A stretch of DNA of 35,937 nt, taken from the NCBI GenBank assembly GCA_021107945.1, contig JAIORV010000172.1, positions 1 through 35,937 on the forward strand. Reading direction: 5' to 3'. Below the pieces are notes generated by a model. It saw nothing but the letters and a program-made list of their open reading frames with translations. It was not told the DNA's origin and did not search any database. The position numbers and the translations under genes were made by a program. Below, piece after piece: positions 1 through 35,937 of the stretch (position 1 is its first letter; each line of letters opens with the position of its first letter). The stretch is from Vulcanimicrobiota bacterium (GTDB lineage Bacteria > Vulcanimicrobiota > JAJTBE01).

Positions 1-756
1 ACCATGCAAAACAGATAAAATATTTTCATGACATTTTATTGTCATGGGAGTATAGCATCGACAGCAGACTATACAATTTCTTCCGAATGCGGGTTTTCCG
101 TTAACCATTTCTATGTTTTCCATTGGGCATGTTTTTGCGCAAAGTCCGCAACTGATGCAATTTTCACCAACGAAATATTTTTTTGACATATTCACAGTGC
201 CGAATTTCCTGAAAAAGAAGCTAATGATTACGCTAAGGACTGCTCCTATTACCCAGAATTGTGTGTCAACTTTCGTTTTGCCCTCCAGTATCTCTTCTAT
301 GGTCTGCTTCGCTCTCTCTTCCGATTTATTTGCTTTCTCTTCGATACTGCTTTTTGAAGGTTTGGAATTAAAGGGTAATACCGTAAAATTCGAAGGCATG
401 ACAAACGCACGGGAGCGGCGAATCTCGTATCCCTTCTCCTTCATTTTTTCGCTTGCCTGCCCGACGGCGTTGAAATATCCGCCGTTGCATGTAGCTATTA
501 TGAAACATTTTTGCCCTTTTTGGGCAGATGGAATCTTCTCGAAAAATGCATCCATATTTGGGGAATATGAGAAGGCATATATGGGGAAGCCTATCCCGAT
601 ATATTCATATTGGGTGAGATCGGGCAATTCCTGTATGGTTTCTATGGGGAACATTTCCGTGGGCAAGCTCTTCTCTTCGAAATATTTCTTGTAGCACTTA
701 CATACAAATTCCGTGTTACCGGTTCCGCTGAAATAGAATATGGCAATCTTACTCAA
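1..756 (-). CDS. EFR1-family flavodoxin/ferredoxin protein (3' end off window)
   Basis: The protein starts with a flavodoxin-like FMN phosphate loop (YFSGTGNT, residues 8-15) and continues with a flavodoxin domain (GIGFPIYAFSYSP). A hydrophobic stretch follows (about residues 165-180), then ferredoxin motifs near residue 200. The first cluster is canonical (CISCGLCAKTCP). The second begins CIVCCRC, but the next Cys comes eight residues later and the usual CxxxCP is missing. EFR1 proteins (ferredoxin fused to flavodoxin) are thought to carry low-potential electrons in anaerobes; the partner is unknown. The start is TTG at 756, chosen because GGAGGAG lies just upstream and the flavodoxin loop sits at the right distance. 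The frame is still open at base 1 after 252 codons, so the C-terminus is not seen. No gene lies between it and the defence pair transcribed towards it. Confidence 0.85.
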   Translation of the reverse strand, partial: MSKIAIFYFSGTGNTEFVCKCYKKYFEEKSLPTEMFPIETIQELPDLTQYEYIGIGFPIYAFSYSPNMDAFFEKIPSAQKGQKCFIIATCNGGYFNAVGQASEKMKEKGYEIRRSRAFVMPSNFTVLPFNSKPSKSSIEEKANKSEERAKQTIEEILEGKTKVDTQFWVIGAVLSVIISFFFRKFGTVNMSKKYFVGENCISCGLCAKTCPMENIEMVNGKPAFGRNCIVCCRCYTPMTIKCHENILSVLHG

Positions 757-854
757 TGTAGCTCCTCCTTGTGATCATATTTTAAACAAGCGAAAACACG
801 CTTTTTATTTCAGGAGATTTTTTTCTATGAAATGCTAAAAACAACCTTTTATCC

Positions 855-1484
855 CTACTCAAGGCCTCTTAATTTTTCCACCAATAGATGAACTGTGGTT
901 GAGGGATTATCCTTTGCCGGATTTTTATGATCATATTGAGAATACAGTTTGCTTGAATGTCTTATAGCGGTTTCAATTTTATCCTCAAGGAGTTTCAATA
1001 TTTTTTTATCGTTCTTTTCGTATTCTCTTCTAAAATTTTCATCAAATTTCTCTTTAACTTTCTTGAAAAGAACAGACCTGCTCAGGGGGCTGTCACAGTA
1101 GCAAAAGTGCAAATAAAACCATAATTCAAACGATTCGTTGGAATATGCAACACCGATTCCTTCAGACTGAGCGGTCCTGATTGCAGAATTAAAGCATTCA
1201 TCTGTAAATGTTAAGTCGTCCTTGTCAAAAACGCACCATACTTGGTTGTATCTTTCTTTTTTAGCGTTTTTCCGTCTTTTTATCGCCGTATTTACAACCT
1301 GATCCGGTGCCACCGGTTCACAGATAATTTCGATGTTATTCTTTTTTAATTTTATTTTAAACCCATTGAAATAGTTTTTTTCTGTTTCCGTTCCCTGACA
1401 GACAATAAGAAATCTGTTTCTTTGCTCCCTGAACTTCACTCTTCTTTTGTAAGAACGATTGTCCCTATTGTATCTTTTAGACAT
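855..1484 (-). CDS. rloB: RloB-like TOPRIM effector (AbiLii-like)
   Basis: This 209-aa basic protein matches the RloB family, which has a TOPRIM-type fold. Visible marks are the acidic loop QGTETEKNYF (Glu33/Glu35), the metal-binding VFDKDD (Asp87, Asp89), and the RloB signature SNESFELWFYLHF (about residues 115-127). In this family the TOPRIM protein pairs with an AAA ATPase. Lactococcal AbiLi/AbiLii is the named abortive-infection example, and the Rlo name comes from genes linked to restriction-modification loci. By analogy with OLD-family TOPRIM proteins it is probably a metal-dependent nuclease held in check by the ATPase; that is inference. Its ATG overlaps the ATPase stop codon by one base (TAATG), so the two are translationally coupled. 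No restriction-modification genes are visible nearby. Confidence 0.88.
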   Translation of the reverse strand: MSKRYNRDNRSYKRRVKFREQRNRFLIVCQGTETEKNYFNGFKIKLKKNNIEIICEPVAPDQVVNTAIKRRKNAKKERYNQVWCVFDKDDLTFTDECFNSAIRTAQSEGIGVAYSNESFELWFYLHFCYCDSPLSRSVLFKKVKEKFDENFRREYEKNDKKILKLLEDKIETAIRHSSKLYSQYDHKNPAKDNPSTTVHLLVEKLRGLE

Positions 1485-2782
1485 TAATCCATATCACCCG
1501 TCAATCTTCGGAAATCTCCCACGAATGGGATTGCGCCATATTTCCCATGAATATAATCCTTTTCAAATGAAGCATCCTTGCGAACCCTGTATTCGGCAAG
1601 GGAGTATAAATCCGAGGAGCCATACATATCTTTCTCGACAAACCATACCTGATCTCTTCTGAATAACTTTTTAGACAAAAGTGTCGTGTTGTGGGTGTTG
1701 AATATTAGCTGGGCGTTTTTCTTGTTTTCATATGAATTAAATAGCCTGATTATCTCCTGTACGATAATAGGGTGTAAACTTGTATCAAGCTCATCGACAG
1801 CCACTATCTGGCCTTTATGCATAGTATCAAGAATTGGGCCTGACAGATAGAAGAGTTTCTTAGTGCCTTCCGATTCATCATCGAGATTGAATGTTTCTAT
1901 TGATAAACTTTCATTATCTTTATTGTATCTCTTATGGTGTGTATATGTTTCGATGATTTCATTGGTAACTTTTATTTCATCTTCAGATACAATATCCCCC
2001 GCCTTTTTTGCAAAATCTTTTATTATCGGCTTGAGGAAAGGAAATATTTCAACATCTATTTCTTTATGCTCGGTATGAATGTTTTCAATGCCAAGGTCGG
2101 CAATCTTCATAAGCTCAGCTATTTCATTTTCATACTTTTCATTTTTCATCAAGCGAAGAGTAATTGGAGCCAATTGTTCTGGAGACAGACTGCTTATTAC
2201 GTTAAAGCGGGAGAACCATTTTATTATTTTCTGTGATATCTCGCCGTTAAACTGGGCGCAAACCGAGAGGAAAAGGGCGTTCTCCCGGGTTTTTTCACCA
2301 AGTCCTTTTCCTTCCCTGAATCTTGTTTTGTTATACTCTATATGATTACCTTCCCTGATGAACAGTTTTGTCTCCTTGCTTGTTGGGACATAGTAAAGCC
2401 ATTCCGAGTGAACTTTTTCCCTGTCAAGCTCAAATCCGTATCTGTATCTTGTCTCCCCTAATATAAATGACATTTCGAAAGCTGAAGGCTTATTATAGGC
2501 TCCTTCGCTGAGCCTGAAAGGTGTAACGGGAATTTCTTCAGTTGCCTGTGATTCTTTTGATGAATATAAGACATATTTTCCCATAAATCCCATTGCCTTA
2601 AGAAGGTTGCTTTTTCCGCTTGCATTTGCTCCATATATAACACAGCTTTTCAGGAGCCTTCCCGGAAAACCAGGAGATTTAAATGTATTCTCTTCATTTT
2701 CCGTATTAGAGGAGGCGACCATACTTAGTGTTACCCGATCCTTAAAGCATAAGTAGTTCTCAACATTAAATTCTATAAGCAT
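1484..2782 (-). CDS. rloA: AAA ATPase partner of RloB (AbiLi/RloA-like, AAA_21)
   Basis: This 432-aa SMC/ABC-like ATPase of the AAA_15/AAA_21 type has the typical start MLIEFNVENYLCF. The Walker A is GANASGKS (residues 51-58), an ABC-signature-like region is SEGTKKLFYLSGP, and the Walker B is IVAVDELDTSLHP, followed by a FNTHN switch-like motif. It belongs with the RloB-like gene directly downstream (stop and start overlap) and probably senses infection and licenses the effector. The reading frame extends three codons upstream to a GTG at 2791. I chose ATG 2782 because it matches the usual family N-terminus, but neither start has a clear ribosome-binding site. The gene lies between an EFR1 gene and split transketolase, so the pair looks like an inserted module. 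Confidence 0.87.
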   Translation of the reverse strand: MLIEFNVENYLCFKDRVTLSMVASSNTENEENTFKSPGFPGRLLKSCVIYGANASGKSNLLKAMGFMGKYVLYSSKESQATEEIPVTPFRLSEGAYNKPSAFEMSFILGETRYRYGFELDREKVHSEWLYYVPTSKETKLFIREGNHIEYNKTRFREGKGLGEKTRENALFLSVCAQFNGEISQKIIKWFSRFNVISSLSPEQLAPITLRLMKNEKYENEIAELMKIADLGIENIHTEHKEIDVEIFPFLKPIIKDFAKKAGDIVSEDEIKVTNEIIETYTHHKRYNKDNESLSIETFNLDDESEGTKKLFYLSGPILDTMHKGQIVAVDELDTSLHPIIVQEIIRLFNSYENKKNAQLIFNTHNTTLLSKKLFRRDQVWFVEKDMYGSSDLYSLAEYRVRKDASFEKDYIHGKYGAIPFVGDFRRLTGDMD

Positions 2783-2940
2783 ATTATTCACACCATTTAT
2801 TAAAATATGGGACTTATTTAGACATGTTTTTCCGTATTTCCTTTTTAAAAACGAGAATTATGAGAAATTATCTCAAAAAAGGTGTTTTAGAAATAAAAAC
2901 ATCCTTGTATTTTTATCCTCAAAGGCACCTTAAAATATAC

Positions 2941-2979
2941 CGGCAAACCTTGCGACAAATCGGCAAACCTGAAGGTTTG
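2941..2979. repeat. Repeated 10-mer and short hairpin downstream of tktC
   Basis: CGGCAAACCT occurs twice (2941-2950 and 2961-2970). The second copy continues into a perfect 7-bp inverted repeat CAAACCT-GA-AGGTTTG (2964-2979). It lies just past the 3' end of the minus-strand transketolase gene. It could be a transcript-end structure, but there is no U-tract. The rest of the 226-bp gap shows nothing else recognisable. Confidence 0.5.
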
Positions 2980-3008
2980 AGCTACTTATGCTCCGTCCTC
3001 CGTTCCGC

Positions 3009-4022
3009 CTACATTACCTCAATAATCCGCCGGCGTTTTTCTTTTCTTGTTAGTAGTCTTTTCACCGCTGATATTATCGCTTCCGATGACATTCCGTATT
3101 TTTTCATCAACTCACGGGGTTTTCCCGATTCGCCGTATTTATCGGGCATTCCGATGAACTCCTGTGGAACCGGGTGATTCCTTGCCAGGCTCTCTGCAAT
3201 AGCGCCGCCGAGTCCGCCGTTTACCTGATGCTCCTCCGCGCTCACCACCGCTCCGCATTTTCTGGCGCAATATGTGAGGGTCTTATGATCCAGGGGTTTT
3301 ACCGTATGCATATTTATCACCATGCAATGAACCCTCTGTTTCTCCAACTCATTGGCAGCGATGAGGGCTTCATATACAAGGGACCCGTTCGCGACAATAG
3401 CCACGTCGGATCCGTCCCGGAGGATGTTAGCCTTCCCAATTTCAAAAGGCGTATCTTTTGTGGTGATTACCGGAATCTTGTCCCTCCCGAACCTGAGATA
3501 TACGGGACCGGTTATTTTCCCGGCGGCAATTGTCGCTTTCCTCGTCTCCTCGTGGTCACATGGTGCGATTACAGTAAAGCCTGGAAGCGCTCTCATCATC
3601 GCTATATCTTCCATCATCTGGTGAGTCGCTCCGTCGGGTCCCACGGATATTCCCACATGTGTGCCGGACAACTTAACATTTGAATTGTTGTAACCGGCGG
3701 AAACCCTTATCTGATCGAATGACCTGCCGGGAATGAACGCGCCGTATGTGGCGGCATATGGAATTTTGCCAACGAGGGACAATCCGCATGCGACTGCCAC
3801 CATGTTCTGCTCTGCAATGCCCATCTCGTAAAATCGATCCGGGAATTCCTTCTTGAAATATGAGGTCCGGGTGGAATCGGTGAGATCTCCGCATAGAACC
3901 ACAACATTCGGGTTTTCCCTGCCTATCTCCACGAGTCCCTCGCCGTAGCCGTTTCTTGCGGGGGACATTATAATATCGTCGTTATATATATCTTCAACAA
4001 GGTGCATATTTTTATTAAGCAT
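3009..4022 (-). CDS. Transketolase, C-terminal subunit
   Basis: This 337-aa protein is the second half of a split transketolase: the pyrimidine-binding domain and the C-terminal domain. It has the cofactor-activating Glu in MGIAEQNMVA (Glu71), a transketolase-like HVGISVGPDGATHQ segment, and the C-terminal VVSAEEHQVNGGLGG motif. With the N-terminal subunit encoded 28 bp upstream it should form a ThDP enzyme that moves two-carbon ketol units between pentose, triose and hexose phosphates. ATG 4022 is supported by AAGGAGA six bases upstream. Split transketolases are common in anaerobes and archaea. A DXS identity is unlikely because the N-terminal partner is of transketolase type. Confidence 0.93.
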   Translation of the reverse strand: MLNKNMHLVEDIYNDDIIMSPARNGYGEGLVEIGRENPNVVVLCGDLTDSTRTSYFKKEFPDRFYEMGIAEQNMVAVACGLSLVGKIPYAATYGAFIPGRSFDQIRVSAGYNNSNVKLSGTHVGISVGPDGATHQMMEDIAMMRALPGFTVIAPCDHEETRKATIAAGKITGPVYLRFGRDKIPVITTKDTPFEIGKANILRDGSDVAIVANGSLVYEALIAANELEKQRVHCMVINMHTVKPLDHKTLTYCARKCGAVVSAEEHQVNGGLGGAIAESLARNHPVPQEFIGMPDKYGESGKPRELMKKYGMSSEAIISAVKRLLTRKEKRRRIIEVM

Positions 4023-4050
4023 GATTGTCTCCTTAGTATTTACTCATAAT

Positions 4051-4884
4051 TCATTTGTATTTGGCAAGAACCATATTCAGCTCTCCAAGCGCAATCTCAG
4101 CCTGCTCTTTATTTGGGGGTTTACCGTGCCATTCATGGTTGTCTTCCATGAACGAGACTCCTTTTCCCATAATTGTCCGGGCTATTATAACGCTGGTCTT
4201 TCCCTTTACATCCCCCGCCTTATTAAATGTTTCTATAAAATCCCCGATATTATTACCGTCACATCTGAATACCTCGAGACCGAATGCCTTCAGTTTGCCG
4301 CCAAGTCTTTCCAGACAGGACACATCTTCCGTGCGCCCGTCAATCTGGAGGAAGTTTCGATCAATAATGACAGTCAGGTTATCCAGCTTATAACGGGATG
4401 CAATCATAAAAGCTTCCCAGCAGGATCCCTCTTCAAGTTCGCCGTCTCCCATCATACATATAACATTATTGGGATTTCCATCCGATTTCAATCCCATCGC
4501 CATTCCAACCGCCACCGATATTCCCTGCCCCAGGGATCCCGCCGAGACTTCAACGCCGGGTGTGTCCAGCCTGTGGGGATGCCCCTGCAGTCTGGTTCCA
4601 ATCTGCCGAAGTGTTTTCAGCTCCTCCACTGGGAAGAAGCCCGCGTTGGCAAGGGCAACGTATAAGATGGGGCAAACATGTCCGTTTGAAAGGACAAAAC
4701 GGTCTCTTTCCTCCCATTGTGGATTCTCGGGGTCATATTTCATCAGCCCGCCAAAATACAGGGCGGTGAACATATCTGCCGTACCCAGAGGACTTCCTGA
4801 ATGCCCTGATTTTGCGTGTGCGAGCATTTTGATAAGATCGATTCTCATCTCGACTGCCTTTTTTTTAAGTTCCTTTTTTTTCAT
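4051..4884 (-). CDS. Transketolase, N-terminal subunit
   Basis: This 277-aa ThDP-binding half of a split transketolase shows AKSGHSGSPLGTADM (substrate and cofactor pocket His), the GDGELEEGS diphosphate/Mg motif (residues 146-154) with the paired Asn177 (IDRNFLQIDG), and the terminal HEWHGKPP segment. The open frame continues 15 codons upstream, but ATG 4884 fits the family N-terminus (MKKKELKKKAVEMR) and has AAGGGGG seven bases upstream. It is the first gene of a two-gene operon with the C-terminal subunit. No other pentose phosphate genes are in the window. Confidence 0.93.
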   Translation of the reverse strand: MKKKELKKKAVEMRIDLIKMLAHAKSGHSGSPLGTADMFTALYFGGLMKYDPENPQWEERDRFVLSNGHVCPILYVALANAGFFPVEELKTLRQIGTRLQGHPHRLDTPGVEVSAGSLGQGISVAVGMAMGLKSDGNPNNVICMMGDGELEEGSCWEAFMIASRYKLDNLTVIIDRNFLQIDGRTEDVSCLERLGGKLKAFGLEVFRCDGNNIGDFIETFNKAGDVKGKTSVIIARTIMGKGVSFMEDNHEWHGKPPNKEQAEIALGELNMVLAKYK

Positions 4885-5364
4885 ATATACCCCCTTGTGA
4901 AGTGCTAATCTTTCATGACATCTCCTCAACCTCCGATGGGGACTGGATTTCAGAGGTCAGGAGATGTCCCGGGACAAGGTCTTCAAGCTCCGTTGCTTTG
5001 CCTCGGACATCCGGTTTAGAGGTTTTTCAAATATATGGAAGGGGGAAATGAGAAGCGAGAAATGAGAAAAGAATTTCTCAACTCTCGTCTCCCGATTCTC
5101 TTTTCTTATTTCCACCACACCATTAACCTTCAGAATCTGGAAGCCTCTGAAGAGGCTAAGACGGCGTGGTTAAGCCATTCTCTCTCCACCACAATAAATT
5201 GTGGTGTTGTTCTAAAAAACAATTGCTGTGTTGTTCTAAAATTAATAGTTGCATTATTGTCAATGCACTCTAAATATCACATCCATTTCCATATAAATGT
5301 ATATAAAGATTAGTGTGAAGTGGGAGATGGGAAACGTGATCCGTCCTCTGTATTCTTTATTTCC
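4885..5364. other. 480-bp spacer between tktN and the ankyrin lipoprotein gene
   Basis: No convincing gene; the frame at 5035-5313 has only repeat-derived composition. The spacer should hold the tkt promoter near 4885-5000. It also contains a perfect hairpin AGCCTCT-GA-AGAGGCT (5142-5157), a 20-bp palindrome with adjacent direct repeats (listed separately), and text of the dispersed GGGAAACGTGATCC type near 5328-5345, which recurs in other spacers of this window. Confidence 0.6.
5187..5206. repeat. 20-bp perfect palindrome, copy 1
   Basis: CACCACAATAAATTGTGGTG: two 9-bp arms around AA. Its exact reverse complement, with four more matching flanking bases, recurs at 35906-35925. Immediately downstream the 14-mer GTGTTGTTCTAAAA occurs twice with a 24-bp period (5204-5217 and 5228-5241). 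The arrangement resembles a dimeric-repressor operator or a small mobile repeat; no gene starts next to this copy. Confidence 0.75.
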
Positions 5365-6156
5365 TCATTTCCTTGCACCATGCTTTTTAAGTATTTTCAC
5401 CAGTTTTTTTTGTCCAAATTTTTCAGCCATTTTAAGTGGGGTGTCTCCGTTCCGGTCTTTTGCGTCAAGATCCGCTCCCTTTTCTATCAGGGTCTCAACG
5501 GTTTTTTCATATTCTCCTCCCTCATCGATATATTTCGCCTTTATGGCATAATGGAGAGGCGTATGCTCCCACAGGCAGTCGGACTCGTTGATGTCGCATC
5601 CCTGTTCAATGAAAAATTCGGCATTTACCACATTTCCGCGGTAAGCTTCAATATGGAGTGGTGTTCTGCCGGTTGTATCTTTCAATGTAACATCCGCTCC
5701 TTTTGAGACAAGATATTTCACCAATACAATATTATCCGCTCCCCAATGAAGAGGAGACCATTTCTGATCCGTCCTGTCTCTCAGGTTTACATCAGCGCCC
5801 TTTGAAACGAGCATTTCAACAAGTTCAACCGCACCATTCCCCTCAAGCATTATAATATGTATCGGCGCCCTGCCGCTTTTATCTGTCATATTAATTAAAT
5901 CAGGATTTTTATCCAGGAGTCTTTTTGCCTCTTCTACATTATTTTTACCAACGGCCGAATTCAGCTCTTTAAGAGTTTCCATTTTTTCAGGATCCATTTT
6001 TTCCAATTTTTTATTTTTTTCTTTACCTGTTGGGAGGGGTGATTTTGCAGGATTTTTTTCCTTGCCGGGATTATTGCGATTGATCGATGTCTCTGACTCG
6101 ATACAAGAAAATTGAAGTAGAAAAATTAATATAAGTGGTACAATATACTTACTCAT
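5365..6156 (-). CDS. Ankyrin-repeat lipoprotein
   Basis: This 263-aa protein has a type II signal peptide ending in the lipobox LLQFSC (lipidated Cys18), a low-complexity Lys/Pro/Asn linker (about 19-60), and five or so ankyrin repeats from about residue 65 to the end (for example GRAPIHIIMLEGN, GRTPLHIEAYRGN, GDTPLKMAEKFGQ). It is probably a periplasmic or surface-tethered protein-binding module; its partner cannot be told from sequence. ATG 6156 has GGAGC at a usable distance. It diverges from the glycosyltransferase gene across a 91-bp gap that carries a perfect 13-bp inverted repeat, so the two may share regulation. Confidence 0.88.
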   Translation of the reverse strand: MSKYIVPLILIFLLQFSCIESETSINRNNPGKEKNPAKSPLPTGKEKNKKLEKMDPEKMETLKELNSAVGKNNVEEAKRLLDKNPDLINMTDKSGRAPIHIIMLEGNGAVELVEMLVSKGADVNLRDRTDQKWSPLHWGADNIVLVKYLVSKGADVTLKDTTGRTPLHIEAYRGNVVNAEFFIEQGCDINESDCLWEHTPLHYAIKAKYIDEGGEYEKTVETLIEKGADLDAKDRNGDTPLKMAEKFGQKKLVKILKKHGARK

Positions 6157-6180
6157 AAAAACAGTGCTCCTTGAAATTTC

Positions 6181-6223
6181 CTTTTTCCTGTTAATAGGGT
6201 GTGTTTATTATAACAGGAAAAAG
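6181..6223. promoter_or_regulatory. Perfect 13-bp inverted repeat in a divergent promoter gap
   Basis: CTTTTTCCTGTTA (6181-6193) and TAACAGGAAAAAG (6211-6223) are exact reverse complements with a 17-nt loop. The structure lies almost symmetrically, about 25 bp from each of the two divergent start codons. It may be an operator or a leader hairpin. No regulator gene is adjacent. Confidence 0.6.
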
Positions 6224-6247
6224 AGAATATCCACCGTAAAATAGTTT

Positions 6248-8182
6248 ATGGAAAAATCAGAACCCACTAAAAATCATCATAAATTAAAAATTATTGGCAT
6301 AATTCTTGACAAGAGAATTCTTGCAGTGGTGTTCTTGTTCCTTTTTATCGGGGCATTCCTGACACAAAATTATCTTTTCATAAAAAGCGACACGGGTCCC
6401 AGCTCAACCGACAATCATTTTCCCAACGCAATGAATTGGAATGATGTACTGTTTTATAATAGCACTTATGACCTGACAAAGATCCGCTTTCCCCCGGTAT
6501 TGTATTTTACAACACAAACATTCTTTCTGTTGAGGGGAGTTACACTGGAGAGCGCCCGCATTAGTCTTCTTGTTTTTGCAGTCATATTTTTGCTCTCAAT
6601 GTTCGGAATAGGCTATGAATACGGTGGATATTATTCTGGAGCTGCTGTTCTCGCCCTGTCTGCATCATCTCCCCTTCTGATGCAGATCTCGCGATCATAT
6701 CTTCCTGATTTTCCCCAGACTGCAATGACCGCTCTTGCATTTTATCTGCTGATGAAATGCGATTATTTCAAGGACAGGAAATATTCGATCCTTTTTGGCA
6801 TCGCTCTTTCTCTTGCCTTTCTTACAAAATGGTCAACGGCATTCTTCATGTTTATTCCTCTGCTATGGTTTGTAATCCCATGCATATTCAAGTCAACAAA
6901 ATCTTTTTTTTCATTTCTGATTTTTATGATTCCTGCGTCCATAACAGGCGGAGGAATTATTCTATTCTTCAAACTTATTCGCGCCGACGCCCAATGTGGG
7001 TTGTGGTATTTGTATTTCATTCTTATTGTTTTCGTACCGGCAATTCTCACATTTTTCCTATTAAGATACCTGGAGCGAAAAAATGCAACTAAAAAAAATA
7101 CAATTGAAACAAAAATCAGAGAAGAAACAGATGGGGACAGAAATGACGAAATTGAAGCAATAGATAAAACATCATCCAAAAAAATAGAAATAGATGGAGA
7201 AACAAGTAGAAACAAAGACGGCGATATAGCCTGTAAAAACAAAAATCTCACAGAGTCAGGCTTCCGGCAAGTTATTAATATTGCATATATGTGCCTCATT
7301 TTTATTGTTGTTACTATGCCCTGGTATTTCTGGGTGGGACATCACCTGAAAAGACAATTCTTAAGTCATGCTCTAGTTGATAGCAGAAACTATGCACAAA
7401 ATTTTGATGTAATTTATAATATGGTAAAGGGAATGTTTAACTTCGCCCCCGTGCTGATGGGAATAGGCTTCCTGTTTATCCTGATCTGCAGTGGAAACAG
7501 GTATCGACGGTTTATATTACCCGTAAGCCTGGTTTTGACCGCTCTATTAATGGTGAGGGTAGGTTTCCCGGAGGAAAGATATGTATTGGCGCTTATTATT
7601 TTCGAGGCGGCACTTGCCGGATGGTGGATCGCTCATACAAGATGGTTCAGGCCTCTGCTTGCAGGCATGATGATCATACTCTCTATTTGTTCGATGTTCG
7701 CATGGATGGCACTTCCCCGGGAGACTCCCGGGAAAACAAGATACCAATTGTGGAAAATTGAGTTAAATTTTTCCGGATCCCCGCAGAATGATAGTTATGA
7801 TATGAGCGAACTCACAACCTGGGTTCAACCCACACGAAAAGGCAATAAGTGGAAAATGATCGTTTTCAGGTTCAAGGAGTTGCCTTTTGATACTGAGTAT
7901 TTCCAATTAAAAGCGTTAAGTCGTGGCAGAAGACTGGAGTTAATTGAAAACTGGGAAGAAGGCAGGATTGAGATGATGGAAGAGCAGATCGTTCAGATGA
8001 AAGCCGGAAAAATATGGTCTACAAGGAATATTGACTATATTTTTATTTTTTATAAATCCGGGCAATCACCGGATGAAATTACAAAGAAAATACTGGACAT
8101 TTTGCCGGAGAAACCGGAAGAGACGAAGTCCTTCGACCTGGGGAAAGGATATAAAGCTACCGGTATCAGGATGGAGAAATAA
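6248..8182 (+). CDS. GT-C membrane glycosyltransferase (GT39/ArnT-like)
   Basis: This 644-aa polytopic membrane protein has an N-terminal TM segment (about 25-45), then an extracytoplasmic loop with the acidic motif STDNHFPNAMNW typical of GT-C enzymes of the PMT/ArnT type. Many hydrophobic segments follow (about 95-280, 350-370, 395-500), with a soluble C-terminal part. Such enzymes transfer a sugar from a polyprenyl-phosphate donor to lipid or protein on the outer face of the inner membrane. Donor and acceptor are unknown. A Lys/Glu/Asp-rich stretch (about residues 278-340) is inserted in a loop between TM segments and looks cytoplasmic and disordered. ATG 6248 has only a weak ribosome-binding site. 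There are no sugar-pathway neighbours. Confidence 0.8.
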   Translation: MEKSEPTKNHHKLKIIGIILDKRILAVVFLFLFIGAFLTQNYLFIKSDTGPSSTDNHFPNAMNWNDVLFYNSTYDLTKIRFPPVLYFTTQTFFLLRGVTLESARISLLVFAVIFLLSMFGIGYEYGGYYSGAAVLALSASSPLLMQISRSYLPDFPQTAMTALAFYLLMKCDYFKDRKYSILFGIALSLAFLTKWSTAFFMFIPLLWFVIPCIFKSTKSFFSFLIFMIPASITGGGIILFFKLIRADAQCGLWYLYFILIVFVPAILTFFLLRYLERKNATKKNTIETKIREETDGDRNDEIEAIDKTSSKKIEIDGETSRNKDGDIACKNKNLTESGFRQVINIAYMCLIFIVVTMPWYFWVGHHLKRQFLSHALVDSRNYAQNFDVIYNMVKGMFNFAPVLMGIGFLFILICSGNRYRRFILPVSLVLTALLMVRVGFPEERYVLALIIFEAALAGWWIAHTRWFRPLLAGMMIILSICSMFAWMALPRETPGKTRYQLWKIELNFSGSPQNDSYDMSELTTWVQPTRKGNKWKMIVFRFKELPFDTEYFQLKALSRGRRLELIENWEEGRIEMMEEQIVQMKAGKIWSTRNIDYIFIFYKSGQSPDEITKKILDILPEKPEETKSFDLGKGYKATGIRMEK

Positions 8183-8447
8183 AAAAATTACAAGCCAATC
8201 TTCCCTCTTTTCGAGACTTGCTTTCCAATAATTGCAGAAGAAAAGCAACAAGGCTATTCTATGAATACGGGACTATCCGGGATAGTTCAACTGGACTATT
8301 GGGACTATTAATAAAAATAGTTCTTTTGCACATGCAGAATAGGTCATTTGACCAAGTCAGAGATTTCCATATAAGGGAAGAATATTACATAACGGAATGT
8401 ATTTTCCCGCTAACCTGAAATTATGGGGGATAGGCAGGGAAAATTTT

Positions 8448-8482
8448 ATGGGCTACATATAGCTATCTCTCCCAGAGCCCAT
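8448..8482 (+). ncRNA. Candidate structured leader or small RNA before a terminator
   Basis: ATGGGCT (8448-8454) pairs perfectly with AGCCCAT (8476-8482). The same AGCCCAT can instead pair with ATGGGC in the terminator stem just downstream, so two mutually exclusive folds are possible, as in attenuators. The distance from the upstream gene (about 265 bp) suggests either a long 3' UTR or an independent small RNA. No known RNA family is recognised. Confidence 0.3.
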
Positions 8483-8507
8483 GGCCCTGAAATGGGCCTT
8501 TTTTTTT
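8483..8507 (+). terminator. Rho-independent terminator
   Basis: Stem GGCCC (8483-8487) and GGGCC (8494-8498) around TGAAAT, followed by nine T residues (8499-8507). It is oriented to stop plus-strand transcription coming from the glycosyltransferase side. Confidence 0.8.
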
Positions 8508-8597
8508 AACTATTCAGCCATGCCATTTTCATGTTTACATGACGTTTCGTTTATATCTCTGCGTCCTTTGCGTCCTCTGCGGTGAATAGTAACTTTT

Positions 8598-9905
8598 TTA
8601 TTTATTAATAATATTATTCTCAATAATAAGCTCGAGAAGATCCCGGGCAATCAATTCATGTCCTTTTTTGTTTGGATGCATTACATCTATCAGCACTTCT
8701 TCATATGGGTGATCATTCCATCCCTTCAACAAGTCGAGAAAAAGAAATCCTCTCTCCTGTGCGCTTTCTTTCATAATTCCCCTGTAATCCTCAATTGTCT
8801 TTCCATAAGCCTGCAGGGGCATTGATATTGTAATAACATCTGCCCCCCGTTTCTTTGCCTCGTCTTGTATATCTTTCAGATTCTTTCTCAATTGTTTTGC
8901 GGTGACTCTGTTTGTCTCACTTCCTCTGTCGGGAGACATAGCAAATTTGGGATTTGACCTGACACGGGCATTGAGGATTGCTTGTTTGAATGTGAGATAA
9001 ATATTGCTTTTATATAACAGTCTGAATATGGGAGTCAAGATTACGCCTGGAGCGCGTTGGACATCTTGCTTCCATTCCATCTGTGGATCGTCGTTAAAGG
9101 AGATAATGATGAGATTGGGGGAAAATTTCCATCCTCTCTCCTTCATAAACGTCGCCGCCTGGTGTGTTGTATAACCACTGACCGCCCCGTTTATAAACCG
9201 GACGTCCTTCTGGGGATATTTCTTCCTTAAATCTCTTGAGAGAATCGCACCGAATGTCTCATCATCGGCAACACCAAAACCGAACGCCGAGGAATCACCC
9301 AGAACCATTACCCGGTATTGCCCCGGTGGTTTTTTCATGGAAATCTCCGGACTCCTGAAACCATGAGAGTTCGTAAAAACCTTGTCTTGTAACAAATTCA
9401 TATTTAGCAAGCCGGGTGATAACTCCCAGAAAAGGGTGGGGTGAGGACGATGCATCAATTCCTCCACCTTGAGATAATGGGACATGGCACATTCGGTACA
9501 GGTAAATATAAATACAAGGGAAAGCACAATTGACAATGCCTTTTTCCATCCCTTCAATCTGTAAAAGAAGAGAAAATCAAGGCAAAGGTAAAATGTAATG
9601 CAAGCAAGAAGCATAGCAATGCCCGCATCCCTTACGATGCTGTGGGGATAGCTGATAAGGGTAGAGTAGTAAGGAAGCAGGGGCGGATATTCCCCTTGTT
9701 TATCAGCCAGATGAAAGTTGCCATAGAATTCAATGAAATGGCGTATATAGAAAAATGTGGCAAGTAAAAAAATAACGATCATAACAATATAAAGAATTCT
9801 TAAAATGGGAAATGGGCGTTTCTCTTTTTTTACGCCTTCATTTTGTTCACTGACCTTGTTCTTACCGAGTTCTTTATTCTTCTTATTATTATTCTTTTTC
9901 TCCAT
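8598..9905 (-). CDS. Membrane-anchored SGNH/GDSL hydrolase
   Basis: This 435-aa protein has a Lys/Asn-rich cytoplasmic tail (1-30), three TM helices (about 33-57, 88-115, 122-140), and a C-terminal SGNH hydrolase domain. The block I motif is VMVLGDSSAFGFG (catalytic Ser205), the oxyanion block is probably NGAVSGYTT, and the catalytic Asp/His pair is DVMHPN (Asp407, His410). Such enzymes act as esterases or acyltransferases on envelope glycans or lipids; the substrate here is unknown. Its start overlaps the end of rbgA by 17 bp, so it is co-transcribed with the ribosome-assembly genes. This position next to rbgA is not one I recognise from other genomes. Confidence 0.85.
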   Translation of the reverse strand: MEKKNNNKKNKELGKNKVSEQNEGVKKEKRPFPILRILYIVMIVIFLLATFFYIRHFIEFYGNFHLADKQGEYPPLLPYYSTLISYPHSIVRDAGIAMLLACITFYLCLDFLFFYRLKGWKKALSIVLSLVFIFTCTECAMSHYLKVEELMHRPHPTLFWELSPGLLNMNLLQDKVFTNSHGFRSPEISMKKPPGQYRVMVLGDSSAFGFGVADDETFGAILSRDLRKKYPQKDVRFINGAVSGYTTHQAATFMKERGWKFSPNLIIISFNDDPQMEWKQDVQRAPGVILTPIFRLLYKSNIYLTFKQAILNARVRSNPKFAMSPDRGSETNRVTAKQLRKNLKDIQDEAKKRGADVITISMPLQAYGKTIEDYRGIMKESAQERGFLFLDLLKGWNDHPYEEVLIDVMHPNKKGHELIARDLLELIIENNIINK

Positions 9906-10800
9906 CCTTGATTGTAAATTCCTCCGGTCTTTCCAGGGAAATCCTGCCTGTTTTGCCTTCCCTGAACATCTTTAATATCTGGATGCATGCCTTATCGACA
10001 TCAATTCTTCCACCGGCTTTCAGGATTCGTCTTGTATGTGTAAATTCCTTTAGAACCTGCAGGGGGTCCATTTTTGTGTAATCTTCATTTGAATCGCCAA
10101 ATATTGATGAATTGAAAACCTTCTTGTTAATAAGGAAGCTTATCAATTTCAATACGATTTCTTCCACGGGGAGGATCTCCTGTTTGATTATTCCTACCGC
10201 TCCCAATTTCCAAGAGGCTTCTGGCAAATCGATCCTGGGGGGCATAATCCCCGGAGAGTCGAGTATCTCCATGCCGTCTTTTAATTTGAGCCATTGTTTA
10301 CCTCTCGTTAACCCGGGCTTTTTACCCGTTTTGGCTCTTTTTTGAGGAGCAAGAATGTTGATCACAGAAGATTTTCCAGCGTTCGGCACTCCCACCACGC
10401 CTATTCTGAAAGCTTTTTTAATGTAATAATTCCGCCCCAATGCCTTTCTTTCCAAGTATTTATCCTGGTGTTTTTTGAGAAAACCTTGCCTTTGCAGATC
10501 AAGAAACTTCAATAGTTTTTTTCTGCCGGCTCCCGTCTTACATGAAATGAGAACGGCATTAATTCCCTTGTTTTGGAAATATGATATCCATTCCATATTT
10601 ATCTTCACCGATGAAAGATCTTCCTTATTCAGAAGATAGATTATAGGCTTGTTTTTAAATAGCTCACCAAGGATTGGGTTCATAGAAGAAAGAGGACACC
10701 TTGCATCAAGGACGTTAAGAACGACCGAGATGCTCTTGAGGTCGGAAGAGAGTGAATCTACCGCTTTTTTCATATGTCCGGGGAACCATGATATTTTCAT
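9889..10800 (-). CDS. rbgA: Ribosome biogenesis GTPase RbgA (YlqF)
   Basis: This 303-aa circularly permuted GTPase has the family hallmark N-terminus MKISWFPGHMKKA. The G4 motif NKED (58-61) comes first, then G1 GVPNAGKS (137-144), then G3 DSPG (181-184). RbgA assists late assembly of the 50S subunit in bacteria and in mitochondria. Its place downstream of rplS and lepB matches the order seen in Firmicutes (rplS-rbgA). ATG 10800 lacks a clear Shine-Dalgarno sequence but fits the conserved N-terminus. It overlaps the SGNH hydrolase gene by 17 bp. Confidence 0.96.
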   Translation of the reverse strand: MKISWFPGHMKKAVDSLSSDLKSISVVLNVLDARCPLSSMNPILGELFKNKPIIYLLNKEDLSSVKINMEWISYFQNKGINAVLISCKTGAGRKKLLKFLDLQRQGFLKKHQDKYLERKALGRNYYIKKAFRIGVVGVPNAGKSSVINILAPQKRAKTGKKPGLTRGKQWLKLKDGMEILDSPGIMPPRIDLPEASWKLGAVGIIKQEILPVEEIVLKLISFLINKKVFNSSIFGDSNEDYTKMDPLQVLKEFTHTRRILKAGGRIDVDKACIQILKMFREGKTGRISLERPEEFTIKDGEKE

Positions 10801-11010
10801 TTTTGTATCAATTCACTGCACAGACCACAGAGTCTGGAAATTACAAACATTTCTTTTGATACCCACTTTGAGCTTCTTGGGGCAGGTAGGGTTGGGTCAT
10901 TTGCAGATTTTTTTTATTTTAACTTCCTCCTTATGAAATGACAAGCATTTTGGAGGAGTGAATAGTTTCTCGTTTTATCAGAATCAATTTATTTTCCGGC
11001 GTTTTCTGTT

Positions 11011-11655
11011 TTACTTAAACCACACAAAAGATTCCGGGGGCCAGAACCTCAACGCCGCTTTACCGCGGATCTTTTTCATTGATACGGGTCCCCATACCCT
11101 GCTATCTTCGCTGTTCTCGCGGTTGTCGCCCAGTACAAACACCTCGTCCGACGCAAGCTCGAGACTCTCCATGTCGCCCAGATCGTAAGTATTTGCAATA
11201 TAGGGCTCATCAAGAGATTTGCCGTTTATATAGACTACTCCGTCCCTTATCAGAACCTCCTCATTCGGGAGTCCGATAACCCTCTTGATGTAATCTTTCT
11301 GCGGGTTTCCGGGGCAGCTAAAGACAACGATTTCTCCTCTTTTTGGACTATGAAAACGGTATGTGAAAAGGTTTACAATTATCCTGTTGTTTGTATCAAG
11401 AGAAGGAAACATTGACTGTCCCTGTACAACAGAAACCCTGCCGATGAAATTGATAATAATAAGGGTAAGCACTACAACCTGGAGGGAGCAAATTGCCATT
11501 TCCTTGAAGAATGAAGCGATCTTTTGCTTTATGTCTAATTGACCTGACTCTGACAATTCATCGGAAGCACCTTCAGTATCTTCCATAATTACCTCAGTAA
11601 TTACCTCAGTAATTACCTCAGTTTTATCGCAGGATTCATTTTCCTCGATTTCCAT
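11011..11655 (-). CDS. lepB: Signal peptidase I, copy 1
   Basis: This 214-aa membrane peptidase removes signal peptides from exported proteins. It has one TM helix (about 52-72), the catalytic Ser81 in GQSMFPSL, the general base Lys124 in DYIKRVIG, and box E GDNRENSEDSR. The start is uncertain: the frame opens at 11703, but ATG 11655 has GGAG six bases upstream. The N-terminal tail is acidic and holds a VITE repeat encoded by three exact 12-bp units (11586-11621). It sits directly downstream of a second signal peptidase gene, so the two are tandem paralogues of clearly different sequence. Confidence 0.93.
   Translation of the reverse strand: MEIEENESCDKTEVITEVITEVIMEDTEGASDELSESGQLDIKQKIASFFKEMAICSLQVVVLTLIIINFIGRVSVVQGQSMFPSLDTNNRIIVNLFTYRFHSPKRGEIVVFSCPGNPQKDYIKRVIGLPNEEVLIRDGVVYINGKSLDEPYIANTYDLGDMESLELASDEVFVLGDNRENSEDSRVWGPVSMKKIRGKAALRFWPPESFVWFK
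11586..11621. repeat. Three 12-bp tandem units inside lepB copy 1
   Basis: TAATTACCTCAG is repeated exactly three times and encodes Glu-Val-Ile-Thr repeats in the cytoplasmic tail of the signal peptidase. Exact units in a coding region suggest recent slippage and possible length variation. Confidence 0.85.
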
Positions 11656-11710
11656 GTTTCGCTCCATTTTCAGATTATTCCGGTGACTCATAATTGTATG
11701 CATTCAAGCT

Positions 11711-12322
11711 CTATTTCAAAATTCTGATCCTGCTAATCGGTAAAATTATCAGCACCGCCTTACCCACAACATTCTTCACAGGAAGAAATCCCCAGACATG
11801 GGAATCCGCGCTGGAAGGCCGGTTATCACCCATAACAAAAAGGTTCCCGGAAGGCACTTTCATCGGAGGATAGTAATAATCCGGCTCAAACTCCACGTAT
11901 GGCTCATCTTTGGCCTCTCCGTTAATAAATACTTTCCCGCCCCTGACGGAGATTGTGTCGCCCTCCAGAGCCATAACCCTTTTAATAAAGTCTTTTCCTT
12001 CGGCGTTTGCCTCCGGCGGTGGCTTGAAGACTACAACATCACCGTATGTGGGTTCTTTTAGCTTGTAAATAAATTCATTGACCAGGATATAATCCTTGAC
12101 TTTGAGTGTGGGGATCATCGAACCTGACGGAATATAAAATGTCCGAAAAAGGAAATGAATTATAAAAAGCGCCGCCACACCCGCGATAATAATTGAATCA
12201 ACATATTCAAGTACTACGCGGCGAGTTTTTGGATTCTTACGGCCAAATTTCGGAAAAACAAACGTGGCGCCCCTTCCGACACCCAGCATAAGGATTAATA
12301 CAGCCAACTGCTTTGCAGTCAA
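11711..12322 (-). CDS. lepB: Signal peptidase I, copy 2
   Basis: This 203-aa signal peptidase I has one or two N-terminal hydrophobic segments (about 5-20 and 43-60), the nucleophile Ser68 in IPSGSMIPTL, Lys114 in DFIKRVMAL, and box E GDNRPSSADSHVWG. The start is TTG 12322 with AAGGAGC upstream. It lies 15 bp downstream of rplS, so the two are co-transcribed. Two adjacent LepB genes may divide the load between general and special substrates, but the sequence does not show which does what. Confidence 0.95.
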   Translation of the reverse strand: MTAKQLAVLILMLGVGRGATFVFPKFGRKNPKTRRVVLEYVDSIIIAGVAALFIIHFLFRTFYIPSGSMIPTLKVKDYILVNEFIYKLKEPTYGDVVVFKPPPEANAEGKDFIKRVMALEGDTISVRGGKVFINGEAKDEPYVEFEPDYYYPPMKVPSGNLFVMGDNRPSSADSHVWGFLPVKNVVGKAVLIILPISRIRILK

Positions 12323-12337
12323 TTTAATATTCGCTCC

Positions 12338-12691
12338 TTATTTAAACCTTTTTTCCTTGACTCGAGTCGCTGCCTTACCAATTCTTTTCCGCAGATAGTA
12401 AAGTTTGGCTCTTCGAACATCTCCTCTACGCTTGATCTCAATGTTTGCCAGGCGGGGAGAATGGATGGGAAATGTTCTCTCTACACCGATTCCATGACTT
12501 GCAATCTTGCGAAGAGTAAACATCTCATTCACGCCGTTTCCGTTTCGGGAAATGCATATACCTTCGAATGCCTGTAACCTTTCTTTTCCTCCCTCGACTA
12601 CCTTTATCTGGATTCTGACTGTATCGCCAGGTCCGAGGTCGGGGATACTCTCTTTCAACTGTTGTCTTTCGATAATATCAATAAGATCCAT
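12338..12691 (-). CDS. rplS: 50S ribosomal protein L19
   Basis: The 117-aa L19 has the conserved [24 protein letters not shown] core and the basic [15 protein letters not shown]-terminal part. The open frame reaches back to 12775, but ATG 12691 is right: the family begins near MDLIDIIE and AAAGGGG lies upstream. L19 sits at the 30S-50S interface. In many bacteria it follows trmD; here trmD is absent and the upstream neighbour is the PARIS-like pair. A long leader with a hairpin precedes it. Confidence 0.97.
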
Positions 12692-12774
12692 TTTTTTACC
12701 CCTTTCGTGGAACTTATCAGCTTGCTGATTAAATATTTCAACCGGATAAGTATGCAGTATATTATAAATTTTCA

Positions 12775-12827
12775 TTGCCCCGTTGGTGTATTATTATTTG
12801 TACATAAAAAATTCACCCAATGGGCAA
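12775..12827 (-). promoter_or_regulatory. Imperfect hairpin in the rplS leader
   Basis: TTGCCCCGTTGGTG (12775-12788) and CACCCAATGGGCAA (12814-12827) can pair at 11 of 14 positions around an AT-rich loop, about 85 bp upstream of the rplS start. It may be part of an autoregulatory ribosomal-protein leader. It is not recognised as a named family. Confidence 0.35.
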
Positions 12828-13100
12828 GGGAGATTATAACATGTTTTTAACATATTGGCAATAACATTCTGAATATTTATATTAAAGATCGTTGTTTTGC
12901 CGCAAAAGTCATAAGGGGGAATAGAAATTGGAAGCATGGTGGTTGGGGTTCCTTTCATTTGGGCTGTCCAAAAACTTAGCAGAGGCATTATACCATTTTG
13001 CTGTTAAATTTACCACATGGGTGAAAACTGGTAGCTGCGGCGTCCCCGGAGGAGAAAATGTGAAGAGTAATTTTGATCGGTAATATAAATATTTCTTTCT
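12828..13100. other. Gap between the PARIS-like pair and rplS
   Basis: No gene is supported; a 64-codon minus-strand frame at 12794-12988 has no ribosome-binding site or recognisable content. The gap should contain the rplS promoter and the 3' end of the ariB transcript. A GC-rich word of the GCGGCGTCCCCGG type (about 13037-13049) resembles short GACGTC-centred elements in two other spacers. Confidence 0.45.
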
Positions 13101-13964
13101 TTATTGTTTTGGAAATACCAAGTAAGGACTATTTGTCTCTTCCCATTTACACATTGATTCATACAGTTTTGTTTCCCGGAAGAATCTTAAATCATATCCC
13201 AACCTCAAAGCTTTTTCCAGTATGTCCGGATTAACCTCACCGGTATTATTCGAGCCCCATAGTTTCATTAAGCCGATTGACAATATCCATACCATATCAT
13301 GCCCACAGCAGATCAGCCAGGGGTTGATTTTTTTACCCTGTAATTCATCAATTTCTCTTTTGATCTCGTTTTCATCAATTTCATGTTTATTTGAATTATC
13401 TTTTACTTTTTTAATAAGAACTCCAATGTCAATCGTCAGTTCATCTTTTTTAATGAATTTACTGAATTTTAAATCTTTGAAATCAAGTTCAAGATTTCTC
13501 TTTAAAGATATCCATCTCAAATGCCCGATAGGCTTTGAACACTTTAACATTTTTCGGCGAATTTCTTTCCCGATTTCGTTCTTTGTCCCGGTCAGCTTAT
13601 CAGGGGAGCCGAACTCGTTGATTATTTTTTCAAGTGTCGGGCTTTTTAATATCATCGATTCAACATCATGCGTGTCGGTCAGGAACAGGTTCAGGCTTTC
13701 GTGAGATATTCCGTCAACCTCCCGGAAGTCATTATCAATTATTGCCAGAAATCCACCAAAACCATCTTCCTCCAGAATCTCCAGTATTTTGACGGCATTT
13801 TCCTTTCCTTCTGCAATGATGATTTCACATAATTTATTATCCACAAAATTTTCAAACAGATTTGAATCCGTTTTCCCCTCTACAATCATGAATGATCCCT
13901 TGAAGATCTGGCGTTGCATACGGATTTCATTTGCCTTGATATTAGGACCGAGAAGTTCTCTCAT
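13101..13964 (-). CDS. ariB: DUF4435 TOPRIM effector, AriB-like (PARIS)
   Basis: This 287-aa protein contains a DUF4435 TOPRIM domain. Visible motifs are MIVEGKTD (acidic Glu29), FLAIIDNDF (Asp77, Asp79) and THDVESMIL. In PARIS defence, AriB is held by the AriA ATPase and, when phage anti-restriction proteins such as Ocr are sensed, is released to act as a toxic nuclease reported to cut host tRNA. The open frame reaches 14099, but ATG 13964 is favoured: it overlaps the ATPase stop as ATGA, has AAAGGAG upstream, and gives the usual MRELLGPN start. Assignment rests on the DUF4435 motifs plus the adjacent ATPase. Other DUF4435 defence pairs exist, so the exact type is less certain than the family. 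Confidence 0.85.
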   Translation of the reverse strand: MRELLGPNIKANEIRMQRQIFKGSFMIVEGKTDSNLFENFVDNKLCEIIIAEGKENAVKILEILEEDGFGGFLAIIDNDFREVDGISHESLNLFLTDTHDVESMILKSPTLEKIINEFGSPDKLTGTKNEIGKEIRRKMLKCSKPIGHLRWISLKRNLELDFKDLKFSKFIKKDELTIDIGVLIKKVKDNSNKHEIDENEIKREIDELQGKKINPWLICCGHDMVWILSIGLMKLWGSNNTGEVNPDILEKALRLGYDLRFFRETKLYESMCKWEETNSPYLVFPKQ

Positions 13965-15292
13965 TCCCCGACTCCTTTTAATTCCACTGTCAACTTCCAT
14001 CTCTCGTTTATTATCTGTGGCGAATGGGTGGCAATCAAAAAATCCAGGTTTACCATTTTTGCAATTCTCTGTAAATCTCTTATGAAGTCCTTTTGCCATG
14101 CCACATGTAATGATATCTCGGGCTCATCAATCAGAATCATTGATCCTGGATTTACTTCAAATAACATGGCGTAGAGGAGGACGAGTTGATGTTGCTCGCC
14201 AGATGAGAGATCAGAGGGATTTATAATATTTCCGTTATTATCCGTGAATACGAATCCCTTTTCTTTGCTTATAGACATCTCTTTATATGAAAAATGATTA
14301 TTTATTATTGTTTTCATAAGCTCAATTTTATCGGACATTTCATCAAAAATACTCAGTTTCTCTTCCGTGTCATTTATATATAATGATAAAACCTCTTTTT
14401 TTGCGCTATCGATATCACCCATGGGAATTTCTACTCCCTCATCTTTCTCAAGAAGTCCTGTGTCCATAAGTTTTCTTCTTCTTTTTTCCAGATTATTAAG
14501 CTCTTCCCTGAGATATCTTTCATCAAGCTTTTCATTATTGCTTAATTGAAGAAGCCTGTTAGGAAAAGTACTATCCAGCTTTTGAGACAATTCCGCCGAC
14601 TCTGCAAGTTTAGCTTCTATTTTTTTTGATAATTCTTCCGAATATTTTTCTACAACCTTAGTTTTTCTCGGATTGATTCTACGACTTCTATGTGTTCCTT
14701 CTTCAGGTATTATCAACAATCTCTGTGTTTCAATGAAATAGATTGGAGGAGATTCAATAATATTTTCAAGCCATTCAGGTTTATTCATTGGCAGGTTGAA
14801 ATTGTAATGTTTCATTATCTGACTTAAAGAAATTATCCTCCCGGACCTATCATCTATCCACCTTTCCCGTCCAATTCGTGATAAGTTAGGCATTATTTCT
14901 TCTATCATTTCAATGGAAAATTCATGCTTTAATAATTCAGGAAAAAAATCAAGTTGTTTGTCAGAACCGTTTTTTCCAGGGTAAATTAAGGGTTGTTTTC
15001 CAGGCTTTTCATAAATGAATAAAAAACCCGGGATTTCAACTGGATCATTTTCACTTTTTTTCTTTATAGAGTAAACAGAAGAGTCATCAAATATCAAATC
15101 ATACTTATCAAAAGGAATCTTATGCAAAATCTCAAGATCAAATGAAAAAGATGCCTTAATCAACTTCAATATATTCGTCTTCCCATACCCGTTCGGTCCG
15201 TGGATTATTGTTATATGCTCGTCCAGATTCAAAGGAATTGTATAATCGAACATCCCAAAAAGCTTTTTAACTGAAATTTCCTTTATTCGCAT
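13961..15292 (-). CDS. ariA: AAA ATPase, AriA-like (PARIS)
   Basis: This 443-aa SMC/ABC-like ATPase has Walker A GPNGYGKT (32-39), a PPIYFIETQRLLII segment, a coiled-coil-like middle (about residues 220-300, Glu/Lys/Leu rich), the signature SSGEQHQ, and Walker B ILIDEPEISLH (Asp389/Glu390) followed by ATHSP. This layout and the coupled DUF4435 gene fit AriA of PARIS, which assembles into a sensor complex that holds AriB inactive. ATG 15292 has only a weak GGTGAT upstream. The gene shares the AAA_15/21 type with the RloB partner at 1.5-2.8 kb, but the sequences are clearly different, so this is a second, independent system. Confidence 0.85.
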   Translation of the reverse strand: MRIKEISVKKLFGMFDYTIPLNLDEHITIIHGPNGYGKTNILKLIKASFSFDLEILHKIPFDKYDLIFDDSSVYSIKKKSENDPVEIPGFLFIYEKPGKQPLIYPGKNGSDKQLDFFPELLKHEFSIEMIEEIMPNLSRIGRERWIDDRSGRIISLSQIMKHYNFNLPMNKPEWLENIIESPPIYFIETQRLLIIPEEGTHRSRRINPRKTKVVEKYSEELSKKIEAKLAESAELSQKLDSTFPNRLLQLSNNEKLDERYLREELNNLEKRRRKLMDTGLLEKDEGVEIPMGDIDSAKKEVLSLYINDTEEKLSIFDEMSDKIELMKTIINNHFSYKEMSISKEKGFVFTDNNGNIINPSDLSSGEQHQLVLLYAMLFEVNPGSMILIDEPEISLHVAWQKDFIRDLQRIAKMVNLDFLIATHSPQIINERWKLTVELKGVGE

Positions 15293-15829
15293 TCATATCA
15301 CCCGACTATTAAGATTAAGACTTACGCAAATGTCATTCAGAAACCTGTGTTGAACCCCGGCCTTCTCCGGAGCAGGCTTGTTTCAGTATTTGTTTCGGAA
15401 TCTGACAATGACACCGTTTGATTAATAGAGCCTGAAACAGGTTCAAAATGACTATTAACATTTAATAACATTTTTACGAATACCAAGTCTATCTGATTTA
15501 CCTGTGAGGATTAGCTTTAACAATCTGTGTTTGTTTCTCTATTCCCACCCATCATCCTTTATGTAAAAAGAGGATTAAAATGCAAGGAGAATTATATTTT
15601 CTTCGGTGGGGATATTTCTATTAGTTAAGCCATTTATCGGGACGGGGACGTCCCTCCTACAGATCTGACATTCGTCATCCGTTCCCCTTTGTGGTCTTTG
15701 CGGTGAATAAACATATCCGGCATCCGATTTCCATTCTTCTTTGCATTTTGCAGGATTACTCAAACAAGGAATCAGAAGGAATGTTGTAGAAATTTTCATA
15801 TTAAAATAATGCTAAACAGGTGAATGAAA
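15293..15829. other. 537-bp divergent spacer upstream of the PARIS-like pair
   Basis: It must carry the ariA promoter (minus) and that of the plus-strand gene at 15830. It contains a short element with inverted ends (15332-15452), a GGGACGGGGACGTCCC palindrome (15638-15653), and a dispersed CTTTGTGGTCTTTGCGGTGA word (15687-15706). The 74-codon minus-strand frame at 15575-15799 is made of these repeats and is not a credible gene. Confidence 0.5.
15332..15452. repeat. Short element with inverted GTCATT ends
   Basis: It starts GTCATTCAGAAACCTG and ends CAGGTTCAAAATGAC, which are imperfect inverted repeats. The preceding word GACTTACGCAA resembles GACATACGCAA before the longer element at 21668, suggesting a related family. 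It contains no coding sequence. Confidence 0.45.
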
Positions 15830-16804
15830 ATGCGAGATACCACTGCCAATAAGAGTAAAGTCAAAGAGATATTTGATGAAATCGAGCAAATCGCTCCTTA
15901 CCTCAAAGATGAAAATCGTGATGACTATGTTGAATTCCGTAAAAGATTCGGCGATATTCTTCCGCAATGGACGGAGTATTCAATATCACCTCTGAATGAA
16001 GAGTTGGGAATAATGACCCGGGGAGTAGGCTCGGATTTCGAGGATGAGATAAAGTCATATCTTAAAGCTTCCGGTATTATGGAAAAAAATATAAGATTTT
16101 TCGACAGCGTACGACGTTATTTTCCAGATGTTAATATTCTGGCAAAAAGAGATTTTAATATCGAGAAAACATTCAATTTTACATTTTACTGGCAGCATCT
16201 CATTCCGATTCGCCATCTTCTTCGTCTTGGGGCAAGGTATAAAATTTCAAAAGATGTTCTTGGATTCTTTGAAGAAGCGGCGCTTTTAATGAGAAGTCAG
16301 TCGGTTTATATCGGGATGGGATTCAACCCTCCCGATGATGTATCTTTCAAAGTTTTCTTTGCCAATTCTTTAAGGAAAAGCACTTCATACATAGCTCCAG
16401 CGTTGTCCGCGCTAATGGCGAAGCTGGGACTGTCGGCCAAGGCAATTAACTATTTCATCGGGTTTCATAACTTCCTGTTTCCTGTTGCAACAGGAAGTGT
16501 TTTTACATCCATAGGATTTTCCGATAAAATTCCACATTCCGTGAAGCTGGACTATGAAATCGTGCCCCTTCAGCATGCTCTTCAGATGATGCGAGCATTG
16601 GATCTCGCTGAGGACCAGGAAGACAGACTGAAGAAAACAATGGAGATACTGGACATAAAAAGAATCACGTATGTCGGGATAAAATTCTCACCCGGAAGGA
16701 AACCCGGAATTAAATTCTATTTCGACAGACGATATAGCGAGAAGAATCGCGATAATCCCGAGGTACTCGCCGATTTTCTGCAAAATTCAATATGGACGCC
16801 ATGA
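15830..16804 (+). CDS. Unrecognised protein with PT-barrel-like repeated motifs
   Basis: This 324-aa soluble protein has no signal peptide or TM helix. I do not recognise a named family. Three segments share one pattern, a beta-hairpin of the form x-G-x-x-F-x(4-8)-K-h-x-F/Y: IGMGFNPPDDVSFKVFF, SIGFSDKIPHSVKLDY and VGIKFSPGRKPGIKFYF. They are separated by helical stretches. An alternating alpha-beta-beta-alpha plan with such hairpins is known from ABBA (PT-barrel) aromatic prenyltransferases, so that fold is my best guess. No diphosphate-binding residues can be assigned with confidence. ATG 15830 is preferred over 15824 because AGGTGA ends at 15823. It is monocistronic, with no prenyl or aromatic pathway genes nearby. 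Confidence 0.7.
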   Translation: MRDTTANKSKVKEIFDEIEQIAPYLKDENRDDYVEFRKRFGDILPQWTEYSISPLNEELGIMTRGVGSDFEDEIKSYLKASGIMEKNIRFFDSVRRYFPDVNILAKRDFNIEKTFNFTFYWQHLIPIRHLLRLGARYKISKDVLGFFEEAALLMRSQSVYIGMGFNPPDDVSFKVFFANSLRKSTSYIAPALSALMAKLGLSAKAINYFIGFHNFLFPVATGSVFTSIGFSDKIPHSVKLDYEIVPLQHALQMMRALDLAEDQEDRLKKTMEILDIKRITYVGIKFSPGRKPGIKFYFDRRYSEKNRDNPEVLADFLQNSIWTP

Positions 16805-17112
16805 AAGATGTCTGGGGCTATGAGTGAGGGTATCGATAAACCTCAAAATTCTGGTTCTTGAAGGTCGTTATTTTACCACAGAGGGCACAGAGTTATCGCC
16901 GTTTTAATTAATTGTTCCCTGCGAACTCTGCGGTTTTTACTGTGATAGAACATTACCTGGATCCCAACTTCAATTCTCCGTCTTCCGACTTCCAGTTTGT
17001 GCCTTCTTTTTATCATGTTGTTTACAAAAAATTAATATTTTCACCCTTTACTATTCTGGTAAAGTCGTGATATCATGGATGAGATAGGAAAAGAGCAGGA
17101 GTGTGATTTTTT
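16805..17112. other. 308-bp spacer with dispersed repeats
   Basis: No gene. It has two divergent copies of the dispersed family, ACCACAGAGGGCACAGAG (16874-16891) and CTGCGAACTCTGCGG (about 16919-16933), then TCTCCGTCTTCCGACTTCC-type text (16976-16994). The last 80 bp are AT-rich and should contain the promoter of the Gly/Met-rich gene pair. I do not assign -35 and -10 boxes. Confidence 0.5.
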
Positions 17113-17625
17113 ATGATGCAGCTTCCTGGCGGGTTTAATTATCCCTACGGAGGTACAGTGCCATCCGGTTTTGGTTACGGAATGACCCCAAATCCGAATA
17201 CAATGAATTACCCCGGTGGATTTGGTTACGGGATGACCCCAAACCCAAATACAATGAACTTCCCCGGTGGATTTGGTTATTCAATGTCACCTAATCCCAA
17301 TACAATGAATTTCCCCGGTGGGTTCGGATACGGCACATCCGCCGTTAACGGAGCTTTCCCCGGTGGCTTTGGATATGGAATGCCAATGATGGGTTACGGT
17401 AACGTCGCCGGTGGCATGCTGGGAGCCGGCATGGGTGGAATGGCCGGCGGCATGTTTGGCGGAGCTCTTGGAATGGGAATCGGAGGCGCATTTGGAAGCG
17501 CATTCGGTCCAATGGGAATGGGTGTCGGCTCAATGCTTGGAGGTCTCGGTGGCGGAATGCTCGGCGCCGGATTAGGCTCACAGATGGGCTGGAATATGGG
17601 ATTCAATTCCCCTTATATGTTCTAA
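17113..17625 (+). CDS. Gly/Met-rich repeat protein, paralogue 1
   Basis: This 170-aa protein of extreme composition (Gly, Met, Pro, Asn, Phe) has no Cys, almost no charged residues and no standard signal peptide. Residues 19-69 are three near-identical 17-residue units (consensus GFGYGMTPNPNTMNFPG), followed by two shortened units. From about residue 90 a glycine-zipper-like region (GGMLGAGMGGMAGGM onward) runs to a tail SQMGWNMGFNSPYMF. The second half is closely shared with the next gene, so the pair arose by tandem duplication. Possible roles are a self-assembling or membrane-inserting structural protein or a Met-rich Cu(I) binder; nothing in the sequence decides. AGGAG lies 11 bases before ATG 17113. 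I recognise no named family. Confidence 0.8.
   Translation: MMQLPGGFNYPYGGTVPSGFGYGMTPNPNTMNYPGGFGYGMTPNPNTMNFPGGFGYSMSPNPNTMNFPGGFGYGTSAVNGAFPGGFGYGMPMMGYGNVAGGMLGAGMGGMAGGMFGGALGMGIGGAFGSAFGPMGMGVGSMLGGLGGGMLGAGLGSQMGWNMGFNSPYMF
17167..17319 (+). repeat. Three 51-bp tandem units inside paralogue 1
   Basis: Three in-frame units encode the 17-residue repeat GFGYGMTPNPNTMN(Y/F)PG. The DNA copies are close but not identical, with synonymous differences, so the protein repeat is probably under selection rather than a fresh slippage product. Confidence 0.85.
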
Positions 17626-17657
17626 AAAAAATATTATTTTATCTATTATGTATAATG

Positions 17658-17684
17658 AAAACCGAAGTTTACATTTCCGGTTTT
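17658..17684 (+). terminator. Weak terminator-like hairpin between the paralogues
   Basis: AAAACCG (17658-17664) and CGGTTTT (17678-17684) pair around a 13-nt loop. The U-run is the end of the stem itself. It could allow partial read-through to the second paralogue. Confidence 0.5.
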
Positions 17685-17736
17685 CTCATGATAAACATGG
17701 TAAATACAAAATAATTATGATACAGGAGTGATGAAA

Positions 17737-18102
17737 ATGTTTGGAATGCCAATGATGGGTATGGGCATGGGCGGAATGATGGGCATGGGCATGATGGGTA
17801 TGGGCGGCATGGGCATGATGGGCATGGGCGGCATGGGTATGGGCATGGGCATGATGAGTCCGTACATGGGCTATGGTAACATTGCCGGAGGAATGATGGG
17901 AGCAGGCATGGGTGGAATGATGGGCGGAATGCTCGGAGGTGGGCTTGGAATGGGTCTTGGTGGAGCCCTTGGAAGCGCCTTCGGTCCCATGGGAATGGGT
18001 ATCGGAGCTATGCTCGGCGGAATCGGCGGAGGAATGCTGGGCGGAGGAATCGGAAGCCGGATGGGCTTTGGTATGGGTTATAACTCGCCGTTCATGATGT
18101 AA
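17737..18102 (+). CDS. Gly/Met-rich protein, paralogue 2
   Basis: This 121-aa protein is dominated by Gly and Met. Residues 1-40 are a run of MGMGGM-type repeats in place of the TPNPNT units of paralogue 1. From PYMGYGNIAGGM onward it matches paralogue 1 closely (GSAFGPMGMGIGAMLGG and a tail MGFGMGYNSPFMM). The GxxxG spacing suits packed glycine-zipper helices; the dense Met could bind Cu(I) or scavenge oxidants. The frame opens with GTG at 17728 and ATG at 17731, but CAGGAG ends at 17728, so ATG 17737 (eight-base spacing) is the likely start. A strong terminator follows. There is no signal peptide, although the whole protein is apolar. Confidence 0.8.
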   Translation: MFGMPMMGMGMGGMMGMGMMGMGGMGMMGMGGMGMGMGMMSPYMGYGNIAGGMMGAGMGGMMGGMLGGGLGMGLGGALGSAFGPMGMGIGAMLGGIGGGMLGGGIGSRMGFGMGYNSPFMM

Positions 18103-18132
18103 GTTCATCATTTATATAATTTAACGGTATTA

Positions 18133-18165
18133 AAAAAGGACACATGGGTTATATGTGTCCTTTTT
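18133..18165 (+). terminator. Rho-independent terminator after the Gly/Met-rich pair
   Basis: AAAAAGGACACAT (18133-18145) and ATGTGTCCTTTTT (18153-18165) are perfect complements around a 7-nt loop, giving an A-tract, a stable stem and a T-tract. It could act in both directions, and so may also help end the convergent glycosidase transcript. Confidence 0.88.
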
Positions 18166-18255
18166 ATTATACACTTTTAAACTTTCTTCCGGGGACTCAC
18201 TTGGCGAAGAATCTCCACAATTTTATTTTAAAGGAAGACTTTAGCATGGAAATAT

Positions 18256-19899
18256 TTACTTGTAATCAGGCTCCATGAGTCGCACTATGCCGTTCCATCC
18301 AAATGATTTCGCTCCGTGCCCGTTTCCTTTTTGAGGGTCAAAATACTCGGAAAAGCCTGCAGTGTCGAGTAATTCAAAGGCGGAGTCCTTAATCCTGTTC
18401 GCCATTATTTGTGCAGGTTTATAACCGGGGTTCTTTTCCTGGAATTTCTGAAGCCCCTTCCATACAAAGAAATTCACATTTGTCCAGACGTTGCCTCGCC
18501 AATATTCCCCACCGCTAAAGAGGGGATCATCAATTGAAGTTGTGGGTATGGTATGTTTCGTATTAAATTCATCCGGGTTCATAAGATGTTTTTCTATCAG
18601 ATGCTTACCATGTTTCTCTCCATCAAGCATCATGGGGTAAAACATAGCGGCGCTTTTCACATCGGACTTTTTCTCGTTTTTTCCGTGCAAATCCACATAT
18701 TTATCGCCATCCCACATCTTCTTGAATATTGCCTTACTCGTGGCATTGGCACGTGACTTGTATAGCTTTTCTCCCTCTTTATCTCCCACTTCACCGCAAA
18801 GATTGGATAATGACTCCATATTAAGGGCATACAGGGTGTTAAAGTCCACCGGCTCCACGTTAAACGAGTCATTTTCAAATATCTTGTCCAGATCCCAGCC
18901 TACTTTTTTACATTTGCTAAGCACATCGCATTTTTTCTGGTTGATATGCATTTTGTCCCCGTTTTCCACACCGATGGTTTCGTCCCAACGTTGTGAATGA
19001 TCCCATCCACTCTCCCACTGGTGGATGATGGAAATCAGATTGTCGCCGTCAGGATCGCGCTTATCGTGAAGGTAGTTATAATAAGCTTTCATCGCCGGCA
19101 ACATTTCCTTGACAAATGCCTTATCGCCTGTAGCTTTGTAAACTTCCTCGACTGCCGAACCCAATATCGGGGGTTGTGTAATATCAGAATGATCTTTATA
19201 TGACCAGAATGTGTTGGCAAATTTCTCTCTTTCACCTTGGGGAACATCTGCACCATCGGGAGTTTTAAGGAAATTTTCGAATGCTTCTTTCTGATCCGGA
19301 GATAGTTGTTGAGCGTCGCCCCGGAAATAATTCATATGAGGTATAAAGCCGTCGGGGTGCTGATTGGCTACGACGGAGCGGAGTTCTTCCTTTGCCGTTC
19401 CAGGCTCTCTTTCGGAGAGAACCATGGCATGAAAACACGAATCCCAGAGCCACTGCTTGCCTTCATAGTTGACGGTTTGATCAACCACCTTGCTCGGAGT
19501 GGTGAATGTATGCCCTTCTATTGTCATCCTGTTGCCTTTTAAAATATCAAATGCTTTTTCAATGACGCGGGCGTTCCTGGCATCGACATGGGGTTTTGGC
19601 TCTTCTATATTCTTCACCGCCCCGGCTTGTCCGGATTCATGGGACATGTCAAGAATTGTGGAGGGATGTTTCTCTTTCTCCGGCGTTATTGTACATGCAC
19701 CATCCTTCTCTGCCTGTTCTTGTGCCGGACTGGAGCTTTTCCCAGTTGTCAAAAGTGGTTTTTCATCAGCGATTGAACGACCGGAAATCGTCACCGAGTC
19801 GCCCTTACTTGCAGGGGAATCTCCCTTGGCGACTTCTGTTTTTTTTATTGAAACCGGTGAGATTTGAGAAAGTCCTGATACGTTATTTATTTTATCCAT
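18256..19899 (-). CDS. GH63/MGH1-like glycoside hydrolase
   Basis: This 547-aa protein begins with about 110 low-complexity residues (SPASKGDSVTISGRS and similar), followed by an (alpha/alpha)6-barrel hydrolase of the GH63/GH37/MGH1-like type. Diagnostic segments are GKQWLWDSCFHAMVL (about 148-162), NQHPDGFIPHMNYF, HQWESGWDHSQRWDE and GGEYWRGNVWTNVNFFVWKGL. The family includes alpha-glucosidases, trehalases and hydrolases of mannosyl- or glucosylglycerate, which turn over compatible solutes. The exact substrate cannot be read from motifs. There is no Sec signal peptide, so it is probably cytoplasmic or leaves by another route. ATG 19899 is preceded by AGGGGTG. It is monocistronic. Confidence 0.87.
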   Translation of the reverse strand: MDKINNVSGLSQISPVSIKKTEVAKGDSPASKGDSVTISGRSIADEKPLLTTGKSSSPAQEQAEKDGACTITPEKEKHPSTILDMSHESGQAGAVKNIEEPKPHVDARNARVIEKAFDILKGNRMTIEGHTFTTPSKVVDQTVNYEGKQWLWDSCFHAMVLSEREPGTAKEELRSVVANQHPDGFIPHMNYFRGDAQQLSPDQKEAFENFLKTPDGADVPQGEREKFANTFWSYKDHSDITQPPILGSAVEEVYKATGDKAFVKEMLPAMKAYYNYLHDKRDPDGDNLISIIHQWESGWDHSQRWDETIGVENGDKMHINQKKCDVLSKCKKVGWDLDKIFENDSFNVEPVDFNTLYALNMESLSNLCGEVGDKEGEKLYKSRANATSKAIFKKMWDGDKYVDLHGKNEKKSDVKSAAMFYPMMLDGEKHGKHLIEKHLMNPDEFNTKHTIPTTSIDDPLFSGGEYWRGNVWTNVNFFVWKGLQKFQEKNPGYKPAQIMANRIKDSAFELLDTAGFSEYFDPQKGNGHGAKSFGWNGIVRLMEPDYK

Positions 19900-20411
19900 A
19901 TAACAACACCCCTATAATAATTGTCCATAGTGTCCCATTAGATATTCTACCATTACTCCCACTAAAAAGCAATTCGAAAGAAGATCCCCGGCGTGTCATC
20001 CTGAGCGAAACACGATAACCTTTCTTTACTGGATCAACCCTGGCAGGAACAGATTTTACTTACCTCCGATGTATTCCACAGCAAAGGATCTCCACCCCCG
20101 GGATCTCCTTCAGAATAATCTTCATTCTAACTGAGACCTGCTTCCTCTATACCATTATACCATTGAGGTTGAGATTCTTCGCTGAGCGAATCACAAGCAT
20201 CAAGAAAATCTCGTCATTGAGAAAGTCGTCGGAGTTAAGCAATTCATTCTTGATCCGCTCAGAATGACAGCTTGCACGCCTTTTTTTAATTCGGAACACA
20301 AACAATGAAAGCCGGATTCACAACCCGGAACCCATAGGTTATTTATATCCTTACCAGGAATGAACTGCACTCACAGGAGACTGGAGTATTCTTCAGAGTA
20401 TGGAGCCGGTA
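19900..20411. other. 512-bp spacer filled mainly by a dispersed element
   Basis: The glycosidase promoter lies in the first 90 bp. Bases 19995-20268 are copy A of an element whose inverted copy is at 21668-21883. The rest (20269-20411) is unremarkable AT-rich sequence ending at the gerW-like gene. No gene is supported. Confidence 0.6.
19995..20268 (-). repeat. Dispersed element, copy A
   Basis: It is bounded by GTCATCCTGAGCG and CGCTCAGAATGAC, which are imperfect inverted repeats. Its reverse complement aligns along its length with copy B (21668-21883): shared words include GACTTTCTCAA, TTTTCTTG, GAAGAATCTC and CATCGGAGGTAAGTAAAATC. Copy A is longer by about 58 bp. It has no coding capacity. 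The two copies lie in opposite orientation on either side of the YtfI/GerW-like gene pair. Confidence 0.8.
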
Positions 20412-20816
20412 TTATTCTTTCTTCTCCTCTTTATCTTTCTTATACTCCTCGTGCATATCTTTTAATGCGGTTGCGGTTTTTGAAACCAGATCCGGCATTG
20501 AGTCAAATATCGCCTCGATGCTTGTTTTCTTCCCCACATTCATCAGGTGAACCTCGTTGCCTGATACTACGAGGAATGCAACGGGCTCAACAGACATTCC
20601 AACTCCGCCGCCGCCTCCGCCTTCCATGTCTTTGCTTTCCTGTTCTTTTGCACCGCCGCCGCCGATGCCGAATCCCATCGAAACTTTGATCACGGGTATC
20701 ACGGTAACATCACCGATCTGGATATGCTTTCCCACCACGGTATCTGTCTTTACCATGTCTTTCAGTGTTGATGTTATTACACTGGCCACATTCTCGGTTA
20801 TGCCTTTCTCTGCCAT
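20412..20816 (-). CDS. gerW: GerW/YtfJ-family protein
   Basis: This 134-aa protein has the YtfJ/GerW layout: an N-terminal helix (ENVASVITSTLKDMVKTDTVVG), GKHIQIGDVTVIPVIKVSMGFGIGGG, a Gly-rich loop, then VEPVAFLVVSGNEVHLM and a charged C-terminal tail. In Bacillus subtilis GerW is needed for germination responses in spores, but the family also occurs in bacteria not known to sporulate, where its role is unknown. AAGGAGG precedes ATG 20816. It follows the DUF2953/YtfI-like gene by 73 bp, the same pairing as ytfI-ytfJ in Bacillus. No other sporulation gene is in the window. Confidence 0.9.
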   Translation of the reverse strand: MAEKGITENVASVITSTLKDMVKTDTVVGKHIQIGDVTVIPVIKVSMGFGIGGGGAKEQESKDMEGGGGGGVGMSVEPVAFLVVSGNEVHLMNVGKKTSIEAIFDSMPDLVSKTATALKDMHEEYKKDKEEKKE

Positions 20817-20889
20817 AATAACGACCTCCTTGGTTTTTTTTACTAAACGGGCTTAATTTCTTCAGTAATATGAGTTATCGTATCGGTTT

Positions 20890-21588
20890 CTACTTTATCT
20901 CCTTTACAAGCCTGTATATTTTCCACAGAGGGAGAGAAAGTAAAAAACCAATCAATCGCCAGACAACTTTTCCAGGCAGGATAAATAAATCCGCCAGCAG
21001 GTAATTGCTTCCCTGGAAATTGGGTGTTAAACTGAAATTCCGACGCGTTAGAGGATAAAGGATTGCACAGCATAAACCAAAATGGTACGGCTCCTTCATC
21101 GAAAACGTGCCGTCAACTCTCCTGATTGTAATGCACCGGAAAACTTTAGTAAGAAATCGGAAAAACTTCTTCAACACCTGTTTGATCAGTGTTTTCTCCC
21201 TGGTGAGAATTTTCAACTTTTCTCCAAAACTCTTTCCCTTATCTTTTTCTTCTTCCTCAAATGCTTTTCCGATTTTTTCTATCTTTTCTTCAATCTTGTC
21301 TTCTTTCTTGTCTTCTTTCTTTTCTTCTTTTTCCTTTTTCACCCCCAGCAATATTTGTTTGAAAGAATAGAAGCCTTTCTTGTATAAGAATGTGTATTCG
21401 ATGCCTTTCTTGCCTTCCAACTCCTGATAATTAATTCTGCCTCCGGGGAAAGTAATTATGTAAAGTTTGGATCTTGTGTCAATTCTGAGCATAACCGGGG
21501 TAAGCATGGTATAAGAAAGCACAATCAGGAAGAGAAGCAGAATAAATCCCCCAACAAAACACATCATATGTATAATGAAAGTCAGCAT
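20890..21588 (-). CDS. DUF2953/YtfI-like membrane protein
   Basis: This 232-aa protein has an N-terminal TM segment (about 3-25), a beta-rich part (RIDTRSKLYIITFPGG), a long Lys/Glu-rich charged linker (about 85-130), a basic C-terminal part (LKKFFRFLTKVFRCITIRRVDG), and a hydrophobic C-terminal segment. This shape and its position upstream of the gerW-like gene match YtfI (DUF2953). The frame opens at 21645, but I chose ATG 21588 because GGGGGAA lies nine bases upstream and the TM segment then sits at the N-terminus. The function is unknown; it may help localise the GerW-family protein at the membrane. Confidence 0.7.
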   Translation of the reverse strand: MLTFIIHMMCFVGGFILLLFLIVLSYTMLTPVMLRIDTRSKLYIITFPGGRINYQELEGKKGIEYTFLYKKGFYSFKQILLGVKKEKEEKKEDKKEDKIEEKIEKIGKAFEEEEKDKGKSFGEKLKILTREKTLIKQVLKKFFRFLTKVFRCITIRRVDGTFSMKEPYHFGLCCAILYPLTRRNFSLTPNFQGSNYLLADLFILPGKVVWRLIGFLLSLPLWKIYRLVKEIK

Positions 21589-21667
21589 AATACTAATTTC
21601 CCCCGGTGATACTTTTAACCAAACAATTGTCAATTCCTTTCTCATTTATATCAGGACATACGCAATT

Positions 21668-21883
21668 GTCATTCTGAGCGGATCGCGAAAGACTTGCTTT
21701 GCTCCAATGACTTTCTCAAAGACTGAATTTTCTTGTTCTACGGAGATTTACATAGTGAAGAATCTCTTTAATAATTGCCTGTAGGAGATCCTTCGCTGTG
21801 GAAGACATCGGAGGTAAGTAAAATCCGTTCTTGCCAAGATTGATCGCAATAAAGTGAATTGATCGTATTCCGCTCAGGATGAC
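21668..21883 (+). repeat. Dispersed element, copy B
   Basis: It is bounded by GTCATTCTGAGCGGATCGCG and CCGCTCAGGATGAC. It is an inverted, diverged copy of the element at 19995-20268 and contains GGAGATCCTTCGCTGTGGAA and CATCGGAGGTAAGTAAAATC. It fills most of the gap between the YtfI-like gene and fixA (21646-22012), leaving about 130 bp for the fix promoter. Confidence 0.8.
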
Positions 21884-22012
21884 AGCTTCACGCATTTCTT
21901 ATTTGAAAATGCATAAGTACTATTACATCAAAACCTGTCGTCCTATAGGAGAAGGTAAATACACATACGGGATAGAAGATATTCTTTAATAATTGTGGGA
22001 GGATATAGGGGT

Positions 22013-22798
22013 ATGAATATTTGTGTTCTCACAAAACAGGTTCCCGATACTGATAGTTCAATTCGTATTAATGATTTATCCGATGATATTGTCCTTGACG
22101 GATTGAAAATGATAATGAATCCCTATGACGAATATGCCGTAGAGGAGGCCGTCAAGACATGCCAATCCATACCCGGAAGCAAGTCAACGGTTATGACCCT
22201 TGGCGAAGGCTCCTCGAAAAGTATCCTTATAACGTCGCTTGCAATGGGCATGGATGAAGCCGTCAGGATCGAAGATCCCGGGGGCGAAGAAGATTGCTAC
22301 AAAACGGCTATAATCCTTTCACGCGTGCTTGGCGAAATGGATTTTGATCTTATTTTTGTGGGTAAATCCGCTTTTGATGACAACGCCTCGTCTGTGGGTG
22401 CGCTTGTGGCGGAATTTTTGGGTGTTCCATACGTGTCAAATGTTGTGAAGTTTGAAATCACCGGTGATGACTCCCTCAAGATTCACAGGGAAAAAGAGTC
22501 CGGGGCGGATGTTGTATGTGTCTCACTACCTTGTGTTATTTCATGCGAGAAAGGGCTCAACAGACCCAGGTATCCGAAGCTGATGAAACTTATGAAAGCC
22601 AATAAGAAAAATATTCCTGTCCGAAGCATCGACAGTCTGGGTTTTACAGATGTTGAGATAAATGGATTTGAAAAGACAAAGACCCTGGGGTTGATTACTC
22701 CTCCCTGCAGGCCTCCGGGAAAGATGCTTGAAGGAGAGCCGGAAGAAGTTATCAGCGAGCTATTCAGAGAGCTCCGGGAAGTTGTAAAAGTGGTATAA
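22013..22798 (+). CDS. fixA: Electron transfer flavoprotein beta subunit
   Basis: This 261-aa ETF beta/FixA subunit has the N-terminus MNICVLTKQVPDTDSSIR, the conserved NPYDEYAVEEAV segment (about 39-50) and MGMDEAVRIED (AMP/FAD pocket region). It pairs with the alpha subunit to form a heterodimer that takes electrons from a dehydrogenase or bifurcates NADH electrons. GTG 21995 opens the frame, but ATG 22013 fits the family start with GGGAGG ten bases upstream. It is the first gene of fixABC, with 15- and 4-bp spacings. The preceding spacer is largely occupied by a dispersed element. Confidence 0.95.
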   Translation: MNICVLTKQVPDTDSSIRINDLSDDIVLDGLKMIMNPYDEYAVEEAVKTCQSIPGSKSTVMTLGEGSSKSILITSLAMGMDEAVRIEDPGGEEDCYKTAIILSRVLGEMDFDLIFVGKSAFDDNASSVGALVAEFLGVPYVSNVVKFEITGDDSLKIHREKESGADVVCVSLPCVISCEKGLNRPRYPKLMKLMKANKKNIPVRSIDSLGFTDVEINGFEKTKTLGLITPPCRPPGKMLEGEPEEVISELFRELREVVKVV

Positions 22799-22813
22799 CT
22801 CGGGAGGTAAATA

Positions 22814-23803
22814 ATGAGCCAGCGTCTCTGGACAATTGTATTCACAAAAGATGACAAGATATCGCGGGAATCCCTGGAGGTTATCTCCGCCGCAAAGCAG
22901 ATGGGCAAGGATATTGATCTTACAATAGAGGCTATATTTGCCGGGCATAAAATATCGGTGGAAGATTACAGGGAATTGCTTCATCAGGGAATAGACAGAG
23001 TTTATATCATAGATCACAAGGATTTTCGTGATTTCAACCTCGGTGCGATGAAAGAGCTTATTTCAGAAATGGCGGAAAAATACAGCCCTTCCATAATTCT
23101 TATGCCCGCCAACGTTTATGGAAAGGAACTTGCCCCGTCGTTATCAGGTATGCTGAAAACCGGACTTTTAGCGGATTGCATTGAAATCCGGCACAGGGAC
23201 GGTTTTCTGGAATGCACGAGACCCATATATGCAGGAAGAATCCTTTCAAAAGTGAAGCTCGATTGTGACGGAGTCAAGATTGCCTCGATAAGACCCCATG
23301 TATATCCCGTTCCGGAGACTGTTGACGAGGTGACGACTGAAGTTGAGATCGTACAATACAACGGGTTTTCCGGGGCAGGGGCTGTTATCAGGGAGATACA
23401 GGAGACACTCGGCGGGATGGATATTTCCGAGGCAAACATTATTGTCAGCGGCGGAAAGGGTATGAAGTCGGCCGAGAATTTTGCCTTGCTCGAAGACCTT
23501 GCCAGGTTGCTGGGAGGAGCCGTCGGAGCGAGCAGATCGGCGGTTGATGAAGGATGGAGACCCCACCATGACCAGGTGGGACAGACCGGAAAGGTAGTTA
23601 TGCCGGATCTGTATATAGCGTGTGGAATTTCCGGCGCGGTCCAACATCTTGTTGGAATGAACCGATCGAAATGCATAGTAGCGATTAACAAGGACCCCGA
23701 TGCACCAATTATGAAAATTGCCGATTATGCAATAGTAGGAGACCTATTCGAGATGATACCTATTTTGACTGAAAAATTCCGGAAGTGCCGGACTGGAGGA
23801 TAA
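22814..23803 (+). CDS. fixB: Electron transfer flavoprotein alpha subunit
   Basis: This 329-aa ETF alpha/FixB subunit ends in the FAD-binding domain: SGGKGMKSAENFALLEDLA, then GAVGASRSAVDEGW and the signature VGQTGKVVMPDLYIACGISG, followed by HLVGMNRSKCIVAINKDPDAPI. It forms the FAD-carrying half of the flavoprotein with FixA. GGGAGG precedes ATG 22814. It sits between fixA and fixC in one operon, which points to a membrane quinone or other acceptor served by FixC rather than a free-standing acyl-CoA dehydrogenase partner. Confidence 0.96.
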   Translation: MSQRLWTIVFTKDDKISRESLEVISAAKQMGKDIDLTIEAIFAGHKISVEDYRELLHQGIDRVYIIDHKDFRDFNLGAMKELISEMAEKYSPSIILMPANVYGKELAPSLSGMLKTGLLADCIEIRHRDGFLECTRPIYAGRILSKVKLDCDGVKIASIRPHVYPVPETVDEVTTEVEIVQYNGFSGAGAVIREIQETLGGMDISEANIIVSGGKGMKSAENFALLEDLARLLGGAVGASRSAVDEGWRPHHDQVGQTGKVVMPDLYIACGISGAVQHLVGMNRSKCIVAINKDPDAPIMKIADYAIVGDLFEMIPILTEKFRKCRTGG

Positions 23804-23807
23804 TATT

Positions 23808-25118
23808 TTGACAGATGGAGACAGGAAATTTGATGTCCTGATAGTCGGCGCGGGACCCGGAGGATGCTGCGCGGGTATTGTAGCCGCCCGAGGAGGTCTC
23901 CGGGTTGCGATGTTCGAGAGAGGAGAGTTCTCCGGGAACAAGATCGTTATGGGGAATTTGATTAAAACAACAATCCTGAAAGATATCATCCCCGACCTGG
24001 AAGAAAAAGCGCCACTGGGACGATTTATTCGATCCCGCCGTTATGCATGCCTGTCAGAAGAAACTTCGGTTTCCATTGATATTACAAGTAGAAAGTATAA
24101 CGAGCCTCCACACAACAATCTCTGGACATTGACCAGGAAGGAATTCGACCCCTGGCTTGCCGGAAAAGCAGAAGAAGAAGGTGTGAAATATTTCAACAAA
24201 ACTCCTGTTGAAAGCCTTATAAAGAAGGACAGTCAGGTGATAGGTGTGAAAACAGGAAAAGGTGATTTTTTTGCAGACATCACCATAATTGCCGCCGGGG
24301 CAAATTCCAAACTGGTAAGGCAGATGGGCGAGCATATTGAATATCCTCCGGACAGCTACATTCTGGGAATAAAAGAAGTGATAAAATTCCCGCCTGAAAC
24401 AATTAATGAAAGGTTTGGATTAACAGGCAGGGAAGGATGCGCAATAGACTACTATGGCTACCCCATAGAAGGAAATGTGGGATCTGCGTTTATTTACACC
24501 AATCAGGACAGCCTGTCCGTGGGAGCCGTGTTCAACGCCGGGTCCCTCAAGGGAGCGGTGAGAAATGCACCCATAAAACATCTGCAGCTTCTAAAAATTC
24601 ACCCTGCAGTAAAAAGACTGATTCAGGGAGGCAAGACAATCGCCCTGTCGGCGCATATCGTCCCTGAGATCGGGTTCGATTACCTCAGGAGTCTCTATTG
24701 TGACGGTGCGCTTGTTGTCGGCGATGCCGCAGGCTTCTTAAATGCAAATATGTATCCCCTCGGCATGCTCATGGCTACGGCATCGGGCAAATTTGCCGCA
24801 GAAACCGCAATTGAGGCAAAAAAGACGGGTAACTACTCATCAAAGACACTTTCCCTTTATATGGAAAAAATTGACTACAGTTTCTTCCTGAATGATATGA
24901 GGAAATATAACAGGTCCCCCTATTTCTCCAATCATTATCCCGAGTTCTTTAAGATCTATCCGGAAATGGCGATAGAGTTGATGGAAAACTATCACCTTAA
25001 TGATGAAGAATCAGCACGTTATAAACAACAGAATCTTTTCAGAAAAATTCGCGACGAATTAACTATATTCCCATTCCTGAGGGAATTACTCGAATCAAAG
25101 AGGAAATTCCGCTTCTGA
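23808..25118 (+). CDS. fixC: FixC-type FAD oxidoreductase (ETF:quinone oxidoreductase-like)
   Basis: This 436-aa flavoprotein has the dinucleotide-binding motif VGAGPGGCCAGIVAARGG near the N-terminus, a second FAD contact GDAAGFLNANMYPLGMLMA (about 305-323), and the overall layout of FixC and ETF-QO. FixC is the membrane-facing partner that passes ETF electrons to quinone. In FixABCX systems a small ferredoxin-like FixX completes the chain; no fixX follows here. The start is TTG 23808 with GGAGG upstream. Immediately after the stop begins a tandem-repeat spacer, so any fixX would have to be elsewhere, or the acceptor differs. Confidence 0.92.
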   Translation: MTDGDRKFDVLIVGAGPGGCCAGIVAARGGLRVAMFERGEFSGNKIVMGNLIKTTILKDIIPDLEEKAPLGRFIRSRRYACLSEETSVSIDITSRKYNEPPHNNLWTLTRKEFDPWLAGKAEEEGVKYFNKTPVESLIKKDSQVIGVKTGKGDFFADITIIAAGANSKLVRQMGEHIEYPPDSYILGIKEVIKFPPETINERFGLTGREGCAIDYYGYPIEGNVGSAFIYTNQDSLSVGAVFNAGSLKGAVRNAPIKHLQLLKIHPAVKRLIQGGKTIALSAHIVPEIGFDYLRSLYCDGALVVGDAAGFLNANMYPLGMLMATASGKFAAETAIEAKKTGNYSSKTLSLYMEKIDYSFFLNDMRKYNRSPYFSNHYPEFFKIYPEMAIELMENYHLNDEESARYKQQNLFRKIRDELTIFPFLRELLESKRKFRF

Positions 25119-25151
25119 GTGAGGAAAGCAGGAATTGGCCTTCTTGGGAAG

Positions 25152-25635
25152 ATGAGGAGTTTTACCTCTAAGGAAATGAGGAAAAAAGGAAAAGGAAATA
25201 TGGATAACGGAGGTCAGAAGTCGGTAGTGGAGGTCTTTAGACCTCCTAAAAACAGAGGCTGGATCCCGTTTCAATTTACCACGAAGACACGAAGGGAAAA
25301 TGAGGAGTTTTACCTCTAAGGAAATGAGGAAAAAAGGAAAAGGGAATATGGATAACGGAGGTCAGAAGTCGGTAGTGGAGGTCAGAAGTCGGTAGCGGAG
25401 GTCTTTAGACCTCCTAAGAACAGAGGCCGGATCCCGTTTCAATTTATCACGAAGACACGAAGGGAAAATGAGGAGTTTTACCTCTAAGGAAATGAGGAAA
25501 AAAGGAAAAGGGAATATGGATAACGGAGGTCAGAAGTCGGTAGTGGAGGTCAGAAGTCGGTAGCGGAGGTCTTTAGACCTCCTAAGAACAGAGGCCGGAT
25601 CCCGTTTCAATTTATCACGAAGACACGAAGGGAAA
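25152..25635. repeat. Tandem array of about 150-170-bp units
   Basis: Three head-to-tail units start at 25152, 25300 and 25468 (lengths 148, 168, 168), each beginning ATGAGGAGTTTTACCTCTAA. Units 2 and 3 have an extra internal copy of the 20-mer GGTCAGAAGTCGGTAGTGGA, which explains the length difference. Each unit holds a hairpin GGAGGTCTTTAGACCTCC (first copy 25229-25246), the word GGATCCCGTTTCAATTT, and ends with ACGAAGACACGAAGGGAAAA, the same words that occur singly in other spacers here. Units 2 and 3 are almost identical, suggesting recent amplification. No coding function is apparent. Confidence 0.9.
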
Positions 25636-25657
25636 ATGGAAGTTTGAAGTTGGATCT

Positions 25658-25757
25658 ATCTTCCAACATCCTTCTTCCAACATCCTTCTTCTAACATCCT
25701 TCTTCTAACATCCTTCTTCCAACATCCTTCTTCTAACATCCTTCTTCCAACATCCTT
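25658..25757. repeat. 14-bp minisatellite
   Basis: About seven tandem copies of CTTCTTCYAACATC follow directly after the larger array, with C/T variation at one position. Related words (CATCATCCAACTTTC) occur near 28155-28180 upstream of gcvPA. Confidence 0.88.
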
Positions 25758-25768
25758 CATGAGAATAA

Positions 25769-25835
25769 CCCCCGGTTTTAACCGGGGGAGGTAAAGAACC
25801 CCACCCCCTATAATTTCTCAGCCACTTCAGTGGCT
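25769..25835. repeat. Cluster of perfect hairpins upstream of the exported protein gene
   Basis: CCCCCGGTTTTAACCGGGGG (25769-25788) is a perfect palindrome-like hairpin. AGCCACT-TC-AGTGGCT (25820-25835) is a second one, and the 8-bp palindrome TCCCGGGA follows directly. Subterminal hairpins of this sort are typical of IS200/IS605-family ends and of their nonautonomous relics, but no TnpA or TnpB frame is present. They could also be leader structures of the next gene. Confidence 0.5.
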
Positions 25836-25871
25836 TCCCGGGAATGATAATTGCTAAGGAAACCAGAAAAA

Positions 25872-27047
25872 ATGATTATAATGAAAAACTACAATTTCAA
25901 AAAAATTCTAGTCTTAATCCTTTTAATTCTTTCACTTACCACCTTACATACGCTTGCCGCAAAGAAAATCCTGATTGGAAAAATTTCAAGCGTCAATATT
26001 TCAGTCCAAGAGATTGTTATATACACGGACAAGGGAAGAAAGAAAAGAGTCAAGATCACGAAAACAACAAGACTTTACAAGAAATTAAAGCCTCTTCCCA
26101 CTGATTACAGGGCACGCTTGAGTCAATTCAAAAAAGGGAACAGAGTGTATGTTATCTCAGATAATCCTGAATCTCCAACTCCGATAGCGAAGCAGGTATG
26201 GGGTGAAAAGGCCTACCTCGTGAAAAACGGAGTGATAAGCTCAGGAAAATCGTATGCAGGAAAAGTGAAAAAATTCAGCGCAGGGACAAAGCTTCTTTCC
26301 CTCCTCACATTCGATGGAAAAAACATTAACCTGAAACTGACAGGTAGAACCCGGATTATTTTTGACAATGTAAAGGGAAGATATGCAGATATCCGCTCCG
26401 GGACAAAGGTTGTGGCAAACTGCAGGTGGCCGGGCTTCATCGAGGACAGGCCGGCAACTCCGGTGGTCACAGAACTGATAGACAGCAGAACATTTGTTAC
26501 CAGGAGATACAGGGAGAAGTATGGTCCGGTTGTTGCAAAGGGAAAAGTGACCGATGTTAATTTGAAACAGAAAAGTATCAAGGTGGCAAGGGCACAGGGA
26601 TGGATTGAAACTATAATCTTCAACAGGAGAACAAGGTGGATTCCCGCCACTCCCAGGATCAAATCGCCGGTTGATTTCGCCGGTTATCCTGTCTATATAT
26701 TTGGATCACCTCACAGAGAGAAGAAGTCAATCGCAAGAATGGTGCTTAACACAATGGGGCTCAACACCATATTTGAGGCTCTGCTCAAAGAAGGAGAGAT
26801 AAGAGGGGCGCTTGTCAACATCGCCTTCGGGGATATTGTTGCAATTACCGATAATTATTTAATCGTTCTTTCCAGGGGAAGAAGGATCAAGATAAGACTT
26901 ACGAAAAAAACGGCATATTTCGGGAAATCAGGAAAAAGCATTAACAAGTCTTCCCTGGAGAGGGGGCACAGGGTTCTGATTAAAGGGATTTTTGGCAATC
27001 CTTCCATTGCTCTGAGAATTCGATCCTTTGGAAAAATAACGAAATAA
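25872..27047 (+). CDS. Exported protein with repeated small beta-barrel-like domains
   Basis: This 391-aa protein has a Sec signal peptide (MKNYNFKKILVLILLILSL to about TLHTLAA). The mature part is very basic and beta-rich, with at least four similar blocks of the form GK(I/V)-x-x-V/F-x5-7-V followed by K-h-T-x-x-T/R: IGKISSVNISVQEIVIYT, AGKVKKFSAGTKLLSLLTF, KGKVTDVNLKQKSIKV and the C-terminal FGDIVAITDNYLIVLSRGRR. This resembles DUF5666-like small OB or SH3-like barrels, an inference only. The frame opens with TTG 25851; ATG 25872 has AAGGA 11 bases upstream. It is probably periplasmic or surface located. The role is unknown. The neighbours (fixABC, gcv) do not inform it. Confidence 0.78.
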   Translation: MIIMKNYNFKKILVLILLILSLTTLHTLAAKKILIGKISSVNISVQEIVIYTDKGRKKRVKITKTTRLYKKLKPLPTDYRARLSQFKKGNRVYVISDNPESPTPIAKQVWGEKAYLVKNGVISSGKSYAGKVKKFSAGTKLLSLLTFDGKNINLKLTGRTRIIFDNVKGRYADIRSGTKVVANCRWPGFIEDRPATPVVTELIDSRTFVTRRYREKYGPVVAKGKVTDVNLKQKSIKVARAQGWIETIIFNRRTRWIPATPRIKSPVDFAGYPVYIFGSPHREKKSIARMVLNTMGLNTIFEALLKEGEIRGALVNIAFGDIVAITDNYLIVLSRGRRIKIRLTKKTAYFGKSGKSINKSSLERGHRVLIKGIFGNPSIALRIRSFGKITK

Positions 27048-27501
27048 AACTGTAAATATTCACCACAGAGGACACTGAAACAATTACGTAAATCCCAACA
27101 CAATTCACTTTCATGGGAGGATTTGACCTATAAGGCCAGAAATCCCTTGCAGTTTATATATATTTATATATATTGCTATAGGCTATTTCTCGAAAAGAAT
27201 GTCTTGTTATTTGGGCGGCCGGACGCCGCCCCCACCATTATAACAATGTCGGTAACTGCGACGTCTCGCCGCAGATCAAAAAGGAAAATACCTATTAGAA
27301 ATTGCTTAATCTTTTATTAACAAATAATGTCATTTTTATTAGAATTCAAATAAAGCCGCAAATCTGCAATAAATAAGAATGAGAAACGGGATCTGACCTC
27401 CGTAATCAGGCCTCTGTTATCTTACCTCCGGTCTTTGCGGTCTTTGCGGTTGAAAAAATGTTATCAATAACTGGAAATAGTTTAATACAAGGAGGCGCTT
27501 A
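27048..27501. other. 454-bp spacer upstream of gcvH
   Basis: No gene and no glycine riboswitch motif. It contains dispersed-family words CACCACAGAGGACACTGAAA (27061-27080) and GTCTTTGCGGTCTTTGCGGT (27431-27450), a perfect GGGCGGC-CGGAC-GCCGCCC hairpin (27213-27231), a related CTGCGACGTCTCGCCGCAG word (27255-27273), and GAAACGGGATCTG (near 27384). The gcvH promoter is presumably in the last 150 bp. Confidence 0.55.
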
Positions 27502-27915
27502 ATGTCCAAAATACCTGAAAATTTACTTTATACGAAAGAGCACGAATGGGTGAAAATCAAGGATGGAGTTGTCACAATCGGGATCACCGACTATGCTCAG
27601 GATCAATTAGGTGATATTGTTTTTGTAGAGTTACCCGAAGTGGGAGACGAGGTTACACAGCTTGAAGAGATGGGAGTTGTGGAATCGGTAAAGACAGCGT
27701 CGGATATGTTCGCCCCCCTCAGCGGAGAGATTGTCGGGGTAAATAAATTCCTCATGCAGGAGGTTGACGGCGAGGACAACGAGGATTTCCACCCTGAATA
27801 TGTGAACCAGGATCCATACGTGGGCGGATGGATATGTAAGATCAAAATTTCTGATGAGAGTGAGCTCGAGGGACTCCTTTCACCTGAGGATTACAAGCAG
27901 AATACAGCTCAATAG
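27502..27915 (+). CDS. gcvH: Glycine cleavage system H protein
   Basis: This 137-aa lipoyl carrier protein has the typical start PENLLYTKEHEWVKIKDGVVTIGITDYAQDQLGDIV and the lipoylated lysine in GVVESVKTASDMF (Lys64). It shuttles the aminomethyl group from P protein to T protein and electrons to lipoamide dehydrogenase. AAGGAGG precedes ATG 27502. It is followed by gcvPA after a 290-bp repeat-rich spacer, so it may be in the same transcript or have its own promoter. GcvT and lipoate attachment genes are not in the window. Confidence 0.97.
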   Translation: MSKIPENLLYTKEHEWVKIKDGVVTIGITDYAQDQLGDIVFVELPEVGDEVTQLEEMGVVESVKTASDMFAPLSGEIVGVNKFLMQEVDGEDNEDFHPEYVNQDPYVGGWICKIKISDESELEGLLSPEDYKQNTAQ

Positions 27916-28205
27916 AATGTGGGAAGTGAGAAGTGAGAAGTGGGAAACGGGAGGTCAGAGGTGGGAGCATCGAAAAACCCCATAAATCCAGCTATTTGAA
28001 GTCTTTAATTAACCACAGAGGACACAGAGAACACAGAGATACAAATATTTTTTCTCCGGTTATCCTCCGCGGTAATGGGAGATGAGAAACGGGATCCGGC
28101 CTCCGTTCTCCGTTTTCCTTCTTTCCTAATTTCCTCAGAGGAAAATTCTTTATTCCATCATCCAACTTTCATCATCCAACTTCATTATCGGGAGGCGATT
28201 GAAAC
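27916..28205. repeat. Repeat-built spacer between gcvH and gcvPA
   Basis: It is composed largely of words seen in other spacers: GTGAGAAGTGAGAAGTGGGA (27926-27953 region), AACCACAGAGGACACAGAGA (28011-28030) continuing as ACACAGAG, GAGAAACGGGATCCGGCCTC (28083-28102), TTTCCTAATTTCCTC, and two CATCATCCAACTT words (near 28155-28182). GGGAGGC at the end is the gcvPA ribosome-binding site. Confidence 0.6.
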
Positions 28206-29576
28206 TTGAAATATATACCCCATACCGGGGAGGAAATTGAAGAAATGCTGAAATCTATCGGCGCTGAATCGGTAGATTCCCTTTTTTCCGATATACCCCG
28301 GGACAAAATAATATCATCTTTAAACCTGCCGCCGGGGATATCTGAGCAGGAAGTAATAAGAAAACTGACCTCGCTTGCGGAGAAAAACAAGGTTTCTCAT
28401 GAAACTCCGGGGTTTCTCGGAGCCGGGGCGTATCGGCATTTTGTGCCGTCGGTTGTGGATGCTGTTTTATCCCGCTCAGAGTTCTATTCGGCATACACTC
28501 CCTATCAAGCCGAGGCAAGCCAGGGAATTCTCCAGTCAATATTCGAATACCAGACACTTATATGCAAGCTTACCGGGATGGATGCATCCAACGCGTCCCA
28601 CTATGACGGGGCGACCGCATGCGCCGAGGCCGGGATAATGGCGGTTAACGCAACCCGGAAGAAAGAGATACTATACTCGGGCGCGCTTCACCCCGAATAT
28701 GTACGGGTTCTGAAAACCTATTTCAGGGACGGGAAGGAAGTCAAGCTTCGAGAGATTCCCCTGAAGGACGGCATAACATCAGTTTTCGATCTGGAGAAAA
28801 TGATCGGCAAGGATACTGCCGGCATTATTATCCAGAACCCCAATTGCCTGGGATTTATCGAGCAGGCGGTCAAGATCGGCGGGATAATAAAGAAAGCGAA
28901 AACGAAAGCTCTGTATATCATTGCTGTCACTGAGCCACATTCACTGGGGTTGTTGAAGACTCCCGGCGATTGCGGCGCGGACATAGCGGTGGGAGAGGGC
29001 GCGTCCCTGGGAATGCCCGTTTCATTCGGCGGTCCGTATCTGGGATTTATGGCGGTTAAAAACAAATACCTCCGGAAGATGCCGGGAAGACTCGTGGGAC
29101 AGACAATTGACGCCGATGGCAAAACCGCATACTGTCTCACCCTCCAGACCCGTGAACAGCATATCAGGCGGGAAAAGGCGGTGTCCAATATATGTACGAA
29201 TCAGGCTCTTTGCGCTCTTGCGGCGACTGTTTATCTGTCATATGTGGGAAAAGAGGGATTCAAAGAGATAGCGATGAGGAATCTTGAAAAGTCCCACTAT
29301 CTCATCCACAGAATTGTTGAATTGCCGGGTTTTGAGATGTATCAGGAATCACCTTTCTTTAACGAATGCGCCATAAAATGCCCCGGCGGCGCTGAAAAAG
29401 TGGAGAGATACCTTCGTAAAAAGGGAATAACTCCCGGTTTTTGCGCCGGGCGGTGGAAAGAGGAATGGAAGGATGTCATGATATTCTGTGCCACCGAGGT
29501 TAACACGAAGAAGGAGATTGACGATATGATCGGTTGTCTTGAAGTTTATTACCGTGAGGAGGTGGGCGTAGTATGA
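28206..29576 (+). CDS. gcvPA: Glycine dehydrogenase (decarboxylating) subunit 1
   Basis: This 456-aa N-terminal-type half of the two-subunit P protein begins KYIPHTGEEIEEMLKSIG and has FLGAGAYRHFVPSVVDA, YTPYQAEASQGILQSIFEYQT and the GMDASNASHYDGATACAEA core, followed by SFGGPYLGFMAVK. It lacks the PLP lysine, which is carried by subunit 2. Together they decarboxylate glycine and load the H protein. The start is TTG 28206 with GGGAGGC upstream. The stop overlaps the gcvPB ATG by four bases, so the pair is translationally coupled. Confidence 0.96.
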   Translation: MKYIPHTGEEIEEMLKSIGAESVDSLFSDIPRDKIISSLNLPPGISEQEVIRKLTSLAEKNKVSHETPGFLGAGAYRHFVPSVVDAVLSRSEFYSAYTPYQAEASQGILQSIFEYQTLICKLTGMDASNASHYDGATACAEAGIMAVNATRKKEILYSGALHPEYVRVLKTYFRDGKEVKLREIPLKDGITSVFDLEKMIGKDTAGIIIQNPNCLGFIEQAVKIGGIIKKAKTKALYIIAVTEPHSLGLLKTPGDCGADIAVGEGASLGMPVSFGGPYLGFMAVKNKYLRKMPGRLVGQTIDADGKTAYCLTLQTREQHIRREKAVSNICTNQALCALAATVYLSYVGKEGFKEIAMRNLEKSHYLIHRIVELPGFEMYQESPFFNECAIKCPGGAEKVERYLRKKGITPGFCAGRWKEEWKDVMIFCATEVNTKKEIDDMIGCLEVYYREEVGVV

Positions 29577-31021
29577 ACGAGGGACTCATATTTGAAATAA
29601 GCAAGCCCGGAGGAGGAGGATTCGTTGCGCCCCACAGGGACACGCCGTCAGTCAACCCCAAAGACGTGATTCAAAGGGACATAATAGCGGACGAGCCCCC
29701 GGATCTCCCGGAAGTCGGCGAGATTGACCTGATGAGGCATTTCACAAGACTTTCACACAAGAATTACGGCGTTGATACGCATTTCTATCCGCTGGGATCC
29801 TGCACGATGAAGTACAACCCGAAAGTTAACGAAAAGACTTCCCGGCTCCCCGGGTTCACGGATATTCACCCGTATGCAAATATAAATGATGTTCAGGGTG
29901 CGATTGAGCTTATGGTGGATCTTGAAAATATTTTATGTGAAATAACCGGAATGGACGCCTTCACATTGCAGCCAGCCGCCGGAGCGCATGGCGAATTGAC
30001 GGCGATTTTGATGCTCCGCTCATATTTCGATGCACAGGGAGAAAAAGGGCAAAAAAGGGATACAATCCTCATTCCCGACTCCGCACACGGCACGAATCCT
30101 GCAAGCGCGGCGCTGGCCGGATTTAAAACAGTGGAGATAAAATCGGACGAGAGAGGCAATGTGGATCTTTCATCGTTAAAAGAGCATCTTGATGAGCGCG
30201 CCGCGTGTCTTATGCTCACAATGCCCAACACCCTGGGGCTTTTTGATGAAAATATGGATGAAATCACACGAATTACCCATGAAAACGGTACTCTCATATA
30301 CATGGACGGAGCGAACATGAACGCCCTTATGGGAGTCTCAAAGCCCGCTGACCTGGGATTTGATATAATGCATCTCAACCTTCACAAGACATTCTCCACA
30401 CCTCATGGCGGTGGAGGTCCCGGATCGGGTCCCGTGGGAGTCGTGAAAAAACTGGAGCCATACTTGCCGGATCCCCGGCCTGCATTTGAGAACGGAAGGT
30501 ACTTCTTCAAAACATCACCTCAATCCATCGGCAAGGTATGCTCATTTTATGGGAATTTCCTTGTGTTGGTGAAAGCTTACACATACCTTATATCCCTTGG
30601 CGGTGACGGAATACGGGAGGCTGCGAGGATGGCGGTTTTAAACGCCAATTATCTCAAAGAGAACATCAAGGATACATACCTGCTCAAATATGATCGAAAA
30701 TGCCTTCACGAGTTCGTCATCTCGGCTATATGGCAGACAAAAACGGGAGTGCACGCGAAGGACATTGCAAAGAGGCTTCTTGATTACGGATACTACGCAC
30801 CTACAGTCTATTTTCCGTTGATTGTGGAGGAGGCGTTGATGATCGAGCCTACAGAGACGGAATCGAAGGATACCCTTGACGGCTTTATTGAAACGCTGAA
30901 AAAGATTGATGAGGAGTCGAGGACGGATCCGGACAAAGTGAAAAACGCACCGTTCACAACCCCGGTAAAGCGCGTTGATGAAGTAACCGCGGCAAGAAAG
31001 CCCGTGTTGAAACATACGTGA
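29573..31021 (+). CDS. gcvPB: Glycine dehydrogenase (decarboxylating) subunit 2
   Basis: This 482-aa PLP-binding subunit has LGSCTMKYNPKVNE near residue 74, QPAAGAHGELTAILMLR, the Ala/Asn pocket DSAHGTNPASAA, and the Schiff-base lysine in NLHKTFSTPHGGGGPG (Lys272). It forms the active P protein with GcvPA. ATG overlaps the gcvPA stop. The gene ends the gcv cluster, and a 152-bp repeat-rich spacer then faces the convergent cyclase gene. Two-subunit P proteins are typical of Firmicutes, Thermotogae, archaea and many uncultured lineages. Confidence 0.97.
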   Translation: MNEGLIFEISKPGGGGFVAPHRDTPSVNPKDVIQRDIIADEPPDLPEVGEIDLMRHFTRLSHKNYGVDTHFYPLGSCTMKYNPKVNEKTSRLPGFTDIHPYANINDVQGAIELMVDLENILCEITGMDAFTLQPAAGAHGELTAILMLRSYFDAQGEKGQKRDTILIPDSAHGTNPASAALAGFKTVEIKSDERGNVDLSSLKEHLDERAACLMLTMPNTLGLFDENMDEITRITHENGTLIYMDGANMNALMGVSKPADLGFDIMHLNLHKTFSTPHGGGGPGSGPVGVVKKLEPYLPDPRPAFENGRYFFKTSPQSIGKVCSFYGNFLVLVKAYTYLISLGGDGIREAARMAVLNANYLKENIKDTYLLKYDRKCLHEFVISAIWQTKTGVHAKDIAKRLLDYGYYAPTVYFPLIVEEALMIEPTETESKDTLDGFIETLKKIDEESRTDPDKVKNAPFTTPVKRVDEVTAARKPVLKHT

Positions 31022-31173
31022 GTTGGATGACGGAAGGTGGAGGACGGATTTGTTTATTCACCACGAAGTCACGGAGAACACGGAGAAAATGAATATTGAC
31101 GAATAATGGAGGTCGGATGGCGGAGAACGGATCCCGTTTCCCACCTCTCGCTTCCCGACGAGAAAATCATGGA
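31022..31173. repeat. Convergent spacer made of dispersed words
   Basis: It contains CACCACGAAGTCACGGAGAA (31059-31078), then ACACGGAGAAAATG, and GAACGGATCCCGTTTCCCAC (31126-31145), the same two families found in six or more other spacers in this window. No clear terminator is visible, although two convergent genes end here. Confidence 0.6.
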
Positions 31174-33846
31174 TTAGCCAATCATATTCAGATCCGATAT
31201 GAAACCCCTGATATCCTTATATCTATCCTGTCCCTCGCGGCAGGCTAACTCCAGGACTTCTCTTAACGCCGGTGAGACTGTATGATGCCATTCCTGCTTG
31301 TCGGCATCCTGATTGTAATAACTTCTGTTTCCCAGGTAAAACATCAATCTGGCAAGGGATGTTATGTCCTTGCCGTCTCCGTCTCTGTCGTTGCCGGGTA
31401 AACGCGTCGGAATTGTTTCGCTGAATCTTTCCACATTGTAATCGACCAGTTTTAATACGCCGTGAATATCAAGAACCAGAGAGTCTGATTTGATTTCTCC
31501 GACTTGATAAGGTTTTGGGTTGTGATGAAGGTAATTAAGTGCGGACGATATTTCAAGTCCAAATTTGAGAAGCTCCTTTTGTGACAGGGGCTTTTTATAT
31601 ATTTTCAATAAACTTTCCAGGTCAAGTCCTTCAATGTTTTCCATAACCATATAGACCTTATTTTCCTCATTAAAACCATAAAGAATCTCTGCAAGATTTA
31701 TATGCTTATATTCCTCCAATCGTCCGATAATTTTACTGAGATTCGTGCTCCAGGATTTTAGTTCGTCCTTCTTCATATCTAAATCCGAAGCGACTATCTC
31801 CCTGAGAACGTATTTTTTTCTTTTACTGCTATCTTCTACAAGATATATATCTCCATGCTCACCTTTTGCCAGTAACTTCAAAACAAAAAATCGATTTTTA
31901 AATAACTTGCCGATCCCTAATGTTGCTTTTTTCTGTTCGGGTTCCACAGGCTTTATTTGGGGCTTTTTTTTCTCCAGCAGTTTGATTTTAAAGGGTGTCT
32001 GAATTCTTTTTTCCCCGGGCTTTTCCAGGTGCTTCAGTATTCTTACTAATTCCCTTTCATTAAGACTTGCAGGTTTCTTCTCTTCTTCGAAAGCAGATGG
32101 GGTTACCTTTGCCGACGGTTTTTCGAGAGTGGAAGGTTCCGGCGCAAACTCTTCCGGGTCGATCAGATCCTCCGGTGAAACAATTTCCATTGATTCTATA
32201 AATACTTTTTCTTCTTCAAGCTCCTTCTCTTCCTCCAGGAAGCTTTCCGGGGTCAGTATCTCACTTTTTTCCGGAATCTTATCCTCTATCTCATATGGTA
32301 ATATTTCTTTAAAATCATCCTCAAATGGCCCCTTTTCCATATTCCAGGATATCGAAACCCCTTCTTCAATTTCCCCATCCGGTTCGGCATCCAGTTGGAC
32401 TATATCAGGATGAATCGGCTTCAACCTTCTTAAGCGGATCTCCTCGTTTCTTTCTCTCTCGACCGCCTTTTCCATCATTTCCTCGTGTCGTCTTGTGTCC
32501 GACTCGATTCTTTCCACTATCTTCAAAATTTCCGGATCTTCCGTTTTTAACATTTCCAGGTATTTGTATTCAATAATTGAGCTTTCGAGATCCCTGCCAA
32601 TAGTGAACATAACCCCCTTTGCCAACTCCCTGTTCAGAACCTTTACCGTCAAACCCTTCAGACTTTCGATAAGCAGATTAATATCGATCCTGCTGAAGCT
32701 GAAATCAAACACGACGGCCTGCATATTTTTCGATACGATTTTCTTTATCCTGTCAATCGCTTTTGAATGTCCCACTTCCTCGTTTCTCAATTTATTCCAG
32801 AATCCCTGATCTTCTCGCCATGTTTTCGCGCAGGCATCATATAAGCGCGCCAGGATCATCTCTGCCCTTGATAGAAGTGAAAGAATCTCGATAGATTTAC
32901 TATTATTTTCCTCATTGTTCTTCATCATCAATCCTCCCCTTTTTATTCCCACAACCTCATAAAGATTATGCTCACCTGATTTTCCCGCAAGGGACATTCT
33001 GAATATCCTTCCAATGTCTATAATATCTTTTACCTTTTTGTATGTTTCTTCAGAGATAAGAAGTCTTGTTCCCGTTTTCTTGTTTGCGTTCTCAATCCGA
33101 CTTGCGAAGTTGACTGAATCGCCTATTGCAGTAGCTCTTCTATTCGGTCCCGCCCCCACAGCTCCTATTACGGCCTCGCCATAATGAATCCCGATTCGAA
33201 TATCGAGATGCTTATGAAACGCTACAGACAAGTATTCATTGAATTCATCCATCGCCTCAAGCATCTCGACGCCCGTTCTTACTGCATGCTCAGCGCACTG
33301 TTCTTCATCGTCCGTTCCAAATAAAGCCATCAGACCGTCACCCATGAAATTGAATATACTTCCCCCATTTGAGCTGATTATAGGTTGAACCCAGTTGAAG
33401 TACCTGTTCAATACATGTATTGCATCATATGGGAAGACCTGCTCCGCAAACGGAGTGAATCCCTTTATGTCGGCAAACAGGATTGCTAATTTTATCTCTC
33501 TTCCGACGGATTCAATGTCGGACCCGGCATCTAATTGATTGGAAAGCTTCTCATCTTCCCTGTCAAGAACAAGTCTTCTTACTTTAACATCTCCACTTAC
33601 TCTTGTCTGGCATGCAAGTCTCACCTTGGGACCGAAATTGAGCTTTTTTGCAATTGCCTCCTCTTTCTCATTCCTTGGCAGGCAAGCCTCCGGGTTTTCC
33701 AAAATAAGGACCCTGCAAGTCGAGCACCGGGCATTTCCCCCACAGGCACATGTATGGGGGATGCCGGCCTCCCTGGAAACATCAAGGATTGTCTTACCGT
33801 TTGCAATGCATTCCATATCACCGGGATCAAAATGTATTTTTTTCAT
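31174..33846 (-). CDS. [2Fe-2S] ferredoxin - class III cyclase - ferritin-like - pseudokinase fusion
   Basis: This 890-aa cytoplasmic protein has four parts. Residues 1-95 are a [2Fe-2S] ferredoxin domain (Cys35, Cys41, Cys44, Cys79; spacing Cx5Cx2C). Residues 115-300 are a class III nucleotide cyclase with metal Asp126 (FADIKGFT), Asp170 (NFMGDG) and the GDSVNFASRIE motif. Residues 318-470 are a helical ferritin/rubrerythrin-like domain (RAEMILARLY, NEEVGHSKA, DTRRHEEMM). An acidic Pro/Glu linker leads to a kinase-like domain (about 655-890) that lacks the beta-3 Lys (YVLREI), the HRD Asp (VGEIKSDS) and the Asn, but keeps DYN for DFG, so it is probably a pseudokinase. It is likely a redox- or iron-responsive second-messenger source. 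ATG 33846 has GGGGG six bases upstream. Substrate (ATP or GTP) is not decided. Confidence 0.88.
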   Translation of the reverse strand: MKKIHFDPGDMECIANGKTILDVSREAGIPHTCACGGNARCSTCRVLILENPEACLPRNEKEEAIAKKLNFGPKVRLACQTRVSGDVKVRRLVLDREDEKLSNQLDAGSDIESVGREIKLAILFADIKGFTPFAEQVFPYDAIHVLNRYFNWVQPIISSNGGSIFNFMGDGLMALFGTDDEEQCAEHAVRTGVEMLEAMDEFNEYLSVAFHKHLDIRIGIHYGEAVIGAVGAGPNRRATAIGDSVNFASRIENANKKTGTRLLISEETYKKVKDIIDIGRIFRMSLAGKSGEHNLYEVVGIKRGGLMMKNNEENNSKSIEILSLLSRAEMILARLYDACAKTWREDQGFWNKLRNEEVGHSKAIDRIKKIVSKNMQAVVFDFSFSRIDINLLIESLKGLTVKVLNRELAKGVMFTIGRDLESSIIEYKYLEMLKTEDPEILKIVERIESDTRRHEEMMEKAVERERNEEIRLRRLKPIHPDIVQLDAEPDGEIEEGVSISWNMEKGPFEDDFKEILPYEIEDKIPEKSEILTPESFLEEEKELEEEKVFIESMEIVSPEDLIDPEEFAPEPSTLEKPSAKVTPSAFEEEKKPASLNERELVRILKHLEKPGEKRIQTPFKIKLLEKKKPQIKPVEPEQKKATLGIGKLFKNRFFVLKLLAKGEHGDIYLVEDSSKRKKYVLREIVASDLDMKKDELKSWSTNLSKIIGRLEEYKHINLAEILYGFNEENKVYMVMENIEGLDLESLLKIYKKPLSQKELLKFGLEISSALNYLHHNPKPYQVGEIKSDSLVLDIHGVLKLVDYNVERFSETIPTRLPGNDRDGDGKDITSLARLMFYLGNRSYYNQDADKQEWHHTVSPALREVLELACREGQDRYKDIRGFISDLNMIG
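32923..32939 (-). promoter_or_regulatory. In-frame internal ribosome-binding site and ATG ATG
   Basis: Within the fusion gene, at the junction after the cyclase domain (codons about 303-308), GGGGAGG (32939-32933) is followed by ATTG and two in-frame ATG codons (32928 and 32925). The second ATG is seven bases from the SD, an ideal spacing. Translation from here would give a 583-aa ferritin-like/pseudokinase protein. It may be a relic of a two-gene arrangement or a live dual start. Confidence 0.6.
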
Positions 33847-34108
33847 ATACAACCCCCGTCTAATGAAATAATAGTCTTAATATTATATTGTCATTTTCTT
33901 TTACAGGTATTTTTTTTCCTTCCTGATTTTTTTGCATCAAGATACGTCCTGCAGAAACTATCTCCTACAGGATTACATTAAATGCAAGAGAATTAAAACA
34001 GAGGTAACTATTCAGACCTTTCCACTGTAGAGAGCCTTCCATGCTCGATTTTCGTGACAAGATGCCACTCCTGCAAAACTAAACATTTACGAAAAAAGTA
34101 ATTATATT
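33847..34108. other. Divergent promoter gap
   Basis: 262 bp between the cyclase fusion (minus) and the radical SAM gene (plus). It is AT-rich and must hold both promoters. No RNA gene, repeat family member or clear operator is seen. Confidence 0.4.
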
Positions 34109-35203
34109 ATGAAATACAAACTCGAGAAAGTACCCCCCGGCGTATATTTTGAGATATCAAGGAAATGCAACCTGAAATGCAAGTATTGTTATGCACGTAT
34201 TTCCGTTGATGATTGTGCGGCAGATAACTCACCGGAAAATAATCAACTCACCGGGACATCGCCTGAGCTTGATACCGATGATATAAAAAATGTTATTCTT
34301 AAAATAAAAAACGCCGGCAATGAATTGCTTATAATAAGCGGTGGAGAGCCACTCGTCAGAAAAGACATAATGGATATATTGCAATATTCCTGCGATACGC
34401 TGACCACAACCCTTCTTACAAACGCAACCCTCATAGACCTCGAAACCGCCCTGAAACTGGAATCTATAAACTCACTCAATATTAATGTCAGCATAGACGG
34501 CCCAAAGGCGGAATATCATGAGCGGTATCGGGGAGAAGGCACATTCCGCCGGACTATGACGGGCATAAAAAACCTGATGAAGGCAGGAATGAGAAAACGC
34601 ATTTCGCTTTGTATGACGGTGACATCAGTAAATATTGACTCTGTCAATGATATGATTTCTATGACAATGTCGCTGGGGATACCGTCGCTCGTTATAACCC
34701 CGGTAGTGCGCCGGGGGTATGCGGAAGAAATATGGGAAGAGATAAAATCCGCCCCCGAAAAACTGCTCCGGATGTTCAATGATATATATGAATTCGAGCG
34801 GAAATACGGCGACAGGATCCATATATCGGGCTCAATGAAATCCTCTCTCTTAAATACACTTGAAGACTCGGCGGGAATAGTAAAATGTCCCGTCGGGCAG
34901 AGAATCGCAATCGATTACACAGGGAATGTATATCCATGCTCACTGATGATGTCGCCACAGCACGCCACGGGGAATATGCTGAATGAACCGCTTGAGTCTA
35001 TTGTCAACGGGAATTTGATGAAGAAATACATGGAAATTGCCCTTACAAGGAAAGACAGGATGGATAAATGCCGCCCCTGCAAGTGGAACCCTGTATGTGC
35101 CGGCGGATGTATGGCCAGGGCATACCTGGAATGCGGCGACCTCCTCCTGCCGGATCCCGATTGCGAAATTATCAGGAAGATTCTTGATAGTGCCGGGGAA
35201 TAA
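34109..35203 (+). CDS. Radical SAM/SPASM domain protein
   Basis: This 364-aa radical SAM enzyme has the cluster motif CNLKCKYC (Cys20, Cys24, Cys27), the SAM-binding ISGGEPL near residue 80, and a C-terminal SPASM region with two groups of cysteines (CPVGQRIAIDYTGNVYPCS and CRPCKWNPVCAGGCMARAYLECGD) that would bind one or two auxiliary 4Fe-4S clusters. SPASM proteins include PqqE, heme-processing AhbC/AhbD-like enzymes, sulfatase-maturing enzymes and peptide-modifying maturases. I see no precursor peptide, sulfatase or heme gene nearby, so the substrate is open. ATG 34109 has no good ribosome-binding site. It is monocistronic, 89 bp before hicB. Confidence 0.9.
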   Translation: MKYKLEKVPPGVYFEISRKCNLKCKYCYARISVDDCAADNSPENNQLTGTSPELDTDDIKNVILKIKNAGNELLIISGGEPLVRKDIMDILQYSCDTLTTTLLTNATLIDLETALKLESINSLNINVSIDGPKAEYHERYRGEGTFRRTMTGIKNLMKAGMRKRISLCMTVTSVNIDSVNDMISMTMSLGIPSLVITPVVRRGYAEEIWEEIKSAPEKLLRMFNDIYEFERKYGDRIHISGSMKSSLLNTLEDSAGIVKCPVGQRIAIDYTGNVYPCSLMMSPQHATGNMLNEPLESIVNGNLMKKYMEIALTRKDRMDKCRPCKWNPVCAGGCMARAYLECGDLLLPDPDCEIIRKILDSAGE

Positions 35204-35292
35204 TGCTGTGTTATTTATATTTACAGGAGGAACAATCCATATATAGACAAAAATTCTAAAGACAGGATATACTAGTTTTTTTAGAGGTGAGG

Positions 35293-35541
35293 ATGTTGAA
35301 GACTTATATTTTCGCAGTAAAGATTCAGGAGGAAGAAGATAAGCGTTGGAGTGTCTGGATTCCTGATTTACAAGGATGTACTTCCTGGGGTTATTCAAAA
35401 CAGGAAGCTCTGGAGAATATCAAAGAAGCATTACAATTGTATGTTGAAGTTATGATTGAAAAAGGAGAACCATTACCGGCAAATACTGAACTTAAAACCT
35501 TAAAGCTTCTTGATTCTCCGGCGGTGGCGATAGCTATATGA
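35293..35541 (+). CDS. hicB: HicB-like antitoxin
   Basis: This 82-aa HicB/UPF0150 protein has the conserved VWIPDLQGCTSWGYSKQEALENIKEALQLYVEVMIEKGEPLP core, a partial RNase H-like fold that binds and neutralises HicA. The frame opens at GTG 35287, but ATG 35293 is better because GAGGTGA (35284-35290) matches the anti-SD and gives a normal spacing. It lacks an obvious C-terminal DNA-binding domain, so autoregulation may need another element. The gene overlaps hicA by four bases (ATGA). Antitoxin comes first, the less usual order for hic. Confidence 0.92.
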   Translation: MLKTYIFAVKIQEEEDKRWSVWIPDLQGCTSWGYSKQEALENIKEALQLYVEVMIEKGEPLPANTELKTLKLLDSPAVAIAI

Positions 35542-35777
35542 GACCGGAATTAAAAAATATTACAGCTCGAAAACTTGTAAATGCCCTGGAAAAAGATGGG
35601 TTTAAACTCGCTAAAGGAAGAGGCGGACACCGGGTTTACTATAATCCTGACCATAGAATTGTAGTAGTTCCCTTTCATCGTTCGGGTGATACCTTCCCTA
35701 TCGGCACTTTATCAAGCATGTTAAAATCCATCAAATGGACTGAGAACGACCTTCGAAGATTAGGACTATTCAAATAA
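35538..35777 (+). CDS. hicA: HicA-like mRNA interferase toxin
   Basis: This 79-aa HicA/YcfA protein has a dsRBD-like fold with the catalytic His in KGRGGHRVYYNP and the typical VVVPFHRSGDTFPIGTLSSMLKSIKW tail. HicA toxins cut mRNA and tmRNA independently of translation; HicB blocks this. Its ATG overlaps the hicB stop (ATGA), which ensures antitoxin is made first. It is followed by direct repeats and a 20-bp palindrome at the window end. It could act in stress response, phage defence, or stabilisation of this region. Confidence 0.92.
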   Translation: MRPELKNITARKLVNALEKDGFKLAKGRGGHRVYYNPDHRIVVVPFHRSGDTFPIGTLSSMLKSIKWTENDLRRLGLFK

Positions 35778-35849
35778 TAAATACTCACATTTCGCGCATG
35801 TGAATTTGTTAAGAAGTAAGAAGTAATAGAATTTATTTCAAGTGCCTTA

Positions 35850-35887
35850 AGGTGATAACGGGTGTTTTTCAGGTGATAACAGGCGTT
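35850..35887. repeat. Two imperfect 17-bp direct repeats after hicA
   Basis: AGGTGATAACGGGTGTT (35850-35866) and AGGTGATAACAGGCGTT (35871-35887) match at 15 of 17 positions with a 21-bp period. They lie 19 bp before the palindrome copy 2, an arrangement similar to the direct repeats beside palindrome copy 1. Confidence 0.7.
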
Positions 35888-35905
35888 ATAAGGGGTTTAA
35901 GACAA

Positions 35906-35925
35906 CACCACAATTTATTGTGGTG
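35906..35925. repeat. 20-bp perfect palindrome, copy 2
   Basis: CACCACAATTTATTGTGGTG is the exact reverse complement of the palindrome at 5187-5206. Four bases before it (ACAA) also match the other copy in inverted orientation. It ends 12 bp before the window edge and could be an operator for a gene beyond it. Confidence 0.75.
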
Positions 35926-35937
35926 AATTGAGCGTAA

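Follow-up and report, generated by a model that had tools for sequence, protein, structure and literature searches.

The question raised by this locus is whether the open reading frame at positions 31174..33846 (minus strand) of the window, the whole 35,937-nucleotide stretch of DNA analysed here, encodes one multidomain sensor or the joined products of two genes. The frame is read from 33846 to 31174, opens with ATG and runs for 890 codons to its stop. Its product would comprise, in order, a [2Fe-2S] ferredoxin, a class III nucleotide cyclase, a ferritin-like helical domain, an acidic linker and a kinase-fold domain. Three of these parts gave matches above the Pfam cut-offs: Fer2 (aa 13-83, E 4e-9), Guanylate_cyc (aa 120-289, E 5.7e-21) and Pkinase (aa 656-805, E 2.9e-12). 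Because these scores lie well above cut-off, chance motifs can be rejected as the source of the ferredoxin, cyclase and kinase assignments, and these three modules of the 890-aa frame are real. The acidic linker (31927..32418, minus strand; aa 477-640) is Glu/Lys/Pro-rich by composition.

The N-terminal part consists of a ferredoxin domain (33598..33810, minus strand; aa 13-83) with four cluster cysteines (C35, C41, C44 and C79) adjoining a cyclase domain (32980..33489, minus strand; aa 120-289), which places it among the ferredoxin-cyclases. The cyclase domain retains the metal-binding aspartates D126 and D170 as well as the transition-state residues N246 and R250, while its base-specifying positions are occupied by N166 and T239. 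An earlier note on this DNA had pointed to the four cysteines and both metal aspartates and had stated that ferredoxin-cyclase fusions are known; all of this was borne out, aa 1-302 being of a known type, with approximately 43% identity to proteins from Rhizobium and Hymenobacter. The lysine that specifies adenine in adenylate cyclases is absent and replaced by Asn166, so that either cAMP or cGMP is allowed as the product. In the two closest soluble relatives this position is Asp and Asn, and in another sequence compared (L080) it is Lys.

The plasmid collection gave its best matches in R. gallicum and R. etli (aa 1-302, approximately 43% identity) and in Hymenobacter (aa 14-298, 43% identity). 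All of the phylum cyclase matches listed start at aa 77 or later, and hence none of those listed covers the ferredoxin, which suggests that the ferredoxin-cyclase gene was probably acquired from outside the phylum. The Hymenobacter volaticus protein (WP_245126431.1) and the Rhizobium gallicum plasmid ORF are both soluble ferredoxin-cyclases (Fer2 + Guanylate_cyc) which share with the present frame the domain order, the cluster cysteines, the cyclase catalytic residues, the approximately 43% identity over aa 1-302 and the replacement of the adenine-specifying Lys by Asp or Asn. They differ from the 890-aa chain in what follows the cyclase, since both lack the ferritin-like and kinase parts: the Hymenobacter gene is complete at 308 aa and has nothing after the cyclase, whereas a Rieske domain follows in R. 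gallicum. The latter ORF, of 485 aa (1926-3383 of L078, Rhizobium gallicum plasmid NZ_CP006880.1), thus adds a further redox centre to the ferredoxin-cyclase. Membrane-anchored ferredoxin class IIIb adenylate cyclases have also been described, such as Rhodopseudomonas palustris Q132R4 (PMC4821796). There, too, the ferredoxin directly precedes the class III cyclase, but proteins of the Q132R4 type have a 6TM cytochrome-b-like anchor, while the 890-aa chain begins at the ferredoxin (PMC4821796).

The domain that follows (32419..32928, minus strand; aa 307-476) was characterized through its relatives, an AF2 model, a fold search and a profile search. The window's own ferritin-like stretch gave only chance-level matches in Pfam and NCBIfam, which were discarded. 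A phylum search with this part found three relatives in two distant genomes: one gene of 199 aa, and two tandem genes of 175 and 157 aa. All three are single-domain ORFs (157-199 aa) that stand alone. A genome-contig search with the family alignment returned two loci on the same two contigs. The plasmid collection held no match to this part. One of the relatives showed a Rubrerythrin (Pfam) match just under the cut-off (E 4e-4), and the family profile searched against the PDB matched best to TM1526 (E 0.008) and EncB (E 0.02). The AF2 model, built on a four-row alignment, is entirely helical (pLDDT 84.4, pTM 0.81) and contains the EEVGH (356-360) and RRHEEM (from 452) motifs by which a helical domain had first been recognized here. 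The top PDB neighbours of the model, MJ0754, aldehyde-deformylating oxygenases and Dps-like proteins, are all ferritin-like. The best fold match had E 0.011 and a TM of approximately 0.6, with none at E <= 0.001, and a ferritin-like fold for aa 307-476 is therefore likely, though short of proof.

A working diiron site in this domain is doubtful. Like the ferritin-like diiron-carboxylate proteins TM1526, EncB and MJ0754, the domain is predicted to be a helical bundle with most of the ligand positions, and alignment with TM1526 shows that E329, E357, H360, E421 and H454 are kept. Unlike them, it lacks the helix-4 ligand Glu, and its sequence and structure matches to them are weak. The helix-4 ExxH position reads T451-R-R-H (TRRH), so that Thr451 stands in for the ferritin-type diiron Glu. 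The three relatives have Ser, Thr or Ala here; the Glu is thus missing from all four sequences, and the full ligand set E, ExxH, E, ExxH is incomplete. In the tandem genes (L018 1453-2512, the same genes also being present in L025), which are stand-alone and diverged from each other, the helix-2 ligand Glu is replaced by Gln in one copy.

The C-terminal kinase-fold domain (31177..31926, minus strand; aa 641-890; Pkinase E 2.9e-12) has degenerate catalytic motifs. Loss of at least one of the beta-3 Lys, HRD Asp and DFG Asp usually marks a pseudokinase (PMC12599244). In the present domain the beta-3 Lys is replaced by R682 and the HRD Asp by E784, whereas DFG reads DYN with D802 retained. On these residues aa 641-890 is a predicted pseudokinase, as the earlier note had proposed from the missing Lys and HRD Asp; that description needs a correction, since K-to-R and D-to-E are both conservative exchanges and the domain still has its DFG Asp. 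The fold test that the note had set for residues 318-890 left its reading standing, as the kinase fold there is clear and the ferritin-like fold likely. An AF2 model of the kinase part alone had a pLDDT of 33 and was set aside. A calcium-loop-like DxDxDG motif, NDRDGDGKD (window 31366-31392; aa 819-827), lies within the pseudokinase C-lobe.

In a tree of 33 kinase domains, the window's domain falls in a phylum-wide clade of 14 rows (support 100/99), where its sister is L002, from the same genome (support 99/98). Its branch is long, however, and the support values therefore overstate how secure this placement is. The HRD Asp is missing from 12 of the 14 clade rows, the window's included, and is kept in L002 and L072; in L002, however, the beta-3 Lys is replaced by Arg and the DFG Asp by Asn. 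Outside the clade, the other 19 rows comprise the HRD kinases plus a few other domains with degenerate motifs. The fully read clade members L002, L056 and L057 share the degenerate catalytic motifs at a kinase-like N-terminus, followed by what resembles, by eye, a transmembrane segment and a beta-propeller-like repeat region, where Pfam matches are weak. In contrast to the 890-aa chain, these proteins have other C-terminal regions and lack the ferredoxin, the cyclase and the ferritin-like part. Membership in a family kept across the phylum speaks against the notion that the C-terminal parts are functionless passengers of a recent fusion and that the ferredoxin-cyclase alone works, as does the persistence of a 584-aa C-terminal part without a stop or frame break. 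The degeneracy of both the ferritin site and the kinase motifs is consistent with such passengers, and a ferredoxin-cyclase does work as a complete gene elsewhere, but on balance we consider this quite improbable.

Among the genomes and collections searched here, the four-part combination was found only in the window. It was absent from the 149 phylum genomes searched; the whole protein had no relative in the genome-contig search or the viral-contig search, and no report of the architecture was found in the literature searched. The earlier note knew of no family that adds a ferritin-like domain and a pseudokinase to a ferredoxin-cyclase, and no other genome or collection searched here supplied one. 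It had also taken conservation of the fusion in another genome as a test of its reading, and the 149 genomes gave no such case, the test being a weak one as none of them is closer than the same phylum. The protein is thus a new combination of known kinds of domain, of which the ferredoxin-cyclase part is itself of a known type.

At the join of the two halves, a Shine-Dalgarno-like sequence, AGGGGAGG (32933..32940, minus strand), precedes an ATGATG (32923..32928, minus strand) that is a candidate internal start at aa 307/308, with the TTG codon 306 just before it; the DNA across the join reads AAAAAGGGGAGGATTGATGATG. The predicted duplex at the join is -10.5 kcal/mol, versus -9.8 at the ORF's own start, and among the 257 in-frame ATGs internal to the window's genes it ranks in the top five. 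The cyclase homologues stop at around aa 302-308, and the start of two of the three ferritin-like ones lies within a few residues of aa 307, so the join coincides with the homologue ends. Codon 306 is also a single change from TAG or TGA. No sharp break in GC or GC3 along the ORF marks the join such that the fusion could be dated or placed.

These features could result from an assembly or sequencing error that merged two adjacent genes at an A/G run, the first ending near aa 305 and the second starting at ATG 307/308. One base fewer in the run AAAAAGGGGAGG before the join would create a TGA overlapping the ATG, and the nearness of codon 306 to a stop and the position of the homologue ends also suit this explanation. 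It would, however, need a single error exactly at the join, and the frame continues through the join, flanked on both sides by sequence of ordinary coding composition; we therefore regard it as improbable. The sequence features most likely reflect a genuine fusion, specific to this lineage, in which two genes became one through loss of a stop, perhaps accompanied by internal translation. Because the join has the form of a natural gene end and start with a strong internal Shine-Dalgarno and ATGATG, a separate 584-aa ferritin-like/pseudokinase product may be made from the internal start.

In the resulting scheme, to which we give about an even chance of being right, a ferredoxin-cyclase gene of the known soluble type, probably from outside the phylum, would have come to lie upstream of a lineage-specific ferritin-like and pseudokinase gene, and loss of the intervening stop would have placed both in one frame. 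The ferredoxin cluster would most likely gate the dimeric cyclase through its redox state or its integrity. The ferritin-like bundle, whose diiron site is incomplete, and the pseudokinase would most likely have roles in interaction or regulation and not in catalysis, and the internal Shine-Dalgarno and ATGATG would probably still yield the 584-aa protein beside the full-length chain. Two observations count against this fusion with a second product. Equally strong Shine-Dalgarno-like sequences precede approximately 2% of the internal in-frame ATGs in the window's genes, and C-terminal additions to a ferredoxin-cyclase occur in one chain without implying a second product, since R. gallicum has its Rieske domain in one ORF.

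The earlier note had envisaged a one-chain sensor in which iron or redox state at two sites tunes the cyclase. All four modules of that proposal are present, but the missing helix-4 Glu and the internal start signals at the join weaken the rest of it. If only the 890-aa protein were made, the ferredoxin and ferritin-like domain would together set the cyclase output, with the pseudokinase docking a partner. The single unbroken frame, the retention of most diiron ligand positions (E329, E357, H360, E421 and H454) and the acceptance of a second C-terminal redox domain, Rieske, by related ferredoxin-cyclases are in keeping with such a chain. Nevertheless, with start signals exactly at the join, homologues of both halves encoded as separate genes, the fusion in no other genome searched and the helix-4 Glu missing, it appears a possible but unlikely arrangement. 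Both ideas could also be combined, with the ferredoxin and a ferritin-like metal site controlling the cyclase of a full-length protein, the pseudokinase docking, and an internally translated ferritin-like/pseudokinase partner made in addition; this seems quite improbable. Since the second iron site lacks a complete ligand set and translation may split the chain, the idea that two iron sites control the cyclase is a tentative hypothesis.

If expressed whole, the preferred fusion would couple cyclic-nucleotide output to redox state, perhaps also to metal state, and to a kinase-like scaffold, in a bacterial phylum that has received little study. With two products, the locus would be a gene fusion at an early stage, one that has kept the old start signal. 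In either case, the frame and the Rhizobium Rieske version together indicate that ferredoxin-cyclases tolerate extra C-terminal modules.

The 890-aa ORF stands alone in the window. Two opposite-strand genes lie downstream, which we take from their sequence to encode subunits resembling those of glycine dehydrogenase, and a divergent radical SAM/SPASM gene lies upstream. An 84-aa HicB-like antitoxin gene (window 35287-35541) is located close to the contig end.
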